From NCBI GenBank assembly GCA_000293845.2, contig ALYF01000003.1, positions 62,001 through 126,000 of the forward strand: a stretch of DNA of 64,000 nt, written 5' to 3'. Origin of the DNA: an alpha proteobacterium IMCC14465. Lineage in GTDB: Bacteria; Pseudomonadota; Alphaproteobacteria; RS24. Of this stretch, positions 1 through 64,000 are shown piece by piece. Numbering within the stretch: position 1 is the stretch's first letter; each line of letters opens with the position of its first letter. The notes under the pieces are model-generated. The model was not told the DNA's origin. It searched no databases and saw only the letters and a list, made by a program, of their open reading frames with translations. The translations under genes and the position numbers were made by a program.

Positions 1-56
1 AGAGCACTCCCTTGGTAAGGGAGAGGCCGAGAGTTCAATTCTCTCCGGCAGCACCA
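1..56 (+). tRNA. tRNA-Thr(GGT), 5' end outside window
   Basis: This is the 3' part of a tRNA that starts before the window. The anticodon arm CTCCC-TTGGTAA-GGGAG gives anticodon GGT (threonine). The T-arm GAGAG-TTCAATT-CTCTC is intact, and the acceptor strand ends in an encoded CCA at 54-56. The D-arm and 5' acceptor strand are missing only because the window begins inside the gene. Confidence 0.93.
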
Positions 57-97
57 TTTCCCAAATTTTTGTTCACACCCCACGCCCGGTTCTCCGG

Positions 98-784
98 CTA
101 TTTCTGCACCAGCTTTTCGGCTTCTTTGGCGAATTGCTCCGCATCCTTGCCTTCAGCTTTTAAAAGTTCGGTAATATCAAACGGCACTTTTGTGCCCGCC
201 ACAGATTTAGGCCGCGCTTCCATCGCATCTTGCCAGCGTTGAAGATGCTCCAAATCACGATTTTCAACGCCTGACCAACTGGCCGTCCGCGTCCAGCACC
301 AATTCGCAATATCAGCAAGGGAAAAGTCTTTCGCCAACCACTCGCTATGTGCCAAATGCGTATCCAGCACCTCGAACAGACGCCGCACCTCATTTTGATA
401 ACGGTCAATTGCCGGTTGGATTTTTTCAGGGAAATATCTGAAGAAAACATTGGCTTGCCCCATCATCGGGCCAATGCCCCCCATCTGGAACATCAACCAT
501 GACATCACCTCGGCTCGATCCTCGGCCTTGGTAGGTAAAAGTCTGCCGGTTTTCTCTGCCAGATGAATCATAATGGCAGCGCTTTCAAACACTCTAAGAT
601 CGCCTAAATCACGGTCAATGATAGCCGGAATACGCCCATTGGGATTAATCGCGAGGAAATCTGGCTTCTTTTGATCGCCAGCTTGAATATCAATCACATG
701 AACATTGTAATCAAGCTCAAGCTCTTCAAGCGTGACGGAAGCCTTATATCCATTCGGGGTCGGTGATGTGTACAAATCAATCAT
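98..784 (-). CDS. Glutathione S-transferase family protein (YfcG/YghU-like)
   Basis: A 228-residue protein with the two-domain glutathione transferase layout: a thioredoxin-fold N-terminus (about 1-80) and an all-helical C-terminus (about 90-205). The N-terminal [17 protein letters not shown] region resembles the Nu-class YfcG/YghU disulfide-bond oxidoreductases, which bind glutathione through Thr/Asn rather than a catalytic Tyr. The cis-Pro segment NPNGRIPAI and the ES pair (VFESAAIM) that contacts the glutathione gamma-glutamyl group are present. Inferred role: cytoplasmic glutathione-dependent disulfide or peroxide chemistry; the substrate is unknown. It stands alone between tRNA-Thr and an outer-membrane gene on the same strand. 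The lysine-rich tail after about residue 205 is longer than in the enterobacterial proteins. Confidence 0.88.
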
Positions 785-937
785 TTTTTACCTCATAAGA
801 GGTAATGATGACCTGAATTTCAGGGACTGACAAGAGGCGACTGGATGGAGCAAGAGAATAGAGATTAAAGTCAAATTTTGTGCTGGTTAGAAACGCACAT
901 CCAGCGCTTGATTTTAAAACCAAAAACCTGTGTTGGT

Positions 938-1534
938 CTATTTTTGCAAATCAACAACAAGACCAATCATCAACCGATCCAGCTCATCGCCTTCAGCATT
1001 ACCCGGTGTGAAATCAAGCCTAATAAACTGACCCTCGGAGAGGGAATAATCCACTCCAACCCCATAAAGAATACCGGTATCATCAATCTCGGGAGAGGGC
1101 GCATCATCAGAACTGGCATGATAGAGGCCGAGCCGTAAATAAGGTGAAAAAGGATTTTCAAACCGCAGATGCGTCATACCGCTTAATTCATACATTTTAA
1201 CATCTGAATACTGCCCACCATTATTTGAGTAGTCATTGGCTTCCGTATAACCAACTTCAAGGCTTATCATCTCGCTGAAAGAATAACCGCCGCCAAGATA
1301 GTAACCACTCCCCTCTTCCTCAAGATTGTTCAGATTTCCGGCAAATTCAAAATTGCTTTCCAAGACAGCACCAGCAGTCACATAGAAATGTGTGGCTGTC
1401 TCATTTTCACTTTGAGCTTGCGCTTGAGATAAGGCAGGCAAAACAAGCAATAATGGCAAAAAAATACTCGATAGGAAGGGCGAATAACCGACCTTATTGG
1501 ATACAAAATTGAATACAAAACGGGATACAAACAT
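938..1534 (-). CDS. Outer-membrane beta-barrel protein (OmpA-like porin fold)
   Basis: A 198-residue secreted protein. Residues 1-41 form a long signal peptide with a hydrophobic core and an ALSQAQAQ-type cleavage region. The remainder has alternating polar/hydrophobic strands with aromatic girdles (HFYVTAGA, GYYLGGGYSF, ISLEVGYTEA) and ends in a short strand, as in small 8-stranded barrels of the OMP_b-brl family. Length and absence of a peptidoglycan-binding domain fit a free-standing barrel. Function is unknown. The first twelve codons are built from an imperfect 12-bp repeat (1499-1534), so the annotated start lies inside the repeat and the true N-terminus could differ. Monocistronic, upstream of the nrd genes' 3' end. 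Confidence 0.75.
   Translation of the reverse strand: MFVSRFVFNFVSNKVGYSPFLSSIFLPLLLVLPALSQAQAQSENETATHFYVTAGAVLESNFEFAGNLNNLEEEGSGYYLGGGYSFSEMISLEVGYTEANDYSNNGGQYSDVKMYELSGMTHLRFENPFSPYLRLGLYHASSDDAPSPEIDDTGILYGVGVDYSLSEGQFIRLDFTPGNAEGDELDRLMIGLVVDLQK
1499..1534. repeat. Three imperfect 12-bp tandem units at a signal-peptide start
   Basis: Units 1499-1510, 1511-1522 and 1523-1534 share the core G(G/A)ATACAAA. On the minus strand they encode FVSR/FVFN/FVSN and include the start codon of the barrel protein. Confidence 0.7.
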
Positions 1535-1678
1535 CCTCTCCTCCTATTTTTATTATTCTTCAGGAAGTTATATGTAGAATTTAGATTATCAGCAAAATTA
1601 TATATGTCAAAAAACAATATCAGGAGAGCCAATTAAGACCCATCCTGATTTGCTATAGGCAGAAATGTTTTAAGGCGA

Positions 1679-2638
1679 TTAGCTAAACGCTTCGTCCCAT
1701 GTACCCGCTGTAGATGCTTTTGAATATTCGGTCGCACGGTTCTCAAAGAAATTCGTGTGCTCGATACCGTTCAACATCTCATCCATCCATGGCAATGGAT
1801 TTTTCTCAATATCATAAATCGGATTCAGGTTGAGTTGGGTCAAACGACGATTACCGATATAGCGGATATAATCTTTGACTTCGCTTGGCTCAAGACCTTC
1901 AACACCGCCCATTTCGAACGCAAGATCAATAAAGGCATCCTCATGCGTGACAACTGTCTCACAGGCCTTATACAAATCATTCTTGGTTTCTTCTGTCCAG
2001 ATTTCAGGATTCTCATTCACGAAAGTATTAAACAGGCGCACGATTGAATTAGTGTGCAAAGTCTCATCACGGGCTGACCACGTCACAATCTGACCCATAC
2101 CCTTCATTTTATTGAAGCGCGGGAAATTCATCAAAATCGCAAAGCTGGCAAAAAGCTGCAGCCCTTCCGTGAAACCACCAAAAACCGCGAGAGTTTTCGC
2201 GATATCCGTTTTTGTTTCAACGCCCCATTCCTGCATATAGTCGTATTTATCCTTCATTTCGCTATATTTTAGGAAGGCTTCATATTCAACTTCGGGCATG
2301 CCAATTGTATCCAGCAAATGCGAATAGGCGGCGATATGAATGGTTTCCATATTTGAAAACGCGGACAACATCATCTGAATTTCAGTCGGTTTAAAAACCT
2401 GTGAGTAATGCTTCATATAGCAATTATTCACTTCAACATCGGCCTGCACGAAAAACCGAAAAATCTGTGTGAGCAAATTCTTTTCGCCCACTGTTAGGGT
2501 CTTGTGCCAATCTTTAACATCCTCGGCGAGCGGGACTTCTTCGGGCAACCAATGGATACGCTGCTGGGTGAGCCAGGCGTCATATGCCCATGGATAAAGA
2601 AATGGCTTATAAACAATACGGTCTTCTAGAAGTGACAT
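1679..2638 (-). CDS. nrdB: Ribonucleoside-diphosphate reductase, beta (radical) subunit
   Basis: The 319-residue R2 protein generates the radical that NrdA uses to make dNDPs. Expected metal ligands are visible as D67, E98, H101 (ETIHIAAY), E158, E192 and H195 (ARDETLH). Tyr105, three residues after H101, occupies the position of the radical tyrosine Y122 of E. coli, so a conventional tyrosyl radical is expected rather than a Tyr-less cofactor. The C-terminus is rich in Thr, Trp and acidic residues, as needed for docking to NrdA. It starts directly at the ferritin-like domain, so there is no N-terminal ATP-cone. It lies 65 bp downstream of nrdA and is almost certainly co-transcribed with it. 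Confidence 0.96.
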   Translation of the reverse strand: MSLLEDRIVYKPFLYPWAYDAWLTQQRIHWLPEEVPLAEDVKDWHKTLTVGEKNLLTQIFRFFVQADVEVNNCYMKHYSQVFKPTEIQMMLSAFSNMETIHIAAYSHLLDTIGMPEVEYEAFLKYSEMKDKYDYMQEWGVETKTDIAKTLAVFGGFTEGLQLFASFAILMNFPRFNKMKGMGQIVTWSARDETLHTNSIVRLFNTFVNENPEIWTEETKNDLYKACETVVTHEDAFIDLAFEMGGVEGLEPSEVKDYIRYIGNRRLTQLNLNPIYDIEKNPLPWMDEMLNGIEHTNFFENRATEYSKASTAGTWDEAFS

Positions 2639-2703
2639 GACACACGTCCTCTTAGTTAAATTTCAATTTATTTGGCATCCCAGATAGCAAGCCGATAACT
2701 GGC

Positions 2704-4686
2704 TTACTGGCAGGAAGCACATTCTTCATAATCAATGGTCGATACAGCAACGGGTTTCGCTGCATCCTGTTCGGTAGGCGTTTTGCCGTCATTCTTCTCA
2801 GCACGTTGAATGGAGAGGGAACGACAGTAATATAGGCTCTTAACACCGCGCTTCCACGCCTGATAATGAATCTGATGCAAGTCACGCTTATGAATATCAG
2901 CGGGCAAGAACACATTCAGAGATTGCGCTTGGTCAATGAGTGGCGCACGGTCACCGGCAAATTCAATCAGCCATCTTTGGTCAATCTCAAATGCCGACTT
3001 GAAAACTGACTTTTCTTCATCCGTCAGGAAATCAAGATGCGCGACAGAGCCACCACTGGTCACGATTGATGACCATGTATCGTCATCATTGCGCCCTTTT
3101 TCATCCAACAATTTAGCCAGATGGCGGTTACGGACATTGAAAGAGCCCGACAATGTTTTATGCGTAAAGCTATTACCGGCAATCGGCTCAATGCCGGGGC
3201 TGGTGCCACCACATATAATTGAGATAGATGCCGTCGGCGCAATCGCTGTCTTATTAGAGAAACGCTCCTGCATGCCACATTCTGCAGCATCGGGGCATGC
3301 GCCACGTTCTTCTGCAAGTACATGCGAAGCATGGTCAACCTGCTCTTTAATATGAGAGAAGATCCGGTTGTTCCAGACTTTCGCCATAACAGATTCCCAT
3401 GGAATCATATTGGCCTGCAGATATGAATGGAAGCCCATCACACCAAGACCAACACTGCGTTCACGCATCGCGGCATATTTGGCCTTTGCCATGCTGTCAG
3501 GCGCACGTTGGATGAAATCTTCCAGAACATTATCGAGGAAGCGCATCACATCAGGCAAGAAATTCGGGTCATCCTGCCAATCTTCATATTTCTCGACATT
3601 CACAGATGACAGACAGCAAACTGCCGTTCTGTCATTTCCCAGATGGTCTTCACCAGTTGGGAGCGTAATTTCCGCACAAAGATTCGAGGTTTTAATTTCA
3701 AGGTTCAAAAGCTTTTGATGTTCGGGACGCTGATTATTCACCGTATCCCGGAAAATCATATAGGGCTCGCCAGTCTCAATACGTGCTGTCAGCATACGTA
3801 TCCATAAATCACGCGCCTTAACAGAAGCCTGAACAGAATTATCCTTCGGACTGCGCAACGCCCAGTCTTCATCATTCTCAACCGCCCGCATAAATCCATC
3901 AGAAATAAGAATGCCATGATGCAGATTAAGAGCCTTACGATTCGGGTCGCCACCAGTTGGACGACGAATCTCGATAAATTCTTCAATTTCGGGATGATCA
4001 ACAGGGAGATAAACTGCCGCAGACCCTCGGCGCAGAGACCCTTGGGAAATAGCAAGCGTCAGACTGTCCATAACACGAATGAAAGGCACGATGCCTGAGG
4101 TCTTGCCGTTTTGACCGACTTTCTCGCCAATCGAACGCAAATTGCCCCAATATGACCCGATGCCACCACCACGTGCGGCTAGCCAAACATTCTCATTCCA
4201 CAAATCCACAATGTCAGCAAGGCTGTCATTAGCTTCGTTCAGGAAGCAGGAAATCGGAAGACCTCTTGTTGTACCGCCATTCGACAGAACTGGCGTAGAC
4301 GGCATAAACCAAAGCTTGGAAATATAGTCGTAAAGTCGCTGGGCATGCGCTTCATCATCACCATAAAAGGAGGCAACACGCGCAAAAAGACTCTGATAAG
4401 TCTCGCCGGGCAAAAGATACCGGTCTGTCAGTGTGGCTTTGCCAAATTCGGTTAAAAGAGCATCGCGTGACGAATCGATTTTTACACTCGGACGGTCTTC
4501 AAACTGGACAGTTTGATTGCCCCGTTCAAAATCCATCTGCGGCTGTGCGGTCGGGTCATGACCTTCGGCCTTCCGGCTGCTTCTCAATTCTTGCGATGCT
4601 GTTTTCAACACGTCCTGAACCTGCTGCTCAGCAGCCTCTATTTGGCCATCTGTCTGACCGTCTTTTCTGTCAGTATTATTAAACAT
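2704..4686 (-). CDS. nrdA: Ribonucleoside-diphosphate reductase, alpha subunit
   Basis: The 660-residue catalytic subunit of class I ribonucleotide reductase. The active-site triad N335-x-C337-x-E339 (SNLCAEI), the redox cysteines C147 (ISCFL) and C357/C358, the radical-transfer tyrosine pair in SLYYCRS, and the C-terminal shuttle pair C656-x-x-C659 are all present. It is about 100 residues shorter than E. coli NrdA. The N-terminal 60 residues are polar and low-complexity (DGQTDGQ, a near repeat) and show no ATP-cone, so the overall activity allosteric site is missing. The substrate-specificity site should remain. First gene of nrdA-nrdB, preceded by a long regulatory region with an NrdR-like box. 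Confidence 0.95.
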   Translation of the reverse strand: MFNNTDRKDGQTDGQIEAAEQQVQDVLKTASQELRSSRKAEGHDPTAQPQMDFERGNQTVQFEDRPSVKIDSSRDALLTEFGKATLTDRYLLPGETYQSLFARVASFYGDDEAHAQRLYDYISKLWFMPSTPVLSNGGTTRGLPISCFLNEANDSLADIVDLWNENVWLAARGGGIGSYWGNLRSIGEKVGQNGKTSGIVPFIRVMDSLTLAISQGSLRRGSAAVYLPVDHPEIEEFIEIRRPTGGDPNRKALNLHHGILISDGFMRAVENDEDWALRSPKDNSVQASVKARDLWIRMLTARIETGEPYMIFRDTVNNQRPEHQKLLNLEIKTSNLCAEITLPTGEDHLGNDRTAVCCLSSVNVEKYEDWQDDPNFLPDVMRFLDNVLEDFIQRAPDSMAKAKYAAMRERSVGLGVMGFHSYLQANMIPWESVMAKVWNNRIFSHIKEQVDHASHVLAEERGACPDAAECGMQERFSNKTAIAPTASISIICGGTSPGIEPIAGNSFTHKTLSGSFNVRNRHLAKLLDEKGRNDDDTWSSIVTSGGSVAHLDFLTDEEKSVFKSAFEIDQRWLIEFAGDRAPLIDQAQSLNVFLPADIHKRDLHQIHYQAWKRGVKSLYYCRSLSIQRAEKNDGKTPTEQDAAKPVAVSTIDYEECASCQ

Positions 4687-5060
4687 TCACCCGTCCTCAG
4701 TGCCAAAGATAAATTCCAATAACTCAGAAATTCATCTTAATAAGCTGTGTATTGTCATCCTGCAGGCCTAAATTTGAGGGCAATCTACCGGCAGGTGCGA
4801 ACAAACACACCACGAAAAACATCGTTCATGGCCGAGATTTAGTCCTCAAATCTGACCCGTCACATAATCCGACAAATCAGCAGAAACTACAACATATAGT
4901 GTCTCAAACCATTTGATGCGTCAACAGGTAGTATATGTTTTTTTTCGGATTTTTTAAGACTCGCGCTCTAACCCTTGAAATTACAGGAAAATATTCTTAA
5001 AAAAAATTTCACTGGACAGGCGTCATAGTCTCGAAACATTCGAGGCGACTTATCCACAAG
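4687..5060. other. Regulatory region upstream of nrdA
   Basis: This 374-bp gene-free stretch separates nrdA from the small membrane-protein gene; both genes run leftward. It contains one good NrdR-like box (4887-4902), a possible weak second one near 4926-4941, and long A/T runs (4938-4946, 4995-5007). I see no ORF with a ribosome binding site and no recognisable RNA gene. Confidence 0.5.
4887..4902. promoter_or_regulatory. NrdR-box-like operator upstream of nrdAB
   Basis: CTACAACATATAGTGT matches the published NrdR box pattern (acaCwATATaTwGtgt) at about 13 of 16 positions. NrdR normally uses two boxes about 31-32 bp apart. The only second candidate, at 4926-4941, is weak and 39 bp away, so the pair is not canonical. 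The site is 200 bp upstream of the nrdA start. Confidence 0.5.
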
Positions 5061-5360
5061 TCATTTTGACTCGGTGATTTGCCCAAACCGCTTCAAAATC
5101 CAGATAGCTGTCACGATATTTCCGAGAAAATAAATCGGCACTGACCACATGGCGGCTGTTTTCCAGTCATCTTCGAGTGTAAAAATAACCGCAGTCATGC
5201 AGACAACCCCAAGAAGCAAATCAAGAATGGTCACCAGACCCCAAGGTTCAGCCAGCACCTTATCAAAACCAGTCCAGCCAACCGCAAAATAAGCCATCAC
5301 ACAGGCAAACAGAAACACAAATAACGCCAAGCCAACTATGATTTTTAATTTTTGAGACAT
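5061..5360 (-). CDS. Small integral membrane protein, possibly DUF1475-like
   Basis: The start at 5360 is chosen because GGAGG sits six bases upstream of ATG; a longer reading to 5477 has a Cys-rich, unlikely N-terminus. The 99-residue product has three hydrophobic helices (about 6-28, 40-62, 69-90) with a conserved-looking EPWGLVTILDLLLG segment between the first two. The EPW...D pattern is reminiscent of DUF1475 proteins found in plants and bacteria, but I cannot verify this. No catalytic residues are evident. It is divergent from msrB, sharing an intergenic region of about 180 bp. Confidence 0.65.
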   Translation of the reverse strand: MSQKLKIIVGLALFVFLFACVMAYFAVGWTGFDKVLAEPWGLVTILDLLLGVVCMTAVIFTLEDDWKTAAMWSVPIYFLGNIVTAIWILKRFGQITESK

Positions 5361-5543
5361 TGTTTCCTCCAAATTTCTCTTAATTTTATTCAGGCATCTT
5401 AGTGCAGTATTTTGGGACTGCACAATTTCGTCACAATCTGGAACATAAAAAAAACACATCCCACAATTAATAATCATACATGGATGAGTCGGGTATGGAA
5501 GTGACGTGAAACCAAAACTCTACTCAGTAACAAGGAGACTCAC

Positions 5544-6107
5544 ATGACAAAAAAGCCAAAAATGCCCTTCATGATGCCCCTCATGATGCCTATAGTGATC
5601 ATCGTCTTTATTATACTTGCCAACCTCGTCCCTTCTGCTTGGGCTTGGGAAGCAAGCCGCTTTGTTAAACCTGATGATGCCACCCTCGAGACAAAACTCA
5701 GCCCATTGCAATATTATGTCACCCAGGAAGATGGGACAGAAAAACCTTTCGACAATCTCTATTGGAATGAGACTCGCGACGGGATTTATGTGGATGTCAT
5801 TTCCGGCGAACCCCTATTTTCATCTAGGGATAAATATAAAAGCGGCACGGGTTGGCCATCTTTTATCCGCCCTCTGACGCCTGCCCATATTGTCGAAAAG
5901 CCGGATAATTTTCTGTTCATTGAACGTACCGAGTTGCGTTCAAAATATGCTGACAGCCATTTAGGGCATGTATTTGACGACGGACCTGCCCCGACAGGTT
6001 TGAGATATTGCATAAACTCGGCGGCACTGCGTTTTATTCCCGTCGAAGATATGGCAGCCCAAGGCTATGAAAATTACCTCACACCTTTTGAGACATCATC
6101 TCAATAG
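5544..6107 (+). CDS. msrB: Membrane-anchored peptide-methionine (R)-S-oxide reductase
   Basis: A 187-residue MsrB that reduces the R epimer of methionine sulfoxide in proteins. Residues about 9-34 are a hydrophobic signal or anchor, putting the enzyme domain outside the cytoplasm. The catalytic domain shows [11 protein letters not shown], the [11 protein letters not shown] motif and RYCINSAAL with catalytic Cys156. Cys156 is the only cysteine in the protein, so there is neither the structural zinc CxxC pair nor a resolving cysteine; regeneration must use an external thiol donor. The anchor begins with a methionine-proline repeat ([10 protein letters not shown]) produced by three 12-bp units. 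An AAGGAG ribosome site precedes the ATG. Confidence 0.92.
5562..5597. repeat. Three 12-bp tandem units in the msrB anchor
   Basis: Units 5562-5573, 5574-5585 and 5586-5597 begin ATGCC and encode MPFM, MPLM and MPIV at the start of the membrane anchor. The first two differ by one base. Confidence 0.75.
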
Positions 6108-6115
6108 ACGCGCCT

Positions 6116-7036
6116 TTATTGGGATTTCTGATCCATAATCACATCTGTGATGATGGAAGCAATTTCACCCGGCTTCTCAAATGGCAGAAAATGCGTCGTA
6201 TCCGCGATTGTTTTAAACGTCACAGGCTGTCGGGTTTTCATAAACGGCTTACTGGAATAGACCGTCGAATTTATCGCCGCCCGCACAAGTGTGACCGGGC
6301 AATCCAACATTTTGAGGGCGCGTGCGGAGTTATGGCGCTGGGCAATATAATTCTGGGACTCCCATTCGGGTTGACAACAAAGACCGACACCCCCCTCTTT
6401 GGGTTCAATCGCCGTGTCGAGATAGGCATTGAGAAACCCTTCATCATCTATCGCAAACGCGCCGCGCCCATAATAGGATTCGGCAATCTCCAGGCGAGAT
6501 TTGAAAACTCTGCGGCGGCGTCTGGAGCGACGAATAAGATGACCAACAGGATGAGGTAATTTGAGCCGATGCAAAACAGCGGAAAGCCATCCCAAATGAT
6601 AGGGAATAATCACCGGATCGACGAGAACAAGCCCCGCAACCAAATCCGGGCGTTCAGCAGCTGCAAGAATTGATGTGGTCGCACCAAGACTGTGACCTGT
6701 GAGATGGATTTTCTGCTCATGCCTATCCGCTAATTTTTCAATAAATCGGATCATGTCATCCTTATAGGGAGACCAGCTTGTCAGCTCTTTAGGGTTGGCG
6801 GTCAATTTTGTGGCGCCATGACCGCGCGCATCCCAAGCATAAATATGTGCCAATCCATTAAGCCTTGAAAGCAAAGGGGCATAAGTGCCTCCGCTAAAGC
6901 CATTGGCATGGGCCCAATGCATCACGGGCGCGCCTTTGGGGGCATCCCAATGCAGGAAGTTTAAGCTATCTTCAAAATAGGCGTTTGGTTGACCGTGAAA
7001 TGGCATCTGGATTTTTGGAGCTGAAAAAGGTGACAT
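6116..7036 (-). CDS. Alpha/beta hydrolase family protein
   Basis: A 306-residue alpha/beta-hydrolase. The oxyanion strand (HWAHANGFSGG), a DARGHG turn, the nucleophile elbow GHSLGA with Ser116, and a late TTHFLPFEKP segment supplying the catalytic His are visible. An insertion rich in arginine (RRSRRRRR) lies in the lid region. Such proteins are often esterases or lipases; the substrate cannot be predicted. The start at 7036 is preferred because GGTGGAG precedes that ATG with correct spacing; an in-frame GTG four codons upstream overlaps that site. The gene converges on msrB with only 8 bp between stops. Confidence 0.88.
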   Translation of the reverse strand: MSPFSAPKIQMPFHGQPNAYFEDSLNFLHWDAPKGAPVMHWAHANGFSGGTYAPLLSRLNGLAHIYAWDARGHGATKLTANPKELTSWSPYKDDMIRFIEKLADRHEQKIHLTGHSLGATTSILAAAERPDLVAGLVLVDPVIIPYHLGWLSAVLHRLKLPHPVGHLIRRSRRRRRVFKSRLEIAESYYGRGAFAIDDEGFLNAYLDTAIEPKEGGVGLCCQPEWESQNYIAQRHNSARALKMLDCPVTLVRAAINSTVYSSKPFMKTRQPVTFKTIADTTHFLPFEKPGEIASIITDVIMDQKSQ

Positions 7037-7154
7037 GTTGTTCTCCACCTAAATAGATAAAAATTCGACCTTGTAAAAATGACCTAGTCTTTTTTTCGAA
7101 ATTGGCGAGATTAAAAGAACGAGAGAGACGCTATTTTGGCAACACATACCCTGT

Positions 7155-7186
7155 TTGCGCTCTCTTCACTTTGCGCTCTCTTCACT
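7155..7186. repeat. Perfect 16-bp tandem duplication upstream of the TauE gene
   Basis: TTGCGCTCTCTTCACT occurs at 7155-7170 and again at 7171-7186. It is non-coding as far as I can tell and lies about 60-95 bp before the exporter start codon. Confidence 0.85.
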
Positions 7187-7248
7187 ATGCAAATCGCGCC
7201 CTGCGTGATAAGTCATAAGTTTGAGCCACAACAATACCTAAAAACAAT

Positions 7249-8187
7249 ATGCAAATTTATTTACCCATTGCAGAGACCAGCGTCAGCATTTTTTTGCTGC
7301 TTGGTCTTGGTGGTCTTGTCGGTTTTTTATCAGGCATGTTCGGTGTTGGCGGCGGGTTTTTAATGACCCCGCTTTTGATTTTTGTCGGCATCCCCCCAGC
7401 TGTGGCGGTGGCGAGTGAAGCTAATCAAATTCTGGCCTCTTCCATATCCGGTGGCATAGCGCATTTTCAAAAACGTGGTGTCGATATTCGCATGGGCTGT
7501 GTGCTGCTGGTCGGCGGACTGGCTGGTTCAGCAGTCGGTGTTCAGCTTTATACGGTGATGCGCGAAATGGGTCAGATAGACTTAATGATATCGCTTTGTT
7601 ATGTGGTCTTTCTCGGCGTTATCGGCCTTCTCATGATGATAGAAAGTATTCGTGCCATTCGCGCGAGACATATAGGTCGCCCTATCCCCGCCCGCAGACC
7701 CGGACAGCATAACTGGATACACGGCCTGCCCTTTAAAATGCGGTTTAAAGTTTCACATCTTTACACCAGCATCATCCCGCCCATTCTCATCGGTTTTTTT
7801 GTTGGCGTGCTGGCCGCAATTATGGGTGTTGGCGGCGGCTTTATAATGGTTCCCGCTATGATTTATCTTCTGCGCATGCCGACAAATGTCGTTATCGGCA
7901 CATCGCTGTTTCAAATTATTTTTGTCTCAGCTGCCGTGACTGTTATGCATGCTGTGAAAAACCAGACAGTAGATGTCGTCCTCGCGACCATATTAATTAT
8001 TGGTGGCGTGGTCGGCGCGCAAATCGGCGCGCGGCTGGGGCAAAAGCTCAGAGGGGAACAATTAAGAGCCCTGCTCGCCTTAATCGTTCTGGCGGTGGGC
8101 ATTAAAATGCTGGGTGATTTACTCTTCATGCCCGCTGAGATTTATTCTCTTTCATCCTTACTGTTACCTTCAGGGGTCACACCTTAA
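7249..8187 (+). CDS. TauE/SafE family membrane transporter
   Basis: A 312-residue integral membrane protein with the duplicated TauE/SafE fold. The two halves carry the paired family motif: FGVGGGFLMTPLLI at about 31-44 and MGVGGGFIMVPAMI at about 190-203. Roughly eight membrane helices are split by a basic cytoplasmic loop (RARHIGRPIPARRP, about 140-155). Family members export sulfite, sulfoacetate or other small organosulfur anions; the actual substrate is not known. The start lacks a clear ribosome binding site. Its TAA overlaps the ATG of the next gene by one base, indicating translational coupling with the Alph_Pro_TM partner. Confidence 0.9.
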   Translation: MQIYLPIAETSVSIFLLLGLGGLVGFLSGMFGVGGGFLMTPLLIFVGIPPAVAVASEANQILASSISGGIAHFQKRGVDIRMGCVLLVGGLAGSAVGVQLYTVMREMGQIDLMISLCYVVFLGVIGLLMMIESIRAIRARHIGRPIPARRPGQHNWIHGLPFKMRFKVSHLYTSIIPPILIGFFVGVLAAIMGVGGGFIMVPAMIYLLRMPTNVVIGTSLFQIIFVSAAVTVMHAVKNQTVDVVLATILIIGGVVGAQIGARLGQKLRGEQLRALLALIVLAVGIKMLGDLLFMPAEIYSLSSLLLPSGVTP

Positions 8188-8945
8188 TGAATCGCGGTTT
8201 TATCACATGGCTTGGTATATGCTTTTTGCTTGCCGCACCCGTCACGCAGGTTCTGAGCAATGAGCTTGTCACGGACCTATCAACCTCCGAGGTGGCTATT
8301 CAGGCAAATTTTGATGGCGAAACAGTTTTGCTTTTTGGTGCATTTGAGACGTCGCGCAAAAACGCCTCGCCGGATATTGTCGTTATTTTGCGTGGGCCGA
8401 ATGAGGGCTTAAAAGTCAGACGGAAAGACAAAACCTTCGGACTATGGGTGAACACAGAGTCGCTCGCCATCTCTTCAACCCCTTCCTATTACGCAGTCGC
8501 AGCCTCGCGCGCACTCGCAGACATTGCGTCTCCCGCAACACGCCAAGAAATGGGCATCGGACTGGATTATGTCCCGATAGAACTGGCCTCTGCTCATGAA
8601 GATACAGATTTATTTCTTGAGGGTCTTATCCGCAACAAACAAAGCCGCGACCTCTATAGCGAAAACCCGTCCGGCGTGAAAATTATCGGTAACCGGCTTT
8701 TTAGAACCGAAATCGCCCTCCCTCCGGGCGTTCCTATGGGAAGTTATGACGCGCAAATCATTCTTTTTGATGATGGAAAAGCTCTCAGCATACAAAATAA
8801 TACGATTATTGTTGGCATCGCCGGTTTTGAACATTTACTTCATCGCTTGGCACATCAGCTTCCCATTCTATATGGTTTAATTGGTGTACTAATCGCCATA
8901 TTTTTTGGATGGATGGCAACAGTGCTTTTCCGCCGCAGAAGTTAA
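8187..8945 (+). CDS. Alph_Pro_TM family (TIGR02186) membrane protein
   Basis: A 252-residue protein with a cleavable signal peptide (about 1-24), a periplasmic domain of about 190 residues and one C-terminal membrane helix (about 224-246) ending in RRRS. The sequence, with its early FDGETVLLFGAF and central RGP segments, matches the alphaproteobacterial TIGR02186 family. That family is repeatedly found beside TauE/SafE exporters, as here (one-base overlap). Function is unknown; the coupling suggests an accessory subunit facing the periplasm for the exporter. Confidence 0.82.
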   Translation: MNRGFITWLGICFLLAAPVTQVLSNELVTDLSTSEVAIQANFDGETVLLFGAFETSRKNASPDIVVILRGPNEGLKVRRKDKTFGLWVNTESLAISSTPSYYAVAASRALADIASPATRQEMGIGLDYVPIELASAHEDTDLFLEGLIRNKQSRDLYSENPSGVKIIGNRLFRTEIALPPGVPMGSYDAQIILFDDGKALSIQNNTIIVGIAGFEHLLHRLAHQLPILYGLIGVLIAIFFGWMATVLFRRRS

Positions 8946-8985
8946 AAATAAGCGGCTTATCAAAGAGGTTTCATAAAGGTGATGC

Positions 8986-9741
8986 ATGGATGAATTCGGT
9001 TTCTCCCTCGGGGCGGCTTTTCTAGGCGGCTTGCTCAGTTTTCTCTCGCCCTGCGTTCTACCGCTTGTCCCGGGCTATTTATGCTTTGCCGCAGGCATCG
9101 GCTTTGAAGAACTAACTGAAGCGGATGATGATGTTATCTGGGGACGCATCCTCCCCGGCGCATTGGCTTTTGTCGCAGGCTTCTCGGTCGTCTTTATTTC
9201 GCTTGGCGCAGGCGCGGCGGCAATAAACCCATTTATATTGGGTCACAAGGATTTACTCGCCAAAATCGCCGGTGTTTTTATCATCATTCTCGGCCTGCAT
9301 ATGGCAGGCATATTCAGAATTTCTTTTTTACAACGCGAGCTTCGTGTCACCAAGCCGGTAAATCATGACGACACTAAGGATGGGAAACAGATTTTTACAG
9401 CATTCGGTCTCGGCCTGGCTTTCGCCTTTGGGTGGACGCCCTGCATTGGCCCAATTCTGGCAACGATTCTGACACTCGCCGCCTCCAGCGATAGCCTTCA
9501 ACAAGGCGTCGGGCTATTGGCCACTTATGCGGCGGGTCTTGGTGTGCCTTTTGTTTTATCAGCAATCGGCGTGGGATATTTTTTGAAAAGCTCAACCAAA
9601 ATCAAACAGAGACTAGGCTTGCTTGAAAAAATAACGGGTGGCTTGCTCATCACAACTGGCGCATTGATTTTCTCAGGCTCTTTACAAAACCTCGCCACCT
9701 ATCTGCTGGACTGGTTTCCAGCCCTCTCCACACTCGGCTAG
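8986..9741 (+). CDS. ccdA: CcdA-type thiol-disulfide transmembrane protein
   Basis: A 251-residue six-helix protein of the CcdA/DsbD transmembrane family. It relays reducing equivalents from cytoplasmic thioredoxin to periplasmic thiol proteins, classically for cytochrome c maturation. The two membrane-embedded redox cysteines sit in LSFLSPCVLPLVPG (about residue 23) and FGWTPCIGPI (about residue 147). An AAAGGTG ribosome site precedes the ATG. It follows the exporter pair by 40 bp. No thioredoxin-like partner lies adjacent, but the only other redox gene nearby is the external msrB at 5.5 kb. Confidence 0.92.
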   Translation: MDEFGFSLGAAFLGGLLSFLSPCVLPLVPGYLCFAAGIGFEELTEADDDVIWGRILPGALAFVAGFSVVFISLGAGAAAINPFILGHKDLLAKIAGVFIIILGLHMAGIFRISFLQRELRVTKPVNHDDTKDGKQIFTAFGLGLAFAFGWTPCIGPILATILTLAASSDSLQQGVGLLATYAAGLGVPFVLSAIGVGYFLKSSTKIKQRLGLLEKITGGLLITTGALIFSGSLQNLATYLLDWFPALSTLG

Positions 9742-9752
9742 TTTAGAAAATT

Positions 9753-10220
9753 ATGAATAACGCGCATCACGACCAAGAGGCTATCCCGTCCATTGCTTTA
9801 TGGCTCGGAGTCGGCGGTCTTATTCCTTTCATTGCGCCGGCTGTTCTCATATGGATGCCGCCTTCACAGGGATGGCAAGGTATTGCAGGTACTTTCGGCA
9901 TGGTTTATGGCGCGATTATTTTGTCTTTTCTTGGCGGTGTCCGATGGGGCAGTGCGTTGCATAATTTTGATACCCGCACATTTATACAAAGTGTCCTCCC
10001 TGCTTTACTCGCTTATGGTGTGCTTGTGTTTCCAGCGCTTCCCTTAGGGCCTCTCCTGCTTGCTGCTTGTCACAGTGTGCAGGGGCTATCAGACATTAGC
10101 GCTGCAAGAAACGGCACGTTACCGGTTTGGTATGCGCGGTTACGCGCCGGGCTCACGCTAGGCGCCGTGTCATCATTATTGTCTATTGCGTTGAGTTTTT
10201 ATCTCTCGGCAAACGCCTAG
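9753..10220 (+). CDS. DUF3429 family membrane protein
   Basis: A 155-residue protein with about five hydrophobic helices and the family pattern of a central YGAIILSFLGGVRWG segment, as in DUF3429 proteins of proteobacteria. It follows ccdA by 11 bp and is likely the last gene of the operon. It converges with the TetR gene, leaving 16 bp between stops. No catalytic motif is visible and no function is known for the family. Confidence 0.8.
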   Translation: MNNAHHDQEAIPSIALWLGVGGLIPFIAPAVLIWMPPSQGWQGIAGTFGMVYGAIILSFLGGVRWGSALHNFDTRTFIQSVLPALLAYGVLVFPALPLGPLLLAACHSVQGLSDISAARNGTLPVWYARLRAGLTLGAVSSLLSIALSFYLSANA

Positions 10221-10236
10221 GATAATATGCCGCCTT

Positions 10237-10851
10237 TTATTCGCTTACGAAAGAGCGCACACCGCCGAGATAAAGCTGGGAGGCAAAACGCGCTGTCTGC
10301 ACCGGATCGGGCGGGGTGCGTGTCATCATTTCGTCTAGAATAGAAAAAGCCGACCCACTTATCGCCGATGTCATAAAATCCACATCTAGATTAGGCACAA
10401 TGCCGGCCTGAATAGCTTGCAATAAATCTTCGCGCAATTCTTCCAGTCCCGCTCGGGTTTGTGGGCCGGACAAATAGCCCCCCTCGCGCCCGCGATTGGA
10501 GCGCAACAGACCATAATCGCCAGGATTATGAGCAAAATAAGAAAAATAGGCGAGGAAGCTCGTTTCAATAAAGTCTTCAAAATTTTTCGCATCGGCCCGC
10601 ACAGACCGCAAGCGCGGGCGCAAGCGGGCGCCAATATCATCAATCAAAGCCTGAAAGACTTCTTCTTTACCCGTGAAGTAATTGTAAAAAGTGCCGCTCG
10701 CCAGCCCGGTCCGGCGGATGATATCGCGCACAGTTGTGCCGCCAAATCCGATTTCGGTAAAGACCTCGCGCGCGGCAATCAAGATGGCGTCTTTATTATT
10801 GGCGCGGGTGGTCGCTCTTTTTCCGGCGATAACAGCTTCGGTTTTAGACAT
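10237..10851 (-). CDS. TetR/AcrR family transcriptional regulator
   Basis: A 204-residue regulator. The N-terminal helix-turn-helix (about 18-62) includes the family's FTEIGFGGTTVRDIIRRTG and SGTFYNYFTGKEEVF recognition segment. The remaining helical domain would bind a ligand that cannot be predicted. The basic 15-residue N-terminal extension (KRATTRANN) precedes the DNA-binding domain. It is transcribed away from pyrD's 3' end in the same direction, with a gap of 56 bp. No neighbour is an obvious target. Confidence 0.9.
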   Translation of the reverse strand: MSKTEAVIAGKRATTRANNKDAILIAAREVFTEIGFGGTTVRDIIRRTGLASGTFYNYFTGKEEVFQALIDDIGARLRPRLRSVRADAKNFEDFIETSFLAYFSYFAHNPGDYGLLRSNRGREGGYLSGPQTRAGLEELREDLLQAIQAGIVPNLDVDFMTSAISGSAFSILDEMMTRTPPDPVQTARFASQLYLGGVRSFVSE

Positions 10852-10907
10852 ATCCCCTCCGAAATGTCTTTTTACTATACTCTTAATTAAAACAGTTACG
10901 CTTTATT

Positions 10908-12353
10908 TTACGCAGTTAAAAGCGGTAGAATATTTTCGGGCGGTCGGCCAATCGCCGCGCCCTTTGGTGTTTCAACAATGGGACGCTCAATTAAAATGGG
11001 ATTTTCAGCCATTGCTTTAATCAAAGCGGCCTCATCATCAACATCTGCAAGCTTCAATTCCTTATAGAGTTTCTCATTCCGGCGCATGGCCTCACGCGCT
11101 GAAAGCCCCAGCTTCTTCAATAGCGCTTTAATCTGCTTTTCAGTTAAGGGGGTTTTTAAATAGTCAACAATTTCAGGGCTGACACCGTTTTCCTGCAAGA
11201 GAGCCAGCGTTTGCCGCGATTTTGTACATCTCGGATTATGTAAGATTTTCATCTGTGTCCCCTTATCTTTCGTCTCTTCTGAAGTGTCATAGGAGACATC
11301 AATACCAATAGCATCTTCAAGCGAGTTAAAGCCTTCCTCACGCAATAAGTCAGCCAGCTCGCGCTTTAATGTCGAAATCAGCCCAGGGCCTTGATACACC
11401 AGCGCCGTGTAAAGTTGAATAAGCGACGCCCCGGATTTAATTTTTGCCAGCGCATCAGCGGCATCACTAACACCCCCTACGCCAATGAGCGTCAGCTTGC
11501 CTTGCGTATGCCTGTAAAATTGCTGCAAAACGTCAGTGGATTTTTCCATCAGAGGCTTTCCAGACAGGCCACCCTCTTCCCATTTATAGGGAGAGCTTTT
11601 CAGCCCGTCGCGCTCAATCGTGGTATTGGACACAATCAGCGCCGCCGGCTTCACCTTGAGGGCAACTTTGGCAATCTCTGCAATGTCATCTTCCGTCAAA
11701 TCAGGCGCAACTTTCAGCACGACCGGCACATCACCAGCAGCTTTTTTCACCTGCGTGATGATTTGGGTGAGCGCCTCACTTGTTTGCAAGTCCCGCAAGC
11801 CCGGCGTGTTGGGCGAGGACACATTAATTGTCAGATAATCGGCAAGTTCAGCAAAAGCTTCCGCGCCCAGACGATAGTCGTCTATGCGGTCGGCAGAGTC
11901 TTTATTAGCCCCAATATTCACGCCAACAGAAAACCCCTTGGGCAGAAGCGGTTTATAAGAAGACAGCCTGGTTCGCACAGCCTGATGGCCCTCATTATTG
12001 AACCCGAGACGGTTGATAATACCCTCATCACGGGTCACCCGAAAAACACGCGGCGTGGGATTACCGTCTTGGGCGTGTGGGGTAACTGTTCCGATTTCGG
12101 TGAAGCCGAAACCCAGCCGACTAACAGCTTCGGGCAGCTCACCATTTTTGTCGAACCCCGCGGCCATACCAAACGGATTTGAAAATTCAAGCCCCATCGC
12201 CGACACGGAAAGTATGTAATCATCACGCCCTGAAGCAGGCATGAATTTTCCAACCACCGACCCAAACACCGACAATACCCGCACGGTCATGCGATGCGCC
12301 AGCTCGGCAGGCAGGCAGAAAATTATAGGACGTATGAGTTTGTATAAGTTCAT
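10908..12353 (-). CDS. pyrD: Fused dihydroorotate dehydrogenase (quinone) and ArsC-family protein
   Basis: A 481-residue chimera. Residues 1-350 are a class 2 PyrD: an N-terminal membrane-association helix region, FGMAAGFDKNGELP, INRLGFNNEG and the catalytic VSSPNTPGLRD serine (about 179-180), oxidising dihydroorotate to orotate with quinone. Residues 368-481 are a complete ArsC/Spx-like domain: HNPRCTKSRQ with Cys376, YLKTPLT, and RPIV plus IGRPPE near the end. The linker is only 17 residues. The second domain starts at an ATG (11252) preceded by AAGGGG with a six-base spacer, so it may also be made alone. The start overlaps the DUF952 stop (TAATG). In related bacteria these are usually separate genes. 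Confidence 0.9.
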   Translation of the reverse strand: MNLYKLIRPIIFCLPAELAHRMTVRVLSVFGSVVGKFMPASGRDDYILSVSAMGLEFSNPFGMAAGFDKNGELPEAVSRLGFGFTEIGTVTPHAQDGNPTPRVFRVTRDEGIINRLGFNNEGHQAVRTRLSSYKPLLPKGFSVGVNIGANKDSADRIDDYRLGAEAFAELADYLTINVSSPNTPGLRDLQTSEALTQIITQVKKAAGDVPVVLKVAPDLTEDDIAEIAKVALKVKPAALIVSNTTIERDGLKSSPYKWEEGGLSGKPLMEKSTDVLQQFYRHTQGKLTLIGVGGVSDAADALAKIKSGASLIQLYTALVYQGPGLISTLKRELADLLREEGFNSLEDAIGIDVSYDTSEETKDKGTQMKILHNPRCTKSRQTLALLQENGVSPEIVDYLKTPLTEKQIKALLKKLGLSAREAMRRNEKLYKELKLADVDDEAALIKAMAENPILIERPIVETPKGAAIGRPPENILPLLTA

Positions 12354-12730
12354 TATTGCTCCTGATGGGGCGTTTCTATTGTCATATCTTCAGGAAAAAT
12401 ATGTTTACGACCGTTCAGCGCTAAAGGCCAGACTCTATCTGCAAGGCGCGGGTCCAGCGGTGCATAAAAATGTGGAAATAAAATATCATCGCGTGAGGCT
12501 TCCCATTTTAACGCCGCGCTCAAATCCGCAACCAGAAATCGCACCAACACAAGTCCGTCTTGACCGGCAAAATGTTTTGCCGCTGTCGCAACGACCGCCT
12601 CAGGCGGGGAGAGATGGATAAACCCGTCCTCAATATCAAGCTGTGTGCCGGTATAAATACCTTTATCAGTCGCCACATGCCAATCTTGTTCGGGACATAT
12701 TTTATAAATAAAATGCGCTGTTGGCGTCAC
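12353..12730 (-). CDS. DUF952 family protein
   Basis: A 125-residue cytoplasmic protein starting at GTG with GAGAGG upstream. Features of DUF952 are visible: an early IYKICPEQDW segment, DIEDGFIHLS in the middle and FPHFYAPLD towards the end. The conserved His/Ser residues suggest an ADP-ribosyl-transferase-like fold, but no activity is established. It is translationally coupled to pyrD by a one-base overlap and follows lysK by 35 bp, so lysK, this gene and pyrD-arsC probably form one transcript. Confidence 0.85.
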   Translation of the reverse strand: MTPTAHFIYKICPEQDWHVATDKGIYTGTQLDIEDGFIHLSPPEAVVATAAKHFAGQDGLVLVRFLVADLSAALKWEASRDDILFPHFYAPLDPRLADRVWPLALNGRKHIFPEDMTIETPHQEQ

Positions 12731-12765
12731 GTGCCTCTCACCCTATTATTCTCCTGCTTTGCTAA

Positions 12766-14361
12766 TCAATCACCCGTTAAGTCACCATTTAAGGCCAGAT
12801 TAATCAACTCAACTGTGCGTTCAAGGCCATAGACGGCTATAAAGGAGCCAAAACGCGGTCCCTGCGACTGCCCCAATAAAACCTCATACAAGGCTTTAAA
12901 CCAATCCCGCAAATTATCTTCAAAATAGGTTTTACCAATCGCATAAACCTCGGTCTGAATAGCCTCCGCGTCCAAATCATCCGACAACTCACCAAGCTTA
13001 TCCCGCAGGCTTATCATGGCTTGTTTTTCTGTATCATCAGGAGCGCGGTAGCGTTTCGTCGGCTTCACAAAATCATGATAATAGGTCACGGCATAATCTG
13101 CCATCGCATCCAACATTGGCAAATCGTCGGGCGTTGCCTCGGGTGCATAATTTTTGATAAATCCCCACAGTACATTTTTATCATCGGCATTGCTGACGCT
13201 GACGAGATTCAACAAAAGGGCAAAACTAACCGGTAAATCTCCAGAGGGTGGTTGCCCGGCATGAATATGCCAGACCGGATTCATGAGCTGTTCTTCTGCA
13301 GTCTGGGTCGGAAATTTGTTCAGAAATGTCAGATAGTCATCAACATTTTTCGGAATGATATCAAAATGCAATCGTTTGGCCTTACGCGGACTTTGAAACA
13401 TATAAAGAGACAAACTTTCTGGTGCGGCATAGGTCAACCATTCCTCAATGGTCAGGCCATTCCCACGGGATTTTGAAATCTTCTCGCCATTTTCATCTAA
13501 AAACAGCTCATAGTTAAACCCTTCAGGCGGTGTGCCTCCTATCGCACGGCAAATTTTTGAAGAGAGCGTTACGCTTTCAATTAAATCCTTACCAGCCATT
13601 TCATAATCCACACCCAATGCAACCCAGCGCATCGCCCAGTCAGCTTTCCATTGCAGTTTGCACGCCCCGCCAGTAACAGCTGTCGTGATATCTTCACCGC
13701 TTACCGGGTGCGTGTAGCTTATCGTTCCCGCCGCCTCATCGCGCGCGGTTAACGGCACCATCAACACCTTGCCGCTTGTCGGGCAAATCGGCAGAAACGG
13801 GCTATAAGTCTTTCGGCGTTCCTCGCCAAGTGTTGGCAGAATGATTCCGGTCACCGCGTCATAATTGCCAAGAATTTTGAGCAATGTCTCATCCATACGG
13901 CCAGAAGTGTAATAATCAGTGGCACTGGCAAATTCATAATCAAAGTTAAATCTATCGAGAAACGCCTGAAGGCGGGCATTATTATGCGCCCCAAAACTGT
14001 CATGCGTTTCAAATGGATCAGGCACGCGCGTCAGAGGTTTTTCAAGATGCGTCGTCAGCATTTCAGCATTGGGAACATTATCCGGTACTTTTCTGAGGCC
14101 ATCCATATCATCGGAGAAACAAATCAGGCGTGTTTTGACATCCGGCGCGAGCGTCTCAAGGGCCTGTCGGACCATGCTGGTGCGCGCCACCTCCCCAAAT
14201 GTGCCGATATGTGGCAAGCCGCTAGGCCCGTAACCCGTCTCAAACAACACATCATTTCTGCCTGATGCCTCCAGACGCTTCAGGATTTTGCGGGCTTCCT
14301 CAAAAGGCCAGGCCTTGCTGTCAGTCGCAGGGGTTTTCCAGTTTTTCAAATCAGATGTCAT
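12766..14361 (-). CDS. lysK: Lysyl-tRNA synthetase, class I
   Basis: A 531-residue class I LysRS, the archaeal-type enzyme that many alphaproteobacteria use instead of class II LysS. The Rossmann signature appears as [12 protein letters not shown] (residues 46-57) and the KMSKS loop as [10 protein letters not shown] (about 290-299). The C-terminal anticodon-binding helical region follows. It attaches lysine to tRNA-Lys. Length matches the family. First gene of the leftward group with DUF952 and pyrD-arsC. Confidence 0.96.
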
Positions 14362-14488
14362 ATAAATGTCTTCTATATTTCTATCGGCATTTCAATTTTA
14401 TAAGGTGCAATTATAAGCAGGAAACTAGCGATTGATAAAAGCTTGTCAAACAACATTATGTCCGCCAACATTAATTAAAGGAATGGCC

Positions 14489-14914
14489 ATGATTCACCAC
14501 CCCCCTATGACAGAACAACAGGTCCTTATTCATCTCATGCTGGCCATGGCCGCAGCAGATGAGGCGATTAGTGATGTCGAACTTTCGCGCGTCGAAAGAC
14601 TGATTGATTTCTTGCCGGTATTCGAGAATTTCTCCCCTGAAGATCTAGATGTCATCACCGACAATTTTGTCGCCTTAATGGCTGATGAAGAAGGACTAGA
14701 TAGCCTGATGAGCCTGCTTGCCAGCACTCTGCCCGATGACTTGCATGAGACCGCCTATGCACTGGCGGTAGAAATTGCCGCCGCTGATTTGACGGTCACA
14801 CCGGAAGAATTGCATCTTCTCGACATGCTGAGAGATTTTTTAAAAGTGGATAAGCTTGCCGCAGCCGCAATTGAGCGCGGCGCCCGTGCCAGATTCCGGA
14901 AAATTCCAAATTAA
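14489..14914 (+). CDS. TerB-like (tellurite-resistance family) helical protein
   Basis: The start at 14489 follows AAAGGA with correct spacing. The 141-residue product is all helical with paired acidic loops (AAADEAISDVELSRVERL and AAADLTVTPEELHLLD), the EF-hand-like pattern typical of TerB family proteins that may bind metal. Despite the family name, tellurite resistance is not implied by one isolated TerB. It is divergent from lysK and has no ter operon partners around it. Confidence 0.75.
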   Translation: MIHHPPMTEQQVLIHLMLAMAAADEAISDVELSRVERLIDFLPVFENFSPEDLDVITDNFVALMADEEGLDSLMSLLASTLPDDLHETAYALAVEIAAADLTVTPEELHLLDMLRDFLKVDKLAAAAIERGARARFRKIPN

Positions 14915-14991
14915 TCCCCCCAATCATAACTCATCGCATTTCTATTTTTATGAGTATCTAAAATTTATTCTCTTTTCAGTAAGTGGCGCTG

Positions 14992-15009
14992 TTGTCACAC
15001 ATCTGTAAG
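14992..15009 (+). promoter_or_regulatory. PHO-box-like site before the glycosyltransferase gene
   Basis: TTGTCAC-ACAT-CTGTAAG has two 7-mers 11 bp apart, the geometry of PhoB sites (CTGTCAT-N4-CTGTCAT). It closely resembles the site before pstS (TTGTCAC-ACTT-CTGTAAT) in this same window. The site ends 22 bp before the proposed GTG start, which is tight for a promoter plus ribosome site. Confidence 0.55.
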
Positions 15010-15031
15010 GCTGTTGCAGAGGGAGAATAAA

Positions 15032-16480
15032 GTGCAAGACGGTTTAAATGAGCCATCTGTAAAAGTGTTAAAACGGCCAAAGCAAACAAATATAGATATC
15101 CGTGATGTAACACATGCGCTTGCCAGATATGCGCCGGAAGACTCGTCCCATCACCCGATACCGCCGCGACTTGGGATTTTCATTCTCCTGCTTTTCGGCC
15201 TGTTAATTGGCGCCATTATTAATGGCAGCAATATGCCGGTCATTATTCTGACCCTGATGCTCACGGCTTATTTTCCGCTTTATTTTCTCGCCATTGCGCT
15301 GAATGTAGAAATTCCGGTGACTGCGATAGATTTACCCGATACACAATTGCCGCGATATTCTGTCGTTATCCCCTTATTTAAAGAAGCCAATATGGTGGAA
15401 CAAATTACCTTCGCCATGCGGCAGATTAATTACCCGCCACACAGAATTGAATTTTTCTATGTGGTCGAAGAGTCTGATATTCAAACATATCAAGCCTTAC
15501 AAAAGGCTTTATCAGACAGCAGCCTGAATGAAAAAATCCTCGTCGTGCCGGATGGTAAACCCCGCACCAAGCCGCGTGCGTGTAATTATGCACTTGCGCA
15601 TGCTACCGGTGATTTTCTGGTAATTTATGATGCGGAGGATATTCCCCATAAAAATCAGCTCCGTGCCGCCGCATCTGAATTTGCACGTCGGCATGCGGGT
15701 CAGGAGAAAAACCTCGCCTGTTTGCAAGCACCGTTGGATATTAGACTTGAAAAAAGAGAAGGGTTTTTCGCCCGCCAAATGACTCTCGAATATTTGCATC
15801 TGTTTAAATTTATTCTTCCGGCATTGGTGCGCTTCAACATCCCTCTGCCGCTTGGCGGGTCATCAAACCATTTTAAAGTTTCTGTTTTACGGGAGATTTA
15901 TGGTTGGGATAGCTGGAATGTCACGGAGGATGCAGATATCGGTATTCGGATGGCGTTTCGCGGCTACACGACAGCGATGATTTCCCAACCGACTATTGAA
16001 AGCCCAACCCGCGGCTTTTGGAGTTTTATCAAACAACGTACACGCTGGCAAAAAGGACATTTCCAAACCCTGCTCGTGCTTTTAAGAAAACCCATCAAAC
16101 TTATCGGCAAGGTTGGCCTTGTAGGTTATATCGGCCTGCATCTGGTCATTCTCATTCGATGCTTATACGGATTAGGCGTCTGGGTTTTTATCGGTATTTT
16201 CTTATGGAGCATGCCTGACATATTCGTCATGTCACACTATCAATGGCAACTTAAGGTCATTGTTATGAATTGGGGTATGATCTTTTTTTCCTATTTTTAT
16301 GTCTGTTATCGCACCAAGCGTCGAGATTTATTCAAGGATATTTTCGGATTATTTTTTATCTGGCTACTCGCAGGATTCATTACCTGCCGCGCCATCTCAC
16401 AACTTTTTTGGACACCTTTTGTTTGGGAAAAAACAAATCATGTTCCAGCAAATGCAGACGTCGATGCAGGCATCCAATAG
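15032..16480 (+). CDS. Membrane glycosyltransferase, family 2 (cellulose-synthase-like)
   Basis: A processive-type GT2 of 482 residues. The start is GTG at 15032 with GAGGGAG seven bases upstream. Two N-terminal helices (about 46-88) precede the catalytic domain: SVVIPLFKEA, the UDP-sugar region DGKPRTKPRACN, the DAED metal motif, TEDADIGIR and QRTRWQKG (the QxxRW acceptor motif). Three or four further helices follow to the C-terminus. It likely transfers sugar from a nucleotide donor to a lipid or growing glycan at the inner membrane. There is no adjacent secretion or BcsB-like partner, so a glycolipid product is as likely as a polysaccharide. A PHO-box-like site lies immediately upstream. 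Confidence 0.88.
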   Translation: MQDGLNEPSVKVLKRPKQTNIDIRDVTHALARYAPEDSSHHPIPPRLGIFILLLFGLLIGAIINGSNMPVIILTLMLTAYFPLYFLAIALNVEIPVTAIDLPDTQLPRYSVVIPLFKEANMVEQITFAMRQINYPPHRIEFFYVVEESDIQTYQALQKALSDSSLNEKILVVPDGKPRTKPRACNYALAHATGDFLVIYDAEDIPHKNQLRAAASEFARRHAGQEKNLACLQAPLDIRLEKREGFFARQMTLEYLHLFKFILPALVRFNIPLPLGGSSNHFKVSVLREIYGWDSWNVTEDADIGIRMAFRGYTTAMISQPTIESPTRGFWSFIKQRTRWQKGHFQTLLVLLRKPIKLIGKVGLVGYIGLHLVILIRCLYGLGVWVFIGIFLWSMPDIFVMSHYQWQLKVIVMNWGMIFFSYFYVCYRTKRRDLFKDIFGLFFIWLLAGFITCRAISQLFWTPFVWEKTNHVPANADVDAGIQ

Positions 16481-16508
16481 AAACCATAAATGACAGCATT
16501 AGAGAGAC

Positions 16509-17657
16509 TTAATCCTGAATAAAATGCTTGGAAAGCCGAAGCCCTTGACGCTGGTAATTTGACGATAGCGATTTGCCGTATAGCACTTCTGGCCGGTCGG
16601 TCAGGCGTTCATAAATCAACCGTCCAATAACCTGCCCATGTTCCAGAATAAACGGGACTTCCCGCGAACGGACCTCCAACACGGCACGGCTGCCCTTGCC
16701 TTCCGGCCCAGCCCCAAAGCCAGGGTCAAAAAATCCTGCATAATGCACACGAAATTCACCAACTAGCGGATTAAACGGCACCATTTCTGCCGCATGTGTT
16801 GGCGGAATGGTGACGGATTCCCGCGAGGCCAAAATATAAAACTCGTCAGGGTCCAAAATGAGCTGGTTCTTGCCATGATTATAAATGGGTTCCCAAAATT
16901 CATTCACCGTCAAACTATTCACGCGGTCAACATCAATCAGCCCAGCATGGCGTTTCGCGCGATAACCGATAAGTCCGGTTTGCTTGTCTCCTGCCAGATC
17001 AATTGAAAGAGCCAGCCCACCATCAATATTGGCGTGCCCATCAACCAAAGCAGTTTCTTGATGCAAGCGTTTGATTTCAGCATCCGAATGCGCGGGATTA
17101 CCCCGCCGGAAACGAATCTGAGAAAGCCGCGAACCTGCCCGCACCAGCACCGGAAAAGTGCGCGGACTGACTTCAAGATAAAGATGCCCTTTATAACCCG
17201 GCGGGGCTTTATCGAATTCCACACCGAAATCTGTAATGACCCGTGTAAACACATCAATTCTACCCGTCGAGCTTTTCGGGTTAGCAAAGCCGCCCGTGCG
17301 TTCAGGCAAGGCAAGCGCCTCCATAAGCGGCACGAGATACACACAGCCTGTTTCCAGCACGGCGCCATCCGTTAAATCAATCTTATGAAATGCCAAGGTT
17401 TCAACCTTTTGCATCACTTGACCTGAAACCCCGGGCAAAAAACTTGCCCGGATACGATAGGCCGTGTCACCAAGCCGCAAATCAAGGCTGGCAGGCTGTA
17501 TCTGGTCATCCAAAACACCTGATTTTTGGCCGTTCACTGCCCAGATTTGTTGGTCGCGTATCATGTTACGAATGCCATGGGCAGGCAATATGCCTGTCGC
17601 ATGGGTTTGCCCGGGTGCTGTCACAGGTGTTTGTTCTTCTTCTGGAAATAATTGCAT
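16509..17657 (-). CDS. dcd: 2'-Deoxycytidine 5'-triphosphate deaminase (long alphaproteobacterial form)
   Basis: A 382-residue dCTP deaminase that makes dUTP for thymidylate synthesis. The start at 17657 has AGGA upstream; a reading from 17738 adds 27 unlikely residues. The protein carries two dUTPase-fold halves: the first with DDQIQPASLDLRLG and ANPKSSTGRIDVFTR, the second with PFNPLVGEFRVHYAGFFDPG and FILEHGQVIGRLIYERL. This double-length form, about twice the enterobacterial Dcd, is characteristic of alphaproteobacteria. It is convergent with the glycosyltransferase and divergent from metZ. Confidence 0.93.
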   Translation of the reverse strand: MQLFPEEEQTPVTAPGQTHATGILPAHGIRNMIRDQQIWAVNGQKSGVLDDQIQPASLDLRLGDTAYRIRASFLPGVSGQVMQKVETLAFHKIDLTDGAVLETGCVYLVPLMEALALPERTGGFANPKSSTGRIDVFTRVITDFGVEFDKAPPGYKGHLYLEVSPRTFPVLVRAGSRLSQIRFRRGNPAHSDAEIKRLHQETALVDGHANIDGGLALSIDLAGDKQTGLIGYRAKRHAGLIDVDRVNSLTVNEFWEPIYNHGKNQLILDPDEFYILASRESVTIPPTHAAEMVPFNPLVGEFRVHYAGFFDPGFGAGPEGKGSRAVLEVRSREVPFILEHGQVIGRLIYERLTDRPEVLYGKSLSSNYQRQGLRLSKHFIQD

Positions 17658-17761
17658 ATAAAATCCTGAAAATCCGGTAACGATTCGCTGTACCTTATTA
17701 AATGGTTGGATGGCTTGCAAAACAAGAGCCCACCCCAAATACGCGGTGGATAACAGTCCCC

Positions 17762-17790
17762 TTGACGAAAAGGTTTTTTTTCGTCATTTT
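17762..17790 (+). promoter_or_regulatory. Candidate promoter for the metZ leader
   Basis: TTGACG (17762-17767), a 17-bp spacer and CATTTT (17785-17790) lie just before the riboswitch. The -35 is good and the -10 poor. The same bases form a perfect inverted repeat, TGACGAAAA/TTTTCGTCA, which could alternatively terminate or hinder transcription. Confidence 0.4.
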
Positions 17791-17801
17791 CCGGTCATGA
17801 G

Positions 17802-17860
17802 TGTGGTGATTTGAGCCGGTCGGCTTGCAGCCACGTTAAATAAATGGCTAAAAAGACCGG
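17802..17860 (+). promoter_or_regulatory. SAM-II riboswitch aptamer
   Basis: The region contains the hallmark SAM-II segments TGATTTG, TTGCAGCCACGTTAAA and ATGGCTAAAAAG in order. P1 can form between GTGG (17803-17806) and CCAC (17830-17833). The H-type pseudoknot helix forms between CCGGTC (17816-17821) and GACCGG (17855-17860). SAM-II aptamers sit before methionine genes in alphaproteobacteria, and this one precedes metZ. Confidence 0.9.
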
Positions 17861-17865
17861 GAGAC

Positions 17866-17892
17866 AGCCCGGTCCCATTGGCCGGGTTTTTT
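17866..17892 (+). terminator. Rho-independent attenuator downstream of the SAM-II aptamer
   Basis: Stem AGCCCGGTC (17866-17874) pairs with GGCCGGGTT (17880-17888, with two G.U pairs) around loop CCATT and runs into six T's (17887-17892). The left arm overlaps CCCGGTC (17868-17874), which alternatively pairs perfectly with GACCGGG (17855-17861), the 3' strand of the aptamer pseudoknot. SAM binding should therefore favour termination before metZ. Confidence 0.82.
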
Positions 17893-17948
17893 AGTATCAG
17901 ATTTTTTGTTATTGGCCTATTTTAAAACGGGTCAACGGAAAGTATCAG

Positions 17949-19175
17949 ATGACAGAAGAGAACAATAAAAATAAATGGCGCAAGAGTACCAATCTTGTGC
18001 ATGAAGCCGAACCACGAACGGCTTATGGGGAAACCGGTGAGGCATTGTTTCTGACCTCCGGCTATGTCTATGACAGTGCTGAACAGGCACAGGCGCGTTT
18101 TTTGGGAGAAGATGACGGTTACCAATATAGTCGGTTTGGCAATCCGACCGTCCGAAGCTTTGAAAAACGCATGATTGCTCTAGAAAGTGCTGATTTTGAG
18201 CCTGATGCGGGGTTTGAAATTGATGCCCGCGCCACCGCCACCGGCATGGCCGCCGTTGCAGCTTCTATGCTGTGCTATTTGAAAACTGGCGACCATGTTG
18301 TTGCCGCCGAGGCGTTATTTGGTTCATGCCGTTATATTATCGAAACACTTCTGCCGCGCTATGGCATCAAAACGACGTTAATAGATGGCACAGATTTAAC
18401 AGCTTGGGAGCGTGCGGCGCTGCCCGAAACAAAAATCTTTTTTCTGGAAAGCCCAACCAATCCGATGCTCGATATTCTCGATATCGAAGCCATCGCCGAG
18501 ATTGCCCATCGCCATGATGCGCTCATGGCTGTCGATAATGTATTTGCCACACCGATTCTACAAAACCCGTTCACGCTGGGCGCGGATATCGTAATTTATT
18601 CGGCAACCAAACATATTGACGGGCAAGGTCGGTGTCTGGGCGGCATCGTGCTGGCACGCAAGGACTGGATTGACGACCATCTTGCCAATTTCATCCGCCA
18701 GACTGGGCCTTCTATTAGCCCGTTTAATGCCTGGGTGATGCTAAAATCACTCGAAACGCTGGAACTTCGGGTGCATGCCCATTGTGACCGGGCTGAAAAA
18801 CTATCCGAGGCACTGAGAGTGCATCCGAAAGTATCGCGACTGATTTACCCGGGAAATCCAAGCCACCCGCATTATAAACTCGCACAAAAACAGATGCAGC
18901 GCGGCGGTAGCTTATTTTCATTTGAAGTAAATGGCGGACAAAAAGCAGCCTTTCAGCTCGCCAATCATTTGCAGCTTGTTAAAATTTCCAATAATCTCGG
19001 AGATGCTAAAACGCTTATCACGCATCCGTCGACAACGACACATCAAAAGCTTGAGGAGCAGGACAGGCTAAAAGTGGGCATAACCCCGGGAACCTTGCGG
19101 GTTTCTGTTGGGCTGGAAGACCCGCATGATTTGATAGATGATTTTATGCAGGCTTTGGAGTCAGTTAATTCTTAA
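17949..19175 (+). CDS. metZ: O-succinylhomoserine sulfhydrylase
   Basis: A 408-residue PLP enzyme of the Cys/Met metabolism family that makes homocysteine from O-succinylhomoserine and sulfide. Visible motifs are QYSRFGNPTVRSFE near the start, the substrate/cofactor region ESPTNPMLDI, the PLP lysine in YSATKHIDGQGR, and the C-terminal THPSTTTHQ with RVSVGLEDPHDLIDD. Direct sulfhydrylation is the usual alphaproteobacterial route and SAM-II control is typical for it. The start lies 57 bp after the attenuator. Family members include cystathionine gamma-synthases; the GQGRCLGG context and the riboswitch favour MetZ. Confidence 0.93.
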   Translation: MTEENNKNKWRKSTNLVHEAEPRTAYGETGEALFLTSGYVYDSAEQAQARFLGEDDGYQYSRFGNPTVRSFEKRMIALESADFEPDAGFEIDARATATGMAAVAASMLCYLKTGDHVVAAEALFGSCRYIIETLLPRYGIKTTLIDGTDLTAWERAALPETKIFFLESPTNPMLDILDIEAIAEIAHRHDALMAVDNVFATPILQNPFTLGADIVIYSATKHIDGQGRCLGGIVLARKDWIDDHLANFIRQTGPSISPFNAWVMLKSLETLELRVHAHCDRAEKLSEALRVHPKVSRLIYPGNPSHPHYKLAQKQMQRGGSLFSFEVNGGQKAAFQLANHLQLVKISNNLGDAKTLITHPSTTTHQKLEEQDRLKVGITPGTLRVSVGLEDPHDLIDDFMQALESVNS

Positions 19176-19215
19176 AATGCGCATCCTAAATGGCGCCTCT
19201 TGATTGGTCGGGAAA

Positions 19216-19608
19216 ATGTTTGAAGCCATAACGGAAAATATCAAGGTCATTGTGGAGACCCGCTTTATTGAGGAACAGTCTGACCCCGATGAGGATTATT
19301 ATGTCTGGGCGTATCGCATTACCATTGCCAATCTGGGTGATGAGACAGTTCAACTTCTCGCCCGCCACTGGAAAATCACCGATGCAATGGGTCGCCTACA
19401 AGAAGTTAAAGGCGACGGCGTTGTCGGCGAACAACCGACCCTCTTACCCGGGGCGGATTATACCTATTCCTCCGGCACACCCCTGACCACATCCAGCGGT
19501 TTTATGTGCGGTCATTATTTTATGCGCACGGCAAGCGGGCGCGACTTTGATGTCGAAATACCCGCCTTCTCGCTGGTCAGCCCATTTGCCAAAACCGCGC
19601 TTCACTAA
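19216..19608 (+). CDS. apaG: ApaG family protein
   Basis: A 130-residue ApaG with the fibronectin-like beta fold: YYVWAYRITIANLG, LLARHWKITDA, GVVGEQPTLLPGADYTYSSG and GFMCGHYFM are close to family consensus. ApaG is linked to Co2+/Mg2+ homeostasis in enterobacteria, but its molecular role is unsettled. An in-frame TTG start at 19204 is also possible; ATG at 19216 gives the usual length. It lies 40 bp after metZ and overlaps trkH by one base (TAATG). Confidence 0.92.
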   Translation: MFEAITENIKVIVETRFIEEQSDPDEDYYVWAYRITIANLGDETVQLLARHWKITDAMGRLQEVKGDGVVGEQPTLLPGADYTYSSGTPLTTSSGFMCGHYFMRTASGRDFDVEIPAFSLVSPFAKTALH

Positions 19609-21056
19609 TGAACGAGTTTCGCACCGTATTATTTATTATTGGCCTGATGCTGGGCAGCCTTGCCATTGGCATGCTCGTGCCTGCCATTGCGGGGTTTTTA
19701 CAAACCAGCCCCGACTGGCAAAGCTTTATTTTAAGTGCCTGTATTACTGGTTTTTTTGCTGTCGCCCTGATCCTAACAAGTCGCGGCGAGTTACGCCCAC
19801 TCACTGTTAAGCAAGCCTTTGTGCTGACCGGCTCCTCATGGCTGGCCCTGACTGCATTTGCAGCCTTGCCGCTCAATTTCAGCCTTATCGGGCTGACTTA
19901 CACGGATAGTTTTTTTGAAGCTATGTCCGGCCTGACAACCACCGGCGCGACGATCATCAACGGGCTGGATACGACCCCGCCAGAAATTTTATTATGGCGC
20001 GCCATGTTGCAATGGTTTGGCGGTATCGGGATTATTGTGATGGCGATTGCGGTTTTGCCGATGTTGAATGTGGGCGGCATGCAACTTTTCCGACTTGAGT
20101 CCTCGGACAATTCAGAAAAAATATTACCGCGCGCCACCGAGATTGCCGGCTCGATTGCGAAAATCTATCTGCTGATATCGTTTCTATGTGCCTTTGCCTA
20201 TCTTCTGGCTGGGATGAGTCTGTTTGACGCCATCACCCATGCCATGACGACAATTTCAACCGGTGGCTTTTCGACTTCAGACGCCTCTCTTGGTCACTTC
20301 AACAGTTTGGGCATTGAGTCCGTCGCCGTATTTTTTATGATTATTTCCAGTCTGCCTTTTGTGGTTTATCTGCAGGCAATACGGGGCGATAGAGAACCGC
20401 TTTTTACCGATGCCCAGATTAGAGGGTTTTTATCCCTGCTGGTGACCATCATCACAACCCTGTGGTTTTATCGCATGTTCACACAAGATGTTTCGACAGG
20501 CACGGCACTGCGGGAGGTGGTGTTTAACACAACGTCCCTATTAACCGGCACGGGATATGCCTCCAGTGATTACGGGCAATGGGGAAATTTCGCAATTTGC
20601 CTTCTGTTTATTGTTTTGTTTATTGGCGGCTGTGCCGGCTCGACCTCCTGTGGCCTCAAAGTCTTCCGTGTTCAAGTGGTGCTGAAAAGCCTTCGCCGTC
20701 AGGTTCAGGAATTGGCCTATCCTAATGGCGTATTTGTAATGAAATATAATGGTAACGCCTTGCCGGATAGTGTAACCGCTTCGGTGCTGACATTTGCTTT
20801 TACCTATTTCACCCTATTCGGACTCATTGCTCTTTCGCTGGGCATATTGGGGCTGGACGCTCTGACAGCACTCTCTGCCGCCGCAGCAGCCATTGCCAAT
20901 GTCGGCCCGGGCATGGGCGAGGTCATCGGCCCACAGGGCAATTATTCAGAACTTCCTATGGCGGCAAAATGGGTTTTATGTCTGGCAATGTTGCTGGGCA
21001 GGTTAGAACTTTTTAGCGTATTGGTCATGTTGACACCTCGTTTCTGGCGTAACTGA
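19608..21056 (+). CDS. trkH: TrkH family potassium uptake protein
   Basis: A 482-residue K+ channel-like transporter with four M1-P-M2 repeats. The selectivity-filter glycines appear in TTTGATII, TISTGGFST, TSLLTGTGYAS and AAIANVGPGMG. It moves potassium (with Na+ or H+ involvement in some homologues) into the cell and normally needs a TrkA-type nucleotide-binding subunit, which is not encoded nearby. It is translationally coupled to apaG. The gene ends with a short inverted repeat GGCGTA...TACGCC (about 21045-21067) that overlaps its stop and could slow transcription. Confidence 0.93.
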   Translation: MNEFRTVLFIIGLMLGSLAIGMLVPAIAGFLQTSPDWQSFILSACITGFFAVALILTSRGELRPLTVKQAFVLTGSSWLALTAFAALPLNFSLIGLTYTDSFFEAMSGLTTTGATIINGLDTTPPEILLWRAMLQWFGGIGIIVMAIAVLPMLNVGGMQLFRLESSDNSEKILPRATEIAGSIAKIYLLISFLCAFAYLLAGMSLFDAITHAMTTISTGGFSTSDASLGHFNSLGIESVAVFFMIISSLPFVVYLQAIRGDREPLFTDAQIRGFLSLLVTIITTLWFYRMFTQDVSTGTALREVVFNTTSLLTGTGYASSDYGQWGNFAICLLFIVLFIGGCAGSTSCGLKVFRVQVVLKSLRRQVQELAYPNGVFVMKYNGNALPDSVTASVLTFAFTYFTLFGLIALSLGILGLDALTALSAAAAAIANVGPGMGEVIGPQGNYSELPMAAKWVLCLAMLLGRLELFSVLVMLTPRFWRN

Positions 21057-21070
21057 TTAAGCTACGCCAA

Positions 21071-21110
21071 CACGCTACTTATTCTGCGAGCACGCTACTT
21101 ATTCTGCGAG
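21071..21110. repeat. Perfect 20-bp tandem duplication across the RND gene stop
   Basis: CACGCTACTTATTCTGCGAG occurs at 21071-21090 and 21091-21110, with six more bases of a third copy. It encodes the last residues (VLAE), the stop codon and the next bases of the RND transporter, so the downstream copy repeats the gene's end after the stop. Confidence 0.92.
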
Positions 21111-24100
21111 CACGCTCCGTTGTTGCTTCCGCTTTTGGAAATACTCTCGAATATCACGCTGAATACCTAGAATAGCCGGCACCAGCAGAAGCACCAAAAA
21201 CGCCGACGAAGCAAGGCCCCACGCCATGGTAATCACCATCGGCAACAAGAACTGTGCCTGCGTACTCGTCTCAAACAACATTGGCGCCAATCCCAAAACT
21301 GTCGTCAGAGACGTCAGAACAACCGCCCGCAAGCGATCATTAACACCGTTAATTATCGCATCTTCAAAATTTTCACCCGTGGCCTGACGTTCATCAATAC
21401 GGCTGATGAGAATAATAGAATTATTAACCAAAATGCCCGATAGACCGAGCAGGGCAATCATGCTCAAGAAATTAAACTCATAGCCCTGCACAAAGTGCCC
21501 AACCAGCGCCCCTATCATGCCAAAAGGAATAACCGACATAATAACCAGGGGTTTCGTATAGCTGGAGAACACCAGCGCCAGCACCATATAAATCAGCCCC
21601 AACCCGACAAACAGACCAACAATAAGCTGCTGGAAACTTTCTTTCATGTCTTCCTGTTCCCCACGAACCACCTGCTCGACATTGTATTTTTCTTTAATCG
21701 CCGGCAATTTGGTCTGGGCATATTCCGTGACAATATCTGCAGGGTTACCGGCATTATCAGCAAAGCCCGCGCGGATAAGAACTTCTCTCGCACCCCCCGC
21801 GCGTTGGATGGAACTGAAACCTGGTTGCTCGCTTACATCAACAACTTGCGAGAAGGGCACATAACGGATAGGTGCACTACCCGGCACGGCAAGGAAGAAA
21901 TCATCAAGGCTTTGTGGCTTGCCATAATCCCGTGGCAATAAAACACGAATGGTTACTTCATTATCACCCCGGGCAAAGCGTCGGGCAATCGCGCCCTCAT
22001 AAGCATTTCTGAGTTGTTGACCAACAATCTGATTGGTAAAGCCCAAAGCAGCCCCATTCGGGTTAACTTCAATCAACACTTCCTGCTTCCCATAAAACAG
22101 ATTTTCGTAAGGGGAAATAACAGGCGGATAAAGCTCCAGATCTTTCACGACCTCACCGGCGGCCTTTTTCAGACTATCAAGTGACTCGCCCTGCAACCGA
22201 ATTTCAATCGGCGAGCTACCGGGGCCATCATTTAATTCTTCCACACTTGTGAATCGGATACCGGCAATGGGCGGAAAGTTTTCTTTCCACTTTTTGATAA
22301 ATTCTTTCGTGCGCACGCTCCGCAATTCAGAAGCAATCAACTCAGTCTCAATATAGGCAAGATGATTACCGGAGCTATAGCCCATACTGCCAAGCAAAGA
22401 GAAGCTCGCATTAATCAATGTCTCATCATCGCCGCGAAGTTGTTTATCTGTTTCATAAAGCGCCGCTTCGATGGCTTCCATACCCTGCTTAGTTACTTCG
22501 CGCGGTGTACCGGAATGGAAAATTATGCGCGCTGCAATGCGTTCCATTTCAGGTGCCGGGAAAAACCTAAATTGCAAACGACCACCTGCAAAAAGCGAGA
22601 TAGCAACAATAAAACAGGCAATCGCAATGCTCAGTGTCGTATAGCGGTTATTAAAAGCCGATATGGTTAACTGCTTAAAACGACCGTGACGGAATTCTTC
22701 AAATTTTTCGAGAAAGCGCTTACGGATGCCCGTCGGAGGTTTTTCAGGATAGGTCAAGGCATGCTTCAAGTGAGACGGCAGAACAAAGAAGCATTCGACA
22801 AGGCTGGCAGCCAGTACAGCAAATACTACAATAGGAATAGGCCGGGTTAAATCACCGAAAATATTATCAAGTGTCAGTATCGGTGTGAAAGCAGCGAGGG
22901 TCGTCAGTCCGGCGGCGAAAATCGGCTTGGACATACGCAACGCCCCGCGTTCAGCCGCATATTCTGGCGTTGTCCCTCTCTTAAAAACAGTCGCCGAATG
23001 TTCCCCGACAACAATCGCATCATCCACAATAATGCCTAACGTCATAATAAACGTAAACATGGACAACATATTCATGGTGCGATCCAAGGGCCACATCAAG
23101 CCCAGTGTCGCCATGATAGAAATCGGCACACCCAACGCGACCCAGAAGGCAATCCGTGCATTCAAAAACAAAAACAGGGTAATAAGCACAAGCACCATGC
23201 CGCCCAGTCCATTGCGGAGCAATAGACCTAGACGCTGAGCGATTTTATCGGCAAGCGTGTCATAGACTTTCAGTTCCATGCCCTGCGGCAATTCAGTTTC
23301 AGCTTTTAAACCAAAATCACGGAGTATACGCAGCGTATCCAATGAGTCGGACGTTTCCGAACGGAAGACTTTGATTTGCACAGCCCGCTTGCCATTAGCC
23401 CAACCCGATGGCTGATCGCTGTTAAAACTTTCCGTCACCCGTGCAACATCTTTGACCAAAACACGCTCACCCCCAGGCAAGGCGCGCACTTCAATCTCAC
23501 CAACCTCAGCAGCGGTTTTCTTCAATCCACGGGCCCGTATTTGTTTTTCTGTTTCCGCACGCAACAAGCCGCCCGGCATATCCAATGAGCTGGCGCGAAT
23601 GGCATTTGCAATGTGATCAATGGTGAGGTCATAGCGACGGATTTGATCCATACGCACCTCAATCCAGATTTCTTCATCTCTGATACCGACCAGGTCAACC
23701 TTATCGACACCGGCATCCAACAAACCATCTCGGAGCTTTGTGGCATAACTCTTAAGGGCGTGTTCCGGAAAAGCCCCGCTTAAAAGAAGATTACCAACCG
23801 GGTCATAATTCACATATTGGCGGACAATCGGTCTTTCAATATCTTTCGGTAACGTCGTGATTTGCCCAATCGCCGCTTCAACATCATTGGTCGCCTTTGA
23901 CATATCAAAGCCGCGCTTATAATTCAGATTAAAGCTGGCGACACCAGTCCGCGCCCGCGATTCAAGCTCATCGACACCGTCGAGATAACGCAATTGTGCC
24001 TGTAAGGGCTCAACAATATTAATGTCCACATCCTCAGCACTGGCCCCGGGCCAGACAATAGTGACACCGACAACTTCAATCTCAATATCTGGGAAAAATT

Positions 24101-24287
24101 GCGTGTTTAACTCACGTAAACCAAGAAAACCGAAAATAATCATCGACAGCATGAGCAGATGTGCTGCATTTCTGTGCGAGATAAAAAACCTGACCAGCGA
24201 GGTAAAAGGGGAATAGCTTTCCTCTTTTCCACCTTGTGGAGATGTTGGGGATTCAGACGGGGATTCAGGCGGAGTCGTATCAGACAT
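21099..24287 (-). CDS. RND-family efflux transporter, inner-membrane pump
   Basis: A 1062-residue AcrB/MexB-type pump that uses proton entry to export hydrophobic or cationic compounds through a periplasmic adaptor and outer-membrane channel. Twelve membrane helices are expected in two sets. The proton-relay aspartates lie in TLGIIVDDAIVVGEHS and the related second-half segment in SGILVNNSIILISRIDE. Two large periplasmic loops follow helices 1 and 7. The 30-residue N-terminus (PPESPSESPTSP) is proline/serine-rich and cytoplasmic. It overlaps its adaptor gene by one base. No outer-membrane TolC-like gene is adjacent. It could be a divergent HAE-type or lipid/hopanoid exporter. Confidence 0.93.
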   Translation of the reverse strand: MSDTTPPESPSESPTSPQGGKEESYSPFTSLVRFFISHRNAAHLLMLSMIIFGFLGLRELNTQFFPDIEIEVVGVTIVWPGASAEDVDINIVEPLQAQLRYLDGVDELESRARTGVASFNLNYKRGFDMSKATNDVEAAIGQITTLPKDIERPIVRQYVNYDPVGNLLLSGAFPEHALKSYATKLRDGLLDAGVDKVDLVGIRDEEIWIEVRMDQIRRYDLTIDHIANAIRASSLDMPGGLLRAETEKQIRARGLKKTAAEVGEIEVRALPGGERVLVKDVARVTESFNSDQPSGWANGKRAVQIKVFRSETSDSLDTLRILRDFGLKAETELPQGMELKVYDTLADKIAQRLGLLLRNGLGGMVLVLITLFLFLNARIAFWVALGVPISIMATLGLMWPLDRTMNMLSMFTFIMTLGIIVDDAIVVGEHSATVFKRGTTPEYAAERGALRMSKPIFAAGLTTLAAFTPILTLDNIFGDLTRPIPIVVFAVLAASLVECFFVLPSHLKHALTYPEKPPTGIRKRFLEKFEEFRHGRFKQLTISAFNNRYTTLSIAIACFIVAISLFAGGRLQFRFFPAPEMERIAARIIFHSGTPREVTKQGMEAIEAALYETDKQLRGDDETLINASFSLLGSMGYSSGNHLAYIETELIASELRSVRTKEFIKKWKENFPPIAGIRFTSVEELNDGPGSSPIEIRLQGESLDSLKKAAGEVVKDLELYPPVISPYENLFYGKQEVLIEVNPNGAALGFTNQIVGQQLRNAYEGAIARRFARGDNEVTIRVLLPRDYGKPQSLDDFFLAVPGSAPIRYVPFSQVVDVSEQPGFSSIQRAGGAREVLIRAGFADNAGNPADIVTEYAQTKLPAIKEKYNVEQVVRGEQEDMKESFQQLIVGLFVGLGLIYMVLALVFSSYTKPLVIMSVIPFGMIGALVGHFVQGYEFNFLSMIALLGLSGILVNNSIILISRIDERQATGENFEDAIINGVNDRLRAVVLTSLTTVLGLAPMLFETSTQAQFLLPMVITMAWGLASSAFLVLLLVPAILGIQRDIREYFQKRKQQRSVLAE

Positions 24288-25495
24288 TAGGGGATATTCA
24301 CCAGCACACCATCGGCGATTTCTTCGAACCTGGTCGTTAGAACCATCTCGCCTTGCGTCACGCCTTCAGCTATCAGCACCCGACCACCGGCACGCATCAC
24401 GCTTTTCACGGGACGTGATTTTAGACGGCCATTGGTGATGACATAAACCATCTCGCCATCCATATTATCGCTAAAAAGGGCATCTTCGGGCAAAGAGGCG
24501 ACATTCTCGAATGAATTGCCCTGCATAACGACTTCGACAAAGGCACCGCCTCTTATGGGCGCAGTGCCGATACTGGTGACATCCGCAATGACATCCACCC
24601 CGCGAATTGACGTATCAATTGTGGCCCCGACATATTTCACCTTGCCTTCAAAAGGCAATTCTTTATTACCGATTTTCCAAACAGCATAAACAGGCTGACC
24701 CACAATATCCGACTGGGTAGACAGCAAGGCACCATATTCATTATCAGAGAGATTAAAACGAATTTCATAACTCGACGCATCACTCAATCTGGCAATATGG
24801 TCATTTGGATTAACAAGGCGCCCCTCATCCACCGTGACATTGCTGACATAAGCATCAAAGGGCGCGACAACTTTCGTATTATCTAAATTTCTCTGTGCGC
24901 GGCGAACAACAATTTTAAGACGATCAACGGATGCCTTTTTGACAGTTAAATCGGTTTTTCTTTCATCGAGATAACGCAGAGCCACCGTGCCTTTTTCAAA
25001 CAATTTCTGGGCGCGCTCATAATCTTGACGGCTCATTTTGAGGGAGGCTTCCGCACTGACAAGCTGGGCTTTTGCCTCACCAAGCGCGTTTTCATATTCA
25101 AAAGGGTCAATACTCAGCAATTCTGCGCCTTTTTTGACGAATGCCCCTTCATGTAAAGCATCTGAAACAGAAACAACCTCGCCAGCAACCAGCGCACGCA
25201 GGAAAATGTTGCGTGCCGCCATGACCTCACCATATGAGGTAAATTCAGGTATCGTTGTCCCATAGGACACTTCATGTACCGTTATATTCCAGCTTTCTTC
25301 GCGCGGTTCAAACGTCTTGGTTTTCGGATTAGTCACCACCATCAGGGCATAAAACAGCACAGACCCACCGATAATGGATACCGGAAGCCGAGCCTTTTGG
25401 GGTAAAGGCGATAGAAGACGATAAATCAACCGCGCAAAGCCAAGCAGTGCCGGAGAGACATACCGTTTCCAAAAATCTTCAAGTTTTGCCAACAT
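24287..25495 (-). CDS. RND efflux periplasmic adaptor (membrane fusion protein)
   Basis: A 402-residue HlyD/AcrA-type adaptor. A membrane helix at about 40-57 anchors it, followed by the split lipoyl domain (ARNIFLRALVAGEVVSVSD and VVAPFDAYVSNVTVDEGRLV), the alpha-helical hairpin (about 128-190, with repeated Ala/Leu/Lys) and beta-barrel plus membrane-proximal domains. It links the inner-membrane pump to an outer-membrane channel. It precedes the pump with a one-base overlap. The cytoplasmic N-terminal 30 residues (FWKRYVSPALLGFARLIYRL) are longer than in AcrA, which is a lipoprotein. Confidence 0.92.
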   Translation of the reverse strand: MLAKLEDFWKRYVSPALLGFARLIYRLLSPLPQKARLPVSIIGGSVLFYALMVVTNPKTKTFEPREESWNITVHEVSYGTTIPEFTSYGEVMAARNIFLRALVAGEVVSVSDALHEGAFVKKGAELLSIDPFEYENALGEAKAQLVSAEASLKMSRQDYERAQKLFEKGTVALRYLDERKTDLTVKKASVDRLKIVVRRAQRNLDNTKVVAPFDAYVSNVTVDEGRLVNPNDHIARLSDASSYEIRFNLSDNEYGALLSTQSDIVGQPVYAVWKIGNKELPFEGKVKYVGATIDTSIRGVDVIADVTSIGTAPIRGGAFVEVVMQGNSFENVASLPEDALFSDNMDGEMVYVITNGRLKSRPVKSVMRAGGRVLIAEGVTQGEMVLTTRFEEIADGVLVNIP

Positions 25496-25560
25496 ATTTG
25501 CCGTCCTAATAGATATATAACGTCTAAATGGCCGATTACCAGTTCAGGAAACGAGGCTTT

Positions 25561-26163
25561 TTACATTATTTTTAATTTTTCAAGTACGAGACGCATTTGT
25601 GTGTCGAATTCACCTGCTAAATCACTGATAAGCATAAAATAAGCCTTATCAAGTATATTTAGGCTGTATGGCCCAAAAACCGACTGATTAGACGCTATTT
25701 TAACACGCAAAACACGCATTTCCTCACTCGCCGCCGCTCCAGAAGCAGAATAAGCCACATCGACCACGAGATTGGCCGTAAAAACCTGCTTTTGAGACGC
25801 AATCAGCCCAAAAACAGCAGCTTCTTCCTTCTGCGTCACCTCAACATGTCCATCAATAATGGTCAAAACCAGCTTTGCAGATGACGCTGGCTGCCTTTCC
25901 AGACGGTCTTGCACCCATTGTTTGACTATCATTGTCGGGTTTTGCGGCTTTTTTGTGTCGAACAGGTTTTTTGTCTCATCCGGCTGATAGACAGATTTCA
26001 GAACAATTGAGCCTGCCATTATCTGCAATCGCGGGAGATGCTGGAAGGTTAGCTCATAGCTGGGCGGTGCCGGAGGTGCTGAGGCGCATGATGCCAAGAA
26101 AAATATAGCTGGGCTTAAAATAAGTGCGCTTAAAGCTTGTTTCTGCAGGCTCTTAAAGCCCAT
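25561..26163 (-). CDS. Putative outer-membrane lipoprotein, unrecognised family
   Basis: The start at 26163 gives 200 residues beginning MGFKSLQKQAL, then a hydrophobic stretch and a lipobox ending LASC (FFLASCASAP), so the mature protein is lipid-anchored. The remainder is soluble, with several predicted strands, and includes KPQNPTMIVKQWVQDRL and a VLTIIDGHVEVTQKEE segment resembling periplasmic assembly-type lipoproteins. I do not recognise the family. It lies 28 bp after hslO in the same orientation and is likely at the end of the argD-argF-hslO transcript; the RND adaptor begins 65 bp further on. Confidence 0.7.
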   Translation of the reverse strand: MGFKSLQKQALSALILSPAIFFLASCASAPPAPPSYELTFQHLPRLQIMAGSIVLKSVYQPDETKNLFDTKKPQNPTMIVKQWVQDRLERQPASSAKLVLTIIDGHVEVTQKEEAAVFGLIASQKQVFTANLVVDVAYSASGAAASEEMRVLRVKIASNQSVFGPYSLNILDKAYFMLISDLAGEFDTQMRLVLEKLKIM

Positions 26164-26191
26164 AACCTTACAAGGGGCTTCGCGGATTATG

Positions 26192-27088
26192 TTAATTAAT
26201 AGGAACTTCCTTAAACGATTGCGCGTCAAATTGATAAACCTCATTGCAAAATTCGCATGTGACGGTCACCTGTCCCTCTTCCTGCATACTCAGAATATCT
26301 TCTTCAGGAAAAGAATTGAGCATATTTTCTATGCGCGTTCGGGAACATCCGCAATTGAAACTAAAGTCTTTAACATCAAAAACCCTCACCCCATCTTCAT
26401 TATAAAGACGGTAAACCAGCTGTTCGGGGCTAAGTTCAGGATCCAGCAACTCATCGGGTCCTGTCGTTTCCATCAAAGTTTGCATCCTTACCCAGTCATC
26501 CTGCGTGCTTGTTCTACTGGTATCTGAGCCACCTTGAAGTGCGGTCTGTTGAATCATAATACCCCCCGCACGCCATTCCATATCCCCGCCCGGGCGAAAT
26601 AGCGGCATGGCAGTGAGTTTTAAATGTGTCAGCACCTGCTCGGAACCATCAAAATAAGCCAACGCCGCCGCAAGCAGATTATCTTCCAGCGGGACAATAC
26701 CCTGATAATTTTCCATATCCGTGCCTTGATCGACGGTAAAAGCAATATGCCCCGTTCCGAGCATATCTTGTTGCGATGGGCTCTCGCCCAATGCCGCAAA
26801 CGCCTCTTTATCGAGTTTGGCATAACCGCGCAGGCTGCCGTCAGACCGCGCATCGCAAATCAGCATAGAAACGGGCCCGGTCGATTGCGTCTGCACAACA
26901 AAGCGCCCCTCAAATTTCATACTTGAAGCAAGCATCGCTGTCAGAACAACAGCCTCGCCCAGCAAAGCTGACACGGCTTCGGGGTAATCATGGCGCATGA
27001 TAATCTCGTTAATAACAGAGCCCAGCCTGACAACACGACCATGCGCACTGACATTCTCAATTTTATAGGGGAGCGAAATATTATCCAT
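26192..27088 (-). CDS. hslO: Hsp33 redox-regulated chaperone
   Basis: A 298-residue Hsp33 that unfolds and becomes an active holdase under oxidative stress. The C-terminal zinc centre is complete: CGC in FNCGCSRTRIE and CEFC in VTVTCEFCNEVY, separated by about 29 residues. The N-terminal domain carries VQTQSTGPVSMLICD and GDMEWRAGGIMIQ segments of the family. Cytoplasmic. It follows argF by 30 bp, matching the argD-argF-hslO order of other alphaproteobacteria. The start codon lies inside a near-perfect 16-bp tandem duplication. Confidence 0.94.
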   Translation of the reverse strand: MDNISLPYKIENVSAHGRVVRLGSVINEIIMRHDYPEAVSALLGEAVVLTAMLASSMKFEGRFVVQTQSTGPVSMLICDARSDGSLRGYAKLDKEAFAALGESPSQQDMLGTGHIAFTVDQGTDMENYQGIVPLEDNLLAAALAYFDGSEQVLTHLKLTAMPLFRPGGDMEWRAGGIMIQQTALQGGSDTSRTSTQDDWVRMQTLMETTGPDELLDPELSPEQLVYRLYNEDGVRVFDVKDFSFNCGCSRTRIENMLNSFPEEDILSMQEEGQVTVTCEFCNEVYQFDAQSFKEVPIN

Positions 27089-27113
27089 ATTGTGCCGTAT
27101 CCATATTGTGCTG
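27082..27113. repeat. 16-bp tandem duplication at the hslO start codon
   Basis: TATCCATATTGTGCCG (27082-27097) is followed by the same sequence with one change (27098-27113). It contains the hslO start codon and a second, out-of-frame ATG in the copy. Confidence 0.85.
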
Positions 27114-27118
27114 GCGGC

Positions 27119-28048
27119 TTATCCTTCAAAACACCAGAGCAGAATTGCTTTTTGTATATGGTTTCTGTTTTCCGCTTCGTCAAATACAACAGATTGCGCG
27201 CCGTCTATGACACTCGCTTCGACCTCATTGCCCCGATAAGCAGGCAGGCAATGCAAGAAGACGCCATTATGAGAAAGCTTCATCAATGCCTCGGTTACCC
27301 GGTACGGCTCAAAAGCTTTCGCGCGTGCCGCCGCTTCCTCGGGGTTATCACTCATCGACACCCAGCAATCTGTGTTAACCGCAAGCGCTTGGTCGACTGC
27401 CGCTTCCGGTGTATCTGCAAAGACAATCTTAGCGTCTCTCTCTGCGGCCCATAATAATACATCTTCAGGCGGTCTGAAATTATCCGGCACGGCAAGATGC
27501 AATTCAAAACCGAGCAAACTAGCCGCATGTATCCATGAGACGGACACATTATTCCCATCGCCGAGCCAGGCAATTTTCTGCCCCTGAATTGGCCCACGAT
27601 GTTCTTCAATGGTTAAAATATCAGCCAGTATCTGACAGGGGTGACTGAAAGCCGTAAGCCCGTTAATCACTGGCACGCTGGCATCAGCAGCAAGCTCGGT
27701 CAGATTTTCATGCGGCCCCGTGCGTACCATTATGGCATCGACATAACGGCTCAACACTTTAGCCGTATCAGACAGAGGTTCGCCTCTGCCAAGCTGCATG
27801 TCATTATGGTTCAACATCAGCGTATCCCCGCCCAATTGCCGCATGGCAACATCAAAGGACACACGGGTCCGTGTGGAGGGCTTGTCGAAAACCAAGGCAA
27901 GTAATTTCCCATCTAAAGGCTGGTCAGCATCCGGCGTGCCGTTGGACAGGCCGGCGCGCGCCTCTTTCCGGCGTCTGGCTTCGTCAACAATATTTCTGAC
28001 ATTATCAGCAGTTAAATCAGACAAATCTAGAAAATGCTTCGGGGTCAT
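27119..28048 (-). CDS. argF: Ornithine carbamoyltransferase
   Basis: A 309-residue OTCase that makes citrulline from ornithine and carbamoyl phosphate. The carbamoyl-phosphate loop STRTR is at residues 58-62, HPCQILAD binds substrate in the middle, and the HCLPAYRG motif with the catalytic Cys is near the end. The ornithine-binding region is WVSMSDNPEE, slightly divergent from the usual WxSMG. It overlaps argD by four bases (ATGA), indicating coupled expression in arginine synthesis. Confidence 0.95.
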   Translation of the reverse strand: MTPKHFLDLSDLTADNVRNIVDEARRRKEARAGLSNGTPDADQPLDGKLLALVFDKPSTRTRVSFDVAMRQLGGDTLMLNHNDMQLGRGEPLSDTAKVLSRYVDAIMVRTGPHENLTELAADASVPVINGLTAFSHPCQILADILTIEEHRGPIQGQKIAWLGDGNNVSVSWIHAASLLGFELHLAVPDNFRPPEDVLLWAAERDAKIVFADTPEAAVDQALAVNTDCWVSMSDNPEEAAARAKAFEPYRVTEALMKLSHNGVFLHCLPAYRGNEVEASVIDGAQSVVFDEAENRNHIQKAILLWCFEG

Positions 28049-29304
28049 GTTGTCGCCGCCTGCCCTTTTTTGCCTAAATTCTGTGGTTCGGCATTTTCTG
28101 GCATATCCTCACCAGCCTGCAATGCTTCGCAGGCAGTTTCTAGGGCCTTAACAGCAATATCGATTTCGTCCAGCGTGATGGTTAATGGCGGCAAAAGCCG
28201 AACAACATTTTCACCAGCCCCCACGGTCAGCAGTTTTTGGTCGCGTAGGGCCTCAACAAGTTTTTTATTGTCAATCACGGCTTTCAGTCCGAGCATCAAG
28301 CCTTCACCACGTATCTCGGCAAGAATATCGGGGAAGCGATCAATAACGGATGCGGTTTTTTGTTTCAGCGCCAGCCCGTTCTGACAAATCGCCTCGAGCA
28401 TCTCAGGCGCAGAAATTGTGTCGATAACAACCTTACCAACAGCCATGCCCAGCGGATTACCGCCATAGGTCGAACCATGCGTCCCCGGCACCATGCCTGC
28501 CGACGCCGCCTCGGTAGCTAGTATCGCACCTAACGGGAAGCCGCCACCTATACCTTTGGCAACCGACATAATATCGGGGGTGATATCCGTCCATTGATGC
28601 GCAAAGAGTTTCCCCGTCCGACCAATGCCGCATTGCACTTCGTCGAAAATCAGCAACAAACCCTGCGCATCACATAATTCTCGTAATTGTCTTAAAAAGC
28701 TGAAAGGCACAGGCACAACCCCACCCTCACCTTGTATTGGCTCAATCAATATCGCCGCAGAGGCCGGAGTGATTGCTGCTTTAACGGCCTTAATATCAAA
28801 ACTGTCAATGTGCTTAAAGCCAGGCAAAGGAGGTCCGAAACCATCAAGATAAGCCGCGTTGCCGGTTGCCGCCAGTGCGCCCAGCGTCCGCCCATGAAAC
28901 GCGCCGCCAAAGCAGATGATTTCAAAACGGTCATTATCCCCTTTATCGGCAAAATATTTCCGCGCCGTTTTAATCGACCCTTCAATAGCTTCCGCACCCG
29001 AATTACAGAAAAAGACTTTCTCGGCGAATGTCAGCTCCGTGAGTGTCGTCGCCAAGGCCTGCTGTTCGGGCACAGTATAGAGATTTGAGACATGCCAAAG
29101 CTTCTCGGCTTGCTCTTGCAGGGCCGCAACAAGTTTAGGATGCCCGTGCCCCAAAGAATTAACGGCAATACCAGTAGTAAAATCGAGATATTTATCTCCG
29201 GCTTCGGTTTCCAGCCACGCGCCATCACCCCTGACAAAGGACAGAGGACTACGATTATAAGTACCCATAACTGGGTTCATCCCGTTATCGTCGCGCGTTT
29301 GCAT
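28045..29304 (-). CDS. argD: Acetylornithine aminotransferase
   Basis: A class III aminotransferase of about 419 residues converting N-acetylglutamate semialdehyde to N-acetylornithine, with likely succinyl-DAP activity. Visible are DFTTGIAVNSLGHGHP, NSGAEAIEGSIK (PLP phosphate), FGGAFHGRTLG, DEVQCGIGRTG and the PLP-lysine segment SVAKGIGGGFPLGA. The long ORF reads from 29349; I prefer 29304, with MNPVMGTYNRSPL (29280) as another possible start. None has a strong ribosome site. First gene of argD-argF-hslO. The tail after about residue 400 (AGEDMPENAEPQNLGKKGQ) is a polar extension not usual for ArgD. Confidence 0.93.
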   Translation of the reverse strand: MQTRDDNGMNPVMGTYNRSPLSFVRGDGAWLETEAGDKYLDFTTGIAVNSLGHGHPKLVAALQEQAEKLWHVSNLYTVPEQQALATTLTELTFAEKVFFCNSGAEAIEGSIKTARKYFADKGDNDRFEIICFGGAFHGRTLGALAATGNAAYLDGFGPPLPGFKHIDSFDIKAVKAAITPASAAILIEPIQGEGGVVPVPFSFLRQLRELCDAQGLLLIFDEVQCGIGRTGKLFAHQWTDITPDIMSVAKGIGGGFPLGAILATEAASAGMVPGTHGSTYGGNPLGMAVGKVVIDTISAPEMLEAICQNGLALKQKTASVIDRFPDILAEIRGEGLMLGLKAVIDNKKLVEALRDQKLLTVGAGENVVRLLPPLTITLDEIDIAVKALETACEALQAGEDMPENAEPQNLGKKGQAATT

Positions 29305-29432
29305 ATCCGTAAATGACCAAATTAGATTGAAATGAAAAACGCCCGACACGGTTTAAGGCAGGGCGACTAATAAAAATCCAACAAGTTTCATTATCCACGA
29401 AAAACCCTTGTTCTGTCAATGTATTGCCACAG

Positions 29433-29486
29433 TTATTGAGGGGGTTATTGAGGGGGTTATTGAGGGGGTTATTGAGGGGGTTATTG
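29433..29486. repeat. 12-bp direct repeat array, four and a half copies
   Basis: TTATTGAGGGGG is repeated perfectly at 29433-29444, 29445-29456, 29457-29468 and 29469-29480, followed by TTATTG. It lies in the 156-bp gap between the ABC-2 permease and argD. There are no spacers, so it is not a CRISPR array. Confidence 0.95.
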
Positions 29487-29505
29487 CGGAGATTTGAAAT
29501 AAGCG

Positions 29506-30348
29506 TCAGGCTTTGATGCGGTAGCCGCGATCAAACATAATATAGCAGCTTATCCATAAAATAATATTCAAGCCAGCCAGCAACAAAACCCCGACCAGAA
29601 GATTGCCTTCTGGCTGACCGATAAAACCATAGCGGAAACCGTCAATCATATAAAAGAAGGGATTGAAAGACGAAAATATCTGCGCCGGTTCCGGCAATTG
29701 TTCTACCGAATAAAAAGTGCCGGATAAAAATGTCAGCGGCGTAATAATAAAATTAGTAATCGCCTGCATATGGTCAAATTTTTCAGCCCATATCCCGACC
29801 AGCATGCCCATAAAAGACATTAAAAGCGAACCCGATACCGCAAAATAAAGCACGGCCCATATATTACTTAAGGTAAAGTCGACAAAAAAAGTCATCCCTA
29901 AAAAGGTAAAGACGCCAACAACCAACCCACGGGTCAGCCCACCAAGCGCAATTGCCGTGGTTAATTCACCTGCCGATAAAGGCGGCATAAGAATATCGAC
30001 CACATTGCCCTGCACTTTGCCGATTAATAGAGATGACGAGGTATTCGCAAAGGCATTTTGCAACATCGCCATAATCACAAGACCCGGGGCGAGATAATTC
30101 GTAAAAGGCGTGCCACCAATATCAGGGCGCAAACTCCCCAGTGCTAATGAAAAAATCGCCAGAAACAGCAACGTCGTTACAACTGGCGCACCGACAGTCT
30201 GAAACACAACTTTCCAAAACCTACGCACTTCGCGGAGATAAAGCGTCCATAGCCCAATCCAATTCACCACACCAAAACGCCTTGCACCCTGCGCAGGCCA
30301 AGTGTGATGAACGGGGGGTGTATCGGTGTTTTGCGGTTCAGATGACAT
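29506..30348 (-). CDS. ABC-2 type transporter permease
   Basis: A 280-residue permease with six membrane helices after a hydrophilic N-terminus of about 30 residues. The pattern (FRRFWKVVFQTVGAPVVTTLLF, then NTSSSLLIGKVQGNVVDILMPPLS and a TPLTFLSGTFYSVEQLP loop) matches the ABC-2 family of NodJ/DrrB-like exporters of lipids, polysaccharides or drugs. No ATPase gene is adjacent, so the partner must be elsewhere. It sits between argD and gcrA, breaking their usual proximity. Divergent from gcrA with a shared 246-bp region. Confidence 0.9.
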   Translation of the reverse strand: MSSEPQNTDTPPVHHTWPAQGARRFGVVNWIGLWTLYLREVRRFWKVVFQTVGAPVVTTLLFLAIFSLALGSLRPDIGGTPFTNYLAPGLVIMAMLQNAFANTSSSLLIGKVQGNVVDILMPPLSAGELTTAIALGGLTRGLVVGVFTFLGMTFFVDFTLSNIWAVLYFAVSGSLLMSFMGMLVGIWAEKFDHMQAITNFIITPLTFLSGTFYSVEQLPEPAQIFSSFNPFFYMIDGFRYGFIGQPEGNLLVGVLLLAGLNIILWISCYIMFDRGYRIKA

Positions 30349-30461
30349 GTTCTAGCCTTAGATTATCTCTGCGTTTCAGGCAATAGACGATTTTATGGAC
30401 GTAAATCTGGGGAAAACTCGGTTTTTTGGCATTTCACCTGTGGATAATGGTTTTCCTGATA

Positions 30462-30489
30462 TTGACGTAATTTCTACATCTTGTAGATT
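30462..30489 (+). promoter_or_regulatory. Candidate promoter for gcrA
   Basis: TTGACG (30462-30467), a 16-bp spacer and TAGATT (30484-30489). The palindromes CTACA...TGTAG and CACTA-GATA-TAGTG lie around and just downstream. No GANTC methylation site or clean CtrA site (TTAA-N7-TTAA) was found. Confidence 0.4.
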
Positions 30490-30594
30490 TTATGAACGAC
30501 ACCACTAGATATAGTGAGTTTTTAACGATTAACAGGGTTAAATGCACATCTAACCCACCACATGCACAAACCGCACATAAATTAGGAGACAATC

Positions 30595-31086
30595 ATGGCT
30601 TGGACAGAAGAAAGGGTAGAATTACTCAAGAAACTTTGGACAGAAGGATTAAGTGCGAGCCAGATAGCCCGCCAAATGGGCGGCGTCACACGAAACGCCG
30701 TCATTGGTAAGGTGCATCGTCTCGGTCTCTCAGGACGTGCTACACCAGCGCGTGTTTCCACCGCTAAAGTCGGCACCCAGACGACCCGAACGCGCCAAGC
30801 GCAACCAAGCATTGCCGGCACCAAACTCTCCTACGATAAAGATGAGAGTCTCCATGAGATGAAATATGACCCCGCGCCAGAGCCGATTTTATCGCCTGAG
30901 GAGCGCGCCAGCGTCTTGAACCTTACGGAACATACCTGCAAATGGCCAATTGGCGACCCAGGTAATTCGAACTTTCATTTTTGTGGCGCGAGAAGCAAAC
31001 CAGGTAACCCCTATTGCGAAACCCATGTCGTTCAGGCCTATCAACCTGTTGAAAGACGGCGCAGAAAAAGTTCAGGCCAAGCCTAA
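30595..31086 (+). CDS. gcrA: GcrA cell-cycle transcriptional regulator
   Basis: A 163-residue GcrA, the alphaproteobacterial cofactor that works with sigma70 RNA polymerase at promoters methylated by CcrM. The N-terminal DNA-binding domain is essentially canonical: WTEERVELLKKLWTEGLSAS, then RNAVIGKVHRLGLSGR (residues 1-45). The C-terminal polymerase-binding region contains CKWPIGDP, FHFCG and the NPYCETH cysteine/histidine cluster. The central linker is polar. A GGAG ribosome site precedes the ATG. This gene is the strongest single taxonomic marker in the window. Confidence 0.97.
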   Translation: MAWTEERVELLKKLWTEGLSASQIARQMGGVTRNAVIGKVHRLGLSGRATPARVSTAKVGTQTTRTRQAQPSIAGTKLSYDKDESLHEMKYDPAPEPILSPEERASVLNLTEHTCKWPIGDPGNSNFHFCGARSKPGNPYCETHVVQAYQPVERRRRKSSGQA

Positions 31087-31129
31087 TCTTCGTGTTATTC
31101 TCCCATAAGCGTAAACAGGGGGATTGCCT

Positions 31130-31948
31130 ATGACACAGCTCAACGGAAAAGTGTTCGTTATTACCGGTAGTGGTGATGGCATTGGCCGCACCACGGCACA
31201 GATTGCCGCGCAAAAAGGCGCGCATATTATCGTGAATGATATCAATCCCGATGCCGCCGCAGACACAGCCAAGCTTATCCAAAATGAAGGCGGTAAAGCT
31301 GACCACTTTCAACTTGATGTCACAGATAGAGATGCCGTATTTGATTTTGCCAAACAAGTTGAGACAGATTTTGGTGGCGCAGACCTCCTCCTAAATAATG
31401 CAGGCGTATCCATGCGTGTCAGTGTTGAAAAAATGACCATGGAAGAAATGGAATGGATGATGGGCATTAATGTCTATGGCGTGCTTAACGGCACCCAGGC
31501 TTTTATGTCCCAGATAAAAGAACATAAAGGCCATATTATTAATGTCTCAAGCATTTTGGGATTAATCGGCATGTCCACGCAATCGGCCTATAATGCCGCC
31601 AAATTTGCCGTTGCCGGTTTCTCAGAAGCGCTACGCCTGGAAATGATGGAACATGATGTGCGCGTTTCAACAGTTTTCCCCGGCGGGGTGAGAACTAAAA
31701 TCGCCACACGCACTCGCCTCCCCCAAGATGAAGACAATGAAGAAACCCGCAGTGAGTTGCAAAAAGGGTTTAATCAAATGGCCTTCACCACACCAATGGA
31801 AGCCGGCAAAATTATTGTCAAAGGCATTGAAAAAGAAAGCCCGCGCATCCTGATTGGTCGTGATGCACGTCACATTGACATTATGAGACGACTTTTCCCT
31901 GCCCGTTATGCTAAGTTTCTGGGACTAACAAGGGGCTTAAAAACCTAG
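31130..31948 (+). CDS. Short-chain dehydrogenase/reductase
   Basis: A 272-residue classical SDR. TGSGDGIG (NAD(P) binding) is near residue 13, then NNAGVSM, the catalytic Ser in NVSSILG, and YNAAKFA with catalytic Tyr/Lys. The Asp after the second strand (NDINPDAA) suggests NAD preference. The ATG at 31130 is preceded by AGGGGG; a TTG two codons upstream is less likely. The C-terminal tail continues with ILIGRDARHIDIMRRLFPARY, typical of ketoacyl- or steroid-type SDRs. Substrate unknown. It follows gcrA by 43 bp. Confidence 0.9.
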   Translation: MTQLNGKVFVITGSGDGIGRTTAQIAAQKGAHIIVNDINPDAAADTAKLIQNEGGKADHFQLDVTDRDAVFDFAKQVETDFGGADLLLNNAGVSMRVSVEKMTMEEMEWMMGINVYGVLNGTQAFMSQIKEHKGHIINVSSILGLIGMSTQSAYNAAKFAVAGFSEALRLEMMEHDVRVSTVFPGGVRTKIATRTRLPQDEDNEETRSELQKGFNQMAFTTPMEAGKIIVKGIEKESPRILIGRDARHIDIMRRLFPARYAKFLGLTRGLKT

Positions 31949-31987
31949 CCTCCCCAATATTTGGTTTAAGAGTTAAGGGCACTAATA

Positions 31988-33061
31988 ATGCACCGCTTTA
32001 ACAACAGAGACTTTTTGTGTTTTCTGCTTGCCTGCTTTTTTGTAACTGGCAGCCTTGTCTCTACGGGCTATCTGGCTCTTGCGCCAAGCCCCGCAAAGGC
32101 CAATAACGCGGCTCAAGAAGTCAATGTCTATTCTTATCGCCAGCCTTTTCTTGTGAAGCCATTATTTGACAAATTCACAACCCAAACCGGTATTAAGGTG
32201 AATGTCATCTTTGCGCAAAAAGGGTTGTTGGAGAAAATCAAGCTGGAAGGCCAACGCAGTCCTGCCGATATCCTTCTTACCGTGGATATTACCCGCCTGC
32301 TCGACGCATCAAAAACAATCGCCCAAGAAGTTAACTCAGATATTTTATTGCAACATATCCCGCCGGCTTTTCGGGGGCAGCAAAATCGATGGTTCGGCCT
32401 CACCCAACGTGCGCGTGTTGCTTTTGTTTCCAATCGCCTGCCGGAAGTGACACAACTCACCTATGAAGAACTAGCCGACCCAAAATGGCGGGGAAAAATT
32501 TGTACCCGTTCCGGCCAACATCCCTATAATCTCGCAATGTTTGCCGCTTATCTGACACAAAATGGAGAAGCCGCAACCAAAGCCTGGCTTAGCGGCCTGA
32601 AGCAAAATCTTGCACGCAAACCCTCCGGCAATGATAGAGCCCAAGTGCGCGCCGTCTATGCCGGAGAATGTGATATCGCTATCGGCAATACTTATTACAT
32701 GGGTGCCATGATCGATAATGAAAAAAACCCAGAGCAAAAAGACTGGGCCAAAGCCGTTCACATGGTTTTTCCAAATAATCACACCACCGGCACACATGTT
32801 AGTCTGTCGGGCATGATTATGGCACGCTATGCGCCCAATAAAGAAAACGCACAACTACTCATGGAATTTCTTGTTTCTCAAGAAGCTCAGCAGATTTATG
32901 CGAATTTGAACTATGAATACCCCGTCCGAGTCGACGCCTTGCCGTCTCCGCTCGTCCAATCATGGGGGGCATTAAACCCGGACACAACCCATGCCGCTGA
33001 TATTGCCGCAAACCGGATCAAAGCTAGTCGTTTAGTTGATATTGTCGGCTATGATCGCTGA
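31988..33061 (+). CDS. Ferric-iron ABC transporter substrate-binding protein (FutA/FbpA type)
   Basis: A 357-residue periplasmic binding protein. A signal peptide with the APSPAKANNA cleavage region (about 1-40) is followed by NVYSYRQPFLVKPLFDKFT, the family start. The iron-binding tyrosine pair is in GNTYYMGAM (about residue 235); THVSLSGM and YEYPVRVD follow as in FutA. It would bind unchelated Fe(III) for an FbpBC-type permease and ATPase, neither of which is adjacent. No Fur-box is evident in the 39-bp gap upstream. Confidence 0.88.
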   Translation: MHRFNNRDFLCFLLACFFVTGSLVSTGYLALAPSPAKANNAAQEVNVYSYRQPFLVKPLFDKFTTQTGIKVNVIFAQKGLLEKIKLEGQRSPADILLTVDITRLLDASKTIAQEVNSDILLQHIPPAFRGQQNRWFGLTQRARVAFVSNRLPEVTQLTYEELADPKWRGKICTRSGQHPYNLAMFAAYLTQNGEAATKAWLSGLKQNLARKPSGNDRAQVRAVYAGECDIAIGNTYYMGAMIDNEKNPEQKDWAKAVHMVFPNNHTTGTHVSLSGMIMARYAPNKENAQLLMEFLVSQEAQQIYANLNYEYPVRVDALPSPLVQSWGALNPDTTHAADIAANRIKASRLVDIVGYDR

Positions 33062-33095
33062 TACTCTTTTTGGATTACCTCATCGCATACCCTGA

Positions 33096-33142
33096 ATGCC
33101 TATTATTTAATCATTTTAATTTATTGATTAATAAATAGGCAT
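33096..33142. terminator. Large AT-rich hairpin downstream of the iron-binding gene
   Basis: An 18-base arm beginning ATGCCTATTATTTAATCA (33096-33113) is complementary to 33125-33142 with only a short internal mismatch, around an 11-base loop. It follows the iron-binding gene by 35 bp. Without a clean T-run it may be an attenuating or mRNA-stabilising hairpin rather than a strict intrinsic terminator. Confidence 0.6.
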
Positions 33143-33261
33143 GTGTGCGGCCTCTTTCTAAAGCACCCTTTTTTCCAAATAGAGAGTTACAACAATATCT
33201 TTTTATTAATTAATCAATAATATCAATGATTTATAAAATATAATTAGTATATTTTAAATTT

Positions 33262-33278
33262 TTGGCACAGTTCGTGAA
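33262..33278 (+). promoter_or_regulatory. Candidate sigma54 (-24/-12) promoter before the porin-amt operon
   Basis: TTGGCACAGTTCGTGAA has GG and a GA dinucleotide separated by exactly 10 bp. The -24 half matches the TGGCAC consensus; the -12 half reads TGA where TGC is expected. Position, 60-75 bp before torF, and the nitrogen-uptake genes downstream fit NtrC control, but no convincing NtrC operator was found. Confidence 0.35.
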
Positions 33279-33338
33279 TGTATACGGCAGACGCAAGTTC
33301 TAGGCTTGTTTCTTTGGATTATTGAAAGGATTTTTAAA

Positions 33339-34016
33339 ATGTTAATCTCACTTAAAGACCATCTGGTAAAAACAACAGCTCTCGGGCTGATGCTTGGTTC
33401 AACAATCATGATGTCACCAGCCAAGGCGGAAACGTCGTTGGAAGGTAATATCGGGTTCACGAACAACTATGTTTGGCGCGGTATGACCCAGACAGATGAT
33501 CAGGCAGCCATCTCAGGCGGTCTTGATTTTGCTGCCGGCGGCTTTTACATCGGAACATGGGCATCAAACGTCGATTTTGGTGACGACACATCCTCTGAGC
33601 AGGATATTTACTTCGGTTATGCCGGTGACGCAGGCTCTTTGAGCTATGATGTCGGTTACATCGCTTATTTGTATTCAGGTGGTGACGATTTAGATTTCTC
33701 CGAAGTCTATGTATCAGTCGGTGCCAATGGTTTCTCCCTGACATATTCATATCTGGTTGATTCGGATTATGATGCTGATAGCGGCGACGAGACCTATCTC
33801 GCACTTGATTACGAACTTCCGCTTTCTGGCGATTTTGGTGTCAGCCTTCACTACGGTATCTACGACAAGGACTCCGTTGCTGATGAACAGATTGACTACA
33901 ATGTAACAATCTCCAAAGGCGATTTTGCACTGACATTCAGTCAGGCTGATGACGAGTTCTTCCCCGGCTCAGACTCAGACATGAAAGCCTTCGTTTCTTA
34001 CGGTATCTCCTTCTAA
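33339..34016 (+). CDS. TorF-family (Gcw_chp) putative porin
   Basis: The start at 33339 follows AAAGGA. The 225-residue product has a signal peptide ending SPAKAET (about 1-29) and then the family hallmark NIGFTNNYVWRGMTQTDDQAAISGGLDF. Aromatic-terminated strands with acidic turns run to the C-terminal phenylalanine (VSYGISF), as in outer-membrane barrels. The TIGR02001 family is often beside ammonium transporter genes in alphaproteobacteria, and here it precedes amtB by 63 bp. It probably lets small nitrogen compounds into the periplasm. The protein has no cysteine. Confidence 0.85.
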   Translation: MLISLKDHLVKTTALGLMLGSTIMMSPAKAETSLEGNIGFTNNYVWRGMTQTDDQAAISGGLDFAAGGFYIGTWASNVDFGDDTSSEQDIYFGYAGDAGSLSYDVGYIAYLYSGGDDLDFSEVYVSVGANGFSLTYSYLVDSDYDADSGDETYLALDYELPLSGDFGVSLHYGIYDKDSVADEQIDYNVTISKGDFALTFSQADDEFFPGSDSDMKAFVSYGISF

Positions 34017-34079
34017 GCAACTTACTTAGACGGACAAATCTATAGTTTTGTGATTTTTTTAAAATCGCGGGAGTAGAAT

Positions 34080-35399
34080 ATGTCTCTATTTAAAAAACAA
34101 GGGTTTCAGTTTTTCATCTTTTTTGGAATTTTTGCACTCATAGCAGGAATTGCGCACGCTGAAGTAAGTGCTGAAACTCAGTATGTATTTAACACCTTCC
34201 TTTTCCTCGTATGCGGCTTCCTTGTCATGTTCATGGCGGCAGGCTTTGCAATGTTGGAAGCGGGTAGTGTTCGTTCCAAAAACGCAGCAGCGATTTGCGT
34301 GAAAAACATTTCGCTCTACTCAACGGCTGGCCTGCTTTATTGGCTGGTCGGTTACAACCTTATGTACGGTGTCGATGAAGGCGGTTTCCTTGGTTCAATG
34401 AGCGTTTGGAGTGCTGATGACATGGCTGTTGGTGGTGATGCTCCTGATTATTCAGGTGGTTACGCTTCTGGTTCTGACTGGTATTTCCAGATGGTCTTTT
34501 GCGCAACAACAGCTTCAATTGTCTCCGGTACAATTGCTGAGCGTCTGAAAATCTGGCCTTTCCTTATTTTCACGCTGGTTCTGACTGGTTTCATCTACCC
34601 AATCGTAGGCTCATGGGAATGGGGCGGTGGCTTCTTGGATGCAAACTTCGCATTTTCCGACTTCGCTGGTTCTACTCTCGTCCACTCAACGGGTGGTTGG
34701 GCAGCTCTTGCGGGTGCCATTGTTATCGGTTCACGCACAGGTCGGTTCAATGATGACGGTTCTGTGACCTCTTTCCCCGGCTCATCAATTCCACTGGCGA
34801 CACTGGGTGCATTCATCCTGTGGCTCGGTTGGTTTGGTTTTAACGGTGGATCGCAGCTTGCATTAGGTTCAGCTCTTGACTCAGTCGCTATTTCAAACAT
34901 TTTCATCAACACCAATCTGGCTGCAGCAGCCGGTGTGATGTTTGCAATGATTACCTCGCAGATCCTTTTCGGTAAAGTTGACATTGTAATGGCTCTTAAC
35001 GGAGCTATTGGTGGACTGGTTGCCATTACGGCTGAACCACTTGCACCAAGCATTGGCGAAGCCGTGTTCATCGGTGCCGTTGGTGGTATTCTTGTGGCTC
35101 TCACAACACCGCTTTTGTTGAAATTGAAAATTGACGATGTTGTCGGTGCTATTCCAGCTCACTTGGTTTGCGGTATTTGGGGCACGATGATTGTGCCACT
35201 GACAAATGGCGATGCCAGCTATTTCGGCCAATTTATGGGCGTCATTAGTGTTGCCATCTTTGCCTTTATCGCCAGCTTTATCACATGGACGGTGCTTAAA
35301 CACACCATTGGTCTGCGTGTATCAGTTGAAGACGAGTTAGCAGGTATGGATGTTTCAGAATTCGGTATGGAAGCATATCCAGAATTCTCGAAGTCCTAA
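34080..35399 (+). CDS. amtB: Ammonium transporter (first copy)
   Basis: A 439-residue Amt protein with a cleavable signal peptide (about 1-26) and eleven membrane helices. The twin conduction histidines lie in GSTLVHSTGGWAALAG and GAIPAHLVCGIWG, the structural Asp in LDANFAFSDFAGS, and the AMLEAGSVRSKN family segment near the start. It conducts NH4+/NH3 across the inner membrane, gated by GlnK on the cytoplasmic side. It has the short C-terminal tail (EFGMEAYPEFSKS). Codon use is noticeably richer in GGT and GCT than its neighbours, suggesting high expression. It is followed by a hairpin and then glnK. Confidence 0.95.
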   Translation: MSLFKKQGFQFFIFFGIFALIAGIAHAEVSAETQYVFNTFLFLVCGFLVMFMAAGFAMLEAGSVRSKNAAAICVKNISLYSTAGLLYWLVGYNLMYGVDEGGFLGSMSVWSADDMAVGGDAPDYSGGYASGSDWYFQMVFCATTASIVSGTIAERLKIWPFLIFTLVLTGFIYPIVGSWEWGGGFLDANFAFSDFAGSTLVHSTGGWAALAGAIVIGSRTGRFNDDGSVTSFPGSSIPLATLGAFILWLGWFGFNGGSQLALGSALDSVAISNIFINTNLAAAAGVMFAMITSQILFGKVDIVMALNGAIGGLVAITAEPLAPSIGEAVFIGAVGGILVALTTPLLLKLKIDDVVGAIPAHLVCGIWGTMIVPLTNGDASYFGQFMGVISVAIFAFIASFITWTVLKHTIGLRVSVEDELAGMDVSEFGMEAYPEFSKS

Positions 35400-35412
35400 T
35401 CACACATATTTT

Positions 35413-35445
35413 TCCCCGGGGGATTCGTCTTCCGGGGATTTTTTT
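35413..35445 (+). terminator. Intercistronic terminator between amtB and glnK
   Basis: CCCCGG (35414-35419) pairs with CCGGGG (35432-35437), followed by seven T's after an A. Since glnK follows without an obvious promoter, this is likely a partial terminator that lowers glnK expression relative to amtB. Confidence 0.75.
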
Positions 35446-35453
35446 AACGATAA

Positions 35454-35813
<360 letters not shown>

Positions 35814-35822
35814 GAGAAAAAA

Positions 35823-37139
35823 ATGATTAAATTACCTAAATTCCTTACCTGCTTGTCAGTCGCTGCCATTGGGCTCGCTCTACTCACGGGTCCGGTGCAG
35901 GCTGAAGTCACATCAGCGGAATCTGCTTATGTCTTCAATACATTGCTGTTCCTAATGTGTGGCTTCCTCGTCATGTTTATGGCTGCAGGTTTTGCCATGC
36001 TCGAAAGCGGCATGGTCAGATCCAAAAATGTCGGCACAATTTGTGTCAAAAACATCTCACTCTATTCCGTAGCCGGCATCATGTTCTATCTCGTCGGCTA
36101 TAACCTTCTTTATGGAATTGACGAGGGCGGATATCTCGGCAGCTTCAGCATTTGGGGCGGCGATGATTCTGGTCTCACATCAGACACACCAGATTTCTCA
36201 GGCGGATATTCAGCAGGTTCAGACTGGTACTTCCAGATGGTCTTTGTTGCGACCGCAGCATCTATCGTCTCAGGCACCGTTGCCGAACGTATCAAATTAT
36301 GGCCTTTCCTTGGCTTTGTCGTTCTGCTCACAGCTTTTATCTATCCAATTCAAGCCTCTTGGGTTTGGGGTGGCGGTTGGCTATCAGCAGCAGGCTTCTC
36401 AGACTTTGCGGGTTCAACACTTGTCCACTCTGTTGGGGGCTGGGCGGCTCTTGTCGGTGCCATTCTTCTGGGTGCGCGTGCCGGCAAATACGGCACTGAC
36501 GGATCAGTCACGCCAATTCCTGGTTCATCCATGCCACTCGCAACATTGGGTACATTTATCCTATGGCTCGGCTGGTTTGGCTTTAATGGCGGGTCACAGC
36601 TTGCCCTTGGCTCCGGCATTGATGCGGCATCGGTTGCAAATATCTTCATCAACACGAATATGGCAGCCGCAGCAGGTGTTGTTGCCGCCATGGTCGCAAC
36701 ACAACTACTCTATGGTAAAGTTGATCTCACAATGGCTCTTAACGGCGCGATTGGCGGTCTGGTTTCCATTACAGCCGAACCTCTCGCACCCACGATTGCT
36801 CAGGCTCTTTTCATTGGCGCTGTCGGCGGCATTCTTGTCGTTCTCGCGGTTCCATTGCTCGACAAACTCAAAATCGACGATGTTGTTGGCGCTATTCCGG
36901 CGCATTTGGTTTGCGGCATTTGGGGCACGATGATTGTACCTTTGAGCAATACGGGAACAGCTTATGGCACGCAATTGCTGGGTGTCGTTTCTATCGGCAT
37001 CTTCGCAATTATTGCAAGTGCCATAGGTTGGACGCTCCTCAAATTTACTGTCGGTATTCGCGTCAGTGAAGAAGATGAGCTAACCGGGCTGGATAAATCT
37101 GAGTTGGGCATTGAAGCCTACCCAGAATTTACCCGCTAA
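35823..37139 (+). CDS. amtB: Ammonium transporter (second copy)
   Basis: A 438-residue paralogue of the first Amt, starting 10 bp after glnK. It also has a signal peptide (about 1-25), twin histidines in GSTLVHSVGGWAALVG and GAIPAHLVCGIWG, and a matching tail ELGIEAYPEFTR. The proteins match closely across all helices, pointing to duplication around glnK. Codon use differs (fewer T-ending codons), so the copies are not a very recent duplication. The two may differ in affinity or GlnK response. Confidence 0.95.
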   Translation: MIKLPKFLTCLSVAAIGLALLTGPVQAEVTSAESAYVFNTLLFLMCGFLVMFMAAGFAMLESGMVRSKNVGTICVKNISLYSVAGIMFYLVGYNLLYGIDEGGYLGSFSIWGGDDSGLTSDTPDFSGGYSAGSDWYFQMVFVATAASIVSGTVAERIKLWPFLGFVVLLTAFIYPIQASWVWGGGWLSAAGFSDFAGSTLVHSVGGWAALVGAILLGARAGKYGTDGSVTPIPGSSMPLATLGTFILWLGWFGFNGGSQLALGSGIDAASVANIFINTNMAAAAGVVAAMVATQLLYGKVDLTMALNGAIGGLVSITAEPLAPTIAQALFIGAVGGILVVLAVPLLDKLKIDDVVGAIPAHLVCGIWGTMIVPLSNTGTAYGTQLLGVVSIGIFAIIASAIGWTLLKFTVGIRVSEEDELTGLDKSELGIEAYPEFTR

Positions 37140-37183
37140 GTTCTGCCCAAAACAACAGGTCCACCTTCCTACCTGTTAAGTTT

Positions 37184-37213
37184 AACCCCGGGGGTCATGC
37201 TCCCGGGGTTTTT
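37184..37213 (+). terminator. Terminator after the second amtB
   Basis: AACCCCGGG (37184-37192) pairs with CCCGGGGTT (37202-37210) around a nine-base loop and runs into T's. The CCCCGG core is shared with the hairpin between the first amtB and glnK. Confidence 0.9.
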
Positions 37214-37275
37214 ATTTGTTGTTGACCTTAACCCCACAAAGATTTAAGCGAAAACATGTTGATGAGGAGGGCGTT

Positions 37276-39213
37276 GTGTCTGCTGGCATTTCTATTTCTG
37301 AAAATTTCGATAAAGACATCCTGACAGAGGATATTTATGGTATTTCCCGTTGGGGTGATGGCCTTATCACTGTTCTTGAAAACGGCCATATCGGCCTTTG
37401 TCAGCCTGAAAGTCCTGACAGCCCCCCAACCGACCTTACAGAAATTATTAAGAACCTCGACCAGGGCGGCATCACCGCGCCGGTTTTATTACGGGTTACG
37501 AATTTCCTCAGAAGCCGCATAGACCAAATTAATGTGTCTTTTAACGCGGCGATTGAAGAACTGGCCTATAAGGGCATATATCGCGGGGTTTTTCCGGTTA
37601 AGGTCAATCAGCAAGCACCTGTTGTGGATAGAATTGTCGACTTTGGACGCCCTTATGATTTTGGTCTGGAAGTGGGTTCCAAAGCCGAACTGCTGATTGC
37701 GCTTTCGCATAATCTCTCCAAAGAAGCGGCGATTATCTGTAACGGCATTAAGGATAGCGAGTTCGTCCGGCTCGCCCTCATGGCACAAAGGCTGGGGTAT
37801 AATTGTTTTCTGGTGCTTGAAAGTCCACGCGAACTGGATTTAGTGCTAGATGTTGCCCAAGAAACGGGCATCGCACCCCAACTCGGCATTCGAGTGAAAC
37901 TGACCTATACCGTCAGCGGCAACTGGGCAAAATCAAGCGGCGACAGGAGCACCTTCGGCTTAAGTATTCCTCAAGTTATGGATGTGGTTGAAAAACTCCG
38001 CCAGCATGAGGCGCTGGACTGGCTGGTTCTGCAACATTCGCATCTGGGCAGTCAGGTACCAAATATTATCGAAATCCGTCATGCCACACAGGAAGCGGCG
38101 CGGTTCTTTGTTGAACTCCGCCGTGAAGGCGCGCCCCTAACACATCTCGACCTTGGCGGCGGTCTGGGTGTTGATTATACGGGCGAACATATTGCCTCTG
38201 CCAATTCGGTGAATTATTCGCTGAATGAATATTGCCTGAATATTATCGAAACCGTGAAAGATATGATGGATGCACATGACATGCCGCATCCGGTGATAGT
38301 CACGGAAAGCGGGCGTGCCTGTGTCGCGCAATCCTCCATGCTGTTATTCAATGTGCTTGAGGCAACCCATTTTGACAGCACACTGAAAGTTGACGCTGCA
38401 GATGACGATCACCCATTGCTCACCAAAATGCTGGAGATTGAAACCTATCTGTCCCATGAAAGATTGCAGGAATGCTGGAACGATTTGCAATATTACCGCG
38501 ATGAGGTGCGCAGTCTTTTCCAAAGCAATCAGGTGAGCCTTGCCATGACGGCAAAATCTGAGCGCACTTATCTTTATCTGATGAACAGGATTAAAAACCT
38601 TCTCCTCCCCGCCCATCAATGCGACACAATGAGTGTTGGTGAAGATATGATTGATGCGCTGGAACAAGCCGCCGATATATTACATTGTAATTTTTCTTTG
38701 TTTCAAAGCCTGCCGGATATTTGGGCAATTGACCAAATTCACCCGATTGCGCCCCTGCAAAGGCTAAATGAAAAGCCGCGAAGAGAAGCTGTTCTCAGTG
38801 ACATTACCTGTGACAGTGACGGCAAAATTGACCGTTTTGTGCTGGAGAAAGGTGTTTCCAACACGCTACCAGTTCATGACCTTATGGCAGGTGAAGAATA
38901 TTATCTTGGCGTGTTTTTTGTCGGCGCCTATCAGGAAACTCTTGGCGATTTGCATAATCTATTTGGCGACACGAATGTTGTGACCATTGAGTTAAACCCC
39001 GATGGTAGTTTTGAGATGATGCATGAACAAGAAGGCGATACGGTTTCCGAGGTATTGAGTTATGTCGAATATGAACCACGCCGTATGGTCGATACATTTA
39101 AGGTGATTGTTGAAAATGCCGTCCGCGCCGGTCGTGTCAGCGCTGCAGAAAGAAAGGAAATGATTTCCACTTTCAAAGACAGCATTCAAGGCTACACCTA
39201 TTTTGAGCATTAA
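37276..39213 (+). CDS. speA: Biosynthetic arginine decarboxylase
   Basis: A 645-residue PLP enzyme that converts arginine to agmatine. The start is GTG at 37276, with GGAGG five bases upstream; the longer reading from 37216 would begin beside the preceding terminator. The PLP lysine is K109 in YRGVFPVKVNQ; LDLGGGLGVDY and VTESGRACVAQ are the family's glycine loop and catalytic region. It belongs to the alanine-racemase-fold SpeA family, not the inducible AdiA family. First of four genes making spermidine. Confidence 0.95.
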   Translation: MSAGISISENFDKDILTEDIYGISRWGDGLITVLENGHIGLCQPESPDSPPTDLTEIIKNLDQGGITAPVLLRVTNFLRSRIDQINVSFNAAIEELAYKGIYRGVFPVKVNQQAPVVDRIVDFGRPYDFGLEVGSKAELLIALSHNLSKEAAIICNGIKDSEFVRLALMAQRLGYNCFLVLESPRELDLVLDVAQETGIAPQLGIRVKLTYTVSGNWAKSSGDRSTFGLSIPQVMDVVEKLRQHEALDWLVLQHSHLGSQVPNIIEIRHATQEAARFFVELRREGAPLTHLDLGGGLGVDYTGEHIASANSVNYSLNEYCLNIIETVKDMMDAHDMPHPVIVTESGRACVAQSSMLLFNVLEATHFDSTLKVDAADDDHPLLTKMLEIETYLSHERLQECWNDLQYYRDEVRSLFQSNQVSLAMTAKSERTYLYLMNRIKNLLLPAHQCDTMSVGEDMIDALEQAADILHCNFSLFQSLPDIWAIDQIHPIAPLQRLNEKPRREAVLSDITCDSDGKIDRFVLEKGVSNTLPVHDLMAGEEYYLGVFFVGAYQETLGDLHNLFGDTNVVTIELNPDGSFEMMHEQEGDTVSEVLSYVEYEPRRMVDTFKVIVENAVRAGRVSAAERKEMISTFKDSIQGYTYFEH

Positions 39214-39227
39214 ATCAGGAGGGCCAT

Positions 39228-40433
39228 ATGTCTAAAGTTCTCGTTATCGGTGCGGGGGGTGTCGGTTCTGTTGCCGTCCATAAAATGGCAATGTGGCCTG
39301 ATATGTTTTCGCAGATTACCCTTGCCAGCCGCCGTATTGCTAAATGCGACGCGATTGCTGCCAGTGTGAAAAATCGTGCCGGTGTCACCATCGCAACGGC
39401 TGAACTTGATGCAGATGATATTGCGGCAACAACTCGGCTTATCGAAAAGACGGGAGCGTCTCTCGTGGTTAATCTGGCCTTGCCCTATCAGGACTTGAAT
39501 ATAATGGAAGCCTGTCTTATCGCTGGGGCCGATTATTTGGATACGGCAAATTATGAGCCATTGGATGAAGCAAAATTCGAATATCACTGGCAATGGGCCT
39601 ATCAAGAAAAATTTGAAAAAGCGGGTCTGACAGCACTTTTAGGCTCTGGCTTTGACCCGGGCGTTACCAATGTATTCACGGCCTATATCGCCAAACATCA
39701 TGTTCAGAAAATGCAGACATTGGATATTCTGGACTGTAATGGCGGCGATCACGGTCAGCATTTTGCGACCAATTTTAACCCCGAAATTAACATCCGCGAA
39801 GTGACTGCCCCGGCACGACACTGGCAGGAGGGGCGCTGGGTTGAGACACCGGCATTAAGCCATAAGCAAAGTTTTGATTTCCCCCAAGTCGGGGAGCGCA
39901 ATATGTATCTGATGTATCATGAGGAGCTTGAATCCCTATCCAAGCATTTCCCCGAACTCACCCGCGCGCGTTTCTGGATGACTTTCGGCGATGCCTATCT
40001 CACCCATTTAAGCGTGCTGGAAAATATCGGCATGACCTCGATTGAACCGATACTCTATGAGGGACAGGAAATTGTCCCGCTTCAATTTTTGAAAGCCGTT
40101 CTGCCCGAACCCTCTGGGCTAGGGGAAACGACAAAGGGAAAAACCTGTATCGGTAATATTGTAAGTGGCATGCATGAGGGACAACCGAAAACCGTTTATC
40201 TTTATAATATCTGCGACCATGAAGATTGTTTTGCTGAAGTAGGCAGTCAGGCCGTGAGTTATACGACAGGCGTGCCGGCGATGATTGGTGCATCCTTAAT
40301 ATTGGATAAAAGCTGGCGCAAGCCCGGTGTCTGGAATATGGAACAATTTGACCCCGACCCGTTTATGGAGAGGTTGAATAAATATGGCCTGCCATGGCAT
40401 GTCACTGAATTGCCCAAAGCATTAGATTTTTAA
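39228..40433 (+). CDS. Carboxynorspermidine/carboxyspermidine synthase (saccharopine dehydrogenase family)
   Basis: A 401-residue saccharopine-dehydrogenase-family enzyme. The NADPH Rossmann motif GAGGVGSVAVHKM is at residues 8-20, and GLTALLGSGFDPGVTNVF and LDILDCNGGDHG are typical of the carboxynorspermidine dehydrogenase branch. It condenses putrescine (or diaminopropane) with aspartate semialdehyde and reduces the imine. With agmatinase in the operon, putrescine and hence carboxyspermidine is the likely product. AGGAGGG precedes the ATG, 14 bp after speA. Lysine saccharopine dehydrogenases are the alternative, but context decides. Confidence 0.92.
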   Translation: MSKVLVIGAGGVGSVAVHKMAMWPDMFSQITLASRRIAKCDAIAASVKNRAGVTIATAELDADDIAATTRLIEKTGASLVVNLALPYQDLNIMEACLIAGADYLDTANYEPLDEAKFEYHWQWAYQEKFEKAGLTALLGSGFDPGVTNVFTAYIAKHHVQKMQTLDILDCNGGDHGQHFATNFNPEINIREVTAPARHWQEGRWVETPALSHKQSFDFPQVGERNMYLMYHEELESLSKHFPELTRARFWMTFGDAYLTHLSVLENIGMTSIEPILYEGQEIVPLQFLKAVLPEPSGLGETTKGKTCIGNIVSGMHEGQPKTVYLYNICDHEDCFAEVGSQAVSYTTGVPAMIGASLILDKSWRKPGVWNMEQFDPDPFMERLNKYGLPWHVTELPKALDF

Positions 40434-40452
40434 TCATGTTGGATTTCTAACC

Positions 40453-41616
40453 ATGCTCCCAACGCAGTCATCCGGTGCCGGACAATTTGCCAAGCTTGAT
40501 TTATCGAGGCTACCCAGCCCCTGTTTCGTCATTGACGAAATCAAGCTGACGGAAAATCTCCAAATTCTCAAAGATATCGCAACTGCCGCTGATACAAAAA
40601 TTCTGCTGGCCTTAAAAGCTTTTTCCATGTGGTCACTGGCGCCGCTTATCAACGACTACTTAGCAGGATGTTGCGCGTCAGGATTGTGGGAAGCCCAACT
40701 TGCCAGAAAATATTTCTCAGGCGAACTCTCAAGTTTTGCGCCCGCCTTCAAGCCATCTGAAATTGAAGACATCGCAACGCTCTCCAGTCATGTGGTATTT
40801 AATAATCTAGGGCAGCATCAAGCCTTTGCAGATGTGGCACGCAAATATGGCGCAGAAACTGGATTGCGCATTAACCCGCAACATTCAGAAGGCCAGACGG
40901 CGAAATATGATCCGAGCATGACAGGCTCGCGGCTCGGACAACCGCTTGACCAGCTTATGCAGCTTGACCTACCGGATATAGATGGTCTGCATCTGCACAA
41001 TTTATGCGAGCAAGGTTTTGCGCCACTGGCGCGCACCGTCGCGGCTATAGAGCCTTATCTGGCAGCGCAAAAGGGGCGCTTTCAATGGCTCAATCTTGGC
41101 GGCGGTCACATGCTCACGCAACCGGATTACGATACAGAGGCGCTTATCGCCTTATTGAAAAGATTGCGCGCTGACTATGAGGCACAGATTTATCTCGAAC
41201 CCGGCACAGCGATTGCGTTTGATGCGGGTATTCTTGTCGGCGAGGTGCTGGATGTGACGGATAATGATGGCCCGATTGCTATTTTAGATATTTCTGCGAC
41301 CTGCCACATGCCTGACGTTCTGGAAGCGCCGTATCGTCCGGCTCTCCTCAATGAAACGTCAGAAGACGGGGTAAATGTGACGCTGGGTGGGCCGAGTTGT
41401 CTCGCCGGTGATGTTATCGGCACCTATAATTTCCCGAACATGCCGAAGCCCGGACAACGCCTCGCCTTTCTTGACCAGGCACATTATTCAATGGTCAAAA
41501 CCACCACCTTTAACGGCATGAAAATGCCATCCATCGCGATATGGAACAGCCAGACGGATGACCTTAAACGCGTCAGAGAATTTGATTTTAGTGATTTTGA
41601 AAGGCGCCTCTCATGA
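40453..41616 (+). CDS. nspC: Carboxynorspermidine/carboxyspermidine decarboxylase
   Basis: A 387-residue PLP decarboxylase of the alanine-racemase fold. The PLP lysine is in ILLALKAFSMW, followed by LNLGGGHMLTQPDYD and the family's EPGTAIAFDAG. It removes CO2 from carboxyspermidine to give spermidine. The 19-bp gap after the synthase contains an imperfect duplication of its stop and a decoy ATG (40437) that reads only four codons. It overlaps speB by four bases (ATGA). Confidence 0.93.
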   Translation: MLPTQSSGAGQFAKLDLSRLPSPCFVIDEIKLTENLQILKDIATAADTKILLALKAFSMWSLAPLINDYLAGCCASGLWEAQLARKYFSGELSSFAPAFKPSEIEDIATLSSHVVFNNLGQHQAFADVARKYGAETGLRINPQHSEGQTAKYDPSMTGSRLGQPLDQLMQLDLPDIDGLHLHNLCEQGFAPLARTVAAIEPYLAAQKGRFQWLNLGGGHMLTQPDYDTEALIALLKRLRADYEAQIYLEPGTAIAFDAGILVGEVLDVTDNDGPIAILDISATCHMPDVLEAPYRPALLNETSEDGVNVTLGGPSCLAGDVIGTYNFPNMPKPGQRLAFLDQAHYSMVKTTTFNGMKMPSIAIWNSQTDDLKRVREFDFSDFERRLS

Positions 41617-42509
41617 CGTCGCAATTTTTAGGTTCAGAACTCAGCGCCACCGAAAACCAACAGGCTGACGCTCTGTTTCAGATTATCCCTTGCGGTCTGG
41701 AGGCCACGGTCTCTTACGGCACTGGCACGCGCAAAGGGCCGGAAGCTATTTTGCAGGCCAGCGACCAGTTAGAACGCAATGTGCAAGGCTTTGAGCCATG
41801 CCAGCAGGGTATTTTCACGCATCCCGAACTTAATTGCACGCAACCGATTGAACAGGTGATGCAAGACCTACGCGCCCTAACCGCCGACATCAGCGCCAAA
41901 GGGCATATTCCGGTAACACTTGGCGGCGAACATAGTGTGAGCTATGGCGCGGTGATGGGCGTCATGGATGCGCTACATCAAAAAGGGGAAACCCTCGGCA
42001 TTGTTCAGATTGACGCCCATGCCGATTTCCGCGTGGCTTATCAAGGCCATCATTATTCCCATGCCAGCGTCATGCATCTGCTTGCGGAAGCGGGGCTGCC
42101 CATTGTTTCTCTCGGCGTTCGTGCGCTCAGTACGGAAGAAGAGCTTGCCCGCACTCAGCATGGGGTCATCGCTCATGACGGCCCGATGCTGGTTAGAAAC
42201 AATATAAGCCAGATTGAGTTGCCGGATGATTTTCCGAAGAATATTTATGTCACCTTTGATGTGGACGGTCTTGACCCGTCTGTCATCGCCGCAACCGGCA
42301 CACCTGTGCCAGGCGGGTTAGGATTTTATCAATCACTGGATTTGGTGGAAAGCACCTTGAAAGGGCGTCGCTGTGTCGGCATTGATATCACCGAACTTGC
42401 GCCGGTTGAAGGACAAACATCAAACGATTTTACGGCAGCACTTATTTGCTACACCCTCATGGCATTTGCTGCAAAAACTCAGATTGATAAACAGAAGCCG
42501 CTAAAATAG
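41613..42509 (+). CDS. speB: Agmatinase
   Basis: A 298-residue ureohydrolase that splits agmatine to putrescine and urea. All binuclear Mn ligands are visible: GGEHSVSYG, QIDAHADFR with HxDAHxD-type spacing, and TFDVDGLDPS. The substrate loop and GRRCVGIDITELAP complete the family pattern. Fourth gene of the spermidine operon, closing the arginine-to-putrescine branch; the overlap with nspC implies coupled translation. Its stop lies inside a 14-bp tandem duplication. Formiminoglutamase or guanidinobutyrase are alternatives, disfavoured by context. Confidence 0.94.
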   Translation: MTSQFLGSELSATENQQADALFQIIPCGLEATVSYGTGTRKGPEAILQASDQLERNVQGFEPCQQGIFTHPELNCTQPIEQVMQDLRALTADISAKGHIPVTLGGEHSVSYGAVMGVMDALHQKGETLGIVQIDAHADFRVAYQGHHYSHASVMHLLAEAGLPIVSLGVRALSTEEELARTQHGVIAHDGPMLVRNNISQIELPDDFPKNIYVTFDVDGLDPSVIAATGTPVPGGLGFYQSLDLVESTLKGRRCVGIDITELAPVEGQTSNDFTAALICYTLMAFAAKTQIDKQKPLK

Positions 42510-42529
42510 AGCCAATAAAATAGAGCCTA
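42502..42529. repeat. 14-bp tandem duplication across the speB stop
   Basis: TAAAATAGAGCCAA at 42502-42515 is repeated at 42516-42529 with one change. The first copy contains the speB stop codon. Confidence 0.85.
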
Positions 42530-42536
42530 AAGAAGC

Positions 42537-43241
42537 TTAATCTTTTTTGGTCAGCGCATAACCCGCACCACGCACGGTGCGTATCATATCCGGCCGATCC
42601 GGGCCGCCATCCGCTCTTTTATTCAGGGCGCGGCGCAAACGGCTCATATGCACATCAACCGTGCGTTCTTCAACATAGACCCCATGCCCCCAGACCAAAT
42701 CAAGTAATTGATCGCGGCTGAAAACGCGTTCAGGGCGTTCAATCAGCAAGCTCAAAAGCTTAAACTCACGCGCACCAAGATGAATATCATCGCCGTTTCT
42801 CGTCACCCGCATAGTTTCAGGGTTCAGTTCCAAGCCCTGAAATTCCAGCTTATCCTGTAATAATGTCGGGCGGGAACGTCTCAGCAAAGCCTTGATGCGC
42901 GAGACCAATTCCCGCGGCGAAAATGGCTTAGTGATGTAATCATCCGCACCCGAATCCAGCCCCAATGCACGGTCGCCTTCCTCACCACGCGCACTGACCA
43001 TAAGTATCGGTAACAGGCGTGTCTCAGGGCGGCTGCGTAACTCATGGCAAACATCAATGCCCGAAGCTTCCGGTATCATCCAATCAAGGATAATCAAATC
43101 CGGTTTGACTTCCTCAATAATGATGAGGGCGTCTTTCCCATTATCTGCAAGCAAAATATCATAACCTGCTTTTTCAATATTATATCTTAACAATTGTTGT
43201 TGCGCGGGCTCGTCATCGACTATCAGGATTTTGGCTGTCAT
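42537..43241 (-). CDS. phoB: Phosphate regulon response regulator
   Basis: A 234-residue OmpR/PhoB-type regulator. The start at 43241 has AGGTAG upstream. Receiver residues D9, D10, phospho-acceptor D53 (ILDWMIPE), and the TKPFSPREL lysine are present. The C-terminal winged helix includes EERTVDVHMSRLRRAL, whose recognition helix binds PHO boxes. Two PHO-box-like sites appear in this window, before pstS and before the glycosyltransferase. Last gene of phoR-pstSCAB-phoU-phoB; four bp after phoU. Confidence 0.96.
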   Translation of the reverse strand: MTAKILIVDDEPAQQQLLRYNIEKAGYDILLADNGKDALIIIEEVKPDLIILDWMIPEASGIDVCHELRSRPETRLLPILMVSARGEEGDRALGLDSGADDYITKPFSPRELVSRIKALLRRSRPTLLQDKLEFQGLELNPETMRVTRNGDDIHLGAREFKLLSLLIERPERVFSRDQLLDLVWGHGVYVEERTVDVHMSRLRRALNKRADGGPDRPDMIRTVRGAGYALTKKD

Positions 43242-43245
43242 TTTT

Positions 43246-43962
43246 CTACCTAACTCGTAAAGCAATTGAGCTCGACCGATCGGCTTTGGGCCGATTCTGA
43301 TCAGGCATCTCTCCATGGTGTAAAAAATAAATTTGTTCGGCAATACCAGTAATGTGATCACCGACGCGCTCAATGTTTTTAGCAACAAACAGCAGATGTG
43401 GACCAATCTTCAACTGCTCTTGATTATAAGACATTTCTTCAATGAGGCTTTGAAAGACCACTGTGTTGAGCTTATCCACCTCTATATCCGCTTCCATAAC
43501 ATCAAGCGCTGTGACCGGATCAACTTCTACATAAGCATCTAGAATCTTATTGAGCATTTTCAGAACCATAGAGGTCATGGTTCTGATAGAGGGCAGCATT
43601 TGCGTCTTTACGGTGGTGTCCAATATTACCTTATTTCTTTTGGCAATATTTTTAGCCAAATCGCCAATTCGCTCCAATGTCGACGCCACTTTCAAAGCGA
43701 CAATCACCCGCCGCAAATCCTCAGCACGCGGCGCACGCAGCGCGATAATCTCGATGACCTTGTCATTCAGTAATGCCTCGAGATTATCAAGCTCTTTATC
43801 TCGTTTGATAATATCATCCAGACCGGAAGGGTTGCGGGCAATCAGCGCCTCAGTAGAAGCAAAAAGTTGGGTTTCTGCTAAGGCACCCATTCTGGCCATC
43901 ATGTCATTCAGCGTCGCCAAATCGTCATCAAATGCGGTTACGATATGTTTTTTTTCTACCAT
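43246..43962 (-). CDS. phoU: Phosphate signalling protein
   Basis: A 238-residue helical protein of two PhoU repeats (about 10-100 and 115-215) with the family segments LNDKVIEIIALRAP, RVIVALKVASTLERIGDLAKNIAKR and ERVGDHITGIAEQIYF, which carry metal-binding E/D clusters. It couples the Pst transporter to PhoR so that the regulon is off in high phosphate. It sits between pstB and phoB. The tail (PDQNRPKADRS) is unstructured. Confidence 0.96.
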   Translation of the reverse strand: MVEKKHIVTAFDDDLATLNDMMARMGALAETQLFASTEALIARNPSGLDDIIKRDKELDNLEALLNDKVIEIIALRAPRAEDLRRVIVALKVASTLERIGDLAKNIAKRNKVILDTTVKTQMLPSIRTMTSMVLKMLNKILDAYVEVDPVTALDVMEADIEVDKLNTVVFQSLIEEMSYNQEQLKIGPHLLFVAKNIERVGDHITGIAEQIYFLHHGEMPDQNRPKADRSSSIALRVR

Positions 43963-43969
43963 TTATGAG

Positions 43970-44737
43970 CTATCCAATCCGTCCTGATATATAGGCTTCT
44001 GTTTGTTCATTTTTTGGACGCGTAAAAATATCATTTGTTTCGCCATATTCGATAATATTGCCAAGATGGAAATATCCCGTCTTTTGCGATACACGCGCCG
44101 CCTGTTGCATGGAGTGGGTCACGATAACAATCGTAAAACGCTCCCTTAATTCATTAATCAGTTCCTCGATAATAGATGTCGCAATTGGGTCAAGTGCCGA
44201 ACAAGGCTCGTCCATTAAAAGAATATCAGGATTAACCGCAATCGCTCTGGCAATACAAAGTCGCTGCTGTTGCCCACCTGAAAGCCCCAACGCTTTGTCA
44301 TCTAAACGCTCGCTTACCTCATCCCAGAGGCCGGCGCGCTTAAGGCTTTTTTTAACAATGCGATCCATATCATCTTTGTTTTCCGTCAAACCATGAATAC
44401 GCGGACCATAAGCCACATTATCATAAATTGATTTTGGAAAGGGGTTCGGCTTTTGAAATACCATGCCCACGCGCGCACGGAGTTCTACGACATCAATTTC
44501 AGGGTCATAAACATCCGTATCATCAATCATCAACCGCCCGCTAACCTTACAATTATCAATGACGTCATTCATACGATTAATACAGCGCAAGAATGTTGAT
44601 TTACCACAACCAGACGGGCCAATCAGTGCCGTGACTTCATTCGGGTAAATATCCAAATCAATGCCATGTAAAGCACGCTTATCGTCATATTCAACAATAA
44701 TGCCCGATGATTTGATTTTGGGAGTTGAAAGCGTCAT
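43970..44737 (-). CDS. pstB: Phosphate ABC transporter ATPase
   Basis: A 255-residue ABC ATPase. Walker [10 protein letters not shown] is at 40-48, the signature LSGGQQQR and Walker B LLMDEP follow. It powers phosphate uptake through PstCA and relays transport state to PhoU/PhoR. The start at 44737 (one base after the pstA stop) is preferred; another ATG six codons upstream overlaps pstA. Confidence 0.96.
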
Positions 44738-44738
44738 G

Positions 44739-46022
44739 TCACCATCTCTTTTCATATTTCTTTCTCAAATATATCGCCAAGGCATTCATCAAAAGTAAAA
44801 ATACCATCAGGCAAATAATACCGGCGGCTGTTTTGGCCTGGAAAGCACGCTCGGGATTATTGGCCCACATATAAATCTGAGCCGGCAAAACCGTCGCCTT
44901 GTCATCAATCCACATGGGCGTATCAACAATAAATGCCATCATCCCAATCATTAAAAGCGGTGCTGTTTCCCCTGCGGCTTGAGCGAGTCCGATAATCGTT
45001 CCAGTCAGAATACCAGGCATAGCAAGCGGCAGCACATGATGAAAAATCACTTGAATAGGTGACGCGCCAACACCCAATGCCGCCTCTCTAATAGAGGGAG
45101 GCACGGCAGCAAGCGCGGCGCGTGTTGCAATTATAATGGTCGGCAGCGTCATGAGCGCCAACACCATTCCGCCGACGAGAGGCGCAGAGCGCGGCAGATG
45201 AAAGAAATTAATAAACACCGCCAAACCGAGCAAACCAAACACAATAGACGGTACGGCAGCCAGATTATTAATATTCACCTCAATCAAATCCGTCAGGCGG
45301 TTTTTCGGCGCGATTTCTTCTAGATAAATCGCCGCCATGACACCCAGCGGAAAACTGAAAAGCAGCGTCACCAGCATGGTCAGGAGTGTGCCGACAGCCG
45401 CACTGCGAAGACCCGCCATTTCAGCCTCTCTGCTGTCACCGGAGGTAAACAAAAACCAGGCAATGCGTCTATCAATCCGACCAGCGGCTTCTAAATGATC
45501 GATAAAGGTTAATTCGCGATCTGAAATCACCCTGTTATCTTCGGGCAGAGAGCGGTCAATCAAACCCTTTAATAATAAGTCAACATCGTCGGAAAGGGGC
45601 AATGCCACTGCTACAGTCGAGCCGATAATAGTCGGGTCATTGAGAACCTTATCGCGCAACGCATCGCCAGCACCGCCCGACAGAAGATTGCCGATAGCCC
45701 GCTTACCGCGTCGGTCAGTGACTTCCGGAAATTCATTTCTGAGCGTTTTACGAACCATCCCGCGCCAGTTCACTTTTCTCATAGCGGCAGGGTCTGTCAC
45801 TTGGTCAGCCGGTATGGTTGTTTCAGGAATAGCAATGTCGAGCGTGACGTAATGATGCGTAAAGGCCGGAATAGACATTTGCGTCAATCCGCCAAGCAGC
45901 ACAAGCAATATACCGGCAGCTGAACAAATCGCCGCTAGACCAAAAAATTTAAATCTTTTTTCAGCTCGATAGCGCTTCTTCAAATGCTTTGATTGCGCGG
46001 TTTGTGTGGCCTGATCAGTCAT
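44739..46022 (-). CDS. pstA: Phosphate ABC transporter permease PstA
   Basis: A 427-residue permease, longer than the roughly 300 residues of E. coli PstA. The extra N-terminal 150 residues include one helix (about 27-52) and a periplasmic region, matching the DUF3333-type extension seen in alphaproteobacterial PstA. The core contains [15 protein letters not shown] and an [19 protein letters not shown]-coupling loop. The start at 46022 has AAGGAG five bases upstream and overlaps the pstC end by eight bases. Confidence 0.94.
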
Positions 46023-47424
46023 ATTGCTCCTTGTATTTGCGTACAATATAGAGCGCCAAAATATTGAGCATCAGTGTTACAAAAAACAATACAAGCCCAA
46101 GCGCAAAAGCAGCAAGCGTTTTGGCACTGTCAAATTCTTGGTCGCCCACCAACAACATCACAATCTGCACGGTTACTGTGGTCACGGACTCAAAAGGATT
46201 GGCTGTCAAATTCGCTGCGACGCCTGCCGCCATAACAACAATCATGGTCTCGCCAATAGCACGCGATATTGCCAACAAAATTGCACTCACAATACCCGGC
46301 AATGCGGCGGGGAGAATAACTTGTGTAATTGTCTCTGCCTGTGTTGCCCCCAACGCAGACGCACCGTCACGAAGATTTTGCGGCACGGAATTAATCACAT
46401 CATCAGAGAGGGATGAGATAAATGGAATAATCATAATCCCCATCACTAATCCCGCCGCCAGCGCCGACTCGGAAGATAATTCCAATCCGATGACGCTACC
46501 ATTATTTCGTAAAAACGGCGCGACAAAAAGGGCGGCAAAAAAACCATAAACGACAGTTGGAATACCCGCGAGCAATTCAATGGCGGGCTTGGCCACATTC
46601 CGCAACCGCTTAGACGCATATTCCGATAGATAAATAGCCGACATCAGACCAATAGGAACAGCCAGCAACATGGCAATAAAAGTAATCATCAATGTGCCGG
46701 CAAAAAGTGGAATGGCACCAAAAGCCCCCGACCCGCCGGCCTGGCCTTCACGAATAGCAATTTGCGGACTCCAATGGGTGCCGAATAAAAACTCTTTAAT
46801 GGGTATAGCGTCGAAAAACCGACTCGCTTCAAAAGCGAGAGATAAAATAATTCCAATCGTCGTTAAAATCGCGACACCCGATGCCAGTTGCATCAGGCGC
46901 TTAATTATAACCTCAACCTTATCCCGTGCCGCAAAACGTGGGGATATATGACGAGCTGACAACACAAAGCCTGCAACCGCCGTGGCGATGGTAACAACAT
47001 AAAGGAATATATTGGCACGAATAATTAATGCGCTGTAATAGCCCAGAGCCTGACGTATTTCAGGCTCAACAAATTCAGCCTTAAGGACACCTTCGTAAAG
47101 AGCTTCCAACTTGGACACGAAAATACTGAGCAAACGTGGATCGGTCTCGCCTGTTAATCTTGTGATCTCTGAAACCAGCAATGACGATATGACCATTGGA
47201 GCAAAAGTCAGCCAACAAAGGATAACCGCCAAGGCTGGCAACAGCACACACATGGACATAAAAAGACCATGAAAAGTAGTAAGAGAGTGTTGTTTAACAC
47301 GCCCTTCGCTTTGAGTTTGAGCCGACGCACTCATCAGCTTACGTATGCGCGACCGGCCATAAATATTGGCACCCAATGGCATCAGAAAAATCAGAGCCAG
47401 AAACATCAAACCAATGAGTTCCAA
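46015..47424 (-). CDS. pstC: Phosphate ABC transporter permease PstC
   Basis: A 469-residue permease, much longer than the roughly 320 residues of E. coli PstC. A first membrane helix at about 1-19, a basic loop, and further helices (about 52-85, 133-155 and 190-205) precede the standard core with FAGTLMITFIAMLLAVPIGLMSAIYLSEYA and a GASALGATQAETITQV coupling loop. The extension includes a periplasmic region (LLVSEITRLTGETDPRL). With PstA it forms the channel for phosphate. Confidence 0.93.
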   Translation of the reverse strand: MELIGLMFLALIFLMPLGANIYGRSRIRKLMSASAQTQSEGRVKQHSLTTFHGLFMSMCVLLPALAVILCWLTFAPMVISSLLVSEITRLTGETDPRLLSIFVSKLEALYEGVLKAEFVEPEIRQALGYYSALIIRANIFLYVVTIATAVAGFVLSARHISPRFAARDKVEVIIKRLMQLASGVAILTTIGIILSLAFEASRFFDAIPIKEFLFGTHWSPQIAIREGQAGGSGAFGAIPLFAGTLMITFIAMLLAVPIGLMSAIYLSEYASKRLRNVAKPAIELLAGIPTVVYGFFAALFVAPFLRNNGSVIGLELSSESALAAGLVMGIMIIPFISSLSDDVINSVPQNLRDGASALGATQAETITQVILPAALPGIVSAILLAISRAIGETMIVVMAAGVAANLTANPFESVTTVTVQIVMLLVGDQEFDSAKTLAAFALGLVLFFVTLMLNILALYIVRKYKEQYD

Positions 47425-47504
47425 AATTATTACCTCTGTTCAAATCCCGAAGTATCGTAGGCGTTTTTCCCCACCATCAGGACGGTTTAACGCGCATGCA
47501 AATT

Positions 47505-48581
47505 TTACAATTCCAGTTTTTTCAATGAAACAGCCTGCGTCCGAATGGCATCGCGCTCTTCTTCAAAGAGGGGGATGAGGCCTTTATCAAGAAGATAACC
47601 TTCTTCACCAAACGCATTCTCACTGGTGAATTCCTCAATAAAAGCTTTGATACCCGGAACCGTACCGATATGGGCATGCTTCACATAGAAATATAGTGAA
47701 CGGGAAATATTATATTGTCCGTCTGCAATATTTTCGAAACTTGGCGCGATGCCATCAACATTAGCACCTTTGAGCTTATCCGCATTTTGTTCGAGAAAAC
47801 TATAGCCAAAAACACCGACAGCATCAGGATTGGCGATTAATTTATTAACCATCAGATTATCGTTTTCACCGGAATCAATCCATCCGCCATCTTCACGAAC
47901 GGTATGAACAATTCGCTTCCATTCGCTCTTATTTGATTTCTTTAGTGCATTAAGCGTTGAGAAAGCTTTAGCCCCCCCTTGCATCGCCAGTTCCTGAAAC
48001 GCATCACGGGTACCGGATGTTGGTGGCGGGCCAAGAACTTCAATTTTCTTGGCAGGCAGAGACGGATCAATATCGCTCCACATTTTGTAAGGGTTCTCAA
48101 CCAACGCACAATCACTCTCACAACCAGGCGCAGGCACCTTGGCAGCAGTCGCCATAAAAATGTGCTTCAGACTGAGATTAAGCGTGGCGGCAGATTTGAG
48201 GTTTGCCACGACAATGCCATCATAACCGATAACCACTTCAGTCATCGCAATGCCTTTGGACTGGCAATTATCGAATTCGCTCTTTTTAATACGTCTTGAT
48301 GAATTCGTGACATCCGGGTGTTCTAAACCGATACCGGCACAGAAAAGCTTTAATCCGCCACCGGAGCCAGTGGACTCGACGATAGGCGTTTTAAACTCTG
48401 TGTTCCGGCCAAATTGCTCAGCAACAGAAGTTGAAAATGGAAAAACCGTAGACGAGCCAACGATCACAATTTGATCCCGCGCCATGGCCACAAATGTTGA
48501 TCCCAAAAGAATGAATGATGCAATCAAAAGATTCGAAATTAATTTGGTAAGATTTGGTTGAAACGCTTTTATCACAGGCAT
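47505..48581 (-). CDS. pstS: Phosphate-binding periplasmic protein
   Basis: A 358-residue binding protein with an N-terminal signal peptide ending near AMARDQIV (about residue 37). The phosphate-binding loops are IVGSSTVFPFS, ESTGSGGGLKLF and GPPPTSGTRDAFQE. It delivers phosphate to PstCA. GGAGG lies upstream of the ATG, and a PHO box is about 50 bp upstream. A gap of 80 bp separates it from pstC, suggesting higher expression of the binding protein than of the permeases. Confidence 0.95.
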   Translation of the reverse strand: MPVIKAFQPNLTKLISNLLIASFILLGSTFVAMARDQIVIVGSSTVFPFSTSVAEQFGRNTEFKTPIVESTGSGGGLKLFCAGIGLEHPDVTNSSRRIKKSEFDNCQSKGIAMTEVVIGYDGIVVANLKSAATLNLSLKHIFMATAAKVPAPGCESDCALVENPYKMWSDIDPSLPAKKIEVLGPPPTSGTRDAFQELAMQGGAKAFSTLNALKKSNKSEWKRIVHTVREDGGWIDSGENDNLMVNKLIANPDAVGVFGYSFLEQNADKLKGANVDGIAPSFENIADGQYNISRSLYFYVKHAHIGTVPGIKAFIEEFTSENAFGEEGYLLDKGLIPLFEEERDAIRTQAVSLKKLEL

Positions 48582-48630
48582 TTTTGCCTCCAGTTATTTA
48601 ATTTTAGTAACTGAAGATGACCTTATTGAT

Positions 48631-48648
48631 ATTACAGAAGTGTGACAA
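48631..48648 (-). promoter_or_regulatory. PHO box upstream of pstS
   Basis: Reading leftward, TTGTCAC-ACTT-CTGTAAT gives two 7-mers 11 bp apart, close to the PhoB consensus CTGTCAT-N4-CTGTCAT. It ends 50 bp before the pstS start codon, the expected place for a PhoB-activated promoter. Confidence 0.75.
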
Positions 48649-48766
48649 ATTCATAAAAAGCATCTACGCGTTACATATAACTGCAAAAATACAGTAAAAT
48701 CATGTGGATGACCCGCCAAATGCGGTCATTTCAGTGTTTTTGATTAATAACCATTAAATCGGAAAC

Positions 48767-49804
48767 TTAAGCACCCATTATCGGGAAATAAACTGAGAAT
48801 ATAGTCTCGCCACCTAAATCACTAGTGATTTGCAAGCGCCCTCTATGGCGGTTCACAATATGCTTCACAATTGCAAGCCCAAGCCCTGTACCGCCCAACT
48901 TACGTGTGCGGGCTTTATCCACGCGGTAAAATCTTTCCGTGAGGCGGGGTAAATGAATTTCCTCAATACCCTCCCCTGAATTGACGACACTTATAATCAT
49001 CATTTTTTTGAGTTCGTCCGTTTCAAGAATGATTTTAACCGTTGAGTCCTCGTAACCATATTTAATGGCATTCTCCAAAAGATTATGCAGTACCTCACTC
49101 AACTCGTCTTTTTTCCCCAAAACAATCGGGCTAAGTGATTGCGGCAAATGATTTGACAGCTCTATATTCATGCCACGTTGCGCTGCCCGATAGGATGTCA
49201 AACCGGCAACCTCATTAATCACATCTACCATCTGCACATTATCATTGGGGTGCAAATGCTCTTGCGCCTCAACGCGCGATAGCGACAACAAACTATCAAT
49301 CAAACGCTGCATGCGCGCCGCCTCTTCCTGCATAATGCCAAGAAATTCAACCCGCGCCTTAGGGTCATCCGCAGCCGTGGTCTGGAGAGTTTCAATAAAA
49401 CCGGTCAGAGCTGTGAGCGGTGAGCGTAATTCATGGCTTACATTGGCGACAAATTCAGATCTGATTTTATCAAAGCTGATACGCGCCGTAACGTCATTCA
49501 TGAAAACCAAACAATGGCCATCTGGAAAAGGGACAAATTTGACAACATATTCATGCTGCACATCATCATAACGCAGATAGGTAAGTGGGCTCGCTTCACC
49601 AAATTCATTTATGCTGTTAAGGGCTTGGTTAATATCGGGGTGGCGTAAATAATATTCAAGCGGCTGATTTAAAATGCGCGCGCCCAAAATGTTAATAGCC
49701 GCTTGATTGGCATGAACAACTTCTCCATTTGAATCGACAAGTATCAGCCCGCTATCAATCAACACGTCAAAATTGTCGAATAATTTATGAAGATTTGTTT
49801 CCAT
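48767..49804 (-). CDS. phoR: Phosphate regulon sensor histidine kinase, lacking membrane helices
   Basis: A 345-residue kinase: PAS-like domain (about 10-105), dimerisation/phospho-acceptor domain with His124 in FVANVSHELRSPLTALTGF, and a catalytic domain with NLLENAIKYG (N-box), SGEGIEEIHLPRLTERFYRV and GTGLGLAIVKHI (G-box). It should phosphorylate PhoB. Unlike E. coli PhoR there are no N-terminal membrane helices, and an in-frame stop seven codons upstream rules out a longer reading. Membrane recruitment would then have to come through PhoU/Pst. First gene of the pho cluster, in the same orientation as pstS, about 185 bp upstream. Confidence 0.93.
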   Translation of the reverse strand: METNLHKLFDNFDVLIDSGLILVDSNGEVVHANQAAINILGARILNQPLEYYLRHPDINQALNSINEFGEASPLTYLRYDDVQHEYVVKFVPFPDGHCLVFMNDVTARISFDKIRSEFVANVSHELRSPLTALTGFIETLQTTAADDPKARVEFLGIMQEEAARMQRLIDSLLSLSRVEAQEHLHPNDNVQMVDVINEVAGLTSYRAAQRGMNIELSNHLPQSLSPIVLGKKDELSEVLHNLLENAIKYGYEDSTVKIILETDELKKMMIISVVNSGEGIEEIHLPRLTERFYRVDKARTRKLGGTGLGLAIVKHIVNRHRGRLQITSDLGGETIFSVYFPIMGA

Positions 49805-49906
49805 TACCCAGCCAATAGCTCATGCATGATGCAGTAAGGTTACATAGTAACCCTTTTACCATAAAGCGACAGAAAACTTTTCGAGCGGCTTAGATAATCG
49901 ACAAAA

Positions 49907-52360
49907 TCAATCTTCATACCATTTTTTTGGTGGCGCTTTTCGTACCGATTTGCGTGGGCGAGGCTGCGCGCTTTGCCCGGCATTCAGCTCTTTCGTCGAG
50001 ACAGAGGCCTGTTTTTTTGTGGCAGGCTTCTTTTTAGATACGGGTGCTTGTTTGGGAGTTTCCACGCGGTCGGCAATATCACTTTTGAAAGGAATTTTCT
50101 CACTAATGGACGTGATAATATCCGGATTGAAAAGCGTTTTATTCAATGTCTCACGCAGTGACGACAGCGATGCATTAACCGAAGCTGATAATTTTTGGGT
50201 GATGGGTACTCTGGGTACTGAAGATGCTGTGGGTACTTTCGGCTTGTCAGTCTCTTGAGGAACGTCAAGTTTGGGCGCTTCCTCAGCAATTTCTTCTATA
50301 TTTTTTTCTTCACCACGTGACTCAGAAATTAATGCTTCTGGTGGCTGAACCTCTTGCGCAATTGGCGTACCTTCATGAGTGTCAAAAACACCATCAGCTT
50401 GTGACGGCTTATCAAGCGAAGGCGAGACCAGCGCCGTGGCGTCAACACTCTCAATCGTCCGCGCTGCATTTTTGCGGATATTACGGCGGATTTCGACAAA
50501 TGTCATATGCACGCCTCGGCTCAACACCAATATCAAAATACGCAGACTATCCGCCAGCATGCCAATAATATCGAGAAGAGTCTCGATAACAAACCGGAGC
50601 AAATAGACAAGGGCGCGGGCAATATAAATAAAGCCATCGCCCGTGCGCGCAGCAATTTCCAAAAGGCTTTGCCCAAATGCTTTAAGCAGACTGGAGAAAC
50701 GCAGAAACATCATGACAATCACTTTGCCGGACCGGCTACGGTGTTGGCGTCTTACATGTCTGTCCTCTGATAAAACAAAAGAGATGAACGCTAGGAATGT
50801 TCCCATTGTAGCGACAATGAGTGCCGTCGACCCGAACCAGAGCGTAGAAACAAATTTGACTTTTTCTTCAGGCAAATCTGCAACATCAAACCCACGCGCC
50901 CTTGCACGTGTAAAGTTCTCGCTACCTGCCGGCAAAAGCATGCTGTCTTTAAAGCACCATTCTTCAAGCGTACCACACACAATAGCTGTGAGCTGATAGA
51001 CCTGCACTTTTTCGACTTTTTCACGATATATCTTGCGTAGCTCATTACTGCGTTCAACCAGCCCACTCTTTTTTTCCTGTAACGCCGGAATTAACTGCGC
51101 CTGTGAACCGGACATTTCGAGCGAGGCCTGCTTTTGAACATTTATCTCGCCTATCTGTCTGTCAATTTGGGCATTAATAGTTTCGAGCCTTTTCGCATAA
51201 TCGGCTTTTGAGGTGGCAATGAGACGCTGAACTGTCTCGGTTTGCGCATTGCGAAGTTGCGAAAAACGCTCGGACTGAGACGCAATAATTTTGCGCAACC
51301 GGTCCTGCTCAGTCGACAGGCCACGCTGTCTGGTATCAAAACCAGAAATCGCAACACGCAACTCATCATCACGCTGGCTTTCGAGCTTGGCAATCGCCGC
51401 ACTTAACTCATCAATTTGGCTGTTCGTGGCAGAATTGATTTCCCGTATAATCTGAGACCGACCAAAAAAGAAATCATCAGTATTTTCAATTTGACTTTGC
51501 CGATTATCATTAATTCTTGAAATTTGTAATTTGATGTCGTCAATTTGCTGCTTGTAACGGCTATTAATATTATTGACCGCATCCTGCCTGAGGCGCGTGA
51601 CATCCTGAATAGCAGCACTGAGGCGGGAAATTTCTTCTCTGAGAGCTTCACCGGCATTGCCCCTGCTTTGCATCTGAAGACTATCCAGTCTTGCCGTCAG
51701 GGTTGTGAGGCTTTCATTATGTTCGCGTGCAGCAATATCAATGCGTCGCTTGCGGTCTGCCTCAAGATTTTCAATCGGTGTGGCAAATTGCTGACGGATT
51801 TGCTGCGGTGTTAAAGATGCGAAGCGGTTAATATCGCGATCAATGGTCTCAATCGCATCCAGCACTTCATATCTTTCATTCACAAGCTGGCGCGTCTGCT
51901 GCGTGATATTCGTGTTTTGTTGAATCAAGGCATTAAACATGGTCTCAAATGTAACAAATGTCAGCGCAGTGAGGCCCACGACAAATGCCAGTGTCATACC
52001 CAGCCGGTTAGATAGACGCGAATGGTAAAGCCCTGATGCGAGATAAATTTTGGTCGGTTCCAAAATCGCAATCACAACAAATGGCAAAGCCCCCATAACA
52101 GCACGCGTATGCACCCCAAAATCTCTTTCAGCTTCGGGGATATTTACAAATACGGAAATACCTTGAGAAAAAGCGATAAAAAGTCCGATTATTGCGGCAA
52201 CAATCTCAACAATCCATGCCGTAATATAAACTGTTCTACCAAGATTATAGCTTGAACTCATACCCGGATTAATATTGGGTGTAGCCGCAGACACCATATT
52301 TGCGGGGCTTACAGAGGCCTCAGCAGGTTTCTTCCCGGTTGAGGTTTTACGCCTGACCAT
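49907..52360 (-). CDS. Large membrane protein with long coiled coil, unrecognised
   Basis: An 817-residue protein I do not recognise. Three membrane helices (about 44-69, 88-108, 120-142) are followed by some 310 residues of charged coiled coil (about 146-455), then a Cys pair (C462, C469) and a globular patch, a fourth helix (about 505-531), and amphipathic helical segments (about 547-625, e.g. FIYIARALVYLLRFVIETLL). The C-terminus from 640 is disordered, Pro/Lys-rich and basic, ending KKWYED. The coiled coil shows no ATPase or nuclease motif. It precedes phoR on the same strand by 102 bp and may share its transcript. It could be a scaffold or envelope-organising protein. Confidence 0.7.
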   Translation of the reverse strand: MVRRKTSTGKKPAEASVSPANMVSAATPNINPGMSSSYNLGRTVYITAWIVEIVAAIIGLFIAFSQGISVFVNIPEAERDFGVHTRAVMGALPFVVIAILEPTKIYLASGLYHSRLSNRLGMTLAFVVGLTALTFVTFETMFNALIQQNTNITQQTRQLVNERYEVLDAIETIDRDINRFASLTPQQIRQQFATPIENLEADRKRRIDIAAREHNESLTTLTARLDSLQMQSRGNAGEALREEISRLSAAIQDVTRLRQDAVNNINSRYKQQIDDIKLQISRINDNRQSQIENTDDFFFGRSQIIREINSATNSQIDELSAAIAKLESQRDDELRVAISGFDTRQRGLSTEQDRLRKIIASQSERFSQLRNAQTETVQRLIATSKADYAKRLETINAQIDRQIGEINVQKQASLEMSGSQAQLIPALQEKKSGLVERSNELRKIYREKVEKVQVYQLTAIVCGTLEEWCFKDSMLLPAGSENFTRARARGFDVADLPEEKVKFVSTLWFGSTALIVATMGTFLAFISFVLSEDRHVRRQHRSRSGKVIVMMFLRFSSLLKAFGQSLLEIAARTGDGFIYIARALVYLLRFVIETLLDIIGMLADSLRILILVLSRGVHMTFVEIRRNIRKNAARTIESVDATALVSPSLDKPSQADGVFDTHEGTPIAQEVQPPEALISESRGEEKNIEEIAEEAPKLDVPQETDKPKVPTASSVPRVPITQKLSASVNASLSSLRETLNKTLFNPDIITSISEKIPFKSDIADRVETPKQAPVSKKKPATKKQASVSTKELNAGQSAQPRPRKSVRKAPPKKWYED

Positions 52361-52519
52361 TGCAAAACTCCAAAAACGATACGCAACTCAAAGACCTTTA
52401 CATGGATTAAATGACTTAACAACAATATTTGACTTGAAATTATCCTCACTTCTGAGGCGCAAAAAATCAAAATTTAATGTAGTTTAGACAATCAGAAACG
52501 ATAGGATTAAAGGCAATAA

Positions 52520-53326
52520 ATGTTAAGAGAGTTTGGATATTACAAGCCCGGTCGTGCCACAGTTTTTTTCGAGATTTTCAGAAAACTTGGTCTCAGCAGA
52601 GGATTTATGCGCCGGAAAATTTATAAAAGCTGGCAAAACCAAGGCTATGAAATCGTCGATACAACAATTCGTGGCATAAAATACCGCCTTAACATTCGAG
52701 ACAATACAACCGACAGGAAAATCTTAACAACATCAAAATTTTATGACTTCAAAGAAATTGATGCGCTTGCCCGGGCAGCGAAACCATCGCAACAAGATAA
52801 AGTGTTTTTGGATATCGGCGCCAATACCGGTCATTACTCTTTGAGTTTAGCGAAGCGTGGTTTTACCAAAATTATTGCCATTGAACCCAATCCGCCAACG
52901 CTGGAACTCCTATCCTTTAATGTGAAAATTAACAATCTTGAGTCAGTTATCTCCATTGTCCCCTTATGTATTGGCGACGGCACAAAAGTTCCGTTTTACA
53001 GCAGCAACGGCCTCGGCACGGCAAGCGTTTTTAAAGATGAAGCAGATGACAGCCCGCCTATTTATGTCGCCTCCGATACGCTGGTAAATATTTTGAAAAG
53101 CCAGAATATCACCAAGCTAGATGCGATGAAGATTGATATTGAAGGCTTTGAAGATCATGCGCTGTTTCCATTTTTTGCCGACGCGCCGGAAAGCCTGTGG
53201 CCGCGCTGTATTGTGATAGAACCGAATAGCGCATCATGGGAAAAAGATATTTTAGCCCAGCTGGAAACATTGGGTTATGTCAGAACCGGCAAAACCCGTG
53301 GCAATGTTATCATGAACCGGGCTTAA
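52520..53326 (+). CDS. FkbM family methyltransferase
   Basis: A 268-residue SAM-dependent methyltransferase. Motif I FLDIGANTGHYS is at residues 96-107 and IIAIEPNPPTLELLSFNVKIN follows as motif II; LDAMKIDIEGFEDHAL is the FkbM core. FkbM enzymes O-methylate sugars, lipids or natural products; the N-terminal basic helix (residues 1-40) suggests membrane or glycan association. Divergent from the 817-residue protein gene. No sugar biosynthesis genes are adjacent. Confidence 0.88.
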   Translation: MLREFGYYKPGRATVFFEIFRKLGLSRGFMRRKIYKSWQNQGYEIVDTTIRGIKYRLNIRDNTTDRKILTTSKFYDFKEIDALARAAKPSQQDKVFLDIGANTGHYSLSLAKRGFTKIIAIEPNPPTLELLSFNVKINNLESVISIVPLCIGDGTKVPFYSSNGLGTASVFKDEADDSPPIYVASDTLVNILKSQNITKLDAMKIDIEGFEDHALFPFFADAPESLWPRCIVIEPNSASWEKDILAQLETLGYVRTGKTRGNVIMNRA

Positions 53327-53534
53327 TTGGCTTCCGGCTACTTATAAAGGCGATAAACGTCCGCAGCGGCCTTGATGTCTCGCGCGCCTTGTCGCCGCCA
53401 TGTCTCAGTACATGCTGGCGTAAAACCAGAAGGCCCAGCACAATGGCGGCAGTCACCGCTAATATAACACCCTGTGCTGTCTCATGCGATTTCCTTCTTT
53501 CAACCGCATTGATGAGACATGAAGGGTCAAAATA

Positions 53535-53563
53535 AAAAGGCGGGGTAATTAACCCCGCCTTTT
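53535..53563. terminator. Bidirectional terminator between fkbM and the VCBS-type gene
   Basis: AAAAGGCGGGG (53535-53545) and CCCCGCCTTT (53553-53562) form an uninterrupted stem with loop TAATTAA, flanked by A's on one side and T's on the other. It serves the convergent fkbM and VCBS-type genes. Confidence 0.9.
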
Positions 53564-53594
53564 CAGACGCATCATTCAGATGCCGCCTATAACA

Positions 53595-54812
53595 TCAGAT
53601 GACGTCATAAACGGTGATGGTCAATGTTGCGTCGTCAGTTAACCCGCTATCATTGGTGACGACATAGCTAAGCGTTTCATGCACTTCCTGGTCATCACCG
53701 AAATCAATCTCATCGTCGGATTTTGCTACAAATGTAAATGACCCGCCTTCATTGCGGATGGTCATCGTTCCGTACTGCGTATCAATGATGTCGCCTGCTT
53801 CAACGGCCTGACCGTTAATGCTGACCAGACGCAAATCACTGCCATTCGGCGAACCGTCATCAGACAAGAGACCGGCCCGAACAGTTGCACTGTCGCCGAG
53901 ACTAACTGAATTATCCCGGGCAATAGGGGCATCACTGTTTGAAAAAGTGAAAACCAGTTCTGCCGTATCCGTATCGCCTTCTCTGTCGGTTATCGTATAG
54001 GTGAAAACATCACGGACTTCTTCCTGGCCATCAAAGTCGATGTTTTTCTTGGCCCGATAATCATAACCACCATTGCCTTTGATTCTCAGTGTTCCGTATT
54101 CACCTTCAAAGCGCGCACCTGCAGACAATTCTACACCATCAAGATGAGTGACTTTGATTTTGCTGTCCGCAACGACGTCATTATCGAGAACATTATCTCT
54201 TGACCGTTCACCGGCAAAAGTTTCTCTGGTATCATCGGTAGCTGTCGGCGCCGTGGTAATACCGTCATAGCTAACGGAGAAGACATCGCTGGTTGTATTA
54301 CCGTCCCAGTCAGTCAGCGTAATCCTGACAGATTCTACCGCCGTGTCTCCTGTATTGAGGGCATCCAGAATATCCTGCGTCGGCGAGCGATATTGCGCTT
54401 TTAAGGTGCCGGTCTGAAAATTACTGGTGTGATTGTAAATCGTCAGTGTTCCGCCCATTGCAAGATCAATTGTTTTGCTCATGCCGTAGAACTTTTCGCT
54501 GACATATTCGCCTTTTGAATTGAGATAGCTCAACGTGATGTCAACCGATGACTCAGCATCGCTATAGCTGCCCAATTCAAAATAGTTGAACCAGTTGTCG
54601 GTTGCGTCAAGCGCATACCATGCATCTTCAACCAGATAGGCATGATTGCCGGTAGTGGCTGCTTTCTGGCCGGTTGTGACGGCTGTATCCAAAGGCGATC
54701 GTAACTTAAGGGTTGGTGCCGTTCCGATTGTCGGCTGAAAGCCGTCTAGTATTGGCAAATCCAGATATGGTCCATCGCCATTATCTAATACATATTGTAT
54801 ATCTTGTGTCAT
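53595..54812 (-). CDS. VCBS/cadherin-like repeat protein, probably secreted
   Basis: A 405-residue acidic protein with no cysteine and no signal peptide, typical of type I secretion substrates. After an N-terminal domain (about 1-185; Thr/Asn/Asp-rich, with DITLSYLNSKG), two VCBS-like Ig domains follow: about 189-292 (DNDVVADSKIKVTHLDG, GTLRIKGNGGYDYRA, EVRDVFTYTITD) and about 298-402 (GTMTIRNEGGSFTFVA, EVHETLSYVVTNDSG). No RTX nonapeptides or secretion genes are nearby. The role is unknown, perhaps a surface adhesin remnant. Monocistronic with a terminator behind it. Confidence 0.8.
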   Translation of the reverse strand: MTQDIQYVLDNGDGPYLDLPILDGFQPTIGTAPTLKLRSPLDTAVTTGQKAATTGNHAYLVEDAWYALDATDNWFNYFELGSYSDAESSVDITLSYLNSKGEYVSEKFYGMSKTIDLAMGGTLTIYNHTSNFQTGTLKAQYRSPTQDILDALNTGDTAVESVRITLTDWDGNTTSDVFSVSYDGITTAPTATDDTRETFAGERSRDNVLDNDVVADSKIKVTHLDGVELSAGARFEGEYGTLRIKGNGGYDYRAKKNIDFDGQEEVRDVFTYTITDREGDTDTAELVFTFSNSDAPIARDNSVSLGDSATVRAGLLSDDGSPNGSDLRLVSINGQAVEAGDIIDTQYGTMTIRNEGGSFTFVAKSDDEIDFGDDQEVHETLSYVVTNDSGLTDDATLTITVYDVI

Positions 54813-55117
54813 GTATATTTATCCTCAAAAATTATTGTTATTTTTTACGCAATTAAAATAACGAAGCAATCTGAATAAGTCAAACAGCTAATAGAATAAT
54901 TCAGGATACCGGGGAGGATTGGGTAAAACGGCATTTTCACGCAGAGGGCGATTGGGCGAAGGCGCACGGGGAAACACATAACAAACTCATCGTTTGTAGA
55001 ATTTACAGTAAATATATGAATAGAAGAAGCCGACTTCGGGGCTTCCACCCCTACGCGGCGCAAGGCGCACTATGGCAACACAGAGCTGCTAAGTGATTAT
55101 GCCAAGTGCTTATAGCG
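54813..55117. other. Intergenic stretch between VCBS gene and tRNA-Arg
   Basis: This 305-bp stretch holds the leader of the VCBS gene (GAGGATAA near its start) and the hairpin GAAGCC-GACTTCGG-GGCTTC (about 55027-55046). I see no supported gene, repeat family or attachment site in it. Confidence 0.5.
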
Positions 55118-55194
55118 TGGCGCACCGGGGAAGATTCGAACTCCCGACCCCTTGATTCGTAGTCAAGTACTCTATCCAGCTGAGCTACCGGTGC
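55118..55194 (-). tRNA. tRNA-Arg(ACG)
   Basis: A 77-base tRNA read leftward. Acceptor GCACCGG/CCGGTGC, discriminator G and encoded CCA (55118-55120) are intact. The anticodon stem TTGA-CTACGAA-TCAA gives anticodon ACG (arginine, A to I edited to read CGN). The D-arm AGCTCAGCTGGATAGAGT and T-arm GGGAG-TTCGAAT-CTTCC are standard. Confidence 0.97.
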
Positions 55195-55361
55195 CCTGAA
55201 GGCCAGCTTATGTGGCCGTTTGTTTGAATTTGTCTGAAAGAGTGTCTTAAAGACTTAGCTGCAACTTGGCAAGAGGTGAATATTTAGTGGAAACGCGTCA
55301 AAACCCTGATTACGGTTAAACGAGAATCAACGACAAGCTGAAAGACCCATCGTCAAAACAC

Positions 55362-57260
55362 ATGCAGAAAATGAACTCAAAAAAACCGCCCACCTTTTTC
55401 GCCAGTGTGTTTGGCTTCACAAGTCTGTTTGGTTTCGCCAGTATGTTTGGCTGGCTCCTCATGACGTCGCTATCACCGGCACATGGCGAGCAAAATAAAT
55501 CTGCCCATCACGGCGACCATGAGGTCTCTTATATGGTCCCTTATATGGTCCCTTATATGATCTCTGCAGCGCATCCACACGCGGTAAAAGCAGGGGTAGA
55601 TATTCTCAAAAAAGGCGGCAGCGCCACCGATGCTGCCATTGCTGTTCAAGCAGTTTTAGGGCTTGTCGAACCACAATCATCCGGCATTGCTGGTGGCGGC
55701 TTCTTATTACATTACGATGCTGCAACAGGTGACTTAACCAGCTGGGACGGGCGTGAAACAGCACCGCTTGCCATAAGGCCGGATATTTTTGAAAGCCGCG
55801 CCGGCACGATTGAAGGTTTTGTGGCCGCCATGACCAGTCCGGACGCCGTTGGTGTTCCCGGCATTCCAGCCCTACTCGAAAAACTGCATCAAAAATATGG
55901 GCAGCTTGACTGGGCTGATCTCTTCACCCCCGCCATTCGACTTGCTGAGGACGGCTTTAACATTACACCACGCCTGCATTATTTGCTCAGCACAGACCCG
56001 TTTCTCAAAAACAACCCGTCGGCGCGAAATCTTTATTTCTTGCCAAATGATGGGCCAACTAATGGGCCAACCGATAAGCCAACCGATAAGCCAGATGATG
56101 AGGCTTCTGCAACGACACACGCCAAAAAGGAAACAAAATTTAAAGCCAAAGCAATAGGGACAAAGCTTCAAAACCCTGCCTATGCCGACACACTCCGAAA
56201 CTTGGCACAAAACGGCGCGCAGGGTTTTTATAGCGGCTCGACCAGCCAGCAAATCATCACAGATTTAGCAGCGTTAAATCCGCATCACGCCCTCACAATA
56301 GAAGATTTCAAGCGCTATCAGGCGAAACAGCGCCCGAATTTATGCCGCCCCTATCGAAGTTTTAAGGTGTGCAGTATGGGGCCCCCCAGTTCGGGCGGCG
56401 TGGCTCTTTTGCAAATTCTCGGCATAATGTCTCATGTCGATGTATCAGCCTATCCCATTGGTAGTGCCGAATTTGTGCATCTGATGACAGACGCAACACG
56501 GCTCGCCTTTGCAGATCGTGGCGCTTATCTCGGCGACACGGATTTTGTTGACGTCCCCGTCGCCTCTTTGCTGGACACATCTTATCTGCACCAACGCAGT
56601 CAATTACTGAACCCTGACCAAGCCTTAAAAAATATATCCCCTGGCATATTTAACGGCACCCGAGCTTACCCTGCCACTCCCAGCCCGGAACAACCTTCAA
56701 CCACGCATTTTGTCATTCATGATGCGCAAGGGAATGTGGTTTCCATGACCTCATCCGTCGAAGCTGCTTTTGGCTCCCGCATTATGTCTGGCGGCATGTT
56801 TCTTAACAATCAGCTCACAGATTTTTCATTTATGTCGAAGGCTGACGGCAAGCAGGTCGCAAATTCAGTTGCCCCCGGCAAGCGCCCGCGCTCCTCCATG
56901 ACGCCTGTTATCATCTTTAATCAAGACGGATCATTTTTTGCCGCGCTCGGCTCACCGGGTGGACCAAAAATCATTTCCTATGTCGCCCAAACTGTTCTCG
57001 CGCTTCTAGACCATGACATGACGATGCAAGCGGCGATTAATCTGCCGCGTCATGTGACAACAGGCAAAAAGCTGGAACTGGAAGCTGATACGGAATTGGC
57101 AAAACTTAAACCCAAGTTAGAAGCCTTGGGACATAATGTGATTTTGAAACGCCAGCATAGCGGTCTGCATGGCTTACGCCTGACTAAAAATGGCACATCA
57201 GATATGTCGATTGATGGCGGCGCAGACCCGAGGCGTGAAGGCCTAGTCATCTCTAAATAG
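55362..57260 (+). CDS. ggt: Gamma-glutamyltransferase
   Basis: A 632-residue secreted Ntn hydrolase that hydrolyses or transfers the gamma-glutamyl group of glutathione in the periplasm. A membrane or signal segment (about 12-40) is followed by GGSATDAAIAVQAVLGLVEP, GIAGGGFLLHY, SWDGRETAP and GPPSSGGVALLQ. Autoproteolysis should occur before Thr447 (STTHFVIHD), the catalytic nucleophile. The GSPGGPKIISYV oxyanion segment is near the end. Oddities: the signal region contains a triplicated six-residue unit (FASVFG/FTSLFG/FASMFG), then PYMVPYMVPYM, and a GPTD/KPTD repeat lies in a loop at about 231-246. Confidence 0.94.
   Translation: MQKMNSKKPPTFFASVFGFTSLFGFASMFGWLLMTSLSPAHGEQNKSAHHGDHEVSYMVPYMVPYMISAAHPHAVKAGVDILKKGGSATDAAIAVQAVLGLVEPQSSGIAGGGFLLHYDAATGDLTSWDGRETAPLAIRPDIFESRAGTIEGFVAAMTSPDAVGVPGIPALLEKLHQKYGQLDWADLFTPAIRLAEDGFNITPRLHYLLSTDPFLKNNPSARNLYFLPNDGPTNGPTDKPTDKPDDEASATTHAKKETKFKAKAIGTKLQNPAYADTLRNLAQNGAQGFYSGSTSQQIITDLAALNPHHALTIEDFKRYQAKQRPNLCRPYRSFKVCSMGPPSSGGVALLQILGIMSHVDVSAYPIGSAEFVHLMTDATRLAFADRGAYLGDTDFVDVPVASLLDTSYLHQRSQLLNPDQALKNISPGIFNGTRAYPATPSPEQPSTTHFVIHDAQGNVVSMTSSVEAAFGSRIMSGGMFLNNQLTDFSFMSKADGKQVANSVAPGKRPRSSMTPVIIFNQDGSFFAALGSPGGPKIISYVAQTVLALLDHDMTMQAAINLPRHVTTGKKLELEADTELAKLKPKLEALGHNVILKRQHSGLHGLRLTKNGTSDMSIDGGADPRREGLVISK
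55397..55450. repeat. Three 18-bp tandem units in the ggt signal region
   Basis: Units 55397-55414, 55415-55432 and 55433-55450 encode FASVFG, FTSLFG and FASMFG. They are imperfect but in frame. Confidence 0.8.
55529..55564. repeat. Three 12-bp tandem units in ggt (YMVP)
   Basis: CTTATATGGTCC at 55529-55540 is repeated exactly at 55541-55552 and partly at 55553-55564, encoding the YMVP/YMVP/YMIS run just before the mature enzyme. Confidence 0.85.
56052..56099. repeat. Four 12-bp tandem units in a ggt surface loop
   Basis: Units of 12 bp at 56052, 56064, 56076 and 56088 encode GPTN, GPTD, KPTD and KPDD, an insertion in the large subunit relative to typical enzymes. Confidence 0.8.
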
Positions 57261-57294
57261 TGTTCTCTCTAAATAGTGGTTCTCTCTAAATAAA
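57250..57294. repeat. Triplicated 16-17 bp unit at the ggt stop codon
   Basis: TCTCTAAATAGTG(G)TTC occurs at 57250-57265 and 57266-57282, and its first 9 bases plus TAAA recur from 57283. The first copy contains the ggt stop. Confidence 0.85.
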
Positions 57295-57304
57295 GCCTGC
57301 CACA

Positions 57305-58807
57305 CTAGGCAACGATTTGACTTTCATTTTGACCTTCATTATCCGAGAAACCTTCCCCCCTATCGTCGGCATCTTTAGGGTTTTGTGTATCGGGAATATA
57401 GATTTTAAAACACGATCCCGTATTACCCGTATAAAGAAGCTCAATCGTCCCGCCATGAAGATTAACCAAATCATGCGCAATGGAAAGCCCAAGGCCGGAA
57501 CCGCCCTCTTTTGTCGAGCGCATCTCATTTGAGAAAAGCTTTTCGACTTTTTCTTCTGAAATACCCGGGCCGTTATCTCTAATATTGACTTCACATCCAT
57601 GCGTCATTCTTTTTGAGGAAATACTAATTCTCCCCTGACCTGAGGAAACATCACGCCCGTCCATCTGAATCGCCTGCACAGCATTCAACACAATATTATA
57701 GAGGATACGGAAAAATAGTTTCGGGTCACAATCAATTTGCACCCCTTCAGGGCAGAAATTTTTAAGCCGCACGACCTTATCCAAATCATGCAGTCTTGTG
57801 ATGGAGAAAACATTTTGAACCATCGGCCCCACCAATTCCAGACGGCGCTCAAGTGTGGTGTCCGCACGCATTGTGTTTTTCAAAACCAAATCACAAAGCA
57901 GTGTCGCCTTTTCAAGACTGCGTGTGATGCGCTCCCCACTGACACGGCTATTCTTATCATCTGAGGTCTCCAAGCGGTCAGCAATGAGTTGGATAGTCGC
58001 CAACACATTCCTAAAATCATGGGTGAGCTTCTGCGTCGCTTTGCCAAGTGACGCCATTTCATTTTCACCGGAAATAAATTCCTTAAAATGCTCCTGCATA
58101 TTTGTAGAAACAGGGATATTCTGTCCGGCAACTTTTTTGCCATAAAGTTGTTCAATCCAGCGGCGGAAAGAAAAGTTGAACATCAGATTGAAATAAGTCC
58201 ACACCACAATCGTCAAAATAATTGCCACCATCAGGCAGTAAAAATTAATCGCCTGAAATACATTAAACATCCAGCTGGTTAGAGCTGCCGGTTTGATAAT
58301 CGGATAGACCTTCTGAACACCCTCAAAATCTTCATTGTCTATGAAAACTAGCGCGTTACGGTCCAGCGTGAGAAAACGGAACGTATCGAATAAATCCATA
58401 AAAAACCCGCCGCCACCGAGATTAAATCGTTCGACGATTTCTTCATTTCTTAATCTGGCATCAAATGTGAAATTGAAAACCTCGCCGCCACTTCTTGTAT
58501 CTTCAATCGTGAAGCCTTCAATCCAATGGCGATTAATACGCGCGACCTCAGCTGAGATGCCCGGCATTTCAGAATGCAGCAATGAGGCCGATTGATAGGT
58601 TCGGGCAATGAATGATGTGGTGTCATAAATGAAGCTCATCTGACTTTTCCTGACAAATGTCAGGTAAATCGGCGATGCGATGAGCATGCATGTCGCATAA
58701 ACCATGATAACAATCGTCAAAACCCTTTTCGGGAGCTCAAAGAGCAAAATCTGACGATCGTCTTTATTCCAGTTAACTCTGAAAATTTTACTTAAATTAC
58801 TAATCAA
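57305..58807 (-). CDS. Orphan sensor histidine kinase
   Basis: A 500-residue kinase with membrane helices at about 28-51 and 183-208 bracketing a periplasmic sensor of about 130 residues. The phospho-acceptor His263 is in an unusual H-box, KLTHDFRNVLATIQLIADRL, with Asp-Phe-Arg in place of the common E-hydrophobic-R/K-x-P. The ATP-binding domain shows NIVLNAVQAIQ, RDNGPGISEEKVEKLF and GGSGLGLSIAHDLV. No response regulator is adjacent. The C-terminus (DADDRGEGFSDNEGQNESQ) is acidic. The signal is unknown. Confidence 0.9.
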   Translation of the reverse strand: MISNLSKIFRVNWNKDDRQILLFELPKRVLTIVIMVYATCMLIASPIYLTFVRKSQMSFIYDTTSFIARTYQSASLLHSEMPGISAEVARINRHWIEGFTIEDTRSGGEVFNFTFDARLRNEEIVERFNLGGGGFFMDLFDTFRFLTLDRNALVFIDNEDFEGVQKVYPIIKPAALTSWMFNVFQAINFYCLMVAIILTIVVWTYFNLMFNFSFRRWIEQLYGKKVAGQNIPVSTNMQEHFKEFISGENEMASLGKATQKLTHDFRNVLATIQLIADRLETSDDKNSRVSGERITRSLEKATLLCDLVLKNTMRADTTLERRLELVGPMVQNVFSITRLHDLDKVVRLKNFCPEGVQIDCDPKLFFRILYNIVLNAVQAIQMDGRDVSSGQGRISISSKRMTHGCEVNIRDNGPGISEEKVEKLFSNEMRSTKEGGSGLGLSIAHDLVNLHGGTIELLYTGNTGSCFKIYIPDTQNPKDADDRGEGFSDNEGQNESQIVA

Positions 58808-58834
58808 ATCTACCTAGCTTGCGTAAACGCAAAT

Positions 58835-60259
58835 TTACCCGAACATACTTAAAAACCTGACAAGCCGTCTCGTTCCCTTTCCAAATAGCGTTGGCGCATA
58901 AAATGAACCCGCCGCACGCTTGGATGCTTCACTTCTTGTTGGATAGGCGGCAATTAAATTTGCCATGGAAGAGATTTTTAAGTCTTCCTGCATGGCGAGA
59001 GTCCAAGGCGTTATCAAATCGCCGGCATTTTTTCCAACAATGCCAGCACCTAGAATCTTACCACTTTTGGTGACGACGACTTTCACCAGACCTTCCATAT
59101 CGCGCTCGGCGCGCGCGCGGTCATTATCGTCAAAACTCCATTTGAGCGACTGCACTGTTGAATGAAGCTGGCTGGCCTCAGACTCCGTTAAACCAACCTC
59201 AGCGATTTCCGGACTTGTATAAATTGCCCGCGGCATAACAGATAAGTCTGCCTTCGCCGGAAGCCTAAAAAGCGTGTTACGAAGAACAATGCCGGCATGA
59301 TAACCCGCAGCATGGGTTTGCTGTATGCCGCCAATCACATCGCCAATCGCAAAAACTCTTTTGTTACTTGTCCGTAATCGGCGATCAACCTCAATACCAC
59401 TATCGGAGAATAAAACCCCTGCCTTGTCGAGATCTAATTCATCAAGATTTGGGCGTCGCCCTGTCGCCACCAAAACATGGCTGGCCTCAATATCGCGCAC
59501 ACTCTTACCATCAGCGATATGAATAACCGCATTGCTGCGACGTTGACTGATTTGAATAATATTTGTTTCTTCAACAACCCGAATGCCTTCTTTTCGAAGT
59601 TGCGCCGCGACAACTTCAGCAAGCTCATGGTCGATTTTCGGTAAAAGGCGTTTGGCCTCCAAAATGGTGACCTCGCTGCCCAATCGTCTGAGGGCTTGCG
59701 CCATTTCAACGCCCAAAGGCCCACCACCTATAATAACAATATGACGCGGAGCGCGGGTCAGATCAAAAACGGTTTCATTGGTGAGATAGTCAATATCCGC
59801 CAAGCCTGGAATATCCGGCAGTGCCGCGCTGGAGCCTGTAGCAATAATTGTGTTGCGGGGCATAATGACTTTCGATCCCGCCCGCACGCGCCGCGCATCC
59901 ATAAATTTGGCTTTGGATTTAATCACTGTAACGCCAAGCCCCTCAAACCTCTCAACCGAGTCATGCGGGGCAATGCCTTCAATCACATCATGTATATGGT
60001 TGTGAACAGATCTGAAATTAATCTCGAGACCAGTCTGCTTCATGCCGAATTCTTTCCCATCATGCATGTCATGGGCCTTATGCGCAGCGGCAAGCAACGC
60101 CTTGGATGGCACACATCCATAATTCAGACAATCGCCACCCATTTTGCCTTTTTCAATAAGGACAACGCGTGCGCCCATCTGAGCAGCGCCCGCAGCAACG
60201 GATAATCCGCCTGAACCTGCGCCAATCACGCATAAATCAAATTTCGATACCGCTTTCAT
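58835..60259 (-). CDS. FAD-dependent pyridine nucleotide-disulfide oxidoreductase (MerA/Lpd-like)
   Basis: A 474-residue disulfide oxidoreductase. FAD motif GAGSGGLSVAAGAAQMGARV, redox pair in GGDCLNYGCVPSKALL, NAD(P) site IIGGGPLGVEMAQALRRLG and ATGRRPNLDEL are all present; the C-terminal dimer domain has MPRAIYTSPEIAEVGLTE. It lacks the His-Pro pair expected of true dihydrolipoamide dehydrogenases and has no second MerA cysteine pair at the C-terminus, so mercury reduction is doubtful. It follows the TVP38 gene by 16 bp, a recurrent pairing (sometimes fused) in proteobacteria. Substrate unknown. Confidence 0.92.
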   Translation of the reverse strand: MKAVSKFDLCVIGAGSGGLSVAAGAAQMGARVVLIEKGKMGGDCLNYGCVPSKALLAAAHKAHDMHDGKEFGMKQTGLEINFRSVHNHIHDVIEGIAPHDSVERFEGLGVTVIKSKAKFMDARRVRAGSKVIMPRNTIIATGSSAALPDIPGLADIDYLTNETVFDLTRAPRHIVIIGGGPLGVEMAQALRRLGSEVTILEAKRLLPKIDHELAEVVAAQLRKEGIRVVEETNIIQISQRRSNAVIHIADGKSVRDIEASHVLVATGRRPNLDELDLDKAGVLFSDSGIEVDRRLRTSNKRVFAIGDVIGGIQQTHAAGYHAGIVLRNTLFRLPAKADLSVMPRAIYTSPEIAEVGLTESEASQLHSTVQSLKWSFDDNDRARAERDMEGLVKVVVTKSGKILGAGIVGKNAGDLITPWTLAMQEDLKISSMANLIAAYPTRSEASKRAAGSFYAPTLFGKGTRRLVRFLSMFG

Positions 60260-60275
60260 AATTCGGACTAACTGC

Positions 60276-60965
60276 CTAACCTTTTACTTTATTCCATATT
60301 ACTGGAAGTAAACTCAAAAACCCCAAGCCGCACAATGGCAAAAAAACCGATGGGCTAAAAATTACTGATGTATTTAACGGCTCATCCGCAGATAAAACAT
60401 AAGAAAGCCCATTCCCCAAACCCGCATAGACAAATGTCCCCGGCGCGATGCCCAGAAATGTTGTCACAGCATAAGTTTTCAATCTAACGCCGATTAAAGC
60501 AGGGAGAAAATTGACCAAAAAGAACGGAAAAACCGGAATAAGCCGCATGGCCAGCAAATAGCTGGTCGAATGACGGTTAAATCCGGCTTCAAATTGTTGC
60601 AATCGCGCGCCGGCACGCGCGACCATTGCGTCACGAAAGGCATAGCGTGTTGCCAGAAAAATTGTGCAAGCGCCAATCGTCGCGCCGAAAATTGTCAAAC
60701 CGCCGCCGAACCAGACACCAAATAACCAGCCACCCGAAATCGTCATAATAGCCCCAAAAGGCAAGGAAAGTGCTGTCGACAGCGCATAAAGCGTCATATA
60801 TATCAGGGCAGCTTGCACCGGCATATCGGTAATAAAGCGTTTGACAATGTCTTGGTGAATTTGCAGAAACCGGAAATCAATATATTTTCCAAGATCAAAA
60901 TAGAAGGCAGCGATAAGCCCTAAAAACAGCAAAAATAAGGGCGTAATTTTTTTTAGTTTTTCCAA
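60276..60965 (-). CDS. TVP38/TMEM64 family (VTT domain) membrane protein
   Basis: A 229-residue DedA-superfamily protein with about six hydrophobic segments. The VTT signature appears as LSLPFGAIMTISGGWLFGVWFGGGLTIFGA (shortened here by naming only its GGWLFG core), and RLIPVFPFFLVNFLPALIGV carries the re-entrant motif. Members are implicated in lipid scrambling or small-molecule transport. Co-transcribed ahead of the FAD oxidoreductase, 16 bp apart. Confidence 0.9.
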   Translation of the reverse strand: MEKLKKITPLFLLFLGLIAAFYFDLGKYIDFRFLQIHQDIVKRFITDMPVQAALIYMTLYALSTALSLPFGAIMTISGGWLFGVWFGGGLTIFGATIGACTIFLATRYAFRDAMVARAGARLQQFEAGFNRHSTSYLLAMRLIPVFPFFLVNFLPALIGVRLKTYAVTTFLGIAPGTFVYAGLGNGLSYVLSADEPLNTSVIFSPSVFLPLCGLGFLSLLPVIWNKVKG

Positions 60966-61118
60966 ACCGGAAATACCTCATGATTATTTTTTTCAAATAT
61001 CAGGGTGAATGACAGGGCTGTCCAGCTTTAAAATTCGCCTCACACAGAATTGATAGAGCGAGAGATATGCGTGATATTTGGTTAAACGAATAAAAAACGC
61101 TGAAAAGCTCGCCATAGA

Positions 61119-61146
61119 TTGACTTTATTGAATATTTTGGTATATC
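61119..61146 (+). promoter_or_regulatory. Probable sigma70-type promoter for rpmH
   Basis: TTGACT (61119-61124), 16-bp AT-rich spacer and TATATC (61141-61146), 65 bp before the rpmH start. The strongest promoter-like pair seen in the window. Confidence 0.7.
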
Positions 61147-61210
61147 CACGCTCATATAAAGGGTTATCCATTAGAAGACCTTATTTTGCATTTTTTCAGG
61201 AGACTGTGTC

Positions 61211-61345
61211 GTGAAAAGGACATTCCAACCATCCAATCTCGTGCGTAAACGCCGTCACGGTTTTCGTTCCAGAATGGCGACAAAAAATGGCAGGCTCGTG
61301 TTAAACCGCCGTCGTGCCAAAGGCAGAAAAGTTCTGTCAGCCTAA
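61211..61345 (+). CDS. rpmH: Ribosomal protein bL34
   Basis: A 44-residue basic protein starting at GTG (61211), after [25 protein letters not shown] and [20 protein letters not shown] are near-invariant L34 sequence. Too short for many ORF cut-offs. First gene of the rpmH-rnpA-yidC-yihA order. Confidence 0.97.
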
Positions 61346-61368
61346 GCTGGTCGTTCTCAACCCGTCTC

Positions 61369-61749
61369 ATGACACAGTTGGAACGCTTGCGGATAAGACC
61401 GGATTTTCTTGCCGTCGCCAAGGGGGAAAAAAAACCGATGCCTGGACTGGTTTTGCAGGCACGAGAAAATACCCAACATAATCATATTCGATATGGATTA
61501 ACCGCCAGCCGCAAAGTCGGTAATGCTGTCGCCCGCAACCGGGTCCGCCGCCGCCTTAGAGTTGCCGCCGAGCAAATTTTACCTCGCTCAGGTCATAATG
61601 GATTTGATTATGTGCTGATTGGTCGTCAGGCAACACTGGTAAGATCTTTTCATGATTTATTAAAAGACCTTGAAACAGCTCTCAAGCGCATTCATGATGC
61701 GCCGCAGAGTAAAGTTTCATCAAATAATGTTTCGTCTTATAGCGATTAA
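61369..61749 (+). CDS. rnpA: Ribonuclease P protein component
   Basis: A 126-residue basic protein that binds the RNase P RNA for tRNA 5' maturation. RIRPDFLAVAKGEKKP, GLTASRKVGNAVARNRVRRRLR (the RNR motif) and DYVLIGRQATLVRSF are family hallmarks. It starts 23 bp after rpmH. The Ser-rich tail (SSNNVSSYSD) is variable. Confidence 0.96.
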   Translation: MTQLERLRIRPDFLAVAKGEKKPMPGLVLQARENTQHNHIRYGLTASRKVGNAVARNRVRRRLRVAAEQILPRSGHNGFDYVLIGRQATLVRSFHDLLKDLETALKRIHDAPQSKVSSNNVSSYSD

Positions 61750-61766
61750 AACAAGAGGAGTAGAGT

Positions 61767-63623
61767 GTGGATCAGAAAAACGGTAATTTTTTATCAGCCA
61801 TTTTTTTGTGCATGATTGTTCTCCTCGGATGGCAATATTTCATCGTTGAACCCAAGCTGGCCGCCGAACGTGCCAGACAAGCTGCACTACAAGAAGCACA
61901 AGCAGATCAAGGTGGCTTTGAAACAAGAGGGCCATCCGATGTTATCGCACCAAATGCCGATAATTTTGGCGTCACCACACCGGGCGCAGCCCAAGCCCCT
62001 GTAACACCGGAAGATGAAGCCTTCGCCAATAGCCCTCGCCTGCGTATCCAAACGCCGGAGCTTTCAGGAAGCATCGCGTTAATGGGCGCGAGGTTTGATG
62101 ACATTGAACTGGTTAACTTCCCAACATCCCTAGAAGAAAACGCTCCGCCCGTCAGATTGCTCGAGCATTCTACTCTTGGTGATAATAAGACATGGCAGGC
62201 AAGCTATGGCTGGAACAGTGTCGGTAGCAATTCTGGCGGCAATGCTGAAAATATGCCAAACAACACAACGCTGTGGAACATTGAAAGCGGCGCAGTGCTG
62301 ACACCGGAGTCACCCGTCACGCTCAAATATGAAGCGCCGAACGGGTTAATTTTCAGACAGCATATTTCTGTGGACGCGCATTATATGTTCACGGTCAAGC
62401 AATCCGTCGAGAATACTGGCGAAACAACTTTCAGCTTGTTCCCTTTCGGGCGCATTACGCGCCTTGGAGCAGTTCCGGATGCACCGATTTTTGTCCTTCA
62501 TGAAGGTGGTATTGGCGTCTTTGGTGCCGAACATGGTTCTGAGGAGATTAGCTATGGCGACCTCAGAGAAGACCCTGCCTTTGATATGACCACCACGGGT
62601 GGCTGGCTTGGCCTGACAGATAAATATTGGGCAACTGCGCTTATCCCGCCGCAAGATGAAATTTTCAGAGGGCGGTTAACAGGCGACCAGAACGCCAATA
62701 GAGACTCGTATAAAGCACTCTACTCACTCGCACCCAAACAGCTTACACCGGGCGGTCAAATTGAAACAACCGGTAGGCTCTTTGCTGGGGCAAAACAGGT
62801 CAAGCTTATCGACAACTATAATGACCAGGGCATTCTGAAATTCGACTTGATGATTGACTGGGGTTGGTTCTACTTCCTGACCAAACCAATGTTTAAGCTG
62901 CTGGCTCTGTTTTATAATATTTTCGGCAATTACGGCGTATCCATCCTGATTGTGACGGTTCTGATTAAGCTGGTCTTCCTCCCGCTTGCCAATAAATCAT
63001 ATGTGACAATGGCAAAAATGAAGAAGCTGCAACCTGAAATGATGCGTATTCGTGATGTTTACGCGGATGATAAAATGCAGCAACAGCAGGAAATGATGAA
63101 GCTCTACCGTGAGGAGCAGTTAAATCCGCTGGCAGGGTGTTTGCCGATTTTGATTCAGATTCCGGTCTTTTTCTCAATTTATAAGGTTTTGTTTGTCACC
63201 ATTGATATGCGGCATCAGCCCTTCTTTGGCTGGATTAACGACCTCTCAGCACCGGACCCAACCTCTCTGTTTAATCTTTTCGGGGTGATACCGTGGGATC
63301 CCCCGCAATTTCTGATGATTGGCATCTGGCCGATTATTATGGGTCTGACCATGTTCGTTCAAATGCAAATGAACCCGCCTGCGCCCGACCCTGTGCAACG
63401 CCGCGTGTTCCAGCTTATGCCGATTATGTTTACTTTCCTGCTGGCAAGTTTTCCGGCGGGGCTGGTTATATATTGGGCTTGGAACAACTTCCTGTCGCTG
63501 CTCCAACAGGGCGCAATTATGAGCAGGCATGGCGCCAGCATTGAGCTGTTGCCCAATTTAGGTTTTGGTAAAAACAAAAAAAGCGGGGGCGATGATGCCG
63601 GATCAGGAAATCAATCCGGCTGA
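61767..63623 (+). CDS. yidC: Membrane protein insertase YidC
   Basis: A 618-residue insertase for inner-membrane proteins. The start is GTG with GAGGAG upstream. N-terminal helix (about 8-27), a periplasmic P1 domain (about 55-350), and the conserved C-terminal five-helix region (about 365-590) with the KLVFLPLANKSYVTMAKMKKL loop, the hydrophilic-groove arginine region and NPLAGCLPILIQIPVFFSIY. The cytoplasmic tail ends GNQSG and overlaps yihA. Confidence 0.96.
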   Translation: MDQKNGNFLSAIFLCMIVLLGWQYFIVEPKLAAERARQAALQEAQADQGGFETRGPSDVIAPNADNFGVTTPGAAQAPVTPEDEAFANSPRLRIQTPELSGSIALMGARFDDIELVNFPTSLEENAPPVRLLEHSTLGDNKTWQASYGWNSVGSNSGGNAENMPNNTTLWNIESGAVLTPESPVTLKYEAPNGLIFRQHISVDAHYMFTVKQSVENTGETTFSLFPFGRITRLGAVPDAPIFVLHEGGIGVFGAEHGSEEISYGDLREDPAFDMTTTGGWLGLTDKYWATALIPPQDEIFRGRLTGDQNANRDSYKALYSLAPKQLTPGGQIETTGRLFAGAKQVKLIDNYNDQGILKFDLMIDWGWFYFLTKPMFKLLALFYNIFGNYGVSILIVTVLIKLVFLPLANKSYVTMAKMKKLQPEMMRIRDVYADDKMQQQQEMMKLYREEQLNPLAGCLPILIQIPVFFSIYKVLFVTIDMRHQPFFGWINDLSAPDPTSLFNLFGVIPWDPPQFLMIGIWPIIMGLTMFVQMQMNPPAPDPVQRRVFQLMPIMFTFLLASFPAGLVIYWAWNNFLSLLQQGAIMSRHGASIELLPNLGFGKNKKSGGDDAGSGNQSG

Positions 63624-64000
63624 AGCTGAAAGACTTGAAGCTGGACTTGAAGCTGGGAGGTGGTTGTTTACACAACCCTGTAACTTCAAATTTGGCGTTG
63701 TGGATACTGACGGTCTGCCAAATGGTGACCTCACGGAAATCGCCTTTGCCGGACGTTCTAATGTCGGCAAATCCAGCCTGATTAACGCACTCACCGGACA
63801 TAAAGCTTTAGCGCGCACATCATCCACACCCGGTCGCACGCAGGAATTAAATTTTTTCGCTCTCGCCGAACGCGATGAAACTAACAACGAAGCTGGCCAA
63901 GCACTCTGGATGGTGGACATGCCGGGCTATGGCTATGCCAAAGAATCGAAAAATAAAATTGCTGCGTGGAATAAACTTTTACGGAGTTATTTGCGCGGGC
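63592..64000 (+). CDS. yihA: Ribosome biogenesis GTPase, 3' end outside window
   Basis: The first 136 codons of an EngB/YihA GTPase needed for large-subunit assembly. G1 FAGRSNVGKSSLINALTG, G2 (Thr in RTSSTPGRTQ) and G3 VDMPGYGYA are present. The start (ATG at 63592 or 63595) lies inside yidC, so the genes overlap by about 32 bp. The N-terminal EAERLEAGLEAGRW contains a perfect 12-bp duplication. The rest is beyond the window. Confidence 0.93.
   Translation, partial: MMPDQEINPAEAERLEAGLEAGRWLFTQPCNFKFGVVDTDGLPNGDLTEIAFAGRSNVGKSSLINALTGHKALARTSSTPGRTQELNFFALAERDETNNEAGQALWMVDMPGYGYAKESKNKIAAWNKLLRSYLRG
63633..63656. repeat. Perfect 12-bp duplication at the yihA N-terminus
   Basis: ACTTGAAGCTGG at 63633-63644 is repeated at 63645-63656, giving RLEAG followed by LEAG immediately after the yidC stop. 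Confidence 0.85.

Follow-up and report, generated by a model that had tools for sequence, protein, structure and literature searches.

An unmodelled inner-membrane protein family with a predicted periplasmic hairpin, encoded beside phoR in a PS1-clade alphaproteobacterium

The window, i.e., the whole stretch of 64,000 nt that was analysed, belongs to the 1.92 Mb genome of a PS1-clade alphaproteobacterium, and carries a gene for an 817-residue protein that lies upstream of phoR and is separated from it by 102 bp (49805–49906). The original prediction described a membrane protein with a long coiled coil, resembling no known family, and proposed that it could be a membrane scaffold near the kinase, an organiser of the envelope or a tether for DNA. 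The locus raises two questions: what kind of protein this is, and whether its position next to phoR has any meaning.

The gene and its relatives

The reading frame begins with ATG and extends for 817 codons, and the same register on the opposite strand is interrupted by many stops. Orthologues from three other species of the host genus are 82–86% identical, and comparison with these gives dN/dS values of 0.07–0.08 overall, 0.02–0.04 in the membrane part and 0.04–0.07 in the coil. The membrane part and the cysteine-containing insert are the most constrained; the coil is also under strong constraint, and the tails are the least constrained. The predicted membrane-protein gene is real, with an intact frame and strong purifying selection among its orthologues in the four species, far above chance.

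No model of Pfam, NCBIfam, PHROGs or PADLOC matched the protein other than below threshold or in the coil alone, and a profile search of the PDB gave no match reaching the membrane part, so that the absence of a known family was upheld in all of these collections. The best PDB profile match (8qox_B, E 0.003) covered only the coil and was lost with the gammaproteobacterial profile. With the single sequence as query, homologues were found in only two genera of the PS1 family, the host genus (g1) and g3 (9/28 genomes). A profile search reached a genome that is called SAR11-like here, on our own reading and not from a record title (E 3.5e-28), while with a profile limited to the membrane core the search extended to f215 (E 3.2e-20) and f226 (E 4.1e-6), two gammaproteobacterial families in which a renewed search found the gene in 13/49 and 4/116 genomes, respectively. 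Class-wide samples gave matches in 3/367 alphaproteobacteria and, among 369 gammaproteobacteria, in one genome (G556), plus two marginal matches at loci that were not read. Other weak matches were dismissed on reading their loci, which showed a TRAP transporter permease (G291), a short repeat protein (G312), and unrelated reading frames or transporters (G062, G461 and G788).

The relatives diverge to about 17% identity, and a profile–profile comparison of PS1 and gammaproteobacterial members aligns the entire core of four membrane helices (E 2.6e-30, probability 99.8%). By these comparisons the homologues form a real, patchily spread and previously unmodelled family of predicted inner-membrane proteins in two proteobacterial classes. 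Residues invariant in all 25 aligned members include A48, W49, E52, G59 and I62 (TM1), E101, K104 and I105 (TM2), and T137, F138, E139 and T140 (TM3), together with P93, L133, F298, V504, W508, A513, G520 and L523. Short gammaproteobacterial members have 480–519 residues, so the minimal protein would consist of three helices, the coil, one helix and a short tail. The cysteine pair and the WYED end are confined to the PS1 branch, the latter being kept in both PS1 genera. PS1 members have amphipathic and basic tails, of which the SAR11-like protein has a shorter version; the tract at residues 531–630 is common to both PS1 genera and missing from gammaproteobacterial members.

Two of the records deserve mention. 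In a complete gammaproteobacterial genome of f215 (G1281, L090:7426-8705), the gene has broken up into two frames, of 114 and 230 aa, beside an rRNA operon, and is apparently a decaying copy. A record titled 'Opitutia bacterium isolate IN48' (L023, NZKY01000010.1) contains a homologue of PS1 type with about 80% identity to the window gene, and is for this reason probably mislabelled or a mixed bin.

Predicted anatomy and geometry of the hairpin

Hydropathy and sequence agree with the predicted order of three membrane helices, a long coil (about residues 142–455), the cysteine pair and a fourth helix, which peaks at residues 512–530 (Table 1). A four-helix anchor with a symmetric coil is, at the level of sequence, a well supported reading of this pattern. 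The amphipathic tract and basic tail of the original prediction can be refined: the last 118 residues are basic (net charge +12), residues 640–700 are acidic (−11), and residues ~546–615 are amphipathic to moderately hydrophobic with a peak of 2.1 at 595–613, and could conceivably hold one or two additional membrane helices.

Table 1. Features of the 817-residue protein and of the gap before phoR (window positions)
Feature	Residues	Position	Strand	Basis
Whole gene, 817 aa		49907..52360	-	reading frame; purifying selection
Basic, poorly conserved N-terminal tail, net +4, predicted cytosolic	1–38	52247..52360	-	charge counts
Three-helix membrane anchor: TM1 46–64, TM2 82–100, TM3 120–138	39–141	51938..52246	-	hydropathy, alignment
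Outgoing arm of predicted hairpin; E139 to F298 = 159	142–297	51470..51937	-	alignment, spacing, periodicity
Predicted hairpin tip, TDDFFFGRSQ	294–303	51452..51481	-	F298 in 25/25, F299 in 23/25
Returning arm of predicted hairpin, Q453-x-Y455 at its end; F298 to Y455 = 157	304–455	50996..51451	-	alignment, spacing
PS1-type insert, predicted hairpin base to TM4, C462/C469	456–506	50843..50995	-	alignment, hydropathy
TM4 region, W508 F509 S511 A513 G520	507–530	50771..50842	-	hydropathy, alignment
Arg-rich stretch and amphipathic helical tract	531–630	50471..50770	-	alignment
Variable low-complexity tail, acidic then basic, K-(x)-WYED end	631–817	49910..50470	-	alignment
CTGTCGCTTTATGGTAA, Pho-box-like (CTGTC-type) element in gap before phoR		49856..49872	-	largely kept in three further species of the genus

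The double phenylalanine is the most conserved feature within the coil and is flanked by turn-prone D, N or G residues (TDDFFFGR, DANFFTR, EEGGFFDD). It is also placed centrally. The spacing from E139 to F298 is 157–159 residues in 24 members, and that from F298 to Y455 of the Q453-x-Y455 motif (present in 24/25) is 157–158 in 21 members and 151 in three. Grouped by lineage, the outgoing and returning arms measure 159/157 in PS1, 157–159/158 in f215, and 158/151 or 157/158 in the other gammaproteobacterial groups. For the only strongly conserved motif inside a span of 316 residues, the chance of lying no more than about 1.5 residues from its middle is near 1% by simple proportion. Against equal arms, the return arm of the three Shewanella-like members is 7 residues shorter, the outgoing arm not having changed to match. 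The SAR11-like protein has an outgoing arm of 165 and a return arm of ~162, both about 6 residues longer, if VFRITT (~445–450) is taken as the QxY equivalent; this return arm is alignment-dependent, the automatic 25-sequence alignment shifting the Y455 column elsewhere (C-arm 219).

Hydrophobicity along the two arms of the window protein has helical periods of 3.66 and 3.60, significant by shuffling (p = 0.003 and 0.007); in the same test, the arms of several gammaproteobacterial members were not significant. At 0.1485 nm per residue, the predicted arms would be 23.3–23.6 nm long. Charge counts show an N-terminal tail that is neutral to positive, a loop between helices 1 and 2 that is neutral to negative in nearly all members, a positive loop between helices 2 and 3 in all members, and a strongly basic region after TM4 in PS1 members; in gammaproteobacterial members this last bias is weak. 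The distribution favours an N-in orientation. The coil would then be periplasmic, and the cysteine pair of PS1 members, in the same compartment, could oxidise and would be compatible with a disulfide. A stiff, antiparallel, periplasmic hairpin of about 23 nm, close in length to the width of the periplasm and with the phenylalanines at its tip, is therefore regarded as probable. The distance between the centres of the inner and outer membranes of E. coli is 30–32 nm in hyperosmotic conditions (PMC8824477), so that a 23 nm hairpin together with half of each membrane would be of similar magnitude, and it is plausible that such a hairpin would reach the outer membrane. Envelope signalling in E. 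coli depends on the inter-membrane distance (PMC5736177).

A possible role across the envelope

If the hairpin is periplasmic, the protein would sit in the inner membrane by four helices with both ends in the cytosol, and the segment between helices 3 and 4, with about 157 residues per arm, would hold the double-phenylalanine tip at a fixed distance from the membrane. The tip may then reach the outer membrane, or the space between peptidoglycan and outer membrane, and bind a putative partner there, while the anchor, with its invariant charged residues in or at the ends of the helices, would transmit this contact to the inner membrane or cytosol. The cytosolic tail of PS1 members, with its amphipathic helices and WYED end, may share in the coupling. 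A trans-envelope tether or sensor of this kind is a guess from shape, and falls a little short of being probable. The wider proposal of a new ruler or tether family that spans the periplasm, its arm lengths being set by periplasmic width and changing together, is more speculative and somewhat doubtful. An envelope-organising role, as originally suggested, fits the anatomy. The suggested tethering of DNA through the basic tail is conceivable, but no other part of the protein is less conserved than this tail.

Comparable designs are known. The Gram-positive Pip/YhgE and EsaA proteins have a multi-helix membrane anchor from which a long antiparallel coil extends through the envelope, and by description resemble the present family in both respects, but have one helix before the coil and several after it (the opposite arrangement), occur in different organisms and gave no Pfam match. 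Chemoreceptor cytoplasmic hairpins are long and antiparallel with a conserved tip, and their arm lengths change together, a likeness that again is by description; they are cytosolic, share no sequence with the family and lack a four-helix anchor. In Wzz-type polysaccharide co-polymerases, inner-membrane helices lie on either side of a periplasmic helical extension, as predicted here, but there are two helices, the extension is far shorter and there is no Pfam match.

The same architecture could be read in other ways. A periplasmic hairpin might belong to a channel or transporter, in which ions are gated or carried by charged residues in the membrane, and the hairpin serves as substrate guide or oligomerisation stalk instead of reaching to the outer membrane. 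The invariance of E52, E101, K104 and E139, and the position of the membrane part among the most conserved regions, would suit this; however, there are only four helices, no transporter model is similar, and the charges could equally form helix-packing salt bridges close to the cytosolic face, which makes the idea unlikely. Distant kinship with DUF4407 (PF14362), with the same role, draws on the shared order of three N-terminal membrane helices, coil and one C-terminal helix, as read by eye in the single DUF4407 protein examined, and on one of 19 members that touches PF14362 at E 0.0026. Against this, neither the window protein (at E<=1; gathering threshold 31.3 bits) nor its host genome matches PF14362, hhalign against the single DUF4407 protein gave a probability of 1.4–1.9% and no full-length alignment, similarity of sequence or profile is not significant, and the conserved residues of the family are not evident in DUF4407. 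Membership is unsupported by Pfam and the own-genome search, and the relationship is quite unlikely.

An envelope gene that protects against phages or toxins, by surface exclusion or defence, would account for the patchy spread, which is seen even inside a genus or family (13/49, 4/116), and there is an McrB-like gene in the vicinity of the SAR11-like copy. It is nevertheless a very improbable explanation: the PADLOC match is limited to coil-only similarity, the gene was found on none of 72,556 plasmids or 50,697 phages, and in one gammaproteobacterial genus its location near hrpB is mostly constant, its other neighbours being housekeeping genes. ZorA (Zorya, MotA/ExbB type) likewise carries a long helical tail behind three membrane helices, but the 817-residue protein has no MotA/ExbB domain, its coil is closed by a fourth helix, and this coil is predicted to be periplasmic whereas that of ZorA is cytosolic. 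ZorA was rejected, as the PADLOC match covers only residues 141–443 (E 0.0016) and Pfam MotA_ExbB gave no match. A phage tape measure (PHROG 1538) was likewise dropped as a coil-only match without tblastn matches in the phages or in IMG/VR scans. A phage or plasmid origin was rejected as these collections gave no match.

For the tether or sensor reading, the interest lies in a family without a model that spans two proteobacterial classes and whose arm length varies by no more than a few residues among members about 20% identical. A hairpin located in the periplasm would provide, through its length, a testable measure of envelope width and, through its FF tip, a defined bait with which to catch a partner in the outer membrane or cell wall. 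If the reading is true, the family would add an inner-membrane-anchored candidate beside Lpp-type tethers for sensing or fixing the distance between the membranes.

Gene neighbourhoods and the link to PhoR

PhoR of the window has no membrane helices of its own, as first noted (Kyte–Doolittle maximum 1.06 over the first 120 residues), and the 817-residue protein might act as its membrane scaffold, giving the kinase its missing anchor. If so, the two genes might be expected to stay together. The order coil gene–phoR–pstS–pstC–pstA is found in all four genomes of g1 that have the gene, and in this genus only: in g3, of the same family, the gene lies beside GST/SDR genes and a TonB/ExbB-like/DUF3450 cluster, in gammaproteobacteria it is beside hrpB and rRNA operons, pgpA or other genes, and no phoR or pst gene was seen in the stretches read around homologues outside g1. 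Genera g4 and g6 are without the coil gene and have a PhoR equally free of membrane helices; such a PhoR is the norm there and so does not need the coil gene. A coil that is predicted to be periplasmic from the charge distribution could not scaffold a cytosolic kinase. Further, phoR seems to have a promoter element of its own (Table 1), weak when taken alone, as 0.7 matches to the 1-mismatch pattern are expected per window by chance. The proposed scaffold is left with a probability close to negligible, and the link to PhoR looks incidental. The element suggests that phoR has its own promoter, and a second Pho-box-like sequence, TTGTCACACTTCTGTAAT, lies upstream of pstS (48630–48650, minus strand), suggesting separate phosphate-controlled promoters for pstS and phoR.

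No neighbouring gene recurred across lineages in the loci read from PS1, SAR11-like and gammaproteobacterial genomes, and for this reason no partner is indicated. In one g3 locus (L013:4541-9615), the homologue is downstream of a cluster in which a DUF3450 gene is followed by genes that are ExbB/ExbD/TonB-like from their size and order, and by a TPR gene. In the SAR11-like locus (L030), the homologue is followed after 5 bp by a gene for a one-helix coil protein of 364 aa with no Pfam family, a possible partner not seen elsewhere. This gene and a TerB-like gene occupy L030:1079-2170 and 663-1076, respectively, with the McrB-like gene further off. In the window, two genes away from the coil gene, a 405-aa protein (53595–54812) with apparent repeated cadherin/VCBS-like segments is possibly a surface adhesin.
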